The notes under the pieces: generated by a model | What the model saw: the letters and a program-made list of their open reading frames with translations, nothing else | Databases searched by the model: none | Told to the model about the DNA's origin: nothing | Program-made: the position numbers and the translations under genes | Shown here: one piece after another, positions 1 through 64,000 of the stretch | How positions within the stretch are numbered: the stretch's first letter is position 1 | Layout of the letters: the number at the start of each line of letters is the position of its first letter | DNA from: Marinifilaceae bacterium | GTDB taxonomy: Bacteria > Bacteroidota > Bacteroidia > Bacteroidales > Marinifilaceae | Assembly: GCA_016744515.1 (NCBI GenBank) | Contig: JADGEF010000002.1 | Coordinates: 16,772-80,771, forward strand | Direction of reading: 5' to 3' | DNA: 64,000 nucleotides

Positions 1-185
1 CATCTCACTTCTCGTAATTCCTAATTCATAACTTCTAATTAGTAATTCATAATTACCAATGCTTTTGTTTGCCCCTGCAAACAACTCACTAGCAGTAGCA
101 TACCCAAGCCAAACAAGTGCTACTAAACTTATTTTAGGCCAAGGCTTATACCTTGGCCTAGTATGATGGGCAAAAGTGACCAGCC

Positions 186-2270
186 TCAGTCTTTAATACA
201 TCGTATTGCACGCGCACCAGCTGGAGACGACCAACCGACATGGTTATAAGATGACGGATCGTACCGTATTCCGAGACATGTCCAGTGTCCCCAGTCTACT
301 GACCATCTTGATTGGCAACACCAATAATAACCGTAAGTTCCGACGTCATGTAAGTGCCCAGCTGTTGTCCCCATAGGATTTCGATTCCCTCCAGCGGGAA
401 GTTTAAGAACAGAGTTAAATGCCCCAGTTACACCCTTGTGTTCCCACGTGTCGATCTCAGCGTTCCACTCAGTATTTAAAGGAAGGCGAAAGCCGGGTGG
501 GCACGGGTTGTTTATGACGAGAGGCGGTTTCCAAGAAGCCGTGTCAAGCTGAGAGCACCAGCAGTAGGAGTTTTTGATAAAATTAGCGTGCCCAGGCACA
601 GTGGAATGAGATTGCGTGGTTGTTGTTCCAGAATTCCTCAGCTGATGACCGTCAGCAGATCGTCCCCATTGGTACAAATCACCATAAGCTAAAACATCGG
701 TAGGACTCGTAGCGACCTGCGAAGCACCTAAGTTACGATCCATCCACGTTCGACCTGTAGCCGAGACAACATGTGGAACCATATTCTCTGGTATTACAGA
801 ATTAGATGCTAAACTTGCTGCACTCATACCCGCTGCATTGCACGCTTTAAGCGTAAAAGTATAGGGCGTACCATTGGTTAAGCCAAATACTGTAATTGTA
901 CCACTTTCAGCCTGAACAACAGTTGCGGTGAATCCACCTGGATACGAAGTCGCTGTATAGGTAACTATAGTAGAACCACCATTATTTGCTGGAGCAGTAT
1001 AATCGATAATTACTTGCTCATTATCTGCTGTTACCATTGTTATTTCAGGTGCATCAGGAACATTTGAGGTCTTAACCGAGACAGAAGCTAAACTTGCTGC
1101 ACCTGTCCCTACAGCATTGCTTGCTGTTAGCGTAAAGGTATAAACTGTACCGTCTACCAAACCATTTACCAGTATGGTACCACCATCAGTCTGGTTCACA
1201 GTTCCTGTAAATCCGTCTGGTGACGAAGTCGCTGTATAAGAGGTAATAAGTGCACCACCATTATTTGCCGGAGCCGTATAAACGACACTTGCCTGTTTAT
1301 TACTAACTGTAACAGAACTTATGGCTGGTGCATCGGGAACTGTAGCAGGTGTAACCGAGGCAGAAGGGTCACTTGCTACACTCATACCAACTGCATTGCT
1401 CGCTTTAAGCGTAAAGGTATAGGGCGTACCATTAGTAAGCCCGAGTACGCAAATAATACCATCTCCCGGCTGAACAACAGTTCCTGTTAAACCATCAGGT
1501 GATGAAATTGCAGTATAAGAGGTAATCGCTGAACCGCCATTATCAGCAGGAGCCGCATACGCCACTTGTGCCCGTGCATTACCCCCAACAACAGAACCTA
1601 TTACAGGTGCACCAGGAGGACTAACCCAAACAGGAACATCACTAATCATTTTCAGTGTCGTAGCATCAGTCTCTGAAGGATCTAATAAGACCCATGCCGT
1701 ACCATCCCAGTATTGCATTTGCCCTTCACTTGTTCCTATTGGAAGCGCATCTAATTTTGCCTGATAGGCTATAATTGCCTCATTCAATGTTCTGCCCTGA
1801 TTGGCAGATAAAGCATTAATTATAGAGTTTGATGTGAGAACATCTTCCACCTCTACGCCAATACGCGTCCAATCAGAATTCGTATCAGGCTCTATTGCCG
1901 CTAATATCACACCATCTTTCTCGGCCTTAAACAGTTTATTGTTTTTCAAAAATAGCTGTCCTTTATAAAAAGTTAAGTCTATTCCCCAATTTCTCACTAC
2001 AAATACCTTATTCCAGACGGAACCATTCCATTGATAGCTGAATTGAGTCGTCTCATCCCATGCAATCATCCCAATTTTCTTCAAATTAACAGGAATGTCA
2101 TTGTTTAGCAAATCAGTTACCTGATGATAGCCACCTTTAATATCAAGCTGATACACAACTGGCATACCAGGTATAATAGACGTAATTGTTTTTGTAACCT
2201 TCGACTCTTGCGCAAAAGCACCAATATGGCATAAAAAGCAAAGCAGAAATATAAAGTATCTTTTTCTCAT
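186..2270 (-). CDS. Secreted fibronectin type III repeat protein with C-terminal FISUMP (Fibrobacter succinogenes major paralogous)-like domain
   Basis: Signal peptide MRKRYFIFLLCFLCHIGAFAQ; three Fn3-like repeats (VPDAPxI..V...ANNGGS.I.SYTATSSPDG); C-terminus TWMDRNLGASQVA...YGDLYQWGR...NNPCPPGFRLPLNTEWNA typical of FISUMP. Confidence 0.8.
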   Translation of the reverse strand: MRKRYFIFLLCFLCHIGAFAQESKVTKTITSIIPGMPVVYQLDIKGGYHQVTDLLNNDIPVNLKKIGMIAWDETTQFSYQWNGSVWNKVFVVRNWGIDLTFYKGQLFLKNNKLFKAEKDGVILAAIEPDTNSDWTRIGVEVEDVLTSNSIINALSANQGRTLNEAIIAYQAKLDALPIGTSEGQMQYWDGTAWVLLDPSETDATTLKMISDVPVWVSPPGAPVIGSVVGGNARAQVAYAAPADNGGSAITSYTAISSPDGLTGTVVQPGDGIICVLGLTNGTPYTFTLKASNAVGMSVASDPSASVTPATVPDAPAISSVTVSNKQASVVYTAPANNGGALITSYTATSSPDGFTGTVNQTDGGTILVNGLVDGTVYTFTLTASNAVGTGAASLASVSVKTSNVPDAPEITMVTADNEQVIIDYTAPANNGGSTIVTYTATSYPGGFTATVVQAESGTITVFGLTNGTPYTFTLKACNAAGMSAASLASNSVIPENMVPHVVSATGRTWMDRNLGASQVATSPTDVLAYGDLYQWGRSADGHQLRNSGTTTTQSHSTVPGHANFIKNSYCWCSQLDTASWKPPLVINNPCPPGFRLPLNTEWNAEIDTWEHKGVTGAFNSVLKLPAGGNRNPMGTTAGHLHDVGTYGYYWCCQSRWSVDWGHWTCLGIRYDPSSYNHVGWSSPAGARAIRCIKD

Positions 2271-2483
2271 ATTAATTTAAATATGTGTCCCAGAACAAAT
2301 AATAGTGAAAAGTAGAGACAAAACAAGCAAACACAAATTCTTATATCTATCAATAAAATAATACCAAAATAGATCATCGCTCTCTCAAAGCAATAATCTC
2401 AAAAAATGATACAAATTTATCAACAACAAAAATTCAAATCTTCACTTCCTTGCTCGCGCAAAGGAAATGAAGATTTGATATAG

Positions 2484-3362
2484 CTATCGAACAATTAATT
2501 TCAAAGTTGTTCCATCAAAATCAGTTGTAAAGTTTACATTCGCTACCCAGTCCTGATATTCAACTGCTTGTTGAGTTGAATAAGAAACAGTCCAACAATC
2601 GGTTAACGGATACTCTTTATCATCAACACTTATAAAGAAAGATGGTTTGTTCCATGCTTTAGGAAAAGAAACAAAAGGCATTCCACCAGCAGTTAAAACA
2701 AATGAGAACGGTACAAAAGTATCTAATTTAGTAGCTGCGTCAGTTATATCTATAGTCTCAGTAGCAGTCATTGCAGCAGTATCAAAATCGAAACCGTTAG
2801 TGTAAACAGTTGCACCTTGCCCAGCAGCAATAAAACCACCACCTGTTGCAGCAGATCCACCACCTAAAGTAATCCATTCTTTTCCACCTATACCTGTATA
2901 GAAGAAAGCCGCTGGCTCACCAGCTAAATCAGCTTTTACGCCAATAATTGTTCCTACAGCTAAATTAGCATCAGTCGTTGCAATGTCATCAATTAATGCA
3001 TCACGATCAGACATTCCATTAACCAAAAGAGCATCGATACGTGTAAAGTCCTTCAATGTAGGAGAAGCGATAATAACATTCAAACGATAAGTTCCTGGTT
3101 GGCTATCACCTAGACCTGCATCTACAACTGTTACCAACATACCAACTTTTTGTCGAGCTGTCTTCTTTAAACCTTCTGCAACTTTAGTCCAATCGGCATA
3201 CACATGAATTCCACCTTCAACTTGGTTTCCATCAACAACCGCAGTGTTTAACCAATCGAAAACCTTAATTTTTTTTGATACTCTTGTTTCTTGTGCAGAC
3301 AAATTTGTTGTCATAGCCACAAAGGCAACACATGCAACTAAAAAAGTAATTTTTTTTAACAT
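2484..3362 (-). CDS. Secreted hypothetical surface protein; start re-assigned to the internal Met that begins a signal peptide
   Basis: ORF track extends to 3488, but MLKKITFLVACVAFVAMTTNLSAQ starting at 3362 is a clean signal peptide and removes the overlap with the next gene. Confidence 0.65.
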   Translation of the reverse strand: MLKKITFLVACVAFVAMTTNLSAQETRVSKKIKVFDWLNTAVVDGNQVEGGIHVYADWTKVAEGLKKTARQKVGMLVTVVDAGLGDSQPGTYRLNVIIASPTLKDFTRIDALLVNGMSDRDALIDDIATTDANLAVGTIIGVKADLAGEPAAFFYTGIGGKEWITLGGGSAATGGGFIAAGQGATVYTNGFDFDTAAMTATETIDITDAATKLDTFVPFSFVLTAGGMPFVSFPKAWNKPSFFISVDDKEYPLTDCWTVSYSTQQAVEYQDWVANVNFTTDFDGTTLKLIVR

Positions 3363-3436
3363 AACCGTAATTTTAAATTTAAAAATAGAATTGTTTCTAT
3401 AATATAAAAGACAAGACAATCTTGTCGCAAAATTCA

Positions 3437-6376
3437 TTATTTGATGTCCACTGTTAAACCAGCTGGTAATGGAACATCTGTTTGCCATATGGTATAGTCA
3501 ACACCACTAATCTTAATATTCTGACTTGGTTTAAAAACCAAATAGGTATCATCCCCATCAATCACTAACTGTGGTACTCTCCAATTAGCAGGTAAGGCAC
3601 AGGTGAAATATCCCACTGCATTCATACAAGTAATAAACAAGACACCACTTACTTTCTCGGTGCTTGTTAATCCCGTTATTTCAGATTCATTGGCAACAGA
3701 TGCGAAATTTGCTAAACTTCCATAGTACACAAAAGCACTATTTGCGGTAGGTTTATTTTTAATAAAATCGGCTTGGCTAGAGTCTGTTTGATCCCAATCT
3801 GCTTGCACAACAGCTCCATCTACATAAGCCTTTGTTGCTGCATCCTGTAAATCCGTTGGATTCGCCAAATGGCTAATGGTTTTTCCGTTGGCATCTGTGC
3901 CTTCGGTTAAAACTTGCGATAAAGTTTGTGTATCGGTAAACACGGCACTTACTGGTACAGCCGTTTCAACTGTTAAACCATTCACCTTTTCTGAATCATC
4001 GGCTTTTCCATCATTATTAATATCGTAAACCGCCTTTTTCATGTCTCCTGCATTCAAGCCACTAACTGTCGCATCTACATAGGTCTTAGTCGCAGCATCC
4101 TGATCCAAAGTCGGATCAGCTAAATTGCTAATGGTTTTTCCGTTGGCATCTGTGCCTTCGGTTAAAACTTGCGATAAAGTTTGCTTATCGGTAAACACGG
4201 CACTCACGGGTACAGCCGTTTCAACTGTTAAGCCATTTACCTTTTCTGAATCATCGGCTTTTCCATCATTATTAATATCGTAAACAGCCTTTTTCATGTC
4301 TCCTGCATTCAAGCCACTAACTGTCGCATCTACATAAGTCTTGGTCGCGGCATCCTGATCCAAAGTCGGATCAGCTAAATTGCTAATGGTTTTTCCGTTG
4401 GCATCTGTGCCTTCGGTTAAAACTTGCGATAAAGTCTGCTTATCGGTAAACACGGCACTTACTGGTACAGCCGTTTCAACTGTTAAGCCATTTACCTTTT
4501 CTGAATCATCTGCTTTTCCATCATTATTGATATCGTAAACCGCCTTTTTCATGTCTCCTGCATTCAAGCCACTAACTGTCGCATCTACATAGGTCTTAGT
4601 CGCAGCATCCTGATCCAAAGTCGGGTTATCTAATCCAGTAATCTTTTTTCCGCCTGCATCTGCTCCTTGTGTCAAAACATCGGTCAGGTCTAAAATAACG
4701 GTTCCTGTTTCGGTATTAATAGAAGAAACACCGCCTGATGGCATTAACAAAACTTGCCAGTCGGTCATGCTTACATTATTGCCTGCTAAGTTGATATAGG
4801 ATTTATTCTCATCGGAACGAACAACAACATCGCCCTGTACAATTCCAGATAAAGCTAATTGAGCCGCTTCGTCCACGGCTACATATGTTGCACCTAAAGT
4901 CATACCTGGTAGGTAAACACTCGATATTTTCTTATCCGATCCTAAACCCACATAACCATCAGCTAGTCCTTTGTTTGACGTTTTTTCTACGCCTGATAAT
5001 TCACCATCAACATAAGACCTATTTACAGCGTCCTTATCTGAGATAGGGTCTCCAATATTGCTTATCACCTTTCCATTGGCATCTGTGCCTTCGGTTAAAA
5101 CTTGCGATAAAGTCTGCTTATCGGTAAACACGGCACTTACTGGTACAGCTGTTTCAACAGTTAAGCCATTCACCTTTTCTGAATCATCGGCTTTTCCATC
5201 ATTATTGATATCGTAAACAGCCTTTTTCATGTCTCCTGCATTCAAGCCACTAACTGTCGCATCTACATAAGTCTTGGTCGCAGCATCCTGATCCAAAGTC
5301 GGGTTATCTAATCCGGTAATCTTTTTTCCGCCTGCATCTGCTCCTTGTGTCAAAATATCGGTTAAGTCTAAAATAACGGCTCCCGTTTCGGTATTGATAG
5401 AAGCAACACCGCCTGATGGCATTAACAAAACTTGCCAGTCGGTCATGCTTACATTATTGCCTGCTAAGTTGATATAGGATTTGTTCTCATCGGAACGAAC
5501 GACAACATCGCCCTGTACAATTCCAGATAAAGCTAATTGAGCCGCTTCGTTCACGGCTACATATGTTGCACCTAAAGTCATACCTGGTAGGTAAACACTC
5601 GATATTTTCTTATCCGAACCTAAACCCACATAACCATCAGCTAGTCCTTTGTTTGACGTTTTTTCTACGCTTGATAATTCAAAATCGATATAATTTTTAT
5701 TTACAGCATCTAGAGCGTTCGTTGGATCTCCCAAATCTGTAATCTTATTGTTATTTGCACTATTTCCCTCTCCTAAAACAGAAGATAAGTTTTGAGTCTC
5801 TGACGCACCTGCTGATGCATCTACATAAGCCTTTGTTGCTGCATCTTGTAGGTTTGTTGGATCAGCTAAATCCGTTATCTTAAAATTATTTGCAGAATTA
5901 CCTTTACTAAGCACCTCACCCAAATTGGAAAGAACTGTATTTCCCATCATTTGCCAAGTCAGCCCATCAAAAACAGCCAATTGGTTGGTCGTGCTTAAGA
6001 AATAAAGTTCTCCTTTTTGGCTAGTCGTAAAATCAGGTAATACAGCACCAACCTGAATGAAATTTGAATTTCCAGAACTTGCTCCAGTTCCCATACGAGT
6101 CCAATCAGTACCTGTATAATAAAAGAAAGCCTTAACATCCTTATCAAATATCAATAATCCAACCGCAGTCGCATCGTCGGCTGCAAACATGGCATTACGA
6201 CTAGTAGTCGATAACCTTGGTATTAAAAGACCTTTTGTGTTAGAAACCAATTCTAAAATTGCCTTCCCATGAGCAACTTCACGTCCCTTACCAATACTTA
6301 CGCCACCATTTTGAGCATATAAGTTGGTAATAGAGAGAATGATTAGTGTTACTAATATTAAAAGCTTATTTTTCAT
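3437..6376 (-). CDS. Large secreted repeat protein with phage-tail-fibre-like DAATKxYVD motifs
   Basis: Signal peptide MKNKLLILVTLIILSITNLYAQ; multiple near-identical 85-aa units (DPTLDQDAATKTYVDATVSGLNAGDMKKAVYDINNDGKADDSEKVNGLTVETAVPVSAVFTDKQTLSQVLTEGTDANGKTISN). Confidence 0.8.
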   Translation of the reverse strand: MKNKLLILVTLIILSITNLYAQNGGVSIGKGREVAHGKAILELVSNTKGLLIPRLSTTSRNAMFAADDATAVGLLIFDKDVKAFFYYTGTDWTRMGTGASSGNSNFIQVGAVLPDFTTSQKGELYFLSTTNQLAVFDGLTWQMMGNTVLSNLGEVLSKGNSANNFKITDLADPTNLQDAATKAYVDASAGASETQNLSSVLGEGNSANNNKITDLGDPTNALDAVNKNYIDFELSSVEKTSNKGLADGYVGLGSDKKISSVYLPGMTLGATYVAVNEAAQLALSGIVQGDVVVRSDENKSYINLAGNNVSMTDWQVLLMPSGGVASINTETGAVILDLTDILTQGADAGGKKITGLDNPTLDQDAATKTYVDATVSGLNAGDMKKAVYDINNDGKADDSEKVNGLTVETAVPVSAVFTDKQTLSQVLTEGTDANGKVISNIGDPISDKDAVNRSYVDGELSGVEKTSNKGLADGYVGLGSDKKISSVYLPGMTLGATYVAVDEAAQLALSGIVQGDVVVRSDENKSYINLAGNNVSMTDWQVLLMPSGGVSSINTETGTVILDLTDVLTQGADAGGKKITGLDNPTLDQDAATKTYVDATVSGLNAGDMKKAVYDINNDGKADDSEKVNGLTVETAVPVSAVFTDKQTLSQVLTEGTDANGKTISNLADPTLDQDAATKTYVDATVSGLNAGDMKKAVYDINNDGKADDSEKVNGLTVETAVPVSAVFTDKQTLSQVLTEGTDANGKTISNLADPTLDQDAATKTYVDATVSGLNAGDMKKAVYDINNDGKADDSEKVNGLTVETAVPVSAVFTDTQTLSQVLTEGTDANGKTISHLANPTDLQDAATKAYVDGAVVQADWDQTDSSQADFIKNKPTANSAFVYYGSLANFASVANESEITGLTSTEKVSGVLFITCMNAVGYFTCALPANWRVPQLVIDGDDTYLVFKPSQNIKISGVDYTIWQTDVPLPAGLTVDIK
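3790..5760. repeat. Internal coding tandem repeats: 255-bp period (three adjacent units) within a 678-bp higher-order repeat
   Basis: Word ttttccgttg recurs at 3881, 4136, 4391 (spacing 255); tcgggttatc at 4621 and 5299, tcgatatttt at 4921 and 5599 (spacing 678). Confidence 0.9.
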
Positions 6377-6471
6377 ATAATTAGATTATTAAGATCTTCT
6401 ACAACTTATTTATTTCATTTGTAATACCTAAAAAAATTACGCATTACTAATTCTGCTAATTTCTTTGCTGA

Positions 6472-8382
6472 TTATTCCTCCAAAGGAATAATCAACAATT
6501 CACCAATTTTCACATTATAATTTGTCTTATGATTTACTTTCATTAAATCATTTACAGAACAAGAATATCGAGATGCTAAACTATATAAGGTTTCTTTTTT
6601 ATAAACTCGATGTATCGTTTGTATACCAACTAAATAAACGTCACTTAATTCATCCGTAGACAACAAATCATTTACCTTAGTCAGCTGGGTCAGATCATTA
6701 TTATACCATTCAGACAACTCTTGCACACTTAACACTTCATCTTTTCCAACAACAATCATGATATCGTATGGTAAATTAAAATTACATGCTCGAAAAAATA
6801 CTTCTCGATAATCATCCATCACTTTCGGCTTATCATTATCGTACAATTCCTCGCCAAGTACTATCGTTTTGTAAACGAAATCTTTTTGAGCGGAAGATTT
6901 CATCTGTGTAATAATTCTCCGTGCTCTTTTTAAGGATAACAAGTAATTATATTCGTCTGTTCCTCTAGGATCTGCAGACCCGTAAACCAATATTGTTTTT
7001 GCCCTAGGCATTTCTGAAAAATAAACAACACATTCATTAAGGTATTCGACTAAAGATTGATCGAAGTCTGAATGATCAAAAGGAAAGTGAACTGATTCAC
7101 CACAATCAAAATTATATATCTCTGGAAATTCTACTGAACCTAAATCCAGTCCAATACTCCCCTCTTTTTCATAGGCAAACAATTCCAATCTTCTTTTTAA
7201 CAAACTATCTTCCTTAAAAAGATAACGTTCAACATCTTCTTCTTTTACAAGATGGCTCCAAAAATCATCATAATGTCCTCTTAGTATCTTCGATTGACGA
7301 CAGGTAAAAAAGTCTGTACTATCGTTTAATAAGCGAATACAAAAATCATCCAATGAAGTATTACAATCAAACAAATTATAATTAGTCCAATTCATCATAT
7401 CAAGTGCATAATTATCCAGCTTACCTTTACCTTTATGCCCCTCACTACTGTATAGTAACCATTCATCCTTAATAACAGGGAATATATCATCAAACTGAGT
7501 ATTCACTTTTTCATCTAATATAGCTGGCTCTGCCCATCTTTTCTTTTCCAGCTCAGAATAATATATATCCCAACCACCATAACCTTTTTTATCATCAGAA
7601 CAAAAATATAAACGTTCAGTTTTAGGATCGAACCAGGGCATTCCTGTAGAATAAAATCTTGAGTTATGGGTGAATCTTGGCAACTCACCTCCAACAATAT
7701 CAATTCGGTACAAACCTAGTTTTCTATTAAAAACAGTATACATATGTGTTTTTCCACCAAATTTTTCGACTGACACAACTTTATACTTTTTACTATATCC
7801 ATGTTCAATAACTTCCCCTTGTAATAATTCACTATCGTCATACTGATATGTAAATAACTGATTCAAAGAATCGCTATACAAGGTAATCTGCCCTATTTCA
7901 TCTAAATTATAGCCATACAATAATAAATTACTCCCCTTCAAATTCTTCACATACTCATTTAGATTTTCTCCCCCTTTATCATTAATTTCTCTTCTAACCC
8001 GAGCAATTTTTAATAAATCAGCAACATCAGCACTAATAAATTGGAGATTATCAAAAGGGATTTCATCAAATCTATCACACTTTAATAAACCTGTATATAA
8101 GGCTCTAACATCATCACCATTAATTTTTTCATGAAAATTTTCGACTAAATATTCATATACCATTGTTGATTTTTCGTACTTACCATCTGCATTACATGTT
8201 TCTGCAATTAATCTTAGTTTTCGAATCGATTTAACTTGAGTAATATAATTATGAAACTGATCAAAAGATGACTCTTGACCAATAGCATCAACACTCCATG
8301 TAGTTTGGGCAGGTCCCGAAAAACAACAGAAAAGAACGACGATAGTTATGTAAAATTTTATCATATTAATATAAATATTCAT
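6472..8382 (-). CDS. OmpA-family/PD40-like envelope protein with C-terminal LysM domain
   Basis: C-terminus IHRVYKKETLYSLASRYSCSVNDLMKVNHKTNYNVKIGELLIIPLEE is LysM; ILVYGSADPRGTDEYNYLLSLKRARRI is OmpA-like; FDPKTERLYFCSDDKKGYGGWDIYYSE is PD40-like. Confidence 0.75.
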   Translation of the reverse strand: MNIYINMIKFYITIVVLFCCFSGPAQTTWSVDAIGQESSFDQFHNYITQVKSIRKLRLIAETCNADGKYEKSTMVYEYLVENFHEKINGDDVRALYTGLLKCDRFDEIPFDNLQFISADVADLLKIARVRREINDKGGENLNEYVKNLKGSNLLLYGYNLDEIGQITLYSDSLNQLFTYQYDDSELLQGEVIEHGYSKKYKVVSVEKFGGKTHMYTVFNRKLGLYRIDIVGGELPRFTHNSRFYSTGMPWFDPKTERLYFCSDDKKGYGGWDIYYSELEKKRWAEPAILDEKVNTQFDDIFPVIKDEWLLYSSEGHKGKGKLDNYALDMMNWTNYNLFDCNTSLDDFCIRLLNDSTDFFTCRQSKILRGHYDDFWSHLVKEEDVERYLFKEDSLLKRRLELFAYEKEGSIGLDLGSVEFPEIYNFDCGESVHFPFDHSDFDQSLVEYLNECVVYFSEMPRAKTILVYGSADPRGTDEYNYLLSLKRARRIITQMKSSAQKDFVYKTIVLGEELYDNDKPKVMDDYREVFFRACNFNLPYDIMIVVGKDEVLSVQELSEWYNNDLTQLTKVNDLLSTDELSDVYLVGIQTIHRVYKKETLYSLASRYSCSVNDLMKVNHKTNYNVKIGELLIIPLEE

Positions 8383-9379
8383 TTACAGGATTTCTTAATC
8401 GTGAACCACGGACAAACACACCTTTATAGAAATTATAACCTCTATATTTTTTATGTCTTTTCCTTCCAAAATTATAAGTCAAATAAACTCCTTGTGAATT
8501 ATATTGATTATATCCCGTTCCCACACCAATCTCATACTTAACGCCAACATTTAACTGGTTACTTATTCTATAATTAGCCATTGTCGTTACTGCCTGACCA
8601 AAACGACACCCAAAACTCAACCACAACTGCTCATACATTAAACAGGAAATCGTCCAATCTATCACAGGAGGAACAAATTCACTTTCTACACTCTCATTAG
8701 AGATATTATAACGCGTTTGCTTATAATATTTACCAACTATAGTCGTTCTAAAAACATAGTCATAATTCAACATAACTATTCGTCCAAAAAAAGCATCAAA
8801 TCCCGTCAAGTATTTAAAATCAAAATCATATTTATTCAATCGAAGGTTGCTACTAGCACCAAAAAAGTAATATCGCATCAAAGCCATAAATCCAAGACTG
8901 ATAACAGGATGAGATTGGTTCATTTTCACCCTAGTAAAATCAACTTCAGGGTAGGCTATCATTTTTGATTGATTATAGGAAGCAAACTCATACCCCAAGC
9001 CTAAACCTACTGCCAAATAAGTACTTTTATCAATCTGCAAACCTTGTGACATATTTACTGTAAACGTGTTAATTGTTCGCAGTCCTATATTTTCAACTAC
9101 AAATGTTCCCCCAAAGCCCAAGCCTTGTCGTTGGGTCGGGATAAAAATATTTGCTGCAAACATTTCTGGTGTATTCGCTCTACTATTAAGCCATTGCTGA
9201 CGAAACATCGCATCAAAAGAACCATATGTTTTGTAAGCACTATAAGCAGGATTAAAATATTCCTGTTTTGGAATTGATGGAGAAGAAGACTCATATTGTG
9301 CATACAAAGGCACAAAACCTGTGAAAAATATCACAGCGATCATTACGAACATCCATATACATCTTTTTCTTGTCCGCAT
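8366..9379 (-). CDS. PorP/SprF family type IX secretion system membrane protein
   Basis: Length and pattern (NPAYSAYKTYGSFDAMFRQQWLN..., beta-barrel, downstream of a T9SS-sorted protein) typical of PorP/SprF. Confidence 0.75.
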   Translation of the reverse strand: MRTRKRCIWMFVMIAVIFFTGFVPLYAQYESSSPSIPKQEYFNPAYSAYKTYGSFDAMFRQQWLNSRANTPEMFAANIFIPTQRQGLGFGGTFVVENIGLRTINTFTVNMSQGLQIDKSTYLAVGLGLGYEFASYNQSKMIAYPEVDFTRVKMNQSHPVISLGFMALMRYYFFGASSNLRLNKYDFDFKYLTGFDAFFGRIVMLNYDYVFRTTIVGKYYKQTRYNISNESVESEFVPPVIDWTISCLMYEQLWLSFGCRFGQAVTTMANYRISNQLNVGVKYEIGVGTGYNQYNSQGVYLTYNFGRKRHKKYRGYNFYKGVFVRGSRLRNPVNEYLY

Positions 9380-9381
9380 AA

Positions 9382-10593
9382 TTAATTTTCTTTTTCTCGT
9401 AACACTTCTATAATATCATCTTTCACAATCTCAGACCCATCAGATAAATACACTACTAAATGGTAATAATATGTCCCACTTGGGTAATTCCGACAATTAA
9501 AATCATTCGCATATACCTTAGTATCAAAAATAATTCTCCCCCAAGAATCGTAAACAGTCATACTCACTCTCTCATAATCTTGTAATTTTGGTATAATGAA
9601 ATAAGCCTGAGCTGTACTATTAATTACAATTGTATTCACCAAGTCTATATCATCACGCTTTTTATTAAGTCCAAAATCTGATTCTATCAAAGAATAAAGC
9701 CCTGCCCCTTTAGGCTCCTGAGTAAGCAAATAATAATTTCCAAAACTCGATAGAGAACGATCGACTATTGGCTTTACCAAAGGATCTAAAGCGCTTTCCG
9801 TATAAAACACATCGACCTCACCCTCTACAACATCTCCATTATCATTTAAAACAGAAAGCCCTAAATTATAGGTATTCCCAACCGTTTCGTCTTCGACACG
9901 CCATCCTCCCGAAAGTGGAAAAATAAAATCTTCAAGCTTATAAACAGACCGCCATGCCTCCTCTAAACTTGAATCATATGTAATTTTAACCAAGTCGTCA
10001 CTATTTAAATCAGTAACAACTACCGGATGGTAAGAATCAGCATTCCCAACTGGAAAAAAATAAGTTCCACCTTCCAAAACACTGCGTTTTAAGGCACCTA
10101 CGACATAACTCCCATTACTAGATACATTATTAAAAATAACAGCATTTTCAGACGTACTCAAAACAGACAAATGACTAACTCCCTCTAACAACAATTTTCC
10201 AGACACCAGAGATAGATGACTAGTTAATCCGAGCTCTCCATTCAAAAAGATATCTGAATTCATCATATTAAGCGTTAAACTAGTCAAGCTTGCATCATCA
10301 CAAATTAAATTAACATCAGCTCGTCCCTCAACACTCAAATTCAAACCTGAAAAATCACTTTCACTCGCTAAAAAGATATCAACAGGAAAATTATTCCTAA
10401 AATAAAAATTCGCATCACCAACTAATCCAGCACTACTATCATCGTAAAACCCACCAACAAAACAAAAACTTGAGTTATTCATTTGCACCTCAACATCTCC
10501 CACACACACGTCTGAATTTTGTCCATAAGCATTACAAACAAAACAAGTTACAGTAACAATCAGCAATAATATTTTACTTAATTTAACTACCAT
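9382..10593 (-). CDS. T9SS type B (gliding-motility-associated) C-terminal sorting-domain protein
   Basis: C-terminus YERVSMTVYDSWGRIIFDTKVYANDFNCRNYPSGTYYYHLVVYLSDGSEIVKDDIIEVLRE; start moved to Met at 10593 (MVVKLSKILLLIVTVTCFVCNAYGQ signal peptide). Confidence 0.7.
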   Translation of the reverse strand: MVVKLSKILLLIVTVTCFVCNAYGQNSDVCVGDVEVQMNNSSFCFVGGFYDDSSAGLVGDANFYFRNNFPVDIFLASESDFSGLNLSVEGRADVNLICDDASLTSLTLNMMNSDIFLNGELGLTSHLSLVSGKLLLEGVSHLSVLSTSENAVIFNNVSSNGSYVVGALKRSVLEGGTYFFPVGNADSYHPVVVTDLNSDDLVKITYDSSLEEAWRSVYKLEDFIFPLSGGWRVEDETVGNTYNLGLSVLNDNGDVVEGEVDVFYTESALDPLVKPIVDRSLSSFGNYYLLTQEPKGAGLYSLIESDFGLNKKRDDIDLVNTIVINSTAQAYFIIPKLQDYERVSMTVYDSWGRIIFDTKVYANDFNCRNYPSGTYYYHLVVYLSDGSEIVKDDIIEVLREKEN

Positions 10594-11728
10594 TTTTAGA
10601 ACGTATTTAAAGAATTCAAGCATCACTTCTCTTGTAACTATTGTTTGGTACAAACATAACTAACTACCCAATCAACCCTGTCTTTTTGTTCTAAGATGCA
10701 CTTACACGTACCAGCATAACCATTTCCTAAGCACATAAAGCGAATTAAGCTAATTAGCAACTTAAGAAAACAACCTAAAAAGAAGAAAAAAATTACTGCG
10801 GAAAATATTACACAAATTATATATTATGCATAAAAGAACACCCAATGAGTAACTATTAAATTGATAGATTATTTACAAATCAGAGTCGTAAAAACAACAT
10901 GGGAAAATGATAATGAGAATCGAAAGAGCCTAGGCTAACAATAAGATATTGAATATTAAAATCCTTTACAACATCATAATGATTATCGTTTAATAGTCAA
11001 AACAATTTCATATTATTTGAAAATAGAATTGATGTAATCCTCAATAATAAGTTAATTTTATTCGATCATATACTATCGAACTTACAAGCGTAAATTAGAT
11101 GTTCCACTAGCAAAATAGCTAATAATCAAAAATGCTTAAAACACCTCACAATGAGGTATCTACATACAATTATAGATTGATTAGAAATACAAGAAAAGCA
11201 TTCCTTTTAAGTATGAAAACACAGGTATTATGCCAACTGGGAGGTTTCTTCTAAATAAAACAAACAAGATTATTTTTATTGCAACACACATTACACCATA
11301 AAAACCAAGCCAAAAATCATTCGCAATGCATTACAATAAATCAAAGTAATTCGGAATGTAAATCATTTAAAATTTGAGAAGAATGCAACCACATTCAATT
11401 AGTTTCTAACAAGTCACCTATTCAAAACTAATAAAGATTACGGAGAGGACTAGATTTAACAACAACGAATGTCATAAAGAGATATAAAAGTTTTTCAAGC
11501 ATGTGACAAAACTCACTAAATTTACTCTAAATAATCATTATGATAATCTGATCATTATTAGGTATTAAATCAATGGAGAAAACTCATCTGCCTATCAAAC
11601 ATCATAATCTGTGTTTTTTCTTGGTTCCATATTAATTCTGTAAAACTACCACATGCTAATTAAAATCTCTCTTTCAGATTATTTAATTTCTAAATTAAGA
11701 CTAGATACCATAAATTTTCACTGAAAGT

Positions 11729-13762
11729 CTAGTTAAATTTATAAGGTATTGTAAAATAAAAAACAGTCCCCTTTTCTAGTTCACTTTCAACCCAAATTTT
11801 CTCTTGATGCATTTCAATAAATTCTTGGCAAATAATTAAACCTAATCCATTTCCTGGATCGTTATCTCTTTTAGGTATACCAGTTTCCACATCGGATGTA
11901 AACAACTTTTCGATAGTTTCTGCTGATAAGCCTATTCCTGTATCACTCAAGCCAATTATCACTCTCCCTTGTTTAATTTTAGTTGAAATTTCAATAGAAC
12001 CACCTTTATCCGTAAACTTTATAGCATTTGACATCAGATTCCTCAAAATAGCATGTACCATTCGCTTATCTGCATATACAAAGAGTTGAGCTTCCGTCAT
12101 AATTTTTATGCTTATAGACTTTTCATTGGCAACATCTTCAAACAAAAGCACATTCTCAACAAATACATCATAGATATCAAAAGACTCAGGATTAAACTCT
12201 AATCGGCCTGTTTGAGATAAAACCCAATCCATTAAACTAGATAATAAATACATTGCTTTCTTAGAATTATTATTAATAATAAAAGAAAACTTCTCTAAAT
12301 CTTGAAAATTATTTTTCTTTACATTTTTAATAAGAAGGTCACTATAACTTATAATCGAGTTAAATGGACTTTTTAAATCATGGGCTATAATAGTGAAAAA
12401 TTTATCTTTCTCTGCATTGGATATCCTCAATCGCAATTCACTCTCAACCAAAGCCTCTTCTGTTTTTTTCCGTTCTGATATATCTCTTGTTACACCATGA
12501 TAACCTGAAATTTCACCATTCTCATCGTAACAAGGAGTTGCGGTAGCTTCAATCCAAATCCAACTTCCATCCTTACAAATCTGTTCCAACTCATAAATTA
12601 CAGGAACTGACTTTACACCCTGTTTCTCTAAAGCAATTCGTTCTTTATTTGCCTTTTTAAGCAATTCAATCCCTTCTGGTTTTAAAATAGACCATAGATA
12701 TGTTCCAATAACTGTCTCTGCCTTATACCCCCTAATTCGTTCATCTGCTGGACTAATATAAGTCGTGCGAAAATTACTATCCAGGTACCAAATTACATCA
12801 CTAGAATTCTCAGTAATAATTCTAAACTTCTCCTCACTTTTACACAATTCGTGATTTTTAAGCTTAAGACTAAACGTCTTCTTCCTAATTTGTGCTCGCA
12901 ATAACAAGTTCCATACAAAAACAAATATCACGATGATAATTACGACTAAAATTATAATTCCAATGTATTTCACGAGTTGACTATATTTTAAATCATCTCT
13001 TTCATATACTTTCCATTTACTTTGAAGTTTCAATAGCTCACCATTATCTCTTAACTTTAATATGCCCTGATTTAAAATATTCAACAGTAAAGAATCACCT
13101 TTCTTTACAGCCATACAATAAATACTTGGAAGTAAAGGTGGACCTTCTATTTTAATATTTTCATATTTATTTTCCTCAACTTCTTGCATTCCCAAAAAGT
13201 GTGGAGCAATAACATAATCAGCTACTCCTTGTTCAATTTTGGCTAAGGCATCCGGAAAAGAATTCGCAATAAGATAATTCTTATAGAGTCCCATCGGTTT
13301 AAGATATTTCTCAATAGATATATCGTCTTTCAAAACCACTAGTCTATAAGCATTTAAATTTAGAACATCTTCAAAATGTACATTTTCACGAACAAAGATT
13401 GAATAATATTCGGTATGAATGGGATAAGTAAAATCAACAAATTCTGCTCTTTCCTCTGAAAAAATAATTCCCGCAATAATATCAATTTCCCCTGATTTAA
13501 TATTAATTAAAGCGTCACCCCACTGACTAAGCTGAAAACTAAAATCAATATTCCTTTCTAAAGAAATAACATTTAGTATCTCAACATCTACACCAGAAGC
13601 TTTCCCTTTTTTATCAATAAAGGAAAAAGGTCTATATTCAAAATCGCCACCTACAATATACTCTTGAGCCGACAGTCTGGTAAAACCAGATAAATTTGCA
13701 AAAAGAATCAAAAATAAATAAAGACTTTTAACCTTCACAAGGGAATTTTTATACTTCACCAT
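11729..13762 (-). CDS. Sensor histidine kinase: periplasmic SBP_bac_3 domain, TM, PAS/PAC, HisKA, HATPase_c
   Basis: N-terminal amino-acid-binding-like domain (GGDFEYRPFSFIDKKGKASGVDVEIL), PAS/PAC (GYHGVTRDISERKKTEEAL), HisKA (FFTIIAHDLKSPFNSII), N/G boxes (NLMSNAIKFTDKGG, DTGIGLS, GNGLGLIICQEF). Confidence 0.9.
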   Translation of the reverse strand: MVKYKNSLVKVKSLYLFLILFANLSGFTRLSAQEYIVGGDFEYRPFSFIDKKGKASGVDVEILNVISLERNIDFSFQLSQWGDALINIKSGEIDIIAGIIFSEERAEFVDFTYPIHTEYYSIFVRENVHFEDVLNLNAYRLVVLKDDISIEKYLKPMGLYKNYLIANSFPDALAKIEQGVADYVIAPHFLGMQEVEENKYENIKIEGPPLLPSIYCMAVKKGDSLLLNILNQGILKLRDNGELLKLQSKWKVYERDDLKYSQLVKYIGIIILVVIIIVIFVFVWNLLLRAQIRKKTFSLKLKNHELCKSEEKFRIITENSSDVIWYLDSNFRTTYISPADERIRGYKAETVIGTYLWSILKPEGIELLKKANKERIALEKQGVKSVPVIYELEQICKDGSWIWIEATATPCYDENGEISGYHGVTRDISERKKTEEALVESELRLRISNAEKDKFFTIIAHDLKSPFNSIISYSDLLIKNVKKNNFQDLEKFSFIINNNSKKAMYLLSSLMDWVLSQTGRLEFNPESFDIYDVFVENVLLFEDVANEKSISIKIMTEAQLFVYADKRMVHAILRNLMSNAIKFTDKGGSIEISTKIKQGRVIIGLSDTGIGLSAETIEKLFTSDVETGIPKRDNDPGNGLGLIICQEFIEMHQEKIWVESELEKGTVFYFTIPYKFN

Positions 13763-14374
13763 TTATATTTCTAGTTTCCTTGAATTTATATCTCTATTAG
13801 TTATAACTAAATTAAGTTATTATGTTAAAATATTAAATCAAGCTAAATATGTTGGCTACATATAAGTTACATCAAAATTGTATCCTTTAGGGAATAAGAA
13901 TTTAATTACAAATTTCTCCGTCAATCTCATATAAGTTTTATAAAAAAAACAATCTTGTATTTATTCTTTTCACAGTCTATTTGCAATCTTAAATCCTCAA
14001 TATCACCTGATGATATACTAACAACTATAACGAATTAAACTATATTCACGAAAGTAAGAAAATACCAACAAAACAGAACAAAATAACTATGATTCATCAT
14101 TCTCATTTTACTTTCCGCATGAATATTATTAATAACGATTTAAAGATTAGCGGATACCATGAGTATAATTGAAACTGACATAGGTTCTTTTTCTTAGAAA
14201 TAGACTTCAACTAAATTTTTAGATAAATAAAATATTAGCGAAGAGCCATTACAATTTCAATTATTTCTTATAAAACTGTGTTCTATCAAAACATTGGTGT
14301 ACTCTCAAGTGAACACAAATATTCACTCCAATATAAACTACAGTAAATCAAGCATTGTCATATATATGAAAAAC

Positions 14375-14391
14375 TCCCTCTCTCTCCGCCA
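14375..14391 (+). other. tRNA-Ser-like 3' end fragment (T-stem 3' arm, acceptor 3' arm, discriminator and CCA) without the rest of a tRNA
   Basis: TCCCTCTCTCTCCGCCA parses as CCCTC (T-stem) + TCTCTCC (acceptor) + G + CCA; no matching GGAGAGA 5' arm lies about 85 nt upstream. Confidence 0.4.
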
Positions 14392-14413
14392 TGCAGAAAT
14401 GCAACAGAAAGAA

Positions 14414-14448
14414 AAGCCTTGTAAACTTAACGTTTACAAGGCTTTCTT
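14414..14448 (+). terminator. Strong intrinsic terminator-like hairpin not attached to a visible gene
   Basis: AAGCCTTGTAAAC-TTAAC-GTTTACAAGGCTT, 13-bp perfect stem, followed by TCTTC. Confidence 0.6.
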
Positions 14449-14649
14449 CATTTAGTACCAACGCAATTAAACACCTAAACCTACAATAAAACGGTGTTAC
14501 GCAAGCTGTAGATAAGAAAGGTTGAAAATTCCACACCTAACTTAGGTGCTAATACACTAAAAAACACCCAAAAAGGATGATTTAGGCTTTAAACATTAAC
14601 AAAATGTTATTACACAAGCTCTCGTTATGTGAAATAAGCACACGTAAGA

Positions 14650-14679
14650 TTTGATTTGCCCATTTTTGTTTTAACTTTG
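14650..14679 (+). promoter_or_regulatory. Bacteroidota-type promoter candidate upstream of deoB
   Basis: TTTG (14650-14653), 18 nt, TAACTTTG (14672-14679); matches the TTTG / TAnnTTTG architecture with slightly short spacing. Confidence 0.45.
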
Positions 14680-14847
14680 CAGTACTACAAACAACTTGTG
14701 AAATCACTCCCGATTGAATATTATATACAAATATTATAATCGACAGATAACTACGAGACCATATTTTAAGCTTTATTTCCTTGAGAAGTAGACTTGTTTA
14801 TGATTACCCTACTCATAAGGCTATCTTAATAAATTTAAATTAAAGAT

Positions 14848-16026
14848 ATGATTCCTAGAATTGAACGTGCTACGATTGTAGTTCTTGACAGTGCTGGTGT
14901 TGGGGCTTTGCCTGATGCCGCTGATTTTGGAGATGTAGGCTCAAACACATTCGGTAATATTGCTAGTCATTGTGGTGGCATACACTTACCTAACATGCAA
15001 AAACTTGGCTTAGGAAACCTAACCGATATTAAAGGTGTAGAACCTACTTCAAATGCTAATGGTGCATACGGAAAAGCTGCCGAAGCATCAAAAGGAAAAG
15101 ATACAACAACAGGACACTGGGAAATTGCCGGTGTTGCCATTGAGAAACCTTTCCCAACCTATAGCAATGGCTTTTCTGAGGAAGTTATTCGTCGTTTTGA
15201 AGAAAGAACTGGACGCAAAGTAATGGCTAACAAGCCAGCATCTGGTACAGCTATCTTGGATGAGTATGGTGAGGTACAAATGAAAACTGGTAATTGGATT
15301 GTTTACACTTCTGCTGACCCGGTATTCCAATTGGCTGCGCATGAAGAGATTATTCCTCTTGAAGAATTAAACAAGGCTTGTGAAATCGCACTTGAAATAT
15401 GTTCTGAACTTGCTCCTGTTGCTCGTGTGATTGCTCGTCCTTATTTAGGAAGTGGAGAAGGAAACTTCGCTAGAACATCAAATCGTCATGACTATTCTGT
15501 TTTACCTCCTCGTCCAACCGTATTAGATCGTTTATTAGATAATAGACTTGATGTAATTGGTATTGGTAAGACTAGCGATATTTTTGCTGGTCAGGGAATC
15601 TCTGATTCTCGCGGAACCAATAAGAATAATATGGATGGTATCAACAAAACTCTTACAGCACTTGAGGAAGATACTAAAGGCTTAATTTTCACCAATCTTG
15701 TTGATTTTGATATGATGTATGGTCATCGAAGAAACCCTGAAGGCTATAAAGCTGCCTTGGAGGAGTTCGATCGTAAATTGCCAGAAATTCAAAGTCGTTT
15801 GAAAGAGGATGAGATTCTTATCTTAACAGCTGATCATGGCTGTGATCCAACTTACAAGGGAACCGACCACACTAGAGAATATATTCCAATACTTGTTTAT
15901 GGTAAGAATATCAAAAAAAATATCAACCTAGGGACACGCTCTACTTTTGCTAATATTGCAGCAACGGTTGAAGAGTTACTACTAGGAACAAAAACTGAAG
16001 GTAGTTTTGCAAAAGACTTATATTAA
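14848..16026 (+). CDS. deoB: Phosphopentomutase
   Basis: ATIVVLDSAGVGALPDAADFGDVGSNTFGNIA, KGKDTTTGHWEIAG, ADHGCDPTYKGTDHTREYIPIL motifs. Confidence 0.97.
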   Translation: MIPRIERATIVVLDSAGVGALPDAADFGDVGSNTFGNIASHCGGIHLPNMQKLGLGNLTDIKGVEPTSNANGAYGKAAEASKGKDTTTGHWEIAGVAIEKPFPTYSNGFSEEVIRRFEERTGRKVMANKPASGTAILDEYGEVQMKTGNWIVYTSADPVFQLAAHEEIIPLEELNKACEIALEICSELAPVARVIARPYLGSGEGNFARTSNRHDYSVLPPRPTVLDRLLDNRLDVIGIGKTSDIFAGQGISDSRGTNKNNMDGINKTLTALEEDTKGLIFTNLVDFDMMYGHRRNPEGYKAALEEFDRKLPEIQSRLKEDEILILTADHGCDPTYKGTDHTREYIPILVYGKNIKKNINLGTRSTFANIAATVEELLLGTKTEGSFAKDLY

Positions 16027-16057
16027 TAAGTTGCATTATACATTTAATAGCGCAAGA

Positions 16058-16090
16058 GGGTGTCCATAATAATGGATACCCTTTTTTATT
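16058..16090 (+). terminator. Rho-independent terminator downstream of deoB
   Basis: GGGTGTCCAT-AATA-ATGGATACCC followed by TTTTTTATT. Confidence 0.8.
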
Positions 16091-16412
16091 TCAGCGCAAT
16101 ATGTCATAAATACTCACCTTTACATTGTCAAGGGATGATTCAAAAAACACAATTACCTAAGTGCATGACAAAAACCTGAACATATCTATACTATTTTTAT
16201 TTTCAAAACTCAACAATATGTTTGCAATATTAAGACAACCCACATTTGAATATACTGTTGGCCTTTCGTCCGTGTTTTATTTTAATTTTCTTTACATTTT
16301 CATAAATGAATATTCCAGTTTTGTAACACCAGACAAAAGCGATCATAACAAGAAGCGTCCATTTTTCAATTCGATTATAATGAAGAAACTCTTCAAACTT
16401 AAGAGAGTAAAG

Positions 16413-16535
16413 AATCCTCGGGGCAAGCCCACGAGGCATTCTTAATATTTTTTTTAAAAATTTTAGTATTTCATGACATCGAATCATAAAATACCACATT
16501 GCGAGGCAAGCCTCGAGGAATTAACCTCGGAGAGA
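16413..16535. repeat. Cluster of GC-rich palindromes (CCTCGgggcaagcccaCGAGG and CGAGGCaaGCCTCG) in an AT-rich spacer
   Basis: Hairpin aagaatCCTCGGGGCAAGCCCACGAGGcattctt, then gCGAGGCAAGCCTCGaggaattaacctcgg about 90 nt later. Confidence 0.55.
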
Positions 16536-16696
16536 TTAAAAAAGTATGCGTTTGTCCTGATTTTCATAAGAGGCAAAGTCTAAAATCCACTAAAAATGCT
16601 TAGTTTTGCATGCTTTTTATATAGATGAACAAGCAACGTAGAATTTTATAATCTGACGAATCGAAATCGCAATATAGAATTCTGCAAAAGATCAAA

Positions 16697-18292
16697 TTGA
16701 AAGAAACACGACTAGCAATGGCTTTTATAGACGAAATAAATAGAAGACGTACCTTTGGTATCATCTCTCACCCCGATGCAGGTAAAACCACACTAACCGA
16801 AAAACTTTTGTTATTTGGTGGAGCAATCCACGTGGCTGGTGCCGTAAAATCAAATAAGATTAAGAAGACTGCAACGTCTGACTTTATGGAAATTGAGCGT
16901 CAGAGAGGGATCTCTGTTGCTACTTCGGTAATGGGTTTCGAATACAAAGGACATAAAATCAACATTCTGGATACACCTGGTCACCAAGATTTTGCTGAAG
17001 ATACCTTCCGTACACTTACAGCTTGCGATTCGGTTATTATTGTAATTGATGTTGCAAAAGGGGTCGAGGCACAAACCAGAAAATTGATGAAGGTTTGTCG
17101 TATGAGGAAAACGCCAGTGATCGTTTTCATTAATAAGATGGACCGTTCAGGTAAGGACGCTTTTGATTTGCTTGACGAAATTGAAGAAGAATTACAATTA
17201 AATGTGAATCCTTTGAGTTGGCCTATTAATATGGGACCTGATTTTAAAGGAGTTTACAATATCTACCATAAAAATTTAAGCCTTTTTACACCTGCAACTC
17301 AAACCATTCAGGAAACTATTGAATTTAACGATATTGATAGTCCTGAATTAGAAGATCATATTGGCGACGATGCTGAAATACTTCGTGAGGAATTAGACTT
17401 AGTATCTGGTGTTTATCCCGAATTTAGTGTTGAAGATTATCTAAATGCTGAAATTGCACCTGTTTTCTTTGGTTCTGCTTTGAATAATTTTGGTGTACAG
17501 GAACTCCTTGATGTATTTATCAAGATTGCTCCTTCTCCACTGCCTTGCCAGACTGTTGAACGCATTATAGAGCCAACTGAAGAAAAATTCTCTGGTTTTG
17601 TATTTAAGATTCATGCCAATATGGATCCTAAACATCGTGATAGAATTGCCTTTGTAAAAATTGTATCGGGTACTTTTAAAAGAAATACGCCTTACCTACA
17701 CGTTCGTAATGGCAAGAGGGTAAAATTCTCAAGTCCAACAGCTTTTATGGCCGAGAAAAAATCGATTGTTGAGGAAGCTTTTCCTGGTGATATTATCGGT
17801 TTGCACGATACAGGAAACTTTAAAATTGGTGATACCTTAACTGAAGGTGAAAAAATCAATTTCAAAGGTATTCCATCATTCTCTCCTGAGCTGTTTAAGT
17901 ACATCGAGAACGCTGATCCGATGAAATCAAAACAATTGGCAAAGGGAATTGATCAGTTAATGGACGAAGGTGTGGCACAGCTATTCACCTCTCAATTTAA
18001 TGGTCGCAAGGTTATTGGCACGGTAGGTGCTCTTCAGTTTGAGGTTATCGAATACCGTTTGCTTCACGAGTATAGCGCATCGTGTCGTTGGGAACATATT
18101 AATCTTCACAAAGCATGTTGGATTAAATCGAATGACGATGAAGAGTTGAAAGAATTCAAAAAAGCTAAATACCAATTTATAGCCAAAGACAAGCATGGAC
18201 GAGACGTGTTTTTAGCTGATTCGGGTTATATGTTGCAAATGGCACAAGCGAATTATAAGAATTTAGAATTCCATTTTACTTCTGAATTTTAA
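16697..18292 (+). CDS. prfC: Peptide chain release factor 3
   Basis: [67 protein letters not shown]; full length. Confidence 0.97.
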
Positions 18293-18347
18293 ACATACAA
18301 GGTTAAAGGGAATAAAGGTTAAAGTAAATAAGGATAAAGTAATATAT

Positions 18348-18722
18348 ATGTCTTTAGAAAAGGGATTAAATTTCTCACAAGAACTTACTGTTGAAGAAAA
18401 GAATACTGCCATTGCACATGGTTCTGGTAGTCTTCCTGTTTTTGCAACACCTGCTATGGTGGCATTTATGGAAAACACTGCTGTAAAATGCATCGCTAAT
18501 GATTTGGACAAAGGTTTAGATACTGTAGGAATTCAAATCGACACCAAACACATTAAAGCAACTAAAGTCGGTAAGAAAGTTACTTGTACCGCTAAATTAA
18601 CTGAAGTTGATGGTAAAAAATTAACTTTCGAAATTGAAGCGACTGACGAGGATGGTTCAATTGGTTCATCATTACACAAACGCTATATTATCGATCCAGT
18701 TAAATTTATGGAGAGAGCTTAA
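18348..18722 (+). CDS. Thioesterase, hotdog fold, FlK-like family
   Basis: HGSGSLPVFATPAMVAFMENTAVKCI...HIKATKVGKKVTCTAKLTEVDGKKLTFEIEATDEDG. Confidence 0.8.
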   Translation: MSLEKGLNFSQELTVEEKNTAIAHGSGSLPVFATPAMVAFMENTAVKCIANDLDKGLDTVGIQIDTKHIKATKVGKKVTCTAKLTEVDGKKLTFEIEATDEDGSIGSSLHKRYIIDPVKFMERA

Positions 18723-18749
18723 TAGACTGTTAGACAAACAAAAAAAATT

Positions 18750-18783
18750 GCCCATTCGGATAATATCGGAATGGGCTTTTTCA
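18750..18783 (+). terminator. Rho-independent terminator after thioesterase gene
   Basis: GCCCATTCGGATA/ATATCGGAATGGGC + TTTTT. Confidence 0.8.
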
Positions 18784-18833
18784 TGGCATGCTTTTTGGTT
18801 ATCTTCATAGAATATAAATCAACAAACTGAGCT

Positions 18834-19358
18834 ATGAAAATAATATTGAAGAAACTAATCAGCTCGCTCCTACTCATTGTATTAATCACAGGTGTTTCTG
18901 CACAGAAAAAAGAGGAACGAAAAGCAAAAAAACAGCAAAAATATCAGGAATGCTTGCAACTTATTGAAAGTGGTGAATTCAAATTTGAGGCTGAAAAAGC
19001 CTATCCTATGGGTGGAGAATCAATTGATTTGACAACGAATTACGGTTTTTTGAAAATTTCTAAAAATAAAAGTGAATGTGATTTACCATTTTTCGGACGT
19101 GCCTACAGAATGGAATATGGCGGCGACGGTGGAATGAATTTTGAAGGTGAGATTTTCAATGAAAAATGGACTCGAAATGACAAAAAAAATAAATTTACAT
19201 ATTCCTTTGATGTCAGAGATAAAGAGCGTTTCACTGTAATTCTGGAAGCTTTTTCTAAAGAATCTTGCTCTCTCATTATCCGCTGCGACTCAAAAGCTCA
19301 CATCTCTTATTCAGGACAAATAATAGAGCTTGAAGTGAAAGATTTAAAGGAAAAATAA
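18834..19358 (+). CDS. Secreted DUF4251-type protein
   Basis: Signal peptide; MGGESIDLTTNYGFLKISKNKSECDLPFFGRAYRMEYGGDGGMNFEGEI pattern. Confidence 0.75.
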   Translation: MKIILKKLISSLLLIVLITGVSAQKKEERKAKKQQKYQECLQLIESGEFKFEAEKAYPMGGESIDLTTNYGFLKISKNKSECDLPFFGRAYRMEYGGDGGMNFEGEIFNEKWTRNDKKNKFTYSFDVRDKERFTVILEAFSKESCSLIIRCDSKAHISYSGQIIELEVKDLKEK

Positions 19359-19372
19359 GCAAACGTTTGCAT
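19357..19372. promoter_or_regulatory. LacI/GalR (PurR)-type operator-like palindrome AAGCAAACGTTTGCAT
   Basis: Perfect 16-bp palindrome core (GCAAACGTTTGC) fitting ANGCAANCGNTTNCNT; overlaps the preceding stop codon, about 85 nt upstream of the first asnA leader ORF. Confidence 0.4.
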
Positions 19373-19455
19373 TTTTTGTTAACACAAAATCAACTAGATA
19401 TATTTTTTTATTCGAAAAAACTTATCTAGTTTAGCAGTCACAAACAAAGAGAAAT

Positions 19456-19530
19456 ATGAGATCATTCAACAATAATAATGCTTTTAATAATTTAATGAAT
19501 AATAATTCATCGAAAATGGGAAGCTTGTAG
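19456..19530 (+). CDS. Asparagine-rich leader peptide 1 of asnA attenuator (MRSFNNNNAFNNLMNNNSSKMGSL)
   Basis: 24 codons, 9 Asn; stop codon adjoins the arm of a predicted antiterminator; followed by an intrinsic terminator. Confidence 0.85.
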   Translation: MRSFNNNNAFNNLMNNNSSKMGSL

Positions 19531-19558
19531 TTGTTTGACAAAAACATATAAAACACTT

Positions 19559-19587
19559 AAGCCTTCCCAAAACGGAAGGCTTTTTTT
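19559..19587 (+). terminator. Attenuator terminator 1 upstream of asnA
   Basis: AAGCCTTCC-CAAAAC-GGAAGGCTT + TTTTTT; competing antiterminator arm GGGAAGCTT at 19518-19526 pairs with AAGCCTTCCC (one bulge). Confidence 0.85.
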
Positions 19588-19608
19588 ATAACCAATTTTT
19601 ACGTGAAC

Positions 19609-19653
19609 ATGTATTCTTTCAATTTAAATAATAATAATAATAATTTTCACTGA
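19609..19653 (+). CDS. Asparagine-rich leader peptide 2 of asnA attenuator (MYSFNLNNNNNNFH)
   Basis: 14 codons, 7 Asn including 6 consecutive AAT codons; followed by antiterminator arm and intrinsic terminator. Confidence 0.82.
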   Translation: MYSFNLNNNNNNFH

Positions 19654-19686
19654 GAGTGAGAAAGGATACCAACATGCATTTGTTAT

Positions 19687-19717
19687 AGCCTTTCACACAC
19701 AGAGAGGCTTTTTTTTT
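19687..19717 (+). terminator. Attenuator terminator 2 upstream of asnA
   Basis: AGCCTTTC-ACACACA-GAGAGGCT (8 bp incl. one G-U) + T9; antiterminator arm GTGAGAAAGG (19656-19665) pairs with CCTTTCACAC (19689-19698) with one mismatch. Confidence 0.82.
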
Positions 19718-19752
19718 ATCAAGAATTTTAATTTTAACCAGAATAAAAAAAC

Positions 19753-20790
19753 ATGAAAGATTTAATTATCCCAAAAGATTACAAGAGCTTACTCGACTTA
19801 GATCGAACAGAAAAAGCAATTAAGCTGATTAAGGATCAATTCCAATTGCAATTATCTGCAGAGCTTCGACTAAAGCGTGTTACTGCGCCACTAATTGTAA
19901 TGAAACATACAGGTTTAAACGATGACTTAAACGGTACTGAGCGTCCTGTTGCTTTTCCAATTAAAGCATTAGGCGATGATAGAGCGGAAGTTGTTCATTC
20001 TTTAGCAAAATGGAAGCGTTATATGCTCGGTGAGCTTAGCATACCAGCCGGAAAAGGTCTTTACACAGATATGAACGCACTACGCCCTGATGAGGATTTT
20101 ACCAACATCCACTCATTATATGTAGATCAATGGGATTGGGAGAAAACAATCACTAAAGAGGAACGTAGCCTTGATACTTTGAAAAAGACAGTTAAACAAA
20201 TCTATGCGGCGCTTAAGAGAACTGAATACATTCTACAGGAAAACTATCCGAATATTGAGCCACAACTACCTGAAGAAATCTATTTTATTCATGCAGAAGA
20301 TCTTTTGCTTCAATATCCTGACTTGACTCCTAAAGAGAGAGAAACTAAGGTTGCTAAAGAGTTTGGTGCTGTATTTATAATTGGAATTGGTAGTGAAATG
20401 GCCAACGGTGAACCACACGATGGTCGCGCTCCTGACTATGATGATTGGAGTACGCCTACTCTTAACGGTTATAAAGGTTTAAACGGTGATATTATTCTTT
20501 GGAACCCTATACTAGAAATAGCTTTTGAAATTTCATCAATGGGTGTTCGTGTTGATGAGGAAGCTCTTGAAAAACAACTTAAAATTAGAGATGCCGAGTC
20601 GCGTAAGTCTTTAATGTTCCATAAAAAGCTATTAGCTGGCGAACTACCTTATTCAATTGGTGGTGGAATAGGTCAATCGAGACTATGCATGTTCCTTCTT
20701 AAAAAAGCTCATATTGGAGAAGTACAGTCGAGTATTTGGCCTGATGAGCTAAGAGAGAAATGTAAAGAATCTTCAATTTTCATTCTTTAG
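19753..20790 (+). CDS. asnA: Aspartate--ammonia ligase (asparagine synthetase A)
   Basis: HTGLNDDLNGTERPVAF, YVDQWDWEK, GGGIGQSRLCMFLLKKAHIGEVQSSIWP motifs. Confidence 0.97.
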   Translation: MKDLIIPKDYKSLLDLDRTEKAIKLIKDQFQLQLSAELRLKRVTAPLIVMKHTGLNDDLNGTERPVAFPIKALGDDRAEVVHSLAKWKRYMLGELSIPAGKGLYTDMNALRPDEDFTNIHSLYVDQWDWEKTITKEERSLDTLKKTVKQIYAALKRTEYILQENYPNIEPQLPEEIYFIHAEDLLLQYPDLTPKERETKVAKEFGAVFIIGIGSEMANGEPHDGRAPDYDDWSTPTLNGYKGLNGDIILWNPILEIAFEISSMGVRVDEEALEKQLKIRDAESRKSLMFHKKLLAGELPYSIGGGIGQSRLCMFLLKKAHIGEVQSSIWPDELREKCKESSIFIL

Positions 20791-21158
20791 TAAACGATCC
20801 TTATCAAAAGATTTTCGTAAGGTTAAAAACAATAACGCAAGTTCGACCTAAGTACTCAGTATGAGTGATTGTAATAAAGGTGGTTTTATCAGCAAAATCA
20901 ATAAAGTATCAAGACACAAGTACTAAGAAAAAACACTTTTCATCTTGTATCTTGCTACTTGATACTTTTCGATAAAAGCTTATATAATAGTCAGTAAAAT
21001 AAATATTTAACTAAACTTTTATATCGAACCCAGGTTAATATTAAAGGCAAGTAAATTCGGTTTAAGAATAATTTTCTTAAATTTAGGAGGCGCTTGTCTT
21101 TTTATTTATGACAAAATCGGACCTATTAACTTACAAACTAATCTTAAAAAACTGCTTT

Positions 21159-21683
21159 ATGAAAAAAGCTCTTTGGATCGTTAGCATTCTAATCATTCTT
21201 GTATTTATACTGCATTTATTTGCCCCCAAAGCTTATCAAGTTGAACGAAAAGTTGTTGTTACTTCTCAAATAGATACTGTATTTAAAAGCCTTTGTTCAT
21301 TAAAAGAACAACAAGAATGGTCTCCTTGGTCCGATATGGATCCTGATATGAAAGTTGATTACAGAGGAATTGATGGTGAAGTTGGTTCTGTCACATACTG
21401 GATTGGGAACGAAGAAGTTGGTGAAGGGGAACAAGAAATTATGAAGCTTAATTCGAATACATATATTGAAACTGAACTACGTTTCCTAAAACCTTTCGAG
21501 TCGACGAGTGTTGGTTTCTTCAAGCTTAAAGAAATGGAAAATCAAACAGAAGTAACTTGGGGTTTCCGTGGCGAACACGCTTTCCCAACGACTATTATCA
21601 TGTTGTTTATGGATATGGAAGAACAAGTTGGTCCTAGTTTTGAAAAAGGCTTAAGTAAGTTTAAAGCTTATATCGAGAAATAA
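21159..21683 (+). CDS. SRPBCC/polyketide cyclase-like membrane-anchored protein
   Basis: MKKALWIVSILIILVFILHLFAPKAYQVERKVVV..LKEQQEWSPWSDMDPDMK...ITWGFRGEHAFP-type START/SRPBCC pattern; start at second Met. Confidence 0.75.
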   Translation: MKKALWIVSILIILVFILHLFAPKAYQVERKVVVTSQIDTVFKSLCSLKEQQEWSPWSDMDPDMKVDYRGIDGEVGSVTYWIGNEEVGEGEQEIMKLNSNTYIETELRFLKPFESTSVGFFKLKEMENQTEVTWGFRGEHAFPTTIIMLFMDMEEQVGPSFEKGLSKFKAYIEK

Positions 21684-21717
21684 TAAACAATTCATTAATC
21701 ATTTAATCTTTTAAGAT

Positions 21718-21924
21718 ATGAAAAAGAACATGGGTCCTGTCGACCGAATTTTACGTTCGATAGTAGCAATAGCGTTGATTGTTTTATTTATAATGGATAT
21801 TATCACAGGTACTATAGGTATTGTAGTTGTTGTTTTTGCATCAATTATGCTTATCTCAGCTATTATTGGCAATTGTCCTCCTTACGCTTTAATGGGCTTC
21901 AACTCCTGCAAAAGGAAAGAATAA
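21718..21924 (+). CDS. DUF2892 (YgaP-like) inner membrane protein
   Basis: MKKNMGPVDRILRSIVAIALIVLF...NCPPYALMGFNSCKRKE. Confidence 0.85.
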   Translation: MKKNMGPVDRILRSIVAIALIVLFIMDIITGTIGIVVVVFASIMLISAIIGNCPPYALMGFNSCKRKE

Positions 21925-21941
21925 GAAGGATCTTGATACAG

Positions 21942-21977
21942 GAAAGGCTGCTTAATAAAAGCAGCCTTTCTTGTTTT
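21942..21977. terminator. Bidirectional terminator between convergent genes
   Basis: GAAAGGCTGCTT-AATA-AAAGCAGCCTTTC + T-rich tract. Confidence 0.8.
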
Positions 21978-21985
21978 ATAGATAT

Positions 21986-23998
21986 TTATATAAAATCACT
22001 TCCTTTGGGCGATCTCTGTTTTGTTAAAAGCTTCATTTGAATGCCTTTCAATCGTCTAAAATCGGCTTCGTTTTGCTGACCTAGCTTTAACTTTACTTTT
22101 TCAAGACTTTCTCTAGAACCAACAAGCGTTAATACATCTCCCTTTCTTAATCGGGTATAACCCGTTGAAATAATTGGATTCTCATTACGTTTGGTTGCTA
22201 GAATAATAATATCACTAGGCATTTGAAGTTCTCGTATACTCATGCCATGATAATCTTGATTCTGCATTTCAATATCAATGGTATCCTGATTTTCATCCAT
22301 ACCTAGAATAATTGAAGTCGCAATTGGTGAACGAACCAAATGATCCATTAAACTGATTAACATGGAAGCTGGTTCAACAATAAGGGCTCCTAATTCTTGG
22401 AAACGTTTCATGAATACCCTGTCGTGCAAACGCACAACTAAATGACGTGTACCAAAGTGTTCATAAGCCAATTCACAAATCTCTAAACTCTCCTCGTCTT
22501 GATAGAAAAGAACAAAACTATCTGCAGCATCTGCTCCAATACGTTTCATTTCATCTATGCCTAAATCCTTCATATGAACAACCTGCACGTCATGATATTC
22601 ATGCATAGACTTTTCCTTGTTGCGAGTTGCCATAGTTACCTGAACATCGCTAGTCTTAAGCTGACGAGCTAAAGCAAGAGATTCACCTTCGAGACCAAAA
22701 ATAAAAACTTTTTTATCTCGCTTTTCATGTAAAACATCATGCTTAATATGAGATTCTCCAACTTTGAGAATAGCCCATTTGAATAAAGGAGGACCAACAA
22801 TTTGATTAATCACAATAACTGTAATTAGAACTGTAGCGAACTCAGCTCCCCATTCTGGGTATTTCTGACTTACAATTGAAACCAAACCTAGAGCTACACC
22901 CGCTTGAGTAACATAGGGTGTCCACGAAATCCTATTATAGGATTTTGGATCACCTGCCAAACGTCCACCCACATAGGCTCCAATTGCCATACTTATCAGT
23001 CGAATAAAAAAGAAGATGATGGCAATACTAAAGGCCTGCACAAAACTATCGAGAGATAATGAAGCACCTGTAAGTGTAAAGAACATGATGTAGATCTTAG
23101 GCACTACACGCTCGATAATCTTATTGAATTCACGACGATAATTCCCATAATTGACCACATAAAAACTTGCAAGAATACAAATTAGCAAAGGCTCTACGTA
23201 AATATGGAAACCTAAAAGAGGTTCACTATAATGATGTAGCTTATGAGCTAAAAAGAAAGATAAGTAACCTAAAGTAATTAAAACAAAAGCCTTAAATCCT
23301 GTTCCCATACTTAAGCTAAGAACAAAATTCATCAGCTTGCCCAATACCCAACCTAAAAAGAAAGAGAAGAGAAGTTCACCAATAAGAATAACTATCAGAA
23401 TAAAATCGATGGAGATGCCCGATATAAGAGCTTCGGCAATTGCAAAACAAAGCGTGAACAGAATAATAACAAGAACATCTTTCACAACCGTAACACCAAT
23501 AGCCGTTTTAACAAATGGCCCTTTTGCACGCATTTCGTTGATAATGGCGATGGCCGAAACGGGTGATCGAGCTACAAAAATAACGCCTATCAACATAGCA
23601 ACAGCTATTTTCACTCCATTGGTAAATCCTGACATAAATGGAATACGCTCACTCAAATAGTAAATGGCTATGGAACTCAAAACAAAAGTAAAGAAGAGTT
23701 GACCAAAAGTCATCCATTTAATACTCTTCATTCTCCCCTTTAACTCAGCTAAATAGAGCTCTGCTCCTGCTGCAAATGCGATAAACGAAAGAGATATATC
23801 ATTGATAAAACTAAGTTGAGATAAGGATTCTCCAGGAATAAGTTTCAAAACAAAAGGTCCTGCAATAATTCCGATTACTAATAAACCCGTAATAATTGGC
23901 AATTTAACTTTCAAAAAATATAGCGAAAGCCGACTGGCTGCAACGGCAACAATTAAAAAACCTGCTAAAAAAAGGATTATGTCGAGATAGGTATCCAT
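21986..23998 (-). CDS. CPA2-type cation:proton antiporter with TrkA-N/TrkA-C cytoplasmic domains
   Basis: Multi-TM Na+/H+ exchanger domain, then KKVFIFGLEGESLALARQLKTSDVQVTMATRNKEK (RCK-N) and DIIILATKRNENPIISTGYTRLRKGDVLTLVGSRESL (RCK-C). Confidence 0.85.
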   Translation of the reverse strand: MDTYLDIILFLAGFLIVAVAASRLSLYFLKVKLPIITGLLVIGIIAGPFVLKLIPGESLSQLSFINDISLSFIAFAAGAELYLAELKGRMKSIKWMTFGQLFFTFVLSSIAIYYLSERIPFMSGFTNGVKIAVAMLIGVIFVARSPVSAIAIINEMRAKGPFVKTAIGVTVVKDVLVIILFTLCFAIAEALISGISIDFILIVILIGELLFSFFLGWVLGKLMNFVLSLSMGTGFKAFVLITLGYLSFFLAHKLHHYSEPLLGFHIYVEPLLICILASFYVVNYGNYRREFNKIIERVVPKIYIMFFTLTGASLSLDSFVQAFSIAIIFFFIRLISMAIGAYVGGRLAGDPKSYNRISWTPYVTQAGVALGLVSIVSQKYPEWGAEFATVLITVIVINQIVGPPLFKWAILKVGESHIKHDVLHEKRDKKVFIFGLEGESLALARQLKTSDVQVTMATRNKEKSMHEYHDVQVVHMKDLGIDEMKRIGADAADSFVLFYQDEESLEICELAYEHFGTRHLVVRLHDRVFMKRFQELGALIVEPASMLISLMDHLVRSPIATSIILGMDENQDTIDIEMQNQDYHGMSIRELQMPSDIIILATKRNENPIISTGYTRLRKGDVLTLVGSRESLEKVKLKLGQQNEADFRRLKGIQMKLLTKQRSPKGSDFI

Positions 23999-24114
23999 AG
24001 GCTAATAAGTCTATTTATGTTTCTGAGATATAAGATAGGATTTTTTTTCAATTTGCCGATTAAGTATTCAGTTTTAGATTAAATAAACACTAATAAACAA
24101 GGAGCTTTCCCATA

Positions 24115-24150
24115 AAAAACCCCCAATCTTTGGATCAAGATTAGGAGTTC
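24115..24150 (-). terminator. Terminator of minus-strand NUDIX gene
   Basis: CCCCAATCTT-TGGATC-AAGATTaGGaG with A-run on + strand (T-run on -). Confidence 0.6.
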
Positions 24151-24217
24151 AAACATCTTAAAAACAATATCTTATGTTCCTTTAGAAAGCTTCTGATTTC
24201 TTTCAACTATAAAATAT

Positions 24218-24643
24218 TTATATCTGCTTTAATGGATTATAATTGTCTTCCAAAAGACTCTCTATAGATACAAAAAGAGCATCAGGTAAATTCTCCCATG
24301 TGAACCACTCCCACTTCTCGCACTTATCAGGTTCCATTAATTGTAAATATCCAGAATCATAATCTGAAAGCATTATAATGGTCACATAATGTTTTTGTTC
24401 CGCATGAAAAATATCGTTAGTCACCGTACCAAACCGCACATTCTTTATTGACAAACCTGTTTCCTCAAGAGTTTCACGACTTGCACAATCTGCCCAAGTC
24501 TCTTGATATTCCAAATGCCCACCAGGGAAAGACCATGTTCCTTCGCCATGAGCATTTCGTCTTTTCCCCAATAAAACTTTACCATCTTTTATAACAGCAA
24601 CCCCAACACCTACTTTAGGTCTCATATTCTCCATATTATACAC
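24218..24643 (-). CDS. NUDIX hydrolase
   Basis: NUDIX box GGHLEYQETWADCASRETLEETGL. Confidence 0.92.
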   Translation of the reverse strand: MYNMENMRPKVGVGVAVIKDGKVLLGKRRNAHGEGTWSFPGGHLEYQETWADCASRETLEETGLSIKNVRFGTVTNDIFHAEQKHYVTIIMLSDYDSGYLQLMEPDKCEKWEWFTWENLPDALFVSIESLLEDNYNPLKQI

Positions 24644-24883
24644 TTCAATCTTTTATAATTCTATCAAATTTAGAAAATTCAGTCATAATCACTTCACATT
24701 TAAATAAAAATTTAAAACATAAAGAATCCTTGACGTTAAACTTGAAACTTAAGATCAATATTTACCATCACTGAAATCAATTCAAGACTTAGGGTATATT
24801 GAATAATAATTTTAGCTTTGGCTTAAATTAGAGTAAAAGATACACATATCCGCTACTCTTGAATTTACAAAAAAACTAAACAA

Positions 24884-25399
24884 ATGGAATTTTCATATCA
24901 AGCACCAGAAACAAAAATAGAGACAGTTGAGACCTACAAAACTTGGGATTTAACTAAGCTGATAAGTCTTACAGAGAATCAATACCACAATAAAATTGAA
25001 ACTGACATCAATGATTTAATGCCTCATATCGATAAGGTGGTTCGTGTTCATGGTGAATCTCACCCTCACCTACCAGCGGTTCGTAAGCTATTTCTTCAAT
25101 TGGTTGCTGAGCTTAACGAGCATATTAAAAAAGAAGAGAATCTATTCAAGTCGATTGCCAAAAACAACTTAAATGCAAGCAAACTAGAATTTGAGATATC
25201 ATCTTTAGCAGGCAATCATATAGCTTTCGAGAGCGTTCTTGAAAATATTTCAGAATTGACAAACAAGTTTACAGCTCCTGAAGGTTCTTGTAGAACTTAC
25301 AATATAGTTTACGATTCTTTAAGATCATTCAACGAGAAACTATCTCACTACAGAGACCTAGAAAATAAGGTTCTTTTCGAAAAGATTTTAGCTCAATAA
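24884..25399 (+). CDS. Hemerythrin-like domain protein, RIC/YtfE-like
   Basis: YHNKIETDINDLMPHIDKVVRVHGESHPHLPAVRKLFLQLVAELNEHIKKEENLF...HIAFESVL...LSHYRDLENKVLFEKI; conserved His/Glu spacing. Confidence 0.75.
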   Translation: MEFSYQAPETKIETVETYKTWDLTKLISLTENQYHNKIETDINDLMPHIDKVVRVHGESHPHLPAVRKLFLQLVAELNEHIKKEENLFKSIAKNNLNASKLEFEISSLAGNHIAFESVLENISELTNKFTAPEGSCRTYNIVYDSLRSFNEKLSHYRDLENKVLFEKILAQ

Positions 25400-25410
25400 A
25401 AAGTTTAAAA

Positions 25411-25450
25411 CATAAAAGAGGCTTGTCACAACTGACAAGCCTCTTTTATG
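25411..25450. terminator. Long bidirectional terminator hairpin, loop CAAC
   Basis: cATAAAAGAGGCTTGTCA-CAAC-TGACAAGCCTCTTTTATg, perfect stem. Confidence 0.85.
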
Positions 25451-25495
25451 TATCTAAATAATTCAGTCTATAACGAGCTTAAAAATATTAAAATT

Positions 25496-27883
25496 CTATT
25501 TCTGATTACTAAATGAATAAGTGATTTTAAACGACAGGTAAGGTTCCAAATTATAAGATTCCTTGATATAAAAATTAGGCCCTTTACTTACTGATTCATA
25601 TTTAATGCTATTAAAAACATTGGAGCACGATAGCATCACTTGCCATTGATTATCTTTAAATCCTTTCTTAATTGCGAGATTCGAATACCAATAAGCATCG
25701 CGTTTCAATTGCGCAGTAATCATCGGGCTTTGATATTTAAAATCCCATTTAAGAACGATATTTTGAGGCAATGTAAAACTATTATTAATGCGGCTATCCG
25801 TACGAAATTGAGTTTCCTTCTTTTTGAACTGATCAATGTTAACATCTAATTTATAAGAAAATAGAGAACTTGAGATATTCAAATTCCACCAGCTATACAA
25901 ATCTACTCCAATCATTAATTCGGTTCCAACACTCCACGATTTACCAACATTTTCACGGGTACTGATCAAAACATTAGCAACATCCGTTCGCGAAAATTCC
26001 TGAATCACATCTCGTGTATTACGCGCAAAAACTTCGACACCTACAAAATCTTTATCCCAAGATTTTTTATAAGCCATTTCAAAAGCATGTGTAAATGATG
26101 GCATTAAATTACCATTTCCCTTTGAGTTTGAATAAGGCGAATCGTATGATAAAATAGGAATCAGATGCCAGTACTGTGGACGTCTAACACGTTTCGAATA
26201 ACTTGCTGCTAATTGGTGGTTTTCAGAAAAATTATAAACCGTGTGCACACTGGGAAACAAAGTTGTAAAGGATTTTACCGAAGGAACTTTAATCAATTCA
26301 CCATCTTTAGACAGATACTCATAATTAGATTGCCTTTCAGTCCATTCATTTCGGATTCCTAACTGATATTCAAACTTATCAAAAGTACTTTTCAGCGAGA
26401 TGTATGCAGAATAAACATCTTGTTTAAAATTAACTTTTTGATCTAGTGGCTCATTTGAAAATGGCACTAAATTTCCTTCTTCATCAAAAACACCATTTAC
26501 TGAAACAACTTTAGGAATATGATCTGTGTTCAATTTAAGCCCCATATCGAAAGAGGTTTTCTCACTTAGCTTATTCTGGTATCCAATTTTCGCATTTACA
26601 ATTGTTTCATTATACTCTTTCCCTTCCCTTCCTTCTTGAACCAATACATTAGTATATTGTTTTTCATCAAGTTGTTTTTCATTAAAAGGATGCAAATAAC
26701 TACTGTAATTAACTGAAGTCGAAAGCAGATGTGTTCGGTCTTTGGTAAAAGCATGTTCGTATTTAAAATTGCTCCCTATATACTGGTAATCATATTTATA
26801 TTCACCTTTAAATTGATAAAGCTTATTTGAAATAATAGAAGAAGCATTTTCAACTATTTCAGAAACATCTCCCTCTCTGGTATTACTCTGATTTGAAGCA
26901 AGAAGATTTCCATTGATATTAAAATCGATACAATCTTTATCCGTAAGATCATAGTTAAAACCAAACTCTGTATAATTTTGGTTGCCTCCACCTCTCTTAT
27001 TCATATCAGAATACACCGTATAGAGATAATCTCCTTCGGTATTTATTCTATCAGTAACGACACTCGCTTTCTCCCAAACTCTATGATTCATATTTCCCTC
27101 GAGATACCAACTACCGCGATCACTTTGTTTATTAATTGAATAGTTTAGCCTATAATCACCATAAGTCGAAGCACGTGTTGTTGCGCTAATTGCATACCCT
27201 TTTAGTCTGTTCTTTTTCAAAAGGACGTTAATAATACCCGCAGTACCTTCAGCATCATATTTCGCAGATGGATTTGTAATAACTTCAATTTTATCGATTC
27301 TATCGGATGGTATTTGCCTAAGTTTCTCTTCTCCATTCGACACGGCTTGCCCATTAATAAAAACACTAAATGTACCATCACCTCTATAAGTAAGCCTTCC
27401 CTCGAAATCAACTTGTAAGGAAGGGATGTTTTCAAGCAAATCCATAGCCACTGAAGCCCCAGGAAAACTGCTAGCATTAATCACCTTCTTATCGACTTTA
27501 TAACTAATAGCAGGAGGCGTTGCTCTTACAACAAGCTCGCTTATATTTTCAGAAAGAACATCGAGCTTTATAATACCTATATCTCGCAGCCCCCTTTGAA
27601 GTCTTAGCTTATCGATAACGACAGACTGATAACCGATAAAACTAAGCTTAAGGCTATACTGTCCTGCTTTAATATCTTTTATAAGAAAGTACCCATCACC
27701 ATCGGTAATGGTTCCTAACAAAACGGTAGAATCAACAGGAGATTTAAGTATAGCATTCGCATAAGGCAATGGATTGTTACTTACTTTATCAATAAGAGTA
27801 CCACTTATCTTACAGTTTTGAGCTGAAACCAAACAATAAACGGATAAAAGCAACAACGTAAAAATTAAATTCTTCATAATCAT
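25496..27883 (-). CDS. TonB-dependent receptor-like outer membrane beta-barrel protein with CarboxypepD_reg-like N-terminal domain
   Basis: CKISGTLIDKVSNNPLPYANAIL..., plug SFPGASVAMDLLENIPSLQVDFEGRLTYRGDGTFSVFINGQ...IEVITNPSAKYDAEGTAGIINVLLKK. Confidence 0.88.
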   Translation of the reverse strand: MIMKNLIFTLLLLSVYCLVSAQNCKISGTLIDKVSNNPLPYANAILKSPVDSTVLLGTITDGDGYFLIKDIKAGQYSLKLSFIGYQSVVIDKLRLQRGLRDIGIIKLDVLSENISELVVRATPPAISYKVDKKVINASSFPGASVAMDLLENIPSLQVDFEGRLTYRGDGTFSVFINGQAVSNGEEKLRQIPSDRIDKIEVITNPSAKYDAEGTAGIINVLLKKNRLKGYAISATTRASTYGDYRLNYSINKQSDRGSWYLEGNMNHRVWEKASVVTDRINTEGDYLYTVYSDMNKRGGGNQNYTEFGFNYDLTDKDCIDFNINGNLLASNQSNTREGDVSEIVENASSIISNKLYQFKGEYKYDYQYIGSNFKYEHAFTKDRTHLLSTSVNYSSYLHPFNEKQLDEKQYTNVLVQEGREGKEYNETIVNAKIGYQNKLSEKTSFDMGLKLNTDHIPKVVSVNGVFDEEGNLVPFSNEPLDQKVNFKQDVYSAYISLKSTFDKFEYQLGIRNEWTERQSNYEYLSKDGELIKVPSVKSFTTLFPSVHTVYNFSENHQLAASYSKRVRRPQYWHLIPILSYDSPYSNSKGNGNLMPSFTHAFEMAYKKSWDKDFVGVEVFARNTRDVIQEFSRTDVANVLISTRENVGKSWSVGTELMIGVDLYSWWNLNISSSLFSYKLDVNIDQFKKKETQFRTDSRINNSFTLPQNIVLKWDFKYQSPMITAQLKRDAYWYSNLAIKKGFKDNQWQVMLSCSNVFNSIKYESVSKGPNFYIKESYNLEPYLSFKITYSFSNQK

Positions 27884-28133
27884 TATAGTGTTATAACACT
27901 CAATTAAAACTGAGTAATGGCAGCCTCCAACAGAATTTAAAGGAGTTGAGGATTGAATTTAAGTTAAATATTTATTCTCCATTAAAACGAACAATTGCAT
28001 GAATTAGTTACAACTGGATTGATTTTTTTTTAAAGAAAAGAATCCCTAATTTAAAATCCCATTATAACATTAGCGAATCAACTTGTTGGATATAAACATT
28101 TACAAAACAATGCTCGATGTAAAAGCTTAAAAC

Positions 28134-28170
28134 ATAAAAGAGGCTTGTCAGTTGTGACAAGCCTCTTTTC
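28134..28170. terminator. Terminator hairpin nearly identical to the one at 25411 but with reverse-complement loop GTTG
   Basis: AAAAGAGGCTTGTCA-GTTG-TGACAAGCCTCTTTT. Confidence 0.85.
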
Positions 28171-28393
28171 TTATAATTCAACAGTCTATATTTTTAAATG
28201 CCTTCTTTAACGGTTACTTCAGTCATAGAAGGTGTACTCCGATTTTGGTAACGATTCATTCTGATAATTTACATCTTATTTTTATTTGATCTTGATTAAT
28301 AATACGTGTCAAATCTAAAATAATTTTCTGTAAAACGAATATGATTCAAATCACAAACGACTAGAATTCGCTTTTTGTACGAGTTTTAATCTC

Positions 28394-30190
28394 TTAATTC
28401 GAATACTGCAATTGAATCAATTTGTTATATTTACCTTCTATCATCAGCATCAATTCATCATGTGTGCCCTGCTCAACAATCTCACCTTGTTCCAAGACGA
28501 TAATTTCATCGGCCTTTCTAACAGTAGACAAGCGGTGTGCAATCACTATGGATGTTCTTCCTTTCATCAGCTTCTCTAATGCTTCCTGAACCAGTTGCTC
28601 CGATTGAGAATCTAATGAAGAAGTAGCTTCATCCAAAATTAGAATTTTAGGGTCCTTAAGAATCGCACGTGCTATGGCTATTCGTTGACGTTGCCCACCT
28701 GAAAGCTGAGTGCCACGTTCTCCTACTACCGTATCAAACTTTTCGGGAAAGCGATTGATGAATTCCATAGCATTAGCCTTTTTAGCGGCTTCGTAAATTT
28801 CCTCTTCACTTGCACCAGGCTTGCCATAGGCAATATTTTCACCTATGCTTCCACCAAATAGAAAAATGTCCTGAGGCACCAAGGATATCTGGCTTCTTAA
28901 AGCTGATAAAGGAAATTCATGACTATCAACTTGATCGAAAAACAAACTATTCTTAGGTGGACGGTGCAACATCAGAAGCAGTGAAGCCATGGTGCTTTTT
29001 CCTGCACCACTATGCCCAACAAGTGCGATCATTTTATTGCTTTCAATTTCTAAATTGACATTATTCAGAACTCCCTGTTCTATTCTTGAAGGATAAGCAA
29101 AGGTCAAGTTTCTAAAGCTAATTTCGCCCTCCATCCTATATTTAGGATCAATATCCTTGATATCTTGAATATCCTCAGGCACTTCATCATAGATCTTGAA
29201 CAGGTCTTCAGTAGCTCCAATAAACTTCTGAATACTGGTGTACACATTAGCCAAACCACTTATAGTCCCCCCCACAAAAACAGAATAAATTACAAAGGAG
29301 AATAAATCTCCAGATTGCATTTCACCTGCTTGCAGTAAACGAGAACCTTGCCAAACCATAGCGGCAATCGCACCAAATAAGCCGAGAATAATAAAAGAGG
29401 AAAATGCCCCTCTGTACTTGCCTCTCGTCATGCCTAAATCTGCAATTTCAATGGTTTTCTTTTTGTATCGTGCAATTTCAATAGATTCATTCGTAAATGC
29501 TTTTACAGATTGAATGCCTTGAAGGGTTTCTTCAATAATTGTATTGGAATCTGCCAGTTTCGTTTGCACGTCTTTAGAAAATTTTCGAATAAATCGACCA
29601 AAGAATCTTGCCACTATCATTGTTGGTGGCAGCGTAATCAGCATAAAGGCAGTCAGTTTTATCGATATGATAGCCAAAAGCGTAATACCACCAGTAATGA
29701 CGATAATCTGACGTATAAATTCAGCCAGCGTGCTAGTCATAGTTTCCTGAAGCAAAATTACATCGGCTGAGATTCGACTATTCAGTTCCCCCACTCGTCT
29801 TCTTTCAAAAAACTGTAAGGGTAGTTTTATTAAATGACGATAAGTAGCCTGACGAAGTGCAGCAAGCGATCTCTCGGTTACATTAACAAATAAAACAATG
29901 CGAAAATATGAAAAGGTCGCCTGAACGATTAAGACAAGAGCAATCAATATAGCCGTTTGGTTTAAGGTCTGTCCCAATGTTGTAGAATTACCTGTGTTCA
30001 CCAAATCGCCAAGTAATTTCGGGAAAGCTAGGCTAGCCAAACTTGAACCCAGCAGGAAAAATATGCCTAGAAAATACTGACCACGGTAAGGTTTGATGTA
30101 TTTATAAAGCCTGAAGGCATTGCGTATGCCACTTTTATTTATTTTCCCTTTGGGAACATTCGATGTATCTGCCGTATGTGATCTTGCCAT
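28394..30190 (-). CDS. ABC exporter, fused permease/ATPase
   Basis: Walker A GHSGAGKST, signature LSGGQRQRIAIARAIL, Walker B ILILDEATSSLD, N-terminal TMD. Confidence 0.95.
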   Translation of the reverse strand: MARSHTADTSNVPKGKINKSGIRNAFRLYKYIKPYRGQYFLGIFFLLGSSLASLAFPKLLGDLVNTGNSTTLGQTLNQTAILIALVLIVQATFSYFRIVLFVNVTERSLAALRQATYRHLIKLPLQFFERRRVGELNSRISADVILLQETMTSTLAEFIRQIIVITGGITLLAIISIKLTAFMLITLPPTMIVARFFGRFIRKFSKDVQTKLADSNTIIEETLQGIQSVKAFTNESIEIARYKKKTIEIADLGMTRGKYRGAFSSFIILGLFGAIAAMVWQGSRLLQAGEMQSGDLFSFVIYSVFVGGTISGLANVYTSIQKFIGATEDLFKIYDEVPEDIQDIKDIDPKYRMEGEISFRNLTFAYPSRIEQGVLNNVNLEIESNKMIALVGHSGAGKSTMASLLLMLHRPPKNSLFFDQVDSHEFPLSALRSQISLVPQDIFLFGGSIGENIAYGKPGASEEEIYEAAKKANAMEFINRFPEKFDTVVGERGTQLSGGQRQRIAIARAILKDPKILILDEATSSLDSQSEQLVQEALEKLMKGRTSIVIAHRLSTVRKADEIIVLEQGEIVEQGTHDELMLMIEGKYNKLIQLQYSN

Positions 30191-30280
30191 TCTTAAATTT
30201 TATTATTTGGTATTATTCTTAATAATACAGAAATAAGCTGAGATAATAATTCTCAGAAAGATTTTTATTGGCATTATTAT

Positions 30281-30333
30281 AAAAAAAAGCCTAACAGTTT
30301 AATCTACATCTTGTAAATAAACTGTCAGGCTTA
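30281..30333 (-). terminator. Terminator of minus-strand racemase/amidohydrolase operon
   Basis: AAGCCTaACAGTTTA...TAAACTGTCAGGCTT with T8 on the minus strand. Confidence 0.75.
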
Positions 30334-30459
30334 AGTAATTATAGCTTACACTTGGTATAAAAAGAGATAGACATTTCCGTGCACACCCTTTTCTAAGCTT
30401 AGATATTTTGATAGCTGCAAGCTCTTTCGAATTTGCAGTCCAAACTCAATTCCTTTAAA

Positions 30460-31545
30460 CTATGTTGTACTAGCGTTTTTCACTTTCTTTTCTATATATT
30501 TTGAGTTCATTATTCTAAGAATTCCCATATAATCTAATTCAAACTCAATTAAGTCACCAACCTTATATTTCTTTTTATTTTCGTCAAGGTCAATCACAAT
30601 CATATCGGAACTCGCACCAGCTACTTTTAAACTTCTGTCAACCAACTCAATATGATCTATCTCTACATCAAGAAGCCCTAAGTCAATAATAGCTCGATAT
30701 GATGTTTCACCAATATCACTTTCGTTAAATTCAAAACTTTCGCCCTCCACATTTGTGCCCATTTCACCATGTGGAATAAGAGGTTTTTCAATTAGTTCAA
30801 TTATTTCTGTATTCAAACTAAATACATCAGAGTGCATTTTCTCGAATTTTGTATTATTATATACATCTGTTCCAAGAAACAATGTTTCGCCTACTCTAAA
30901 ATGATTGATTCCTTTTGGTAAAAGATTTTGAAAGATCAACGGAATAGTCACTGAAGAACCACCTGAAACATAAGGAATTTGTTTATCAAACTTTGCTTCA
31001 ATTAACTGTTCGTATAGACTTAACTGAATGAGTTTATCGTGATTAGGCAAAACACCATACAAGCAGGACAAATTGGTTCCGATACCTACAACTTGTATGT
31101 TTTCTAACTTAAAAACACTCTCATAAAAAGCTATTAAGTGTTCACCTAAAACGCCTTCTCTAAGTTCTCCAAGCTCAATCATAATGATGATCTTGTGCGT
31201 CTTATTTTGTTTTTTTGCTTCTTTTGATAAAAGCTTAATCGTTTGAAACTCCGTATTCATACTAATATCTGCATATTTAACGATTTTAGGTATGGATCGT
31301 TTTGCAGGAGGTTTAATATAAACCGTTTCAATTTTTGGGTTAATTTCTTTTATTTCTCTCAAGTTAGAAACCCGAGAGTCGCAAATTTGTTTAATGTCGA
31401 ATTTCAAAAGTTCTGTTAGAAACAGTTTATTGCCACTCAGCATTTTAGATACAATAGACCATTCAATCCCATTCTTTTCAAAAAGGGTATCGAGATAGTT
31501 ATAATTTGATTTTAGTTTCTTAATATCAATCGTTACAAAGGCCAT
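30460..31545 (-). CDS. Alanine/ornithine racemase family PLP-dependent enzyme (Orr/YhfX-like)
   Basis: MAFVTIDIKKLKSNYNYLDTLFEKNGIEWSIVSKMLSGN..., GGSSVTIPLI, NHFRVGETLFLGTD. Confidence 0.8.
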   Translation of the reverse strand: MAFVTIDIKKLKSNYNYLDTLFEKNGIEWSIVSKMLSGNKLFLTELLKFDIKQICDSRVSNLREIKEINPKIETVYIKPPAKRSIPKIVKYADISMNTEFQTIKLLSKEAKKQNKTHKIIIMIELGELREGVLGEHLIAFYESVFKLENIQVVGIGTNLSCLYGVLPNHDKLIQLSLYEQLIEAKFDKQIPYVSGGSSVTIPLIFQNLLPKGINHFRVGETLFLGTDVYNNTKFEKMHSDVFSLNTEIIELIEKPLIPHGEMGTNVEGESFEFNESDIGETSYRAIIDLGLLDVEIDHIELVDRSLKVAGASSDMIVIDLDENKKKYKVGDLIEFELDYMGILRIMNSKYIEKKVKNASTT

Positions 31546-31550
31546 TATTT

Positions 31551-31991
31551 CTATTTTTTATATCGCATTTCAACATACTTACTACTAAATCCCACTTTTT
31601 CATATAAAAATCTTGCTGGATTTTCGGGCTCAACGTGCAAAGCAATACTGCCTTCTGCATGATCAATTGCTTCTTGCATTAATGCTTTACCTATTCCTTT
31701 CCCCCTATGATTTTTATGAGTTGCAATATAAACTAAGATATTCTCAGGAATATAATCTTTCATCCCTGTTTGATTAACGACTACTACTCCTGAAATTTCA
31801 TCTTCTAAGTAAGACACCAAAATAAATCCCCCAAATGAAACTGTTTCCTTCAAAGCGTAATCAACCGCTTTTTCTATATCAGGTCTTGGGTCTCCATATT
31901 CTTGTAAATTATCGAATAAGAAGTTTATTAAGCCTTCTTTTTCTGTAATATTCGGTTTGCTTGTTGGACTGAATGCTTTTGTTTGAACCAT
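31551..31991 (-). CDS. GNAT family N-acetyltransferase
   Basis: VYIATHKNHRGKGIGKALMQEAIDHAEGSIALHVEPENPARFLYEKVGF. Confidence 0.92.
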   Translation of the reverse strand: MVQTKAFSPTSKPNITEKEGLINFLFDNLQEYGDPRPDIEKAVDYALKETVSFGGFILVSYLEDEISGVVVVNQTGMKDYIPENILVYIATHKNHRGKGIGKALMQEAIDHAEGSIALHVEPENPARFLYEKVGFSSKYVEMRYKK

Positions 31992-32260
31992 AAAAATTAT
32001 ATTCGTTTATACTCTATAAGTCTAATAGACGACTTAATTAAAATTCCGTGCCGTATAGGTCACTTCAAAAATCACAACACACTGTATATGAGCGATAAAG
32101 AGATTTAATGCTCAACATATCATTTACAACGCCGCTTACTAATTGTTATTTTGTTCAAAGATAGCACTTTTCCCGTATTACTTATAACGCATCCTTAGCT
32201 CCCGTCTGATATTTTCTTTTCTTTAGATTTCAGATTGCGTTATGTTATGTTTTGTGAGTC

Positions 32261-32353
32261 TTATCTCTTAGGTAGTAATTGAATAGATGCAAAAACCATT
32301 GCTGAAACGGTTATGCAGAAGAGATTTACATCTAATCCAAAAGGCAATGCCAT
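32261..32353 (-). pseudogene. Duplicated 3' end of the SSS symporter gene (30-codon open frame MALPFGLDVNLFCITVSAMVFASIQLLPKR*)
   Basis: Roughly 90% identical to 34673-34765, the 3' end of the symporter CDS; begins 3 nt after the alr stop codon. Confidence 0.85.
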
Positions 32354-32356
32354 TTT

Positions 32357-33511
32357 TTATTTTTTCACAACAGTTCGCGTTATACTCTCTGATAAATGTG
32401 CTAATATTTCATAATTAAGTTCATCGCTTAAATCACTAAAAGCGCTGACTTTTATTTCTAATTTGCCCTGTTTCCCTATCAAGATAACTTCATCACCAGC
32501 TTCCACCTGTTTAATATTACTTATATCTACAATAATCATATTCATGTTTACAACACCAATTACACTACATCTATGTCCACGAATAAGAACACGACCTTTG
32601 TTGCTCAATGAACGACTATAACCCACAGAATATCCAACAGGAATTAAAGCAGTAGTAATATTATTTTGAGCCAGATAAGAAATACCATACCCAACAAATT
32701 CACCACTTTTAACTTCTTTAATAGCCATTATTTGACTTTTCCATCCCAGTATTCTTTTTAAAGGGTCAATTTTATTATTTTGATTATTTATGTACTGAAT
32801 GAACACTTCAGTACTCGACCAAAAGCCGTAAAGCATAATACCGATTCTTACCAAATCCATTCTTGTTTCAGGATAAACAAAAGCGGCTGCAGAATTAGCA
32901 ACATGTCTGTATTTTGGAATCAAATCATTTACTTCAAGCTGAGCCAACATTTCATTGTACTTAAGCAACTGATTTTGTATTCTTAAATGGTTTGATACAC
33001 TTTCGGCTCCAGCTAGATGGGTACAGAATCCTGATAATTCAATATAAGACAGATTCTCTTTTAGGATATCAATAGCACAATCAAATTCTTTTAAATCTAA
33101 TCCTGACCGATTCATTCCTGTTTCTATTTCAAGATGAATTTTTGCCTTTAAATTAAGCTCTTTTGCATATTTTATTGCCGTATTTAACCTTTCAATACTA
33201 AAGACAAAGAATTCTATTCCTTTTTCAATTGCATCCTTAATGTTTTCGTCGGACAACCACCCCATAAGCATAATTGACCTTGGTTTTGCAAGACAATTAT
33301 AAACACGAACAGCTTCGCTATAATAAAAAACGGAAAAGTGATCAATACCATATTTTTCAAAAACGGGTACAACTTGTTCTATGCCGTGCCCATAAGCATT
33401 AGCCTTAACAACTGCTGATATTCTTACTTTATCACCAAATTTCGATCTCAAAAAAGAAATATTAGTCTTAACCGATTTTTCACTTAGTGTTATTATAGAA
33501 TTATCAATCAT
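32357..33511 (-). CDS. alr: Alanine racemase
   Basis: RISAVVKANAYGHGIEQV (PLP Lys), HVANSAAAFVYPETRMDLVRIGIMLYG, VGYGISYLAQ. Confidence 0.92.
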   Translation of the reverse strand: MIDNSIITLSEKSVKTNISFLRSKFGDKVRISAVVKANAYGHGIEQVVPVFEKYGIDHFSVFYYSEAVRVYNCLAKPRSIMLMGWLSDENIKDAIEKGIEFFVFSIERLNTAIKYAKELNLKAKIHLEIETGMNRSGLDLKEFDCAIDILKENLSYIELSGFCTHLAGAESVSNHLRIQNQLLKYNEMLAQLEVNDLIPKYRHVANSAAAFVYPETRMDLVRIGIMLYGFWSSTEVFIQYINNQNNKIDPLKRILGWKSQIMAIKEVKSGEFVGYGISYLAQNNITTALIPVGYSVGYSRSLSNKGRVLIRGHRCSVIGVVNMNMIIVDISNIKQVEAGDEVILIGKQGKLEIKVSAFSDLSDELNYEILAHLSESITRTVVKK

Positions 33512-34652
33512 AAATAAAGGCGTTTTTGTAAATTGTATAAAATAGCTCTATCCCTGTTTCAATAATATCTTCGGGAAAATCAAAATCAGGATTATGAAGC
33601 TGTGGATGATTTAAACCAGACCCCAAACCAAAATAACAAGCTTTGTATTTTTCAGTAAAATAACCAAAATCTTCCGACCATTTAAAAGGCGTTGTCAAGT
33701 ACTCCACTTCCATGCCAATCTGTTTTGCTGATTGTTCAACGACATCAACACATCTATCATTATTAACTGTTGCTGGAAAGACTTCATTGTAAGAAATTTT
33801 ACAGCTTAATTTTTCTGATATAGAAATTTCTTTTATTATTTTCTCACATTGATTTGTAAGCAAATCCAGATCTTCATTTTCGAAAGCACGTAGTGTAATT
33901 CTCATTTCGGCATAACCTGGTGAGGTACCAAAAGATATTTCACCCAATTGTATGTGAATGATAGTCAGAAGTATAAAATCACGAAAAAGAGTTCGATCCT
34001 CTCTTAAACTATGTAATCTATTGATTATTTGAGAAATTGCATTAGCAGGACTGATTCCATTTTGAGGTTCGGAAGCATGAGCTGTTTTACCAGTAAGCTT
34101 TACAGTCATCCCCTTTGATCCAGACGCAAAACTACCTTTTTTAAGGATTATTCTATGTTTTTTTAAACCTGGCACATTGTGAAGCGCAAACATATAGTCT
34201 GGATTAATCGTCTTGAATTTAGAATTCTCCATAACATCACGCGCACCTTGCTCTACTTCTTCGGCTGGTTGAAAAAGCAAAACTACTTTACCTTTAGTTG
34301 GGTGATCAGTTGAAATTTTCTGAGCCAAACCAGCTAAAATCGCCATATGCCCATCATGCCCACAAGCATGAGAAATATTATCATTCACTGATTTATACGC
34401 AATTTCGCTTATTTCTTTAATAGGCAAAGCGTCCAGTTCGGATCTAAACAGTATAGTTTTCCCTGGATTGGTTCCTTTAAAAATAAATAAGACGCCTGTA
34501 TCACCAAGTCGAATAATCTCGTCAGGCTTATATTCTTTTATAAAGTTTATAATCCGCTCTGAAGTCTTATACTCATCATTGGAAAGTTCAGGATGTTGAT
34601 GCAATTCCCTTCTAAGCTCTATTATTTTCTGATTCATAGATTCGTCTTTCAA
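33504..34652 (-). CDS. M20 family amidohydrolase/peptidase (hippurate hydrolase-like)
   Basis: LRRELHQHPELSNDEYKTSERI, SHACGHDGHMAILAG, LLFQPAEEVEQGARDV; 8-nt overlap with alr. Confidence 0.92.
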   Translation of the reverse strand: MKDESMNQKIIELRRELHQHPELSNDEYKTSERIINFIKEYKPDEIIRLGDTGVLFIFKGTNPGKTILFRSELDALPIKEISEIAYKSVNDNISHACGHDGHMAILAGLAQKISTDHPTKGKVVLLFQPAEEVEQGARDVMENSKFKTINPDYMFALHNVPGLKKHRIILKKGSFASGSKGMTVKLTGKTAHASEPQNGISPANAISQIINRLHSLREDRTLFRDFILLTIIHIQLGEISFGTSPGYAEMRITLRAFENEDLDLLTNQCEKIIKEISISEKLSCKISYNEVFPATVNNDRCVDVVEQSAKQIGMEVEYLTTPFKWSEDFGYFTEKYKACYFGLGSGLNHPQLHNPDFDFPEDIIETGIELFYTIYKNAFIYD

Positions 34653-34672
34653 TTATAAAGTGAGTGACTATT

Positions 34673-36088
34673 TTATCTCTTAGGTAGTAATTGTATAAAT
34701 GTAAAAACCATTGCTGAAACTGTTATGCCGAAGAAGTTTGCATCTAATCCAAAAGGCAATACCATTTCTGTTAAGATAAGGGTCAAAGTAGTTCCTCCTC
34801 CAAAAAACATAGCAAACAAAGCTGCTTTTGCTGATGGATTTTTTAAGAACATAAAACCCAAAACAGGAACAAACAATCCGGAAACCATAAAAGCATAAGA
34901 ATACAACATCAAATCAAGTACATTTTCCATTTTGGTTGCCAGTAAAATGGCGAGTACTCCAATCACTAAGGTTGCTAATTGCGAATACCGAATACTTTTA
35001 GAGTTGTCTTTCGAAAGTCTTAATATATCTGTTGTAAAATTACCCGATGCCGCCATTAAACAACTATCTGCCGTCGACATGATTGCCGAAAAATAAGATG
35101 ACATAAGCAGTCCCATTAAGCCAACAGGGAAAATATGCGTTAAGAGTAATGGCAAGCCAATTTCTGGATCGATAACACTTCCAGGAGCATATCCAATTTC
35201 AGTAAACATGCCTTGTTCAAAGGCAACTCTTCCCAATAAGCCTAAAGTAATTCCCATAAATGCCATGATAGGCCATTCGAACAAGCCAGCTATAAACCAA
35301 GCCTTTTTTGCTGTCTTCTCATCTTTTGAAGCATAGATTCTTTGATACAAGGTCATACCAACAAACCAAATAGGAACAATAGTAATAAGCCAATTAATAA
35401 ATTGAATGAAACTAATATTAAATAGACTTAAAAAGTCATCTGGCAGATAAATTCTGATAGCTTCCCAGCCTCCAACTTTTACGAAGCCCAGTGGAATACC
35501 AACGCCTATTAAACCGACCATGAGTATAATCCATTGAATGGTATCGGTAAAAATAACCGCCTTAAGACCGCCAAGTACAGTATAGCCTATAACCACAACG
35601 CCCATTAATAATACGGCATCGACAATAGTAATTGAAGGGAAAGTTGCTGCAGCTAATTTGGCTCCTGCCAATACCTGAGAACTGGTAAATCCAATATATC
35701 CAATTAGAGAGATTAGGCCAGCTAAGATGGCTACTTTTCTATTATAGAAGTGATTAAGAACTTCAGGGAAACTCAAAAAATTGTGTTTCCTTGCCAGAGG
35801 ATATATCAAAGGAATAAGAAAAATAGCAGCAATCCATGCTCCGATTATGCCTGTAAACAGCATCCAGCTACCCGAAAGACCAATTAAAAAACCTAAACCA
35901 CCCAATCCTATAGAAAATCCACCACCAACATCTGTGGCAACAACAGATAAGCCTATGTGCAGCGAAGTCATTTCTCTACTTCCCACATAATAGTCGTCCT
36001 GCGATTTATTGCGTTTCATAAAATAGATGCCAACACCAAGCATACCTAGCATATAGATTACAAATATTGAAATGTCGATAATGTGCAT
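34673..36088 (-). CDS. Sodium:solute symporter (SSS) family transporter
   Basis: Multi-TM; YYVGSREMTSLHIGLSVVATDVGGGFSIGLGG, FTDTIQWIILMVG, SAIMSTADSCLMAASGNFTTDI. Confidence 0.9.
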   Translation of the reverse strand: MHIIDISIFVIYMLGMLGVGIYFMKRNKSQDDYYVGSREMTSLHIGLSVVATDVGGGFSIGLGGLGFLIGLSGSWMLFTGIIGAWIAAIFLIPLIYPLARKHNFLSFPEVLNHFYNRKVAILAGLISLIGYIGFTSSQVLAGAKLAAATFPSITIVDAVLLMGVVVIGYTVLGGLKAVIFTDTIQWIILMVGLIGVGIPLGFVKVGGWEAIRIYLPDDFLSLFNISFIQFINWLITIVPIWFVGMTLYQRIYASKDEKTAKKAWFIAGLFEWPIMAFMGITLGLLGRVAFEQGMFTEIGYAPGSVIDPEIGLPLLLTHIFPVGLMGLLMSSYFSAIMSTADSCLMAASGNFTTDILRLSKDNSKSIRYSQLATLVIGVLAILLATKMENVLDLMLYSYAFMVSGLFVPVLGFMFLKNPSAKAALFAMFFGGGTTLTLILTEMVLPFGLDANFFGITVSAMVFTFIQLLPKR

Positions 36089-36785
36089 ATTTACTTTTTT
36101 GTAAAAAAAATAGATTTCGCAGCCTACGAAATCATTTCTCTGAAATGTATATTCTTTTATTAAGCAGCAATTAAGATTCTCAATATGGGGACGTGGCTAA
36201 TATTGAAAACTAATCTACAAAAACCTCAGCTAGCCGAAATTTTTGTATTGTTTATAAATTTATCCTTTTATCTAAGCAAAGCAAAAGCGTCAGCGAATTT
36301 ATTTAAAAGTAAAACTTCCGAATTCTGCCTACCAACTCATACCCTTTATTTATTTGTAGCACCTGTATAATAGTGGGTAGTATTCCCACATTTAGCGCAC
36401 GTTACTTCTTCTTTCCCTCTAAATTTCTTAAATACAATTCTTCAGCTTTGTTCGTCTGGATAATGGGAAGTGAATTCAATCAGTTTCATATCTATTGGAT
36501 TTTAAACCATGAACATACAAAATTAATCAGGGAAACTTGTGGGCAAGCATAAAATAAAACATGTCAGAGTACGAAGTTCCTGACAGAGTTGATTCCAAAA
36601 AGCCAAATCCAACAAAACATTTATCAAAGATTTCAAACTCTGACCAGTCAATCCATTCTGGATTAAAAACAACAACTTAAATAAGCTTAAATACTGTTAA
36701 AACAATTCATTCATATTGTTTATCATTTACAAACTAACTACTTTAGAGAAGTGTAAAGATTAATAATCTGACCTCCAACTAAAAT

Positions 36786-37616
36786 ATGCTTCGTATTCTA
36801 CTGATTCTTTTAATTTTGTTCTTCGTTTATAATTCATCAGAAGCAACAAGCATAGAGACTGATTCTATCGTAAGGGTATCAGGGCAAATTGTAACTCAAA
36901 GCTCAACCCCAATTCCTTTAGCACACCTTATTATTAAAGGTAAGCAAAGTGGACAGGTTTGTGATAGTCTGGGTATTTTCCATTTACAAGTCAAGCAATC
37001 AGACACTCTCATTATTTCAGCCTTGGGATTTAAAACTCAGGAATGGACAATTCCATTCATTTTTGATACCACTCTCCCCTTATTCTACCCAATAACTCTA
37101 GAAAAAACCGCCTATTTAATTAATGAAGTTAATGTGTTTGCCTTTGGTACTTGGGATGATTTTAAGACTGCCTTTCTAAAGTTAGAAATTAAAGACAATT
37201 ACGTGATCAATACGCAGATCACAAAAGAACTGGCACCATTTCAAACAAAAAAACCTAATATAGTACCACCACAATATCGAGCACTTATCGAAAAACCACA
37301 TTTTATCAAGCACTTTAAAATCCTACCTGCTTATTTGTACACAAAACTCAGCAAAAATGAAAAAAGGAAGCGCAAGGTGGCTAAAATGATTCGTAACGAA
37401 TGGAGAATCAGAAAATACACCAAATACTACACAAGTGATATCGTTTCTGCCCATACAGGATTAAAAGGTGAGGCTTTAGAAGATTTTATGACTTATTGTG
37501 GTCCAAAACTAGAAATTACTAAGATGACAAGTCGCTACTATATATTGGAACAAATCGTTAATAATTACAGAGAATATCTCAATCTGAAAAAAGATAATCA
37601 AACCCCTAAGTTATAG
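36786..37616 (+). CDS. Secreted CarboxypepD_reg-like domain protein
   Basis: SGQIVTQSSTPIPLAHLIIKGKQSGQVCDSLGIFHLQVKQSDTLIISALGFKTQ. Confidence 0.8.
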   Translation: MLRILLILLILFFVYNSSEATSIETDSIVRVSGQIVTQSSTPIPLAHLIIKGKQSGQVCDSLGIFHLQVKQSDTLIISALGFKTQEWTIPFIFDTTLPLFYPITLEKTAYLINEVNVFAFGTWDDFKTAFLKLEIKDNYVINTQITKELAPFQTKKPNIVPPQYRALIEKPHFIKHFKILPAYLYTKLSKNEKRKRKVAKMIRNEWRIRKYTKYYTSDIVSAHTGLKGEALEDFMTYCGPKLEITKMTSRYYILEQIVNNYREYLNLKKDNQTPKL

Positions 37617-37980
37617 GCGATAAAAGAAATGGTTAATTATCTTCCGTATTAAGAAAACGCATTCAAATCTCTCCTAAGCATCGTATTATCTCATCAAGGC
37701 ATCTGCACATTAATAATTAAAGCTTAACAAAAATTAACGGCAAAGCATTTCCATAAATAGTCCAAAAAATTATCTTTGTAGGACATAAAAAATAATAGAC
37801 ATTATTAATTGCCATAAAAAGCAATTCAAACATTGCTTTTTTTTGAGTGGAAAACCTTTGAATTTTGAAACAAAACGGTTTTATCCCATTGTCTTCTGCA
37901 CCTTGCAGTTCTCAAAACAGATGAAATACCACAGTTAGAATAAGTAAACGTTTAATAACAAAAGCAAAATATACTTTTTT

Positions 37981-38976
37981 ATGATGCAGACAGTTGATAT
38001 CAAAGAGCTAAACGAACGTATCCAACAGGAAAGTTCCTTCGTGGATATGGTTTCTATGGAAATGAATAAGGTAATTGTTGGACAAAAGCACTTGGTTGAA
38101 AGCCTATTAGTTGGCTTACTATCCAATGGACACATCCTTCTTGAAGGGGTTCCTGGATTGGCAAAAACCCTTGCTATCAACACCCTTGCAACTACCATAG
38201 ATGCAAATTTTAGTCGTATTCAGTTTACCCCAGACCTTTTACCTGCCGACCTTATCGGAACAATGATCTATTCTCAGAAGAAAGAAGAATTTGTTGTGAA
38301 AAAGGGACCCATCTTCGCCAACTTTATTCTTGCCGATGAAATTAACCGTGCTCCTGCAAAAGTTCAGGCTGCTCTTTTGGAGTCTATGCAAGAGCGTCAG
38401 GTAACTATTGGCGATCATACTTATAAGTTAGAAGAGCCTTTCCTAGTAATGGCTACTCAAAACCCGATTGAACAAGAAGGAACTTACCCTCTACCAGAGG
38501 CGCAAGTTGACCGTTTTATGCTTAAGGTGGTAATCAATTATCCTAAAAAAGATGAAGAGCAATTAATTATGCGTCAGAATCTTTTGAAGGCTTTCCCAGT
38601 TGCAAATCAAATTCTTAAACCAGAAGATATTCTTAAGGCACGTTCGGTGGTTAAGGATGTATATATGGATGAGAAAATTGAAAAATATATTGTTGATATT
38701 GTTTTCGCGACTCGTTTCCCAGCTGATTATGGTCTAGAGAAATTCAAAGAGATGATTGCCTTTGGTGGTTCTCCTCGTGCGAGTATTTCATTGGCATCGG
38801 CAGCTAAAGCATTTGCTTTTATCAAGCGTCGTGGTTACGTTATTCCTGAGGATATTCGTGCTGTTTGTCACGATGTATTGCGTCACCGTATTGGTTTAAC
38901 TTACGAGGCTGAGGCAAACAATATCACAAGTGAGCATATCATTTCTGAGATTTTGAATACTGTTGAAGTACCGTAG
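37981..38976 (+). CDS. moxR: MoxR family AAA+ ATPase
   Basis: VIVGQKHLVESLLVGLLSNGHILLEGVPGLAKTL, QFTPDLLPADLIGT, ADEINRAPAKVQAALLESMQE, ATQNPIEQEGTYPLPEAQVDRF. Confidence 0.95.
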   Translation: MMQTVDIKELNERIQQESSFVDMVSMEMNKVIVGQKHLVESLLVGLLSNGHILLEGVPGLAKTLAINTLATTIDANFSRIQFTPDLLPADLIGTMIYSQKKEEFVVKKGPIFANFILADEINRAPAKVQAALLESMQERQVTIGDHTYKLEEPFLVMATQNPIEQEGTYPLPEAQVDRFMLKVVINYPKKDEEQLIMRQNLLKAFPVANQILKPEDILKARSVVKDVYMDEKIEKYIVDIVFATRFPADYGLEKFKEMIAFGGSPRASISLASAAKAFAFIKRRGYVIPEDIRAVCHDVLRHRIGLTYEAEANNITSEHIISEILNTVEVP

Positions 38977-39079
38977 TAATTACGAATGAGGAATTAAGAA
39001 TTACGATTGAAATTCTTTACGTAGTTCTTAAATTTAACGACTTAATTATTAATTCGTAATTATCAATTCGTAATTAACT

Positions 39080-39949
39080 ATGGAGACTAGTGAATTATTA
39101 AAAAAAGTTCGAAAAATCGAGATCAAAACCAAAGGTTTGTCTCGAAACATATTTGCTGGAGAATACCACTCAGCATTTAAAGGACGAGGTATGACCTTTA
39201 GCGAGGTTCGCGAATACCAGTACGGCGACGACATTCGTAATATCGACTGGAATGTAACAGCTCGTTACAACACTCCTTTCGTTAAGCTTTTCGAAGAAGA
39301 GCGTGAAATGACCGTGATGCTGATGATTGATGTGAGTGGTTCTCGTGAGTTTGGATCTATGTCGAAGCTCAAGAAAAATCAGATTACTGAGATTGCAGCT
39401 GTTTTAGCTTTTTCGGCTATTCAGAACAACGATAAAATTGGTGTTCTTTTCTTTTCAGATACCATTGAGAAATTTATTCCACCGAAAAAAGGAAAATCTC
39501 ATATTCTAAGAATCATCCGAGAGCTAATCGATTTTAAACCCGAACATCGCAAAACGGATATCAATAACGCTCTTCGTTACCTAACTAAGGCAATCAAAAA
39601 GCGTTGTACCACTTTCGTGATATCCGATTTTATAGATGATAACGACTTTGAAAAATCCTTGAGTATTGCCAACAACAAACACGATGTGGTCGCTCTTAAG
39701 ATTTACGATAAGCGTGAAGAAGAATTACCTTCGATCGGACTTATTAGAATGCTCGATGCGGAGACACGTCAATACCAATGGGTAGATACCTCAAGTTCGA
39801 AGGTAAGAAACGCTCATGCAAAATGGTGGATAAAGAATCAATCGAAAGTTGAAGAAACTTTCAAACGTTCGGGTGTTGATGTTGCAAATATCAGGACTGA
39901 TCAAGACTATGTGCGATCGTTGATTGCCCTATTTAAACGAAGAGCCTAA
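39080..39949 (+). CDS. DUF58 domain protein
   Basis: GEYHSAFKGRGMTFSEVREYQYGDDIRNIDWNVTARYNTPFVKLFEEEREMTVMLMIDVSGS. Confidence 0.95.
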   Translation: METSELLKKVRKIEIKTKGLSRNIFAGEYHSAFKGRGMTFSEVREYQYGDDIRNIDWNVTARYNTPFVKLFEEEREMTVMLMIDVSGSREFGSMSKLKKNQITEIAAVLAFSAIQNNDKIGVLFFSDTIEKFIPPKKGKSHILRIIRELIDFKPEHRKTDINNALRYLTKAIKKRCTTFVISDFIDDNDFEKSLSIANNKHDVVALKIYDKREEELPSIGLIRMLDAETRQYQWVDTSSSKVRNAHAKWWIKNQSKVEETFKRSGVDVANIRTDQDYVRSLIALFKRRA

Positions 39950-40053
39950 TTAAATTGATAATTTAAGATTTTAGATTTGTGATTTATTCATAATTAATCA
40001 TTCATAAATCTTAACTCATAATTCAAAATAATTGAGGGTTTTAAAGAAATAAG

Positions 40054-41082
40054 ATGATAGGATTACAAAAAATAAAAAAACAATTTCAGATAAGCTTATT
40101 ACTTCTGAGTTTTACCTTGCTATTAAATCCTGCAATGGCTCAAAATAATGATGATGGCTTAACTGTGAATGTGGCTTTAGATACGAATGTTATAGCCATA
40201 GGCGATCAGATTAATTTGAAATTATCTATCGATCAACCTAAAGATGTTACCGTAATCTTTCCTGTTTTCACAGATAGTATTACCAAAAACATTGAGATTA
40301 TTCGTCAATGGCCTATAGATACAACAAAGAATAAGGATGGTAGTTTTAAGGTAAATAAGCGATACTTAATTACGTCTTTTGATGGTGGTGTTCACAAAAT
40401 CCCTCCTTTTGTATTTAAGTTAAATGGTGCAAACATCAATAACATTATTCGTACTGATACGCTACAATTGGGAGTTCGCAGCTTCGAGATTGATACGACG
40501 AAAGCCAATTTCGATATTTCCATGCCAATTCATACACCAGTTTCATTTGCTGAGATTGCACCATGGGCTGGAGGTGGCTTATTGCTTATTGTTATTCTTT
40601 TTGCTGCTTATTACTTCTATCGCAGATACAAGCGAAACCAACCTTTCTTTAAAGCTGAAGTTCCTGCCGAGCCTGCGCATGTTATTGCGCTTAGAAAGCT
40701 AGAGGAAATTGATGAGCAAAAGCTTTGGCAAACGGGTAAAATCAAGCAATATCATTCTGACTTGACTGATGCTGTTAGAAACTATCTTGACGAACGTTTT
40801 GATTTGGCAACTATTGAATCAACTACTGATGAAACGATGGATGCTATTTCAGAAGATATCATGCATAAGGATCTTATTGCTGACTTGAAAGCTATTTTGG
40901 AAAGAGCTGACTTGGCTAAGTTTGCTAAATTCCAACCTCTTCCGGATGAAAACCAGTTGAGCTTGAAATATGCATACCGTATTGTCGAAAAAACTATCAT
41001 TAAAGAAGTAGTTGTAGAAGAGCCTGAAGAGGAATCTGAACCAGCTCAATTATCAAAAGAAGAAGAGAACAAATTAGTCTAA
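40054..41082 (+). CDS. Membrane protein of bat locus (BatD-like N-terminus, single TM, cytoplasmic helical domain)
   Basis: Signal peptide, extracytoplasmic beta domain, TM (GGGLLLIVILFAAYYFYRRYKRN), location between DUF58 and batA genes. Confidence 0.75.
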   Translation: MIGLQKIKKQFQISLLLLSFTLLLNPAMAQNNDDGLTVNVALDTNVIAIGDQINLKLSIDQPKDVTVIFPVFTDSITKNIEIIRQWPIDTTKNKDGSFKVNKRYLITSFDGGVHKIPPFVFKLNGANINNIIRTDTLQLGVRSFEIDTTKANFDISMPIHTPVSFAEIAPWAGGGLLLIVILFAAYYFYRRYKRNQPFFKAEVPAEPAHVIALRKLEEIDEQKLWQTGKIKQYHSDLTDAVRNYLDERFDLATIESTTDETMDAISEDIMHKDLIADLKAILERADLAKFAKFQPLPDENQLSLKYAYRIVEKTIIKEVVVEEPEEESEPAQLSKEEENKLV

Positions 41083-41243
41083 TAAACAAATGGTTATTGG
41101 TTGTTGGTTGTTGGTTATCAATTTTAACTTTTTTGACTTTAAGCTTTATACTTATAATACGTTATACTTTTTTACTTGTTCACTTTAACCTTTATACTTA
41201 TAATACTTTAACCTTTACACTTATAATACTTGGCACTTAAAAT

Positions 41244-42236
41244 ATGAATAATCTAGATTTCGCAAATCCTGAATACCTATACTTATTACTGCTAGTTGTT
41301 CCTGTTATTGCATGGTACATTTGGCGCGATAAGAAGGCTCATGCCAGCATACAAGTCTCTACTTTAAAGAGCTTGAAAAAGGCACCCAAAACTTACAAAT
41401 ATTATTTCCGTCACTCTCTAATTCTATTTAGAGTTTTAGCCATTGCTTTTTTGGTGATTGCTTTGGCACGACCTCAATCAAGTAACGATTGGAAGAATGT
41501 GAGTTCAGAAGGAATCGACATTGTGATGTCCTTAGATATCTCAAGTAGTATGCTAGCTCAAGATTTTGAACCTAACCGTTTGGAAGCAGCTAAAGATGTT
41601 GCTACACAATTCATTACAGGTCGTCAGCAAGATAAAATTGGTTTAGTTATTTTTAGTGGTGAGAGTTTTACTCAATGTCCACTTACGACTGACCATGCTG
41701 TTCTAATCAACCTATTCAGCGATATCAAATCAGGAATGATTGAAGATGGTACGGCTATTGGTTTAGGATTGGCAAATGCTGTAAATCGCTTGAAAGATAG
41801 TGAAGCAAAATCTAGAGTTATCATTCTTCTTACTGATGGGGTTAACAATCAAGGTGTGATTGCTCCTATTACAGCTGCAGAACTAGCTAAGACCTACGGC
41901 ATTCGTGTTTATACTGTTGGTATTGGAACACAAGGCACAGCGCCTTACCCTTTCCAAACGCCATTTGGTGTGCAAATGCAGAATATGCCAGTTGAAATTG
42001 ATGAAGCAACTTTAACAGATATAGCTGAACTTACAGGCGGTAAATATTTTAGAGCTACCGATAATAATAAGCTGAAAGCTATCTATGAAGAAATTGATCA
42101 GATGGAAAAACGAAAGATAGAAGTAAAACAGTTTAGTACAAAGAGCGAAGCTTACAGATGCTATGCTCTCTTGGCTGCACTTTTCCTTTTACTTGAAATT
42201 GCTTTCCGAAACAGTATTCTTAGAAACATCCCTTAA
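41244..42236 (+). CDS. batA: VWA domain protein BatA
   Basis: GIDIVMSLDISSSMLAQDFEPNRLEAAK; gene order moxR-DUF58-hyp-batA-batB-batC-batD-batE. Confidence 0.9.
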   Translation: MNNLDFANPEYLYLLLLVVPVIAWYIWRDKKAHASIQVSTLKSLKKAPKTYKYYFRHSLILFRVLAIAFLVIALARPQSSNDWKNVSSEGIDIVMSLDISSSMLAQDFEPNRLEAAKDVATQFITGRQQDKIGLVIFSGESFTQCPLTTDHAVLINLFSDIKSGMIEDGTAIGLGLANAVNRLKDSEAKSRVIILLTDGVNNQGVIAPITAAELAKTYGIRVYTVGIGTQGTAPYPFQTPFGVQMQNMPVEIDEATLTDIAELTGGKYFRATDNNKLKAIYEEIDQMEKRKIEVKQFSTKSEAYRCYALLAALFLLLEIAFRNSILRNIP

Positions 42237-42372
42237 AATAAGCTTGTTAGATTTGAGATCCAAATTACTAACAGCAGAAAATAATATAACATCTATAAAA
42301 TTAACAATACGTGATTACTGAAAAGAAGAAACATTCTAATATCTCTGTACTCACATCTAATATCTTTTTCGA

Positions 42373-43404
42373 ATGAACCAGTTTCGTTTTGAACATCCAG
42401 AATATCTCTACTTATTCTTCATTATTCCTGCTCTTGTAGTCTTATATTACATTAGCTATAGAATGAAGAAAAAAGCTCTACGTGAATATGGCGATATGTC
42501 TATTATTTCGCAATTGATGCCTTTCGCATCATTCACAAGACCTATCTATAAATTCTCATTAATGCTTTTGGCTTTTTGTTTTCTTATAATTGCCATAGCA
42601 GGTCCGCAGTTTGGCTCTAAAATGAGAAAGATAAAACGTAAAGGTGTTGAGATCGTGATTGCACTCGATGTATCAAACTCAATGTTGGCACAAGATATTA
42701 AGCCAAATCGGTTGGAACGTGCAAAACGTGCCATCTCTAAAATGGTTGATAACTTGAATAACGACAAGATTGGTTTAATTGTATTTGCCGGTGAAGCTTA
42801 TACACAACTACCTATTACGACAGATTATTCATCTGCAAAGCTATTCCTATCTACTATTAGTACAGATATTGTTCCAGTACAAGGAACAGCAATTGGGGCT
42901 GCTATCAATCTAGCAAGCAAAAGTTTTACGCCTGATAGCGAGGCAAGCAAAGCCATTATAGTTATTACCGATGGTGAAAATCACGAAGACGATGCTAAGG
43001 AAGCTGCTCAAGCTGCATTGGAGCAAGGCATTCTTGTACATACTATTGCAATGGGATTGCCTAAGGGTGCTCCAATTCCGATTAAAGGCAAACCTGGTCA
43101 GTTTAGACAAGATGAAGAAGGTAATGTTATCATTTCTAAACTAGATGAGAAAATGCTAGCTGAAATTGCAGAAGCTGGTGGAGGAAATATGATTAAAGCC
43201 AATAACACTACAACTGGCTTAAAGGCATTATTCAAAGAAATTAATAAGATGGATAAAACCGAATTAGAACAAAGAATCTATTCGGATTACGATGAGAAAT
43301 TTCAATATTTCATTGCCTTTGTCCTACTACTTATCTTGATCGAATATTTAATTCTTGACAGAAAAAACCGTCATTTAAAGGATATTCATTTATTCAGTAA
43401 GTAA
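42373..43404 (+). CDS. batB: VWA domain protein BatB
   Basis: GVEIVIALDVSNSMLAQDIKPNRLERAKRAISKMVDNL; gene order. Confidence 0.9.
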   Translation: MNQFRFEHPEYLYLFFIIPALVVLYYISYRMKKKALREYGDMSIISQLMPFASFTRPIYKFSLMLLAFCFLIIAIAGPQFGSKMRKIKRKGVEIVIALDVSNSMLAQDIKPNRLERAKRAISKMVDNLNNDKIGLIVFAGEAYTQLPITTDYSSAKLFLSTISTDIVPVQGTAIGAAINLASKSFTPDSEASKAIIVITDGENHEDDAKEAAQAALEQGILVHTIAMGLPKGAPIPIKGKPGQFRQDEEGNVIISKLDEKMLAEIAEAGGGNMIKANNTTTGLKALFKEINKMDKTELEQRIYSDYDEKFQYFIAFVLLLILIEYLILDRKNRHLKDIHLFSK

Positions 43405-43477
43405 AAGATTAACAATAGATCGTGAGATATGAGAATCAAGATATGAGATTGATTTACAAACGACATATAGTCAGAAT

Positions 43478-44383
43478 ATGGACTACAACTCAGCGAGTTT
43501 AAAATCAACTCGTTATCAGATATTTGTAAAAACTTACCGAACCGTTAAAATTAAGATTAGGATTGATAAAAAAATGGTCAGAATGAAAATAAAAATTAGC
43601 CTATTCATAATAGCTCTGCTTAGCCTTGCTTGTTTTGAAGCAAATGCTCAGAAAGAGAGAAAATTCATACGAAAAGGGAATGGTCTTTTCGAAAAAAAGA
43701 ACTTTGAAAATTCTGAAGTAGAATATCGCAAAGCTCTTGATAAAGACGTTACGTCTTTCGAAGCCGCCTTTAATCTGGGCGATGCCTTATACAAGCAAAA
43801 GAAATACGACGAAGCTTTAGAGCAATTTCAATCATTGGCTTCAAAAGAGACTGACCCTCAACGTTTGGGTCTCCTACACCACAATATTGGCAACACTTTA
43901 CTCGTTAATAAAAAGATTGATGAAAGCATTGAGGCCTACAAGCAATCGCTTCGATATTTCCCTGATTCAAAAGAAACCAAATACAATTTGGAATATGCTC
44001 GTAAGATGAAAGAAAAGGAAGAGCAAAAGAAAAAACAAAATAAGGATCAGCAGAACCAAGACAACAAGGACAATAAAGACAAAAACAAAGATCAAGATAA
44101 GAAAGATCAAAAGAGTAAGGACGATCAGAAAAAGAAAGATCAAGATAAAAAGGATCAGGACAAGAAGAAAGATCAAAAAGATAAGGAGAAAGAAAAACAA
44201 AAGCCAAACGAGGGTGATAAAAATAAAAAGCAACAACCTAAAGAAAGTAAAATTTCAAAAAAAGATGCTCAACGCTTGTTAAAAGCATTAGAGAACGACG
44301 AGAAAAAAGTGCAGCAGAAAGTTCAAAAGGCTAAAGCTAAAGCACAAAAAAAGAAGAAACAAAAAATTAAAAAGGATTGGTAA
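43478..44383 (+). CDS. batC: TPR protein BatC with Lys/Asp/Gln-rich tail (true start probably the Met at about 43574)
   Basis: TPR repeats; KDQ-rich low-complexity C-terminus; signal peptide begins at internal MVRMKIKISLFIIALLSLACFEANAQ. Confidence 0.85.
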   Translation: MDYNSASLKSTRYQIFVKTYRTVKIKIRIDKKMVRMKIKISLFIIALLSLACFEANAQKERKFIRKGNGLFEKKNFENSEVEYRKALDKDVTSFEAAFNLGDALYKQKKYDEALEQFQSLASKETDPQRLGLLHHNIGNTLLVNKKIDESIEAYKQSLRYFPDSKETKYNLEYARKMKEKEEQKKKQNKDQQNQDNKDNKDKNKDQDKKDQKSKDDQKKKDQDKKDQDKKKDQKDKEKEKQKPNEGDKNKKQQPKESKISKKDAQRLLKALENDEKKVQQKVQKAKAKAQKKKKQKIKKDW

Positions 44384-44574
44384 TGCATAATGATGAATTA
44401 GAATTTATGAATTATTATTATTAAAAGTTATGACTTACTATCCATTCATTACTCATAATTAAATTATTAGCTGAATTAACAATAGACTTATTGTATACTT
44501 CGCTCCTATTCTGCAAAATTATCTGTAATTTTGATTTTGCTTGAAATTTGAACCTTTAGTAAAATTATAAAAGA

Positions 44575-46389
44575 TTGATGAAGAAATTATTTTTCTTAAT
44601 ACTAACATGTTTATTTATTAGTACTTCGGCCTTTGCCGATAAGACTAGATTTACAGTTACAGCACCTAAAGTTGTTGCTCTAGGTGAACAATTTCGTGTA
44701 TCCTATAGCATAAATGAAAAAGGATCTAATTTGAAACTACCTTCATTAAAAGGTTTTCAAATTTTAATGGGACCTTCGACATCTACTAATATGAGTACGC
44801 AGTACATCAATGGAAAAAGAACCTCGAGTTCGTCTTATACCTACACATATGTACTTCTTAGTGAAACTGAAGGTAAATACACATTCGCCCCAGCAGAAAT
44901 AACTATTGATAGCAAAGTGGTTAAATCTAATAAGCTCACTATCGAAGTTGTTCGTCAAAGCACTAAAAACAAACAAAAAGGTACGCACGGTAGTGCATCT
45001 GCCCAATCACAGAATATAACTCAAGATAACCTATATATTAAGGTTAACGTCGATAGAAAAACTGTTTTTATGGGAGAGCCTGTAAAAGCAAGCTTAAAGA
45101 TTTATTCAAAAGCTTCTAATGTTGTCAATATAGAGCAAGTAAAAGAACCATCATACCAAGGGTTCCTTACACAGAATATTGAAAGAAAAACGCCTAATGC
45201 TTTTCAAGGTGAAAACGTAAATGGAGAGATATTTTATACTTATATACTTAAAGAAGTTCTACTTTTCCCACAACATGAAGGCGAAATCATTATTAATCCT
45301 TTAGAGTTAAATTGTATTGTACAACTTACAGCACAAGCACGATCACGAGGTTTCTTCGATGATTTCTTTAACAACTACAAAAACGTTCGTGTTCCTCGTA
45401 AATCAAAACCTGTTAAAATTAAGGTAAAGCCTGTTCCTAATAATTCACCTAAAAGTTTTGATGGTGCAGTTGGACAGTTTAAGATGAACACTACGATCAG
45501 CAAAAAATCAGTTAAGGTTGATGATGCCATTACAATGAAAGTGAAAATTTCTGGTAATGGAAATATGAAACTTATCAATCCTCTAGAATTTGATTTCCCT
45601 GCAGACTTTGAGGTTTATGATCCTAAAACAAATCAGAACTTAAAAAATTCGGCTAAAGGAATGACGGGATCAACAACATTTGAATATCTTATTATTCCGC
45701 GTCACGCTGGTGATTTTACAATTCCTGCTAACGAGTTTACTTATTTCGATCCAAAGGCAAAACGTTACATAACTAAATTAAGTCCTGAATTTAAAATTAC
45801 CGTTGCAAAAGGTGAAGGTGGCGTATCAAATACAACGATAAGCTCATTTACTAAAGAAGATGTAAAGTTCATTGGGAAGGATATCCGATTTATTAAGACA
45901 AATATTTTTGAGCCTATCTATAAAGGGAAAATCTTCTTTGGTACTTTAAATTTCTACTTGGCATATATCTTACCTTTTCTTATATTTTTATTAGCTTTTA
46001 TATTTAATCGCAAAAGAATTAAAGAGAATGCTGATGTTGCTAAAATGAAGAACAAACGTGCTAATCGTATTGCGATGAAACGTTTAAAAGCTGCAGCTAT
46101 TAGCCTTAAGGCTAATAAGAAAGAAGAATTCTACGACGAGATTCTTAAAGCTCTTTGGGATTATATTTCTGATAAATTCAACATCCCATTATCTGATTTA
46201 AGTAAAGACAATATCAATGATATCCTTGTTAATAAAGACATTGATAAGGAAATGATTACTGATTTCATGACTATTCTTGATACTTGTGAATTTGCTCGTT
46301 ATGCACCATCAAGTGGCTCGTCTGAAATGGACAGCCTGTATCAAAAAACTATGGAAACAATTACCAAACTTGAAAAAAACATCAAGTAA
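44575..46389 (+). CDS. batD: BatD family oxygen-tolerance protein
   Basis: Signal peptide, FTVTAPKVVALGEQFRVSYSINEKGSNLKLPSLKGFQILMGPSTSTN..., gene order. Confidence 0.92.
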   Translation: MMKKLFFLILTCLFISTSAFADKTRFTVTAPKVVALGEQFRVSYSINEKGSNLKLPSLKGFQILMGPSTSTNMSTQYINGKRTSSSSYTYTYVLLSETEGKYTFAPAEITIDSKVVKSNKLTIEVVRQSTKNKQKGTHGSASAQSQNITQDNLYIKVNVDRKTVFMGEPVKASLKIYSKASNVVNIEQVKEPSYQGFLTQNIERKTPNAFQGENVNGEIFYTYILKEVLLFPQHEGEIIINPLELNCIVQLTAQARSRGFFDDFFNNYKNVRVPRKSKPVKIKVKPVPNNSPKSFDGAVGQFKMNTTISKKSVKVDDAITMKVKISGNGNMKLINPLEFDFPADFEVYDPKTNQNLKNSAKGMTGSTTFEYLIIPRHAGDFTIPANEFTYFDPKAKRYITKLSPEFKITVAKGEGGVSNTTISSFTKEDVKFIGKDIRFIKTNIFEPIYKGKIFFGTLNFYLAYILPFLIFLLAFIFNRKRIKENADVAKMKNKRANRIAMKRLKAAAISLKANKKEEFYDEILKALWDYISDKFNIPLSDLSKDNINDILVNKDIDKEMITDFMTILDTCEFARYAPSSGSSEMDSLYQKTMETITKLEKNIK

Positions 46390-46391
46390 TT

Positions 46392-47147
46392 ATGCAAAAG
46401 TTTATTTACACACTTATAGCCTTAGCTCTATCAATTCAGGTTTTTGCCCAAATTAGCACTAACCCAATTCAAGAAGCAAATGGTTTTTATCAAAAAGGCG
46501 AATACGAAACGGCTATCAAGTCGTACGAGTCTGTTCTAGAAACACGTATTGAAGCTCCAGAGATTTATTTCAACCTAGCTAATGCCTATTATAAAACAGG
46601 ACAGATTGCTCCTGCTATTCTTAATTATGAAAGAGCTCTCCTATTGTCTCCTGATGATGAGGATGTGAAATACAATTTAGGATTGGCTCAGAAGAATGTT
46701 ATCGATAAGCTTGAAGTTTTACCCGAATTCTTTGTGTCATCATGGGTATCAGGCATATGGAATCGATTAACTGCAAGTGCATGGTCTTATCTATCTATAA
46801 TTAGCTTTTTTCTATTCTTAGCTCTGTTAAGTTTGTATTTATATAGCAAACTGAGTCGAATTAAGAAGCTTGGCTTTTTCTTATCAATCTTGTGTTTACT
46901 ATCAAGTATCGTTTTCTACAACTTTGCATCAAAAATGAATGAGCAACTAACACTTAGAGAGTATGCCATTATTTTCAACCCAAGTGTAACGGTTAAAGGA
47001 TCTCCTAATGAAAGTGGGACTCAACTTTTTCTTCTACACGAAGGAACTAAAGTGAAAGTGATAGAAGAACTTGGCGACTGGCGAAATATTAAGATCAGCG
47101 ATGGTAATCAAGGTTGGCTTAAAAAAGAAGATATTGAAATTATCTAA
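46392..47147 (+). CDS. batE: TPR + SH3-like protein BatE
   Basis: TPR units, TM segments, C-terminal SH3 (NPSVTVKGSPNESGTQLFLLHEGTKVKVIEELGDWRNIKISDGNQGWLKKEDIEII). Confidence 0.9.
   Translation: MQKFIYTLIALALSIQVFAQISTNPIQEANGFYQKGEYETAIKSYESVLETRIEAPEIYFNLANAYYKTGQIAPAILNYERALLLSPDDEDVKYNLGLAQKNVIDKLEVLPEFFVSSWVSGIWNRLTASAWSYLSIISFFLFLALLSLYLYSKLSRIKKLGFFLSILCLLSSIVFYNFASKMNEQLTLREYAIIFNPSVTVKGSPNESGTQLFLLHEGTKVKVIEELGDWRNIKISDGNQGWLKKEDIEII
46956..47147 (+). repeat. Direct repeat copy 1: last 192 bp of batE
   Basis: 186/192 identical to 51659-51850 by hand alignment. Confidence 0.95.
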
Positions 47148-47167
47148 ATTAGGTAAAAGCATAAAAG

Positions 47168-47193
47168 AAGGGCAACATTATTGTTGCCCTTTT
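47168..47193 (+). terminator. Terminator downstream of batE
   Basis: AAGGGCAACA-TTAT-TGTTGCCCTT + TT. Confidence 0.75.
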
Positions 47194-47209
47194 CAGGCCA
47201 GTGTCGGTT

Positions 47210-47437
47210 CTATTCTTCTTCCACGTCTATATATTTTCTGCACTCCTTCTCTTTATCTCTATTGTATGAGGCTACTTCAAAATTATCGGCATTTACCGCT
47301 TCAATTTTCTTCCTTTGAAAACTATCAGCCAATGCTGCATTATAAAGCTTTAAATCAACAAGTTTAATCTGTATATCTTTCATTACCTGAATCTGCGATA
47401 ATAACTCACCAATACGTTTGGCATCTGCTTTTTGTAA
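47210..47437 (-). pseudogene. 5'-truncated open frame, helical C-terminal remnant
   Basis: Minus-strand open frame LQKADAKRIGELLSQIQVMKDIQIKLVDLKLYNAALADSFQRKKIEAVNADNFEVASYNRDKEKECRKYIDVEEE* lacking a convincing start; stops immediately upstream. Confidence 0.35.
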
Positions 47438-47490
47438 CTATTAATTACTTATTTAATTCTGTTAGTATTTCTTGGATATTCATCATTGAT

Positions 47491-47652
47491 TCAATTAGAT
47501 TCTTCCATACCCCAATCCTGATCATCTTCAGAATTATCATGTTTTACTTCCCATTTATAATCACAATCGGGACATAAATAGATGGTTACTGTATCATCTA
47601 CATCAAATAAATATGCATTCTCTTCACTACAGTTTGGGCATTCAATAATCAT
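47491..47652 (-). CDS. Small zinc-ribbon protein (53 aa), below the ORF-track cutoff
   Basis: MIIECPNCSEENAYLFDVDDTVTIYLCPDCDYKWEVKHDNSEDDQDWGMEESN*; paired CPxC knuckles. Confidence 0.75.
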   Translation of the reverse strand: MIIECPNCSEENAYLFDVDDTVTIYLCPDCDYKWEVKHDNSEDDQDWGMEESN

Positions 47653-47684
47653 AAACTTACATTTAACTAATTATACATTAACTC

Positions 47685-48977
47685 TCACTTATCAATAGTT
47701 TTATTCTCAGTGCAAATTTCTTTCCAGGCTATAAATACTTTACTTATATTCTTATAAAAAACATTCACAACACCATCAACGTTTACCGTAAAAATCTCAT
47801 CCCATTTGTCATCATAAATATTTTCTGCTGGTTTACAATCACCAATTACATATGCTTCAAGATTTAAGTAAACCCAATTACTATCATTAAATGTCATAGT
47901 TACTCCCTTTTCTTTGAACTTTGATTGAATTTCTCTTTTAACTGCCTTTTTTGCATCACTAATTTCACTAAAAATTCCACACAAAAACCTTTCCCTATTT
48001 TGAATTTCTATAGAGAAAAACAATCCATAATATTTATAATTTTCATTTTTAAAACCAAACCTCATAGCACTAGTGTCTTCTACATTAACTTCTTTATGAA
48101 CAGCACTTACACATTGCCAGCCTGTATCATCCTCTATAAGCTTATCGTAAAGCTTCTTTAAAAACTCTTTGCGGAGATTTACCTTAAGAGAATCTCGCAA
48201 TGAGTTCAAATTGCTAATGCAACTATTCATATCAGCGACCCTATTCTTAACAATGATATAATTATTTCTTACGTCATCAGTCAATAACAGTTCTTTTTTT
48301 AATAACTCATCCAATTGAGTATTCATAACTTCAAATCCTTTACGTAAATTAAACATTCCTTTCAAGTGGTCAACATACTGCTCAATCCCACTGATCAATT
48401 CTCGATCTTTAAGTCTACATTTAGGCAAAACGGCTTCTTCTAGCCAAGGAAGAATATGATGCCTAAAACTGATTCCCTTATATCTTGGGCCTAATTTATC
48501 TCTCAAATAATCAGGGAAACTACTCTTGGTTGGTTTTTTCTCACCACATCGTGTTAAGTAAAGAACATGAATCTTGTTAAGAGCTTTTCCTTTTAACTGA
48601 ACTACATCAACATACCTTTTTAATTGCTCATCTTGATCAACGGCATTATGAATTTTATTCTCTATGATAACTGCATAGTTGTCATCTATAATTGTAGCAT
48701 CAATACGATTTTTTTCAGCATGAATTTTTGGATTCGTAGGATTTTCCCCGATATCAAGATATTTTAAAAATGATATTAAATTTGAATATTGATTAACCTC
48801 TTGGTATTGCAATATTTTCACCAAAATACGACTATGAGCATTCTCATCAGCATGTACTTCATCGATAATATTGAGATGATAAGGAGCATTTTCAATAAGT
48901 TTATCCTTTTCTACTTGATATTTATTAACAAATTTTAAATTCTGTATCATTTTTATTGATCTATCATTTTCTGCCAT
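47685..48977 (-). CDS. PD-(D/E)XK nuclease superfamily protein (PDDEXK_4-like)
   Basis: DENAHSRILVKILQ..., RIDATIIDDNYAVIIENKIHNAVDQDEQLKRY (D...ExK core); start moved to Met at 48977. Confidence 0.8.
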   Translation of the reverse strand: MAENDRSIKMIQNLKFVNKYQVEKDKLIENAPYHLNIIDEVHADENAHSRILVKILQYQEVNQYSNLISFLKYLDIGENPTNPKIHAEKNRIDATIIDDNYAVIIENKIHNAVDQDEQLKRYVDVVQLKGKALNKIHVLYLTRCGEKKPTKSSFPDYLRDKLGPRYKGISFRHHILPWLEEAVLPKCRLKDRELISGIEQYVDHLKGMFNLRKGFEVMNTQLDELLKKELLLTDDVRNNYIIVKNRVADMNSCISNLNSLRDSLKVNLRKEFLKKLYDKLIEDDTGWQCVSAVHKEVNVEDTSAMRFGFKNENYKYYGLFFSIEIQNRERFLCGIFSEISDAKKAVKREIQSKFKEKGVTMTFNDSNWVYLNLEAYVIGDCKPAENIYDDKWDEIFTVNVDGVVNVFYKNISKVFIAWKEICTENKTIDK

Positions 48978-48991
48978 AAAAATATTATTAA

Positions 48992-49465
48992 CTATTCTAA
49001 TTGTTTTAAATACAACTCTCCACAAGCTCTAGCGTCGCTAAGTGCTTCGTGGTGATCAAGATCAATGTTGTGCTCCTCGCAGCAGATATTAAGTGCTGAT
49101 CCGTACATTTTGTAAGTACATTCCCAACGGTCTGGTAAATTCAATTCAGAATAATCTATATCGAGATCTTTCATACTTTTTGCCAAGACATTACGGTCGA
49201 AGGGCTCATTATGCGCTACCACAATTTTACCTTGCAGTCGCTTTTTAATTTCAGGATAAATTGCAGAAAAGAAAGGAGCATCTTTAGTATCCTTTGCTGA
49301 AATGCCATTTACTCTGGTATTGTGAAAGTTGTGTTTGTTCTTGGGTGGTTGTACTAGCGAATAGTATTCTTCAACTATTTTCCCATGTTTAAAACTGACA
49401 ATACCAACTGCTGATATATGATGTTTTACTGCTGTTTCAAAATCTATGGCTACAAAATCTTTCAT
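48992..49465 (-). CDS. DEDDh 3'-5' exonuclease (DnaQ-like)
   Basis: FVAIDFETA, VVAHNEPFDRNVL, HHEALSDARACGELYL. Confidence 0.92.
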   Translation of the reverse strand: MKDFVAIDFETAVKHHISAVGIVSFKHGKIVEEYYSLVQPPKNKHNFHNTRVNGISAKDTKDAPFFSAIYPEIKKRLQGKIVVAHNEPFDRNVLAKSMKDLDIDYSELNLPDRWECTYKMYGSALNICCEEHNIDLDHHEALSDARACGELYLKQLE

Positions 49466-49587
49466 TACACTATTTATTACATTTGATTCTTAAAATTGAC
49501 AAAAATGTCACACATAATTCTTGGTTAATAAATAAGATCTTTTGCGAATATTCTAAATTTCCAGAATACACATTGCTAAAATAAGCT

Positions 49588-50490
49588 TTAAACTACACTT
49601 TTAGCCGCTTTTAAATGTTCTGCTCGAATCTCCTTTTTTAGTTTTTCAGGCTGAATAATTTTCACATGTGAACCATAAGAAAGTAAGTCCATTTTAAAGT
49701 CGTGTGATAAAAGCACAAAAAGCTTAATTCTCAATTCATTTTCGTTATCAATCAGAATTTCCTGACTGTGATGTAAGGGCAATGATTTTGCATACTTACC
49801 CTGATGTTCATCGAATGATAGTATAACTTCCTCTGCTTCTTTCTTATCAGGTGTAATAATGCCTACAGCATGCTTAAAAAATGAATCAGCAGTAACACCC
49901 TCCAACTTATCGAATTTCATATTAAAGGGTTCCAAACTCAAAAACCTGTCTAAAGCAAAAGTTTTGAACTTATACTCATCCTCTGTATCACGAGCCCACA
50001 AATACCATCGATTTTTGTACTCTTTAAGCCCATAAGGCTCTACGCGTCGTTTACGAAGAGCTGTATCCCAATACTTTTGATAATCGAAACAGACTAGTTT
50101 ACATTCTTTAATTTGATGCAGTAGTTGTTGCATATACTGTGTACCAGCGGGAGCCCTACTCTCCAAATGCACAAAATCAGATAAGCGTTCGGCAATGTTT
50201 AAGGCATTAAAAATATCCATAGCCTCCATAATTCTATTGCTCACATCCTGATTTTCGATATCGGCTGTATGATAACCATTTTTCGACTTATCGAATATAA
50301 TTTCTATCCCATAAAGTGATAAGATATCGTTCTTATCTCTATAAAAAGTTCGTTCAGAAATATTAAAATCGTCGGATTGAATTTCAGACTCAAGGGCTAA
50401 GTAATCTTGAATTTCTTTGAATGTATGATAACCATTTCTCAATTTCCTGATAATTAAACTATAGCGCGCAAGGGTTTCTCTCTTCGACAT
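49588..50490 (-). CDS. WYL-domain transcriptional regulator
   Basis: N-terminal HTH; CKLVCFDYQKYWDTALRKRRVEPYGLKEYKNRWYLWARDTEDEYKFKTFALDRFLSLE. Confidence 0.9.
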   Translation of the reverse strand: MSKRETLARYSLIIRKLRNGYHTFKEIQDYLALESEIQSDDFNISERTFYRDKNDILSLYGIEIIFDKSKNGYHTADIENQDVSNRIMEAMDIFNALNIAERLSDFVHLESRAPAGTQYMQQLLHQIKECKLVCFDYQKYWDTALRKRRVEPYGLKEYKNRWYLWARDTEDEYKFKTFALDRFLSLEPFNMKFDKLEGVTADSFFKHAVGIITPDKKEAEEVILSFDEHQGKYAKSLPLHHSQEILIDNENELRIKLFVLLSHDFKMDLLSYGSHVKIIQPEKLKKEIRAEHLKAAKSVV

Positions 50491-50566
50491 TTCATAAGAT
50501 TTTATAGAGCGACTAAGTTACATTTTTTTGATAAATATTCATTGAGGCTATTTATAAAAAAATGTA

Positions 50567-51304
50567 TCAACAAGCCATTAGAACAGTCAAACATATTTCA
50601 TCTTCTAAATTCGAATCCAAAGCCGTTCCCCAAATAGTATCAAGTTTATTTTCTGGATAAAAATCAATAATATTATCTAATATTTCAGAAATCTCAACCA
50701 TTGTAGCTTCAGTTTTATTCGAATAAACATTTACTAACATACTTTTAGGATGACTAACACAATTATCACCTTTAGCTAAATCGCTCAATATCTTATGGCT
50801 AGCCTTCATGGCTCTATCTGCTCCCTTACAAACTGTTGTAACTAAAACGACTGAGTTGTTTTTTTCAAAAAACACCTTTACATGAGCTAGGTCTATATTG
50901 ATATAACCATTCAGATTTATGAACTTATATAGCTCTTCAATAATTGTTATTATTCTACTATTATCATCAACAAAAAACACTGAGTCAAAAAGACTTCTCA
51001 AATCCTGACCTGCCTTTTCATTTAACGAATCAGATTGTTTTAATACAGCAACACACAAGCTGTGTCCGCAACGCTGCTGTTCTATCAATTTTATACATTC
51101 ACTTGATATTTCTCTATCGGTATCCATTAAAACAAAGGTCATTTTTGATTTTGAATCTACCATATAACTAGCGATATAAGTTTCGCTTGTAAGTAACACC
51201 ATTGGCTGATTAATTACTTTTTCTATTTGCTTAGAAAAATCTTGCCATTCTTCACCTATACCAATTACATTCACTTGAACCTGATCGTTGTTATCCTGTA
51301 CCAT
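50567..51304 (-). CDS. Degenerate FtsZ-like protein lacking the tubulin/FtsZ GTPase signature
   Basis: NGYINIDLAHVKVFFEKNNSVVLVTTVCKGADRAMKAS and EISEILDNIIDFYPENKLDTIWGTALDSNLEDEICLTVLMAC match the second half of FtsZ; no GGGTGTG. Confidence 0.65.
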   Translation of the reverse strand: MVQDNNDQVQVNVIGIGEEWQDFSKQIEKVINQPMVLLTSETYIASYMVDSKSKMTFVLMDTDREISSECIKLIEQQRCGHSLCVAVLKQSDSLNEKAGQDLRSLFDSVFFVDDNSRIITIIEELYKFINLNGYINIDLAHVKVFFEKNNSVVLVTTVCKGADRAMKASHKILSDLAKGDNCVSHPKSMLVNVYSNKTEATMVEISEILDNIIDFYPENKLDTIWGTALDSNLEDEICLTVLMAC

Positions 51305-51658
51305 ATTTTCACATTTTGATTGATTATAAATCAAAAATACATCAACATACTGACAGAAGGTGACAGTAGAAATGTTTTTTCCATTTTTTTATAGATCAAA
51401 AAATAATCAAGTTTATGGCATCGCCATATTTGCAGTAATGCCATAGGATATGGGGAAATTTGGAGTAAAGCAAAAGCCAAACTTTGGAGGTTTGGCTTTT
51501 AGTATGATTTAAGTTAAATCTTAATTTATAGTTTGAATTTCAATACAAGAGAACCTGTGGGATTCGGCTAATAAATTGATGGGAACGGTAGAGTTATAAG
51601 AATATAAACATGTGGTGTTGAGCTTGATTTTATTGAAATTTGCCAGCGATAAATTCGA

Positions 51659-51850
51659 AGAGAGTATGCAATCATTTTCAACCCAAGTGTAACGGTTAAA
51701 GAATCTCCTAATGAAAGTGGGACTCAACTTTTTCTTCTACACGAAGGAACTAAAGTGAAAGTGATAGAAGAACTTGGCGACTGGCGAAATATTAAGATCA
51801 GCGATGGTAATCAAGGTTGGCTTAAAAAAGAAGATATCGAGATTATATAA
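51659..51850 (+). pseudogene. Truncated batE 3' end (direct repeat copy 2), 63 codons in frame
   Basis: Codon-by-codon match to 46956-47147 with 6 differences, 5 of them synonymous. Confidence 0.92.
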
Positions 51851-51869
51851 ATCAGATAAAAGATTATAA

Positions 51870-51908
51870 ACATCTTCTCAAATTAAAAATTGAGAAGATG
51901 TTTTTTTA
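51870..51908 (+). terminator. Terminator downstream of batE fragment
   Basis: ACATCTTCTCAA-ATTAAAAA-TTGAGAAGATGT + T7. Confidence 0.8.
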
Positions 51909-52593
51909 TATACAAACCTAAAGTTTAATATGCCTTTAGGCGTTCTTCCCTCATAATTATTTTTTTTGAAAGTCTCAATAAAATGAAATAAACTTAATAT
52001 ACCCAGACACAAACAACTCTCTTATAGTCCCTGATACATGGTAGATTATAATTTGTGTTTATTTACTCACAAGCTCGTTAATATGTTAGTGAAAATCTGT
52101 GGTTTTTGTTTTTCAGCTCTCATTTTAATTCCTGATCTATTCATACTCTGACAAGAACAGATTGCCTATAATCAGAGCATGACGAAGATATAGCTGAAAA
52201 GAAACATATTCTAAAGAATGTTAATTTGATATTTGACCCAACTTTTAAAACTTATCCCATATAGCCCTATTATCATTCTCTTTATTTGACTCCTGCAGAA
52301 CCGTATAACTTTGATATATCCTTCGGATTTAATCTCCAAGTTCAAGCTATCATGATATGATTAAAAAATGATGCTTATCTTTTTGTAAAATCGTTACTAC
52401 GTTTTACTCAAATCATCAGTATGTTTTTATGAAAAGATACTGATGGTTTCACCACCCCATAAGCATAGCTGATTATCAACACATTACAGCACATTTGAAA
52501 AATCTTAAATTATACCAATTTAATCTCAAAATCATCTTAGTAAATCTACTTCTTGAGACATCGTCTTTTTTATACCGAGATCGTAAATTTCTA

Positions 52594-53667
52594 CTAATAA
52601 TCTTTCACTTTTGTTTCTCCACGAAGAATCATTTGTCCATAATAAGCCAATGCTCCTAGAACTTCAGCACCAGGCATAACATATACAGGTGCAATTATTT
52701 CAACTCTATTTCTAATTTCTCTCACAAACTTATCATCCTTCGCTAGGCCTCCAGTAATTACGATACCATCTACTGTTTCCCCATCGAAACAAACGTATAA
52801 TGAAGAAATATACTTTGAGATTTGATAGGCCATAGCAGATAAAACCTCTTTAGCTTTCTCATTTCCTGCATCTCTCATTTGACAAACATCGAAAGCAGAA
52901 TGTGTTTTAAAATAAGCATATAGTCCACCTTGACCAGATTGTTTTTTCAGCATTTCATCCTTCGTATAGTCTCCAGAGTAACACATCTTAATAACATCTC
53001 CCATCGGTAAAGATCCACTTCTGATTGGAGAGAATGGTCCATCACCATCATAAGCTTGATTCGCATCAATTACTCGCCCTTTTTTATGGGCACCAATGCT
53101 AATACCTCCACCTAAATGAGCGACGATTAAATTCATATTTTCATATTCTGAATATTTAAGCTTAGCATATTTTCGAGCAGATGTTTTTTGATCAAGTGCG
53201 TGAAAAATTGAGCGCCGTTTAAGATCTGGATTACCTGTAAAACGTGCAATATCCTGTAGTTCATCTACCACAACAGGGTCTGCAATATAAGCCGTCGCAC
53301 CATCAATAGCCTTAGCAATACCATTTACCAATAATCCGCCAAGATTTACAACATCTTCACCATATTCTGAACAACGAAGGTCTTTAATCATTTTTTCATT
53401 TACCTTATAAACACCAGATTTCACAGGCTTAATTAGGCCTCCACGCCCTATTACAACTTTAATATGCTTTAACTCGATATCATTTTCTTCCAATTCTTTC
53501 AAAATCACTGATGTTCTAAAATCAGCTTGATCGTTAAAAAGAGGATATGCACCTTCTTCCAAATCGTGATGATTAATTTTTTTGAAAAATAAAGTTGAAT
53601 TTCCTTGATAAACTGCCACTCTCGTAAAATACATTCGTGGATTAAGTGCTAATACTAGATCTCTCAT
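52594..53667 (-). CDS. buk: Butyrate kinase-like acid kinase
   Basis: LALNPRMYFTRVAVYQG, NLIVAHLGGGISIGAHKKGRVIDANQAYDGDGPFSPIRSGSLP, DGIVITGGLAKD. Confidence 0.9.
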   Translation of the reverse strand: MRDLVLALNPRMYFTRVAVYQGNSTLFFKKINHHDLEEGAYPLFNDQADFRTSVILKELEENDIELKHIKVVIGRGGLIKPVKSGVYKVNEKMIKDLRCSEYGEDVVNLGGLLVNGIAKAIDGATAYIADPVVVDELQDIARFTGNPDLKRRSIFHALDQKTSARKYAKLKYSEYENMNLIVAHLGGGISIGAHKKGRVIDANQAYDGDGPFSPIRSGSLPMGDVIKMCYSGDYTKDEMLKKQSGQGGLYAYFKTHSAFDVCQMRDAGNEKAKEVLSAMAYQISKYISSLYVCFDGETVDGIVITGGLAKDDKFVREIRNRVEIIAPVYVMPGAEVLGALAYYGQMILRGETKVKDY

Positions 53668-53726
53668 ATTATTCGTGTTTATTGTTCGTTCTTTGATTAA
53701 TATCTTTATTTCATATCAACTAGATT

Positions 53727-54872
53727 TTAACATCCAATATGTCTTGATATGACTATGCGTTGAATTTCTGATGTTCCTTCTCCAATTTGTAACAATCGTT
53801 GATCACGATAGAAACGCTCAATTGGATATTCTTTCATCAAACCATATCCTCCATGAATCTGAACACTTTCATCGGCAACTTCTTTAGCAATTTCAGAACA
53901 GTACAATTTAGACATTGCAGCTTCTTTCTCGAAAGGCTGTCCATTATCTTTTAACCAGCATGCTTTATACAGCAAGTTTCTTGCTAGCTCTATCTTAGTT
54001 GCCATATCAGCCAGTTTAAAACTATTGATTTGAAACTTAGAAATTGGCTTCCCAAATTGTTTACGTTCTTTAGCATATTCTAATGCCATTTCGTAAGCAC
54101 CTTGTGCCAAGCCAAGCCCCATTGCAGCAATAGAAAGTCTACCTGAGTCAAGTGTCTTCAACATGATTTTAGAGCCCATGCCTCGTTCGCCAAGAATATT
54201 CTCTTTAGGAACACGACAACTATCAAAAAACATTTGTGAAGTATCAGAGGCGCGCCACATTAACTTTCCATGCATCGCTTCACTTTTCCATCCTTCAGTA
54301 CCCTTTTCAACCAGTATACAAGTAAACTCCTTTTCTTCACCATTTATAGCTGACACAGCCTGAACTGTAACCCCAGAGGTTTGTGGATTTGAACCATTTG
54401 TAATAAATATTTTAGATCCTTGAATCTCCCACATTGCACCAAGATCCTTAACAAAGGTTTTCGTTCCTCTAGAATCGGATCCGGCCTCAGCTTCTGTTAG
54501 ACCAAAGGACCAAAGTTCATTTCCATCACAAAGTCCTGGTAGATATTTTAACTTCTGCTCTTCTGTCCCAAAATTGTAAATTGGCCCAATTCCCAATGAA
54601 TTATGAGCAGCCAAGGTTGCCGCATGCGATCCATCTACGCGAGCCACTTCTTCAACAGCAATAATATATGAAAGATAATCACTTTCATGTCCTCCGTACT
54701 TTTCAGGCAAATACATACCAAAAAGCCCCATCTCTCCCATTCTCCTTGTCAATTCAGGAGAGAATTCTTCTTTTTCATCCAATTCGGCTGCACGAGGTTT
54801 TATTTCTCTTTCAGCAAAATCGCGAACTGCTTTTCTTATTATATGATGTTCTTCACTTAAAAATGGATCCAT
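53727..54872 (-). CDS. Acyl-CoA dehydrogenase
   Basis: FGLTEAEAGSDSRGTKTFV, ITNGS, ERKQFGKPISKFQ, IHGGYGLMKEYPIERFYRDQRLLQIGEGTSEIQRIVISR. Confidence 0.95.
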   Translation of the reverse strand: MDPFLSEEHHIIRKAVRDFAEREIKPRAAELDEKEEFSPELTRRMGEMGLFGMYLPEKYGGHESDYLSYIIAVEEVARVDGSHAATLAAHNSLGIGPIYNFGTEEQKLKYLPGLCDGNELWSFGLTEAEAGSDSRGTKTFVKDLGAMWEIQGSKIFITNGSNPQTSGVTVQAVSAINGEEKEFTCILVEKGTEGWKSEAMHGKLMWRASDTSQMFFDSCRVPKENILGERGMGSKIMLKTLDSGRLSIAAMGLGLAQGAYEMALEYAKERKQFGKPISKFQINSFKLADMATKIELARNLLYKACWLKDNGQPFEKEAAMSKLYCSEIAKEVADESVQIHGGYGLMKEYPIERFYRDQRLLQIGEGTSEIQRIVISRHIGC

Positions 54873-54968
54873 GTATTGTCTGTTTTCTTATTGATTATAA
54901 GTTAATGATTATTTCAAGATCATCTTTAATCAATTCTATTTTTCATTTAATAATTTCAACCAAACCTT

Positions 54969-56762
54969 CTAAATATCCTTTAAGTAAGCTTTTGGAATTG
55001 AAAATGTCTGATTCAGGAGTGCTGAAGCCATTGTTTTGCCTTGAGCATCTATCATCAATGATTTCGTACCACCTCCATCAAGAGATTCTTCTAGTAGAAA
55101 ATTCAAAGCCAGTAGGTTATCTAATTCAAAGCGCTTTACCTTACCCTTACAAATACCAGTGAACATCGTCTTCACAACTTCTGAATCTAATTTTACTTTT
55201 AAATAATTGTAGATGTCTTCAGAACGAGCTAGAACACCAATATTAAAAGTATCCCCTTTATCCCCAGAGCGTGCCATACAAACACTTCTTAAAGCTACCT
55301 CACTCATCTCCATTTGAGCATATTCATCAAGCTCTGGCTTTTGTGATTGAGTTTCTTCAGGCTTATAATTAGCCTCATTTCCTAAAACAGAGTCAATTTC
55401 ATATGACTCTTGAATCTCTCCCTCAAAATCTAAGACCTGCACTCTTGATTGAATCAGTGTTTTTGGAATAAGAGTAGGCCAATAAGTCATAACCTGTTGA
55501 CCACGGGCTCTTCCACCTATTACAGCAACACCCGGAGGTCCACTTAAAATTAATGGTGCAATGCTGGTTGAGAAGGCCTTAATCTTCTCTAAATCATCGT
55601 CGTAAACCGAAAATCGTAAGAGAATCTCATTAGGATCAATATCTTCGACCAAATCCTGATGACAAGCATTATATCCGATATATTCCGTATTCGTTTTCTT
55701 GTACTTAGTGTTTAATCTTTGCCAGAAGATCTTCTCAAACTCTCGAGCTTTATTTAAAACACGCCCTCCCGAAATCACGATAGAACTAACCGCTTTATAG
55801 CCGTCCTCATAAGCCATAGACACTTTAAGAAAATGGGTAGAAGGATGTCCTTTCGCATTTTGAACAAGCACTCTATTGGGTGCTAACTCTTTCAGTACTA
55901 TCTGGCTAAAATCGGCTACAACATCAGGGCTGATATAATGCTTTGGATCTCCCATTTCGTAAACCAATTGCTCACGAATCGTATCTCGACTTATCAGCCC
56001 ACCTGTATTTTCATGTTTGTAGACTTCGAAACTTCCATCTCGATTCATTTCTACAATAGGATAACCAAAGTTATCCCACTTCTTAACTTTTTGCCAATCG
56101 GTAAAATTACCTCCACTTGCTTGTGCGCCACATTCAATAATATGACCAGCAACTAATCCTGCAGCCAATTTATCCCAATCTCCTAGGTCCCATCCTAACT
56201 CATAAATCATTGGAGCCATGGTTATAGAAGTGTCAGTCACTCTTCCTGCAAGAATCAAATCTGATCCACTTTCGAGAGCTTTCAATAAAGGAGGAACACC
56301 CAAATAGACATTTGCAGATTGAATATTATCCTTTATTTGAGCAAAGTCGTCACCCGTTTCCATATCGGTAAACATGGCTTTCTCAGGATAAAATTCATCA
56401 ATTCGATCAATAATATTATCTCCAATTACGACTGTAATTTTAAAGTCAACGCCTTTTTTCTTAAGCTCAGATAGAATTTTACGAGCACAAGCTAATGGGT
56501 TTATTCCTCCAGCATTGGTGAGCATTCTCACCTTCTTAGCTTTCATCAATTCAGCCACATCAACAATTTGACCGACAAAATCGCCAACATAGCCCATGGC
56601 TTCATTTTTCAACTGCTGTTTTCGAAGGATGCTCATCGTAACCTCAGCCAAAAAATCTGAAGAAATATAGTCAACTTCTCCACCTTCTAACTGACGTCTT
56701 AATACACCTAGATCATCTCCCCAAAAGCCACCGGCATTTGCTATTCGAATTTTGTCTTTCAT
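54969..56762 (-). CDS. Acyclic terpene utilization AtuA-family protein with C-terminal AtuA-like domain
   Basis: IRIANAGGFWGDDLGVLRRQLEGGEVDYISSDFLAEVTMSIL, LAGRVTDTSITMAPMIYELGW, LRSVCMARSGDKGDTFNIGVLAR. Confidence 0.88.
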   Translation of the reverse strand: MKDKIRIANAGGFWGDDLGVLRRQLEGGEVDYISSDFLAEVTMSILRKQQLKNEAMGYVGDFVGQIVDVAELMKAKKVRMLTNAGGINPLACARKILSELKKKGVDFKITVVIGDNIIDRIDEFYPEKAMFTDMETGDDFAQIKDNIQSANVYLGVPPLLKALESGSDLILAGRVTDTSITMAPMIYELGWDLGDWDKLAAGLVAGHIIECGAQASGGNFTDWQKVKKWDNFGYPIVEMNRDGSFEVYKHENTGGLISRDTIREQLVYEMGDPKHYISPDVVADFSQIVLKELAPNRVLVQNAKGHPSTHFLKVSMAYEDGYKAVSSIVISGGRVLNKAREFEKIFWQRLNTKYKKTNTEYIGYNACHQDLVEDIDPNEILLRFSVYDDDLEKIKAFSTSIAPLILSGPPGVAVIGGRARGQQVMTYWPTLIPKTLIQSRVQVLDFEGEIQESYEIDSVLGNEANYKPEETQSQKPELDEYAQMEMSEVALRSVCMARSGDKGDTFNIGVLARSEDIYNYLKVKLDSEVVKTMFTGICKGKVKRFELDNLLALNFLLEESLDGGGTKSLMIDAQGKTMASALLNQTFSIPKAYLKDI

Positions 56763-56827
56763 GACTTTATCTTTTAATTAACAATTGGAAATACTTTACC
56801 CCCAATCGTATAAGTTCATAATTTATC

Positions 56828-58813
56828 CTACACCTCAATCAATTTTATTAATTCCATTTGACTTTTAACCTGTTCACCTTCTTTAATTGCGATTTCAGAA
56901 ACTACAGCATCGAAAGGTGCCAATATGCTATTTTCCATTTTCATGGATTCCAGAATAAGTAAGACATCTGACTTTTGAATTTTATCTCCTGACTTTACAT
57001 TAATCTTAACAACTTTACCTGGAAGAGGAGCTAATACTCTATCTCCTGAATTCCCCTCACTTTCATAACTTTCATTAAAAAGCTTGTTTTCAGAATCAGA
57101 CCATCTTCTCATATTCAAAAGGATTCCTTGACAGGAAACAAACGCTTCATTTCTTTCATTTTTTGAAATGTAGAATGAATAGATTTTTCCTTTATATATC
57201 AATTCAACAGAATCATCACTTAAGTTCAATTTCTCAAAATGATATAACTTCTTATCTACCTTATAAGTCATTTTATCAATAGCAGAAATCTCAATTGTTT
57301 TATCATTGTGAGTTATCTTAAATTCTTTCCTAGCATTTCGCCAATACCCTATTTCCTCCCAAATATTCTGAGGTTCATTTAAACACAGGTCATAATGAGA
57401 AAAAGCTGCGTAGAATAGTGCATGATCAATAGATTCTTGGTCATCAGTCATCCTAAGCATAAGTTCCTTCTCATTTTGCTTACAGAAATGAGTTGAAATC
57501 CTATTGCTGATGAATTCATCAGTCCCAATCAAGTTCTTTAGAAAATGAATATTATTTTTTATACCATGAATGTGATAATCTGATAAAGCTTGCTTTAAGC
57601 CATCAATAGCGAGTTCTCTTGTTTCATCCCAAACGATTAATTTCGAAATCATAGGGTCAAAATCGGGATGTATCGTACTCAGTTTTGACAGAGAAGAATC
57701 AACTCGTAACTTGGTATTACTTATAGAAGGTTCTATATATAATTCGATATCACCTGGAGAAGGAATAAAATCTTGCAGAGGATCTTCGGCATAGATTCTT
57801 GCTTCAATGGCATGACCATTCAAGACAATATCTTCCTGCGTATATCTGAGTTGTTTTCCTGATGCAATTGCTAATTGTTCTTCTACCAAATCAATACCAG
57901 TAATCATTTCAGTAACGGGATGTTCAACTTGAATCCTCGTATTCATCTCTAAGAAATAGAATTCTTGATTCTCATCCATTAAGAACTCAATAGTACCTGC
58001 ATTGTAATAGCCTAAAGCTTGTGTTAAGCGGACAGCTGCATTTCCCATTTTTTCTCTAAGATCAGCACTTACACTAGCAGATGGTGCTTCTTCAATAATT
58101 TTTTGAAAGCGACGCTGTATAGAACATTCTCTCTCAATCAGATGAATTGCATTTCCATGTTTATCTGCTAAAACCTGAACCTCGATATGACGAGGGTTTT
58201 CAATATAACGTTCCAATAACACTTCCCCATCACCAAAATACTTTTCAGCCTCACGTGAAGTGGCAGTAATAGCAGATTCCAGATCAGATTCTGATCTAAC
58301 AATTCGCATACCTTTACCACCGCCACCAGATGCTGCTTTCACTAAAATTGGGAATTGTAAGCTTGTGGCATTCTTCAATAAAGTAGCCTTGTCACCAACG
58401 ATTCCTTCGAGAACAGGAAGGTTCTGTGATACTGCAAATTCTCGAGCATTCACCTTATTGCCCATCAATTCAATTGATTTGGCATCTGGACCAACAAAAT
58501 CAATATTTACCTCAGAGCAAGCCTTTGCGAATTCAGAATTCTCAGCCAAAAAGCCATAACCTGGATGAATTGCATCAGCCTTATTCTCAACAGCAATCTT
58601 TATAATCTCTTCCTTATTCAAATAGGTCGATATCAAATCGTCACCCTTTAAAAGATAAGCCTCATCTGCTAAACGAACATGATCAGCATCCTTATCTTTG
58701 TCGGAATAAATAACCAAAGTCGAAATACCAAGCTTATGTGCTGTTCGAATAATACGAACGGCTATTTCACCTCTGTTTGCTATCAGTAGTCTTTTATAGT
58801 ACATGTATCTCAA
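56828..58813 (-). CDS. Acyl-CoA carboxylase biotin-carboxylase/BCCP subunit (methylcrotonyl-CoA carboxylase alpha-like)
   Basis: LLIANRGEIAVRIIRTAHKLG, VKAASGGGGKGMRIV, FLEMNTRIQVEHPVTEMITGIDLV, biotin site LILESMKMENSILAP. Confidence 0.92.
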   Translation of the reverse strand: MRYMYYKRLLIANRGEIAVRIIRTAHKLGISTLVIYSDKDKDADHVRLADEAYLLKGDDLISTYLNKEEIIKIAVENKADAIHPGYGFLAENSEFAKACSEVNIDFVGPDAKSIELMGNKVNAREFAVSQNLPVLEGIVGDKATLLKNATSLQFPILVKAASGGGGKGMRIVRSESDLESAITATSREAEKYFGDGEVLLERYIENPRHIEVQVLADKHGNAIHLIERECSIQRRFQKIIEEAPSASVSADLREKMGNAAVRLTQALGYYNAGTIEFLMDENQEFYFLEMNTRIQVEHPVTEMITGIDLVEEQLAIASGKQLRYTQEDIVLNGHAIEARIYAEDPLQDFIPSPGDIELYIEPSISNTKLRVDSSLSKLSTIHPDFDPMISKLIVWDETRELAIDGLKQALSDYHIHGIKNNIHFLKNLIGTDEFISNRISTHFCKQNEKELMLRMTDDQESIDHALFYAAFSHYDLCLNEPQNIWEEIGYWRNARKEFKITHNDKTIEISAIDKMTYKVDKKLYHFEKLNLSDDSVELIYKGKIYSFYISKNERNEAFVSCQGILLNMRRWSDSENKLFNESYESEGNSGDRVLAPLPGKVVKINVKSGDKIQKSDVLLILESMKMENSILAPFDAVVSEIAIKEGEQVKSQMELIKLIEV

Positions 58814-59602
58814 TTATTTCACCCAATTTGGTTTTCTTTTCTCTAGAAATGAATTCATCCCCTCTTGGCCTTCATCAGATTTTCTCAAATCGGCAATCAT
58901 TTTAGCGGTATATGTCATAGCTTCTGAGTGACTCAGCCTATTACTCATGTCGTATAATAACTGCTTACATTGAGAAACTGCAATAGGTCCACTTGTACCC
59001 AAATTGTGAATCAATTCCTCAAGTTTTGCTTTTCTTTTCTTCTCACCCAAAGCCCAATTTACAAGCCCAAATTTCTCAGCCTCTTTTCCAGAAAAGCGCA
59101 TTCCTGTTAACATGAGTTCTTTTGATTTGTATTCACCAACGCGTTTCATCACATAAGGTGAAATACAAGCAGGAACGATACCAATTTTTACTTCACTAAG
59201 TGAGAAGACAGCCTTCTTATCGGCAAGGACAAAATCACAGGCCGCTAATAATCCATTAGCTCCACCTATAGCTGCTCCATGAACTAAAGCAATGGTCGGG
59301 AATTTGCATGAATAGATCGTATTGAAACACTGAGATAATTTAAAGCTTTCTTTGAAGTTTTCCTCATGTGAATAATTAACCACCGATTTCATCCATTTTA
59401 AATCAGCTCCCGCACAAAATGAAGGACCTCTTCCTTCAAGAATCAACAGGCGAATATCATGATAATCCATTTTCTCAACCTCAGCAAAGCAATGAATTAA
59501 TTCTGATATCATTTCTTCGTTAAAGGCATTGTGTATCTCTGGTCGATTCAAATAAATGTATCCTATCTGATTCTCTATCTTAAATTCTATTGTTTTATAC
59601 AT
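58814..59602 (-). CDS. Enoyl-CoA hydratase/isomerase (methylglutaconyl-CoA hydratase-like)
   Basis: IGYIYLNRPEIHNAFNEEMI, GPSFCAGADLKWMK, GAAIGGANGLLAACDFVLADKKAVFSLSEVKIGIVPA. Confidence 0.92.
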   Translation of the reverse strand: MYKTIEFKIENQIGYIYLNRPEIHNAFNEEMISELIHCFAEVEKMDYHDIRLLILEGRGPSFCAGADLKWMKSVVNYSHEENFKESFKLSQCFNTIYSCKFPTIALVHGAAIGGANGLLAACDFVLADKKAVFSLSEVKIGIVPACISPYVMKRVGEYKSKELMLTGMRFSGKEAEKFGLVNWALGEKKRKAKLEELIHNLGTSGPIAVSQCKQLLYDMSNRLSHSEAMTYTAKMIADLRKSDEGQEGMNSFLEKRKPNWVK

Positions 59603-59633
59603 GATTTGTGATTTTACATTTCAACGGATTCAA

Positions 59634-61241
59634 TTACATTCTGAATACACCAAACTTAGGTTCACCATATTCTTTGTTTTGAGAAGCTGCAATTCCTAAA
59701 GCAAGGACTTGCCTAGTTTCCATTGGATCAATAATCCCATCATCCCACATTCGTGATGTACTGTAATATGGAGAGCCTTCTTTTTCAAATTTCTGGAGAA
59801 TATCATTACGAAGTTTATTCTTTTCATCTTCAGCAAACTCCTGTCCGCGAGATTTCAACTGTTGCTCTTTGACTTGCACCAAGACTCCAGCAGCTTGTTC
59901 TCCTCCCATTACCGAAATTCTGGCATTTGGCCACATTAATAATAATCTAGGTTCATAGGCTCTACCCGCCATAGCATAATTACCAGCTCCAAATGAACCA
60001 CCCACAATAACCGTAAACTTAGGAACTTGTGCATTCGCAACTGCATGAACCATTTTAGCTCCATCACGAGCTATTCCTTGATGTTCATATTCTTTACCGA
60101 CCATAAAGCCGGTGATATTCTGAAGGAAAACTAAAGGTATTTTTCGATGACAGCATAATTCAATAAAATGAGCTGCCTTAAGAGATGTTTCTGAGAAGAT
60201 AATGCCGTTATTGGCGATAATCCCAACTGGGAAACCCATTATTCGTGCAAAACCAGTTACAATTGTAGGTGCGTAGCGTTCTTTAAATTCATTAAATGAA
60301 CTTCCATCTACAATCCTCATAATGAACTCACGAGCATCAACTGGCTTTTTCAGATCTAAAGGTGCAATACCATATAATTCAGAAGGATCGTAAACAGGCT
60401 CTTCCGCTTTTATCTTATCAAGTGTTTGCTTTTGGGGTATTGGTATCGTTTCAAATATATTTCTACATATTTGAATAGCATGTCTGTCGTTCTCTGCTAA
60501 ATAATCTGCTACACCGGAAGTTGAAGTATGTACCTCTGCACCTCCAAGCTCTTCCGCTGTTACTTCTTCACCAGTCGCAGCCTTAACCAAAGGAGGACCT
60601 CCAATAAAAATGGTTCCCTGTTCTCTAACAATAATAGTTTCATCACTCATCGCAGGAACATATGCTCCTCCAGCGGTACATGATCCCATAACCATTGCAA
60701 TCTGTGGGATTCCCTTAGCCGACATTCGAGCCTGATTGAAAAAGAATCGACCAAAATCTAACTTATCAGGAAACACATTAGCCTGTTCGGGTAAAAAAGC
60801 ACCACCAGAATCGACCATATAAATACAAGCCAAGTGATTCTCCATTGCAATCTCTTGAGCTCGAATATGCTTTTTAATTGTTGATTGATTGTAGGTTCCA
60901 CCTTTTACAGTTGCATCATTAGCAATAATGATGCATTCTCGTCCTTGAACAAGACCAATACCTGTTACAATACCAGCTGATGGGAATTTATTATCGTATT
61001 GATTATATGCAGCAAGAGGCGACAGCTCTAGAAAAGGTGTATTCTTATCTAAAAGCAATTCTATTCTATCTCGAACTAAAAGCTTCCCTCTTGAAAGGTG
61101 TTTTTCTCTTGCTTTGGAGTCGCCACCATCAATAACTGCTTTTAGTTTTTGACGATATTCTTCCATCAAAGTAGTATAAGCTGCTTTGTTCGATATAAAT
61201 TCTTCGGATTGTGTATCTATTTTTGATTTTAAGCGGTACAA
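59634..61241 (-). CDS. Acyl-CoA carboxylase carboxyltransferase subunit (methylcrotonyl-CoA carboxylase beta-like)
   Basis: [101 protein letters not shown]. Confidence 0.94.
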
Positions 61242-61487
61242 TGTTTTTCAATTTTCGTGAGACAACTGAACAGATCATGTTCATTATATTCATCAAGTCA
61301 TCATATTCAAATAATACTTGAATATAAGTCAAATTTAAACAAAATACTAACGGGTCTGTTTTTCCTAATTACCAAAAATATTAAAAAAGACAAATAACCC
61401 AAACTTATTAAAGATCATTAAGATTTATCCACACACACGCTTTCCAAATTAAATAATTACTTCCCAACTCTTCATTAACACAAATTT

Positions 61488-62315
61488 TTATTTTATAAAA
61501 TGCACATCTCTTTGAGGGAATGGAATTGTGACTCCATTCTTTCTAAAAGCATCATCGATAGCGAATCTTAAATCACTTTTAATATTTTCTACCAAAAAAG
61601 TTTCCTTCACCCAAAAATACAACTGGAAATCAAGCGAAGATTCTCCAAAATTGTTAAACCGAACAAAAGGAGTTGGTTTATTTGCAATCTTGTTATGAGT
61701 CGAAGCACAAGACTTCAATAACTCACTGACCAAATTTATATCTGAACCATATGCAACTCCTACTTCTACACAGAATCGTGTTTTAAAATCAATATGACTC
61801 CAATTGATAATTCGATCATTTACAAATTTCGAATTAGGTACAATCATTACAATATCATCCCTTGTTTTAATTTTGGATGTTCGTAAGCCAATTTCAATAA
61901 CCCTACCAACCGTATCATCATCCAATTGGATCACATCATTAATCTGAAGATTTCTTTCTACAATTAATACCAATCCCGAAGCAATATCGTTGAAGAGTTG
62001 CTGAATACCTAGACCAACTCCAACCAAAAGAGCTGCAATACTGGCAAGAAAAACTGAAATCTGTACGCCTACCGTATCGAGTAAAGCAATAACAACAATT
62101 ACCCAGGTTAAATATTTAACAAATAAGAACACAGACCAATAAACACCTTGATCCCTATCTCGTTTGGCAATAAAACGTTTAAAAACACGCTTCAATATTC
62201 TTAATGTTACAATGGTTACTAAAACGACTCCAATAACGATTAGAACACCATAAACATCCAAAGTAAAATTCTTAGACGTTATCAGACTGTAATTTAAAAA
62301 TTCACTTAATCCCAT
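61488..62315 (-). CDS. MscS family mechanosensitive ion channel
   Basis: VGVGLGIQQLFNDIASGLVLIVERNLQINDVIQLDDDTVGRVIEIGLRTSKIKTRDDIVMIVPNSKF. Confidence 0.92.
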   Translation of the reverse strand: MGLSEFLNYSLITSKNFTLDVYGVLIVIGVVLVTIVTLRILKRVFKRFIAKRDRDQGVYWSVFLFVKYLTWVIVVIALLDTVGVQISVFLASIAALLVGVGLGIQQLFNDIASGLVLIVERNLQINDVIQLDDDTVGRVIEIGLRTSKIKTRDDIVMIVPNSKFVNDRIINWSHIDFKTRFCVEVGVAYGSDINLVSELLKSCASTHNKIANKPTPFVRFNNFGESSLDFQLYFWVKETFLVENIKSDLRFAIDDAFRKNGVTIPFPQRDVHFIK

Positions 62316-62374
62316 TAAATAATTCTTTTAGAAAAAATATTACTTCACTATTAATAGCGAAGCCGTAGTGTATT

Positions 62375-63172
62375 TTATAGATCTAGAGCCTGTGCAACAA
62401 TTTCTGCTATATCAAGGTTCTCAACCTCTTCTTCTTTATTCTTAAATTTAATACCATCGGTCAACATTGTCATACAAAAAGGACAGGCGGTTGCTAGCTT
62501 ATCTACTTTCTGCTCTAACACATCTTCTGTTCGTTCAATATTAACTTCCTTGTCTCCTTTTTCGGCATCCTTAAACATTTGCGCTCCTCCCGCTCCACAG
62601 CAAAGAGCAGAACTTTTACAACGCTTCATCTCTTTAACTTCACCATAAATAGCTTTAACGATATTTCTTGGTGCGTCATAAATCTTATTTCCTCTACCCA
62701 AATAGCAAGGATCATGATAAGTGATGGATTGATTCTCAAAAGGATTCTTGTCTAATTTCAGTTTCCCATTCTTTATCTGATCATCTAAAAATTCAGTATA
62801 ATTAATCACTTCATAATGACCTCCTAAATCAGGATATTCATTCTTAAGCGTATTATAACAATGCGGACAGGTACAGATGATTTTCGTTACTCCGTATCCA
62901 TTCAGTATTTCAATATTCTGCATGGCTTGCATCTGAAACAGCATTTCATTCCCGGCACGCTTTGCTGCATCACCAGTACAGCTTTCTTCTGTACCTAACA
63001 CGGCGTAACTTAATTCAAGATGGTTCAATATTTTTGCAAATGAACGTGTAACTTTCTGATAACGAACATCAAAAGCTCCCGCACATCCTACCCAATATAA
63101 ATAATCAGCTTGCTGCCCCTTAGCTGCAAGTTCAGCCATTATTGGAATTTCTATTTTTGTTTCTTTATTCAT
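62375..63172 (-). CDS. CCG-domain (Fe-S)-binding / heterodisulfide-reductase-like protein
   Basis: YWVGCAGAFDVRYQKVTRSFAKIL, YHDPCYLGRGNKIYDAPR, CCGAGGAQM, ACPFCMTML. Confidence 0.88.
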   Translation of the reverse strand: MNKETKIEIPIMAELAAKGQQADYLYWVGCAGAFDVRYQKVTRSFAKILNHLELSYAVLGTEESCTGDAAKRAGNEMLFQMQAMQNIEILNGYGVTKIICTCPHCYNTLKNEYPDLGGHYEVINYTEFLDDQIKNGKLKLDKNPFENQSITYHDPCYLGRGNKIYDAPRNIVKAIYGEVKEMKRCKSSALCCGAGGAQMFKDAEKGDKEVNIERTEDVLEQKVDKLATACPFCMTMLTDGIKFKNKEEEVENLDIAEIVAQALDL

Positions 63173-63231
63173 ATTCTAATACCTTTTTTAAATCTAGAAT
63201 TTTATTGTCAATTACAAATCATCAATAAAAT

Positions 63232-63684
63232 TTAATCCCAAACATAGCGTTCATCGTACTCGATATTGTAATTATTAAGAAAGTTTATATACTCTTTTTT
63301 AAAAGGCACTTTTTTATGATGCTCTTCCTGTTTCTGAATATAATTGGTAACAACATCTACATCAGAAGACTTAACTGAAAACCCTCCATATCCATTTTGC
63401 CAGTAGAAACTTTCATATTGTTTGCCTTTGGTTTTTATCCATTTAGAAGAATGTGATTTTAATTCCTCGATAAGACTCATCAAAGCAATTTTTCTTGATA
63501 AAAGACAGAGAATGTGTATGTGATCAACATGCCCGCCTACAGCAATTGGATATGATTCTTTATTTTTACATATACCAGCCAAATATGAAAATAATTCATT
63601 CTTGATTTGCTCATCAATAAAAGGATATCTCCTTTTTGTACTGAACACGATATGAATGTAATTTTTAACTAATGACTGTGGCAT
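63232..63684 (-). mobile_element. Y1 (HUH) single-tyrosine transposase, IS200/RAYT-like, 150 aa
   Basis: YIHIVFSTKRRYPFI, HVDHIHILCLLSRK (HUH), C-terminal NYIQKQEEHHKK (catalytic Tyr helix). Confidence 0.9.
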
Positions 63685-63695
63685 AACTTCTTTTT

Positions 63696-63981
<286 letters not shown>

Positions 63982-64000
63982 AATTCTATTAAAAATATCA

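Follow-up and report, generated by a model that had tools for sequence, protein, structure and literature searches.

Why should a gene for asparagine synthesis be preceded by two short reading frames, both rich in asparagine codons and both followed by a terminator? The question is raised by the region upstream of asnA in the window, that is, the whole 64 kb stretch of DNA analyzed here. The first-pass annotation of this DNA had read the two frames as leader peptides of serial attenuators. Leader-peptide attenuation is a classical mechanism; this locus would add asparagine synthesis to the pathways under such control and extend it to a phylum in which it has rarely been described. Our results show that the tandem pair is real, and sequence comparison and modeling indicate that it very probably consists of serial attenuators as first read, with additional structure and in a wider context.

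Two Asn-rich leader units precede asnA

All features described here lie on the forward strand. ORF scanning and comparison with relatives identified leader 1, MRSFNNNNAFNNLMNNNSSKMGSL, at 19456-19530 with 9 Asn among 24 residues, and leader 2, MYSFNLNNNNNNFH, at 19609-19653 with 7 Asn among 14. Each is followed by an intrinsic terminator that was found by terminator scan and in relatives: in unit 1 a hairpin formed by arms 3 and 4 (19559-19582) with a T run to 19587, and in unit 2 a hairpin at 19687-19709 with a T run to 19717. The gene downstream (19753-20790) encodes aspartate--ammonia ligase, the ammonia-dependent asparagine synthetase A, and its product scored 406.8 bits against the NCBIfam equivalog TIGR00669 (cut-off 292.8). 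All coordinates and sequences given for leaders and terminators in the first-pass annotation were thus correct, as was the gene.

Both strands of the window were scanned for a short ORF rich in any single amino acid with a terminator within 80 nt, and the two asnA units were the sole matches for any amino acid. In 2000 dinucleotide shuffles of the region 19360-19752 no such unit arose. Folding of 19440-19752, a check that had been proposed earlier, gave a z-score of -3.78.

A probable Bacteroidetes-type -7 promoter element, TAGTTTAG, is located at 19427-19434, 29 nt upstream of leader 1, and matches the consensus TAnnTTTG (PMC7366714) at 5/6 positions. Matches of at least 5/6 were found in 46 of 50 loci, a level that is also reached by 46% of shuffled windows. 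Since such an element often arises by chance, its constant distance is the stronger evidence; it lies 26-31 nt before the ATG of leader 1 in 31 of the 50 loci. The sequence thus points to a probable transcript start shortly upstream of leader 1. The gap between terminator 1 and leader 2 leaves little room for a promoter, and unit 2 is therefore probably reached by read-through. An inverted repeat, AACTAGATA / TATCTAGTT (19390-19433), overlaps the probable leader 1 promoter and was considered as an operator; this candidate was rejected, its left arm not being evident in the genus members inspected.

The two units form alternative helices and are of different types

In unit 1, arm 1 (19480-19515) is composed of GCTTTT at 19480-19485, the partner of the first bases of arm 2, and an inner hairpin at 19490-19515 with Asn codons in both stem and loop, as seen in minimum free energy (MFE) folds of the window and of most relatives and by synonymous recoding. 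Arm 2, GGGAAGCTT (19518-19526), overlaps the last leader codons and was identified by swap test and column count; its 2:3 helix has a folding energy of -14.3 kcal/mol. In unit 2, MFE folds place arm 1 at TTTTCAC (19644-19650) and arm 2 at GTGAGAAAGG (19656-19665), directly past the leader stop, and arm 2 was also identified by swap test. The sequence TTGTTAT (19680-19686) is a potential partner of the Asn codon run; in folds this pairing is weak and absent from the MFE fold of the window, and its counterpart is clear in many relatives as ATTGTTAT. The arm 1 pairings in both units complete a four-arm layout (1:2, 2:3 and 3:4). The antiterminator arms had been expected at or past the leader stops; both are present, the second where expected and the first inside the end of leader 1. 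The scheme drawn up at first was right in arms 2, 3 and 4 and had missed the 1:2 protector, the difference between the unit types and the tandem leaders at his and ilv described below.

By sequence comparison units 1 and 2 are different types, each conserved separately. The unit 1 type has a longer leader with dispersed Asn codons, some of them in the stem and loop of the inner hairpin, and an outer helix in which arm 2, a GGGAAGGCT-like sequence, is sequestered. In the unit 2 type the leader is short and carries 4 to 9 consecutive Asn codons, which Pro-Pro often follows. The tail of this leader is the partner of arm 2, and pairing of the Asn run with the downstream ATTGTTAT is seen in many relatives. 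Pro-Pro stands at or near the stop in many unit 2 leaders (e.g. L013, L020, L153, L159 and L166) and has been lost from the genus of the window, which has Phe-Pro or Phe-His instead. The CC-CC bases of Pro-Pro can act as arm 1; another possible effect of this ending is a slower ribosome at the stop codon.

Covarying stems had been named as a check on the attenuator reading, and both the protector and the antiterminator pairings were found to co-vary in relatives. In a swap test, arms from the same genome paired better than arms taken across families in 92.7% of comparisons for the unit 1 1:2 helix, in 73.3% for unit 1 2:3 and in 87.4% for unit 2 2:3. The result for unit 2 1:2 was weak (62.1%) and the test failed in families f99 and f117; the unit 2 tests excluded five loci whose terminators were missed by that routine (L028, L167, L168, L170 and L177). 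In f82 the arms are of unrelated sequence yet mutually matched, with -9.7 kcal/mol as compared to -1.9 when swapped. A column count of the unit 1 2:3 helix gave 89.4% paired cells with double changes in 6 of 9 pairs, had its optimum at zero slide and exceeded 500 of 500 shuffles, a control that is inflated by relatedness more than the slide control is. Mutually exclusive 2:3 and 3:4 helices with covariation are thus present in both units, clear by column count in unit 1 and by swap test only in unit 2. A 1:2 protector that involves the leader is seen by folds, swap test and recoding in unit 1, and in folds and a weak swap result in unit 2. Unit 1 leaders from 13 families folded better than synonymous recodings that keep the peptide (mean z -2.33); the hairpin of the window itself only marginally beat its recodings (z -1.38, p 0.09), and its arm 2 is without one G that is present in other genera. 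When both units were aligned with MAFFT and analyzed with RNAalifold, the terminators alone were recovered, because variable hairpins slip in the alignment; the swap, recoding and column-count tests were used instead.

Stalled ribosomes are predicted to relieve termination in both units

Our preferred reading, to which we assign a probability of about 0.88 on the basis of sequence comparison and simulation, is that two serial ribosome-mediated attenuators of the trp/his type, both sensing charged tRNA-Asn, control asnA. With ample Asn-tRNA, a ribosome translating the leader would reach the stop codon and cover arm 2, the 3:4 terminator would form and RNA polymerase would stop. With scarce Asn-tRNA, the ribosome would stall for want of charged tRNA on Asn codons in or beside arm 1 and open the 1:2 protector; arm 2, freed by stalling, would pair with arm 3 and the terminator would fail. 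Since the polymerase has to pass both units, termination in vivo should multiply.

The proposed opposition between a stalled ribosome and one that occupies the stop codon held in folding simulations of both window units. These considered the transcript as it is until arm 4 appears, assumed a fixed ribosome footprint of 14 nt and used equilibrium folding; such folds demonstrate the feasibility of stall-dependent antitermination only. For unit 1 the predicted antiterminator probability (arm 3 held) was 0.47 with no ribosome, 0.88 with a ribosome stalled on Asn and 0.005 with a ribosome at the stop; the values for unit 2 were 0.12, 0.78 and 0.025, respectively. Unit 1 without a ribosome would thus be half antiterminated, unlike in textbook attenuation. 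Means over 45 unit 1 copies were 0.59 (no ribosome), 0.80-0.83 (stalled) and 0.06 (at stop), and over 30 unit 2 copies 0.40, 0.76-0.81 and 0.11. The unit 2 copy of f99 misfits, with 0.01-0.16 when stalled.

Tandem Asn leaders are conserved at asnA in several families

We gathered asnA loci at the levels of genus, family, order and class and inspected their upstream DNA, a comparison that the first-pass annotation had suggested and by which its reading could have been refuted, had relatives lacked Asn-rich ORFs and terminators. Two Asn-rich leaders with terminators were found at 6 of 6 asnA loci in the genus, and within the family (f1) genera g5, g7, g9, g10 and g13 have two Asn-rich leaders at the loci that could be scored; at two of these loci, L015 and L016, only one terminator passes the score threshold, and L151 is cut by a contig end. 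In all, 8 families of the order have the tandem pair, f25, f39, f62, f80, f89, f99 and f117 among them, as do two families from other orders (L186 and L191), some of the second units among the tandem loci being recognized by eye. Asn-rich leaders and terminators have thus been kept across families despite diverged sequence.

No leader plus terminator was found upstream of asnA in genus g8 of the same family, nor in the other sampled Bacteroidales (Prevotella, Bacteroides, Paludibacteraceae, Muribaculaceae and others). The AsnA proteins of these leaderless loci (g8 and most other Bacteroidales) cluster separately on the AsnA tree, where the leader label requires 5 changes as compared to a shuffled mean of 40, a clustering to which near-copies add.

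Could one unit alone be the working amino-acid-regulated attenuator, with the other a constitutive or decaying terminator and no special response from the tandem? Several lineages do manage with one unit, unit 1 in f1 genera g3 and g14 and in families f6, f9, f27 and f82, and unit 2 in family f33, and the pairings in unit 1 of the window are weakened. We nevertheless consider this improbable, as in-frame Asn codons, stop-to-terminator spacing and terminators are kept in both units (genera g1, g5, g7, g9, g10 and g13 and other families and orders), and both window units are predicted to antiterminate in a stall-dependent manner. As asnA is naturally found with either unit alone or with both, the contribution of the second attenuator is directly testable. 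At L184, which belongs to a different order of the class, unit 1 and its terminator are followed by a unit 2-like stretch without Asn codons, which from its sequence is possibly a decayed unit 2.

Leader codons match the product of the downstream pathway

One fixed rule was applied to all combinations of leader and gene. Asn leaders with terminators were confined to asnA (50 of 195 loci, with some genomes recurring), His leaders to hisG (28/39), Trp leaders to trpE (12/17) and Ile/Leu/Val leaders to ilvD (9/15); every off-diagonal cell of the matrix was zero. No leaders of any type were found before asnS (n = 22) or asnB-family genes (n = 30, not all true asnB). The leaders are therefore enriched in codons for the amino acid whose synthesis the downstream gene serves, and an intrinsic terminator is found, at the sequence level, between leader ORF and gene. 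With the relatives, the covariation and this diagonal matrix, the trp/his-type logic proposed for the locus is well supported by sequence comparison.

The matrix also bears on whether the region is instead a translation-independent RNA element (a T-box, riboswitch or protein site), with the Asn-rich frames a by-product of A/T-rich structural repeats. Asn codons do join the protector helices, so that the nucleotide pattern is partly structural. T-box leaders of Asn genes in Firmicutes would also sense tRNA-Asn charging, and they bind the tRNA directly. No Rfam family, T-box included, matched the window at its gathering score, and among 7 Bacteroidetes/Chlorobi genomes covered by a survey none had a T-box (PMC2494555). 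The start and stop codons and the in-frame runs of Asn are retained where the flanking sequence has changed, and His, Trp and Ile/Leu/Val frames precede matching genes only, which fits decoding; an element that works independently of translation is thus highly unlikely. Just as unlikely is that the leaders encode functional small peptides acting in trans with incidental terminators: trans-acting leader peptides such as peTrpL are known (PMC7298713) and the Pro-Pro ending is common to many unit 2 leaders, but the peptides are poorly kept outside the Asn codons, their endings differ and the RNA pairings co-vary.

Tandem leaders at other operons of the same genome

In the genome of the window two His leaders were found upstream of the his operon. 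One, MIFTRLHHHHFFLPQVSR, is followed by a detected terminator; the second was read by eye, and its terminator is imperfect. At hisG of this genome and of genus members (L269, L266, L267 and L272) tandem His-rich leaders are each followed by a AACGCCAACCTG...CAGGTTGGCGTT-type hairpin. Upstream of ilvD lie two Ile/Val-rich leaders that each have their own terminator, and tandem Ile/Val-rich units of this kind were observed before ilvD in this genome and relatives (L288, L276, L277, L279, L282, L283 and L286). One Trp leader, which contains a WWW run (MNASVCKFWWWH...), precedes trpE, at L301 and in relatives alike; two Trp leaders were observed upstream of trpE at L304. Genus members repeat the his, ilv and trp pattern.

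As his and ilv also have tandem leaders for the same amino acid, the design is no oddity of asnA, and its repetition in one genome suggests that it may be general there. That this branch of Bacteroidota generally uses serial same-amino-acid attenuators (at asnA, his and ilv in the genome of the window) for steeper, multiplied control, with thresholds that may differ between the two asnA unit types, is a proposition that we hold at even odds.

Comparison with known attenuators

The asnA system resembles E. coli trp/his attenuation in its leaders rich in the pathway amino acid, the 1:2, 2:3 and 3:4 helices, the intrinsic terminator and the biosynthesis gene downstream. It differs in its predicted sensing of Asn, in being found in Bacteroidota and in having two serial units for one amino acid, and the unit 1 hairpin, unlike those of E. 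coli trp/his, holds regulatory codons in its loop. Two serial leader ORFs are also found at Salmonella mgtCBR, where one (mgtP) is read via codons for a single amino acid; there the signals are different (ATP and proline) and the stem-loops are unlike intrinsic terminators (PMC3641672), whereas both asnA units carry Asn codons and intrinsic terminators.

Transcriptome data have led others to suggest leader attenuation in Bacteroidetes (PMC9723704, PMC7366714). The main text of PMC9723704 gives clues to it in Flavobacterium psychrophilum, and that of PMC2864571 lists the Bacteroid-trp motif RF01692, a trp cis-regulatory motif in Bacteroidetes. As presented there, both are cis-regulatory and stand before amino-acid genes like the asnA leaders; they are not Asn-specific, and neither main text mentions a tandem pair. 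A literature search with partial coverage retrieved no Asn-specific leader-peptide attenuator and no tandem leader pair sensing one amino acid. Bioinformatic attenuation surveys exist and might cover asn genes.

The Rfam family Phe_leader (RF01859) was rejected at 30.0 bits over 19467-19589 and 21.7 bits over 19590-19717, below its gathering score of 55; nor is Phe the dominant residue. In a genome of the same order, a match to Rfam Acido-Lenti-1 (39.6 bits, gathering score 37) was observed near asnA on the reverse strand of L028 (651-696).

Follow-up and report, generated by a model that had tools for sequence, protein, structure and literature searches.

Genomic context and boundaries of the insertion

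The window, a 64,000-nucleotide stretch of contig JADGEF010000002.1, comes from a draft genome of 231 contigs (estimated contamination 3.4%) and carries a 5.4-kb insertion of defence- or stress-like genes adjoining batE of a marine Bacteroidetes bacterium (Table 1). Orthologues of batE in five named Ancylomarina genomes show 84-90% protein identity, and these relatives place the window in an Ancylomarina species (Marinifilaceae). The comparison set consisted of five other Ancylomarina species.

Table 1. Features of the batE/buk locus, in window positions, and of a related gene cluster in genome G156.
Feature	Position	Strand	Remarks
batE	46392-47147	+	Intact; TPR and SH3 domains; repeat copy 1 is its final 192 bp (46956-47147)
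Ancestral batE terminator hairpin	47168-47191		T-tract cut at 47191-47193, the left insertion edge
57-aa ORF	47210-47383	-	Sub-threshold UVR motif match
53-aa Zn-ribbon protein	47491-47652	-	Profile match
PDDEXK_4 nuclease	47685-48977	-	Pfam E=3e-14; PADLOC PDC-S26 E=2.8e-34, nearly full length
DnaQ-like 3'-5' exonuclease (RNase_T)	48992-49465	-	Profile matches
WYL-WCX transcription regulator	49588-50490	-	Two genomes of the family encode relatives (45-47%)
Short FtsZ-like protein, 246 aa	50567-51307	-	FtsZ C-terminal domain; GTPase half short, GGGTGTG absent
Decayed hsdM 5' fragment (type I restriction methylase)	51547-51660	+	In-frame stop
hsdM/batE junction	51655-51660		4-6 nt microhomology, out of frame
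Repeat copy 2	51659-51869	+	Truncated, dead batE 3' fragment plus ~16-19 nt beyond the stop
Hairpin terminator	51868-51903		Differs from the terminators behind batE in relatives
Mosaic of short dispersed Ancylomarina intergenic repeats	51902-52545		Includes palindrome 52135-52184
Right insertion edge	52580-52594		Homology with relatives returns just before the buk 3' end
buk	52594-53667	-	Butyrate kinase, beyond the right insertion edge
G156 locus	L150 4960-14550	one strand	GmrSD, WYL, 170 aa, FtsZ/tubulin GTPase half (168 aa), RtcB, DUF6557-like, DnaQ, FtsZ-like C-domain protein (238 aa), SLOG, calcineurin phosphoesterase

The site is empty in all five of the other species, where a hairpin terminator separates batE from butyrate kinase (buk) on the opposite strand, the two genes lying ~60-90 bp apart wherever the contig is continuous. 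In one relative (G004) the batE and buk sides are found at the ends of two contigs; a repeat was considered as the cause of this break and rejected, as the buk contig begins just before a normal terminator. Homology between the window and its relatives ends at 47191-47193 and returns at ~52585, and comparison with the five relatives places the insertion at ~47193-52580. To its right the sequence goes on, within one contig, through buk to further conserved genes. With the same site empty in 5/5 congeners, the locus is a lineage-specific accessory insertion at an otherwise conserved batE/buk junction.

These boundaries differ from those of the first-pass annotation, which described a 4.5-kb island bracketed by two copies of the batE 3' end and predicted that an empty site would join batE directly to the sequence following 51850. 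The second copy lies inside the insertion, ~0.7 kb from buk, and the relatives instead show batE, a terminator of the copy 1 type and then sequence from ~52580. The same annotation gave each copy its own terminator. Hairpins do follow both copies, but the T-tract of the copy 1 hairpin reads TTTTC, compared with a run of 6-9 T in relatives, and with this truncation the hairpin loses its score as a plus-strand terminator.

Genes carried by the insertion

The genes between the two copies all lie on the minus strand, as had been noted, and profile matches confirmed the Zn-ribbon, PDDEXK_4, RNase_T/DnaQ, WYL plus WCX and FtsZ C-terminal domain assignments. Defence-type matches obtained with PADLOC comprise a PDC-S26-like nuclease, a PDC-S48/DEDDh-like exonuclease and the WYL protein, which are candidate defence genes or genes associated with them. 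No complete known defence system was found among the island genes, and PDC-S26 was not mentioned in the literature searched. The cargo is probably a stress- or defence-related gene block, its defence role being putative. The Zn-ribbon protein (47491-47652), near the decayed methylase, shows weak similarity in PHROG to Lar-like restriction alleviation proteins (E=3.7e-4).

No integrase or transposase match was obtained for any of the six island proteins examined, in agreement with the first reading, and a recombinase may have been supplied in trans. The window contains no tRNA, and there is no Rfam match near the insertion. A plasmid or viral origin of the cargo was set aside, as plasmid and viral collections held nothing close to the nuclease or the FtsZ-like protein. 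A conserved island shared by relatives was also rejected: the cargo occupies batE/buk in 0 other Ancylomarina, and homologues found elsewhere lie in different contexts.

The FtsZ-like protein falls outside FtsZ as defined by a GTPase domain with GGGTGTG, since this motif is absent, the domain is shortened and the match is to the C-terminal domain only. An AlphaFold model built from the single sequence had a pLDDT of 38 and was unusable. Two further FtsZ genes stand in tandem in the same genome (G000:C30, L154 14-2393), the first cut by the contig start, and tandem ftsZ matches also occur in other genomes of the order.

The suggestion that the island genes be sought at other loci was partly rewarded. 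In G156, a genome of the same family, a WYL regulator, a small DnaQ exonuclease and a short FtsZ-like protein again share one strand, and the two FtsZ halves are separate genes; other homologues of the island genes occur in differing contexts. The window differs from the G156 locus in lacking RtcB, SLOG and phosphoesterase genes, in having the PDDEXK_4 nuclease and in gene order, and the WYL and DnaQ proteins of the two loci are only about 30% identical. Mutual BLAST between the two short FtsZ-like proteins was uninformative, each being linked to FtsZ separately. This pattern suggests a loose recurrent association of WYL, DnaQ and short FtsZ-like genes, at low identity and in two genera only, for which a stress, RNA-repair or defence role may be proposed. 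No description of the gene set was found in the literature searched. The most interesting feature of the locus, and a lead for specialists in RNA repair or bacterial defence, is the short FtsZ-like protein that lacks the GTPase motif and is found alongside WYL and DnaQ genes in two genera. It would be a long shot to suppose that the three genes form a recurrent, undescribed stress or RNA-repair/defence module of the family, with the truncated FtsZ as a division-arresting or scaffold partner, carried here by an insertion able to pop out via the batE copies.

The duplicated batE 3' end

The reported 192-bp direct repeat is real: the copies at 46956-47147 and 51659-51850 lie on the same strand and differ at 6/192 positions (96.9% identity). 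A recount also upheld the nature of the differences (46967, 46970, 46999, 47135, 47138 and 47144), five of them synonymous changes at codon position 3 and one a Gly/Glu replacement. Homology between the copies extends weakly for ~16-19 nt beyond the stop, giving an alignment of 211 nt at 95%.

Compared over the repeat stretch with the five other species, the copies show 78.6-85.4% identity, each being far closer to its twin. Since the copies are 96.9% identical against a divergence of 15-21% from other species, copy 2 comes from the same species or one very closely allied to it, yet not very recently. The differences cluster at the ends of the repeat and leave a central 135 bp (47000-47134) identical between copies, an arrangement with P of about 0.004 for six randomly placed changes, which suggests homologous exchange.

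Five or more synonymous changes among the six would be rare if both copies were wholly unconstrained (P = 0.002-0.007), and the first-pass annotation took the pattern as a sign that both had evolved as functional gene ends. The outcome is not significant if the living copy alone was constrained and three changes fell on each copy (P = 0.11-0.18). Polarised against the five species, three of the changes arose on copy 2, namely 46999 (the sole replacement), 47135 and 47144, as a dead second copy would lead one to expect; the other three sites are ambiguous. With half of the changes, including the replacement, derived in copy 2 and with P at 0.11-0.18, the synonymous bias is therefore not proof of two functional ends, and copy 2 is itself truncated and out of frame with an hsdM remnant.

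That remnant (51547-51660), which abuts copy 2 on the left, was overlooked in the earlier reading. A search with 51330-51665 matched two hsdM genes, one in this genome (G000:C14, 82%) and one in another (G002:C7, 78%), so that 18% of positions differ between the fragment and the hsdM of its own genome. The hsdM homology runs into batE copy 2 and AGAG is common to both; among random hsdM/batE junctions, 2% share at least 4 nt.

On the right, copy 2 runs beyond its stop to a hairpin at normal spacing, followed by dispersed repeats. Because it is flanked by the hsdM remnant on one side and by a different hairpin and dispersed repeats on the other, copy 2 is a 5'-truncated pseudogene piece within a mosaic scar, neither a functional gene end nor an att site.

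Two of the dispersed repeats occur elsewhere. A 55-bp element lies directly behind the terminator T-tract here (51902-51956) and again after aroA in the same genome (L128 939-994), as if it inserted behind terminators. An imperfect palindrome of ~50 bp (52135-52184) is scattered through Ancylomarina intergenic regions and in G002 forms a nine-copy tandem array with a unit of ~108 bp (L123 3506-4441). This array prompted the idea of an integron-like origin for the right-hand repeats, which was rejected, as the common unit is the ~50-bp palindrome without genes.

Origin of the scar

The best explanation, to which we give a probability of about 0.5, is that recombination at batE duplicated its 3' end together with the cargo and that a microhomology deletion then trimmed the right junction. 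In this history a near-identical batE allele would have recombined with the batE 3' end by a RecA-type process, so that accessory DNA, a type I restriction locus among it, came to lie between two copies of batE. The 4-6 nt of microhomology would later have mediated a deletion joining hsdM at approximately codon 52 to batE at codon 189; the remainder of hsdM and the beginning of the second batE would thereby have been lost, and only the end of that copy would have survived. The 135-bp identical core would derive from later gene conversion between the copies or from the original crossover having taken place there. We infer both this order of events and a homologous rather than a templated duplication.

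This history would account for an adjacent gene being the source of copy 2, for the gene end running to a hairpin at normal spacing and for the identical core. It also fits the batE-terminator-buk arrangement of all five congeners and the retention by copy 1 of the orthologous terminator with a cut T-tract. The earlier idea of an incoming batE allele survives in part, as the near-identical batE and the 135-bp core fit recombination, but copy 2 forms no gene end. Against recombination followed by deletion, the hairpin and the 0.7 kb of repeats to the right of copy 2 are found downstream of batE in none of the relatives, which would require the usual terminator to have been lost from one batE allele. 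Neither the longer second batE nor the rest of the restriction locus that this history postulates was seen.

We rank this explanation above its nearest competitor, a less probable but serious one, in which break repair in an already decaying insertion drew on the neighbouring batE 3' end for some 210 bp of filler, through microhomology-driven template switching. Such an event would involve no second allele and no homologous integration, and it suits a short copy 2 lying among other short fragments, with microhomology at its left junction and the adjacent gene as its source. It would nevertheless make a coincidence of a fragment that passes through the gene end and halts before a hairpin at the usual spacing, and the identical core would require later gene conversion. 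Under either history, recombination or template switching, the copies are predicted to be still able to recombine and delete the island.

Two further explanations seem improbable. The earlier reader proposed that an element using the batE 3' end as its attachment site had integrated and rebuilt the gene, with direct repeats bounding the island; foreign genes do lie between direct repeats of a gene 3' end, and the similarity of the copies to each other far exceeds that to other species. However, the repeats do not bound the insertion, copy 2 is out of frame with the hsdM remnant, no recombinase gene was found and no similar repeat-bounded island occurs in the relatives, so that we hold out little hope for this model. 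Slighter still is the chance of an assembly artefact, in which the 135-bp identical core, about as long as a large short-read k-mer, joined sequences that are non-adjacent in the cell. The number of contigs and the estimated contamination of the draft would allow such an error, but copy 1 has its orthologous terminator, the right side runs into buk and conserved genes on one contig, and the 18% difference of the hsdM fragment from the genome's own hsdM means that the junction is no misjoin to that gene.

Comparison with known systems

The locus as a whole is an ordinary though instructive accessory-region scar, with no sign of a new mobile element. Its lesson is that a striking direct repeat is easily mistaken for an attachment site: comparison with relatives shifts the boundaries, and a second gene fragment exposes the recombination scar.

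Integrative elements are known to insert at the 3' ends of genes, and the locus resembles them in having foreign genes beside a same-orientation duplicate of a gene 3' end. In such elements direct repeats form both insertion boundaries and a site-specific recombinase is encoded, whereas here the duplicate is internal to 47193-52580, dead and fused to an hsdM remnant, and no recombinase match was obtained among the six island proteins.

Accessory and defence islands are also exchanged by homologous recombination via flanking core genes, as in core defence hotspots (PMC10250203). Like these hotspots, the batE/buk locus holds variable cargo between two conserved genes, with defence-like genes and no recombinase. 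It differs from them (PMC10250203) in being occupied in one of six species and in its duplicated core-gene end and scar, which are particular to this site.
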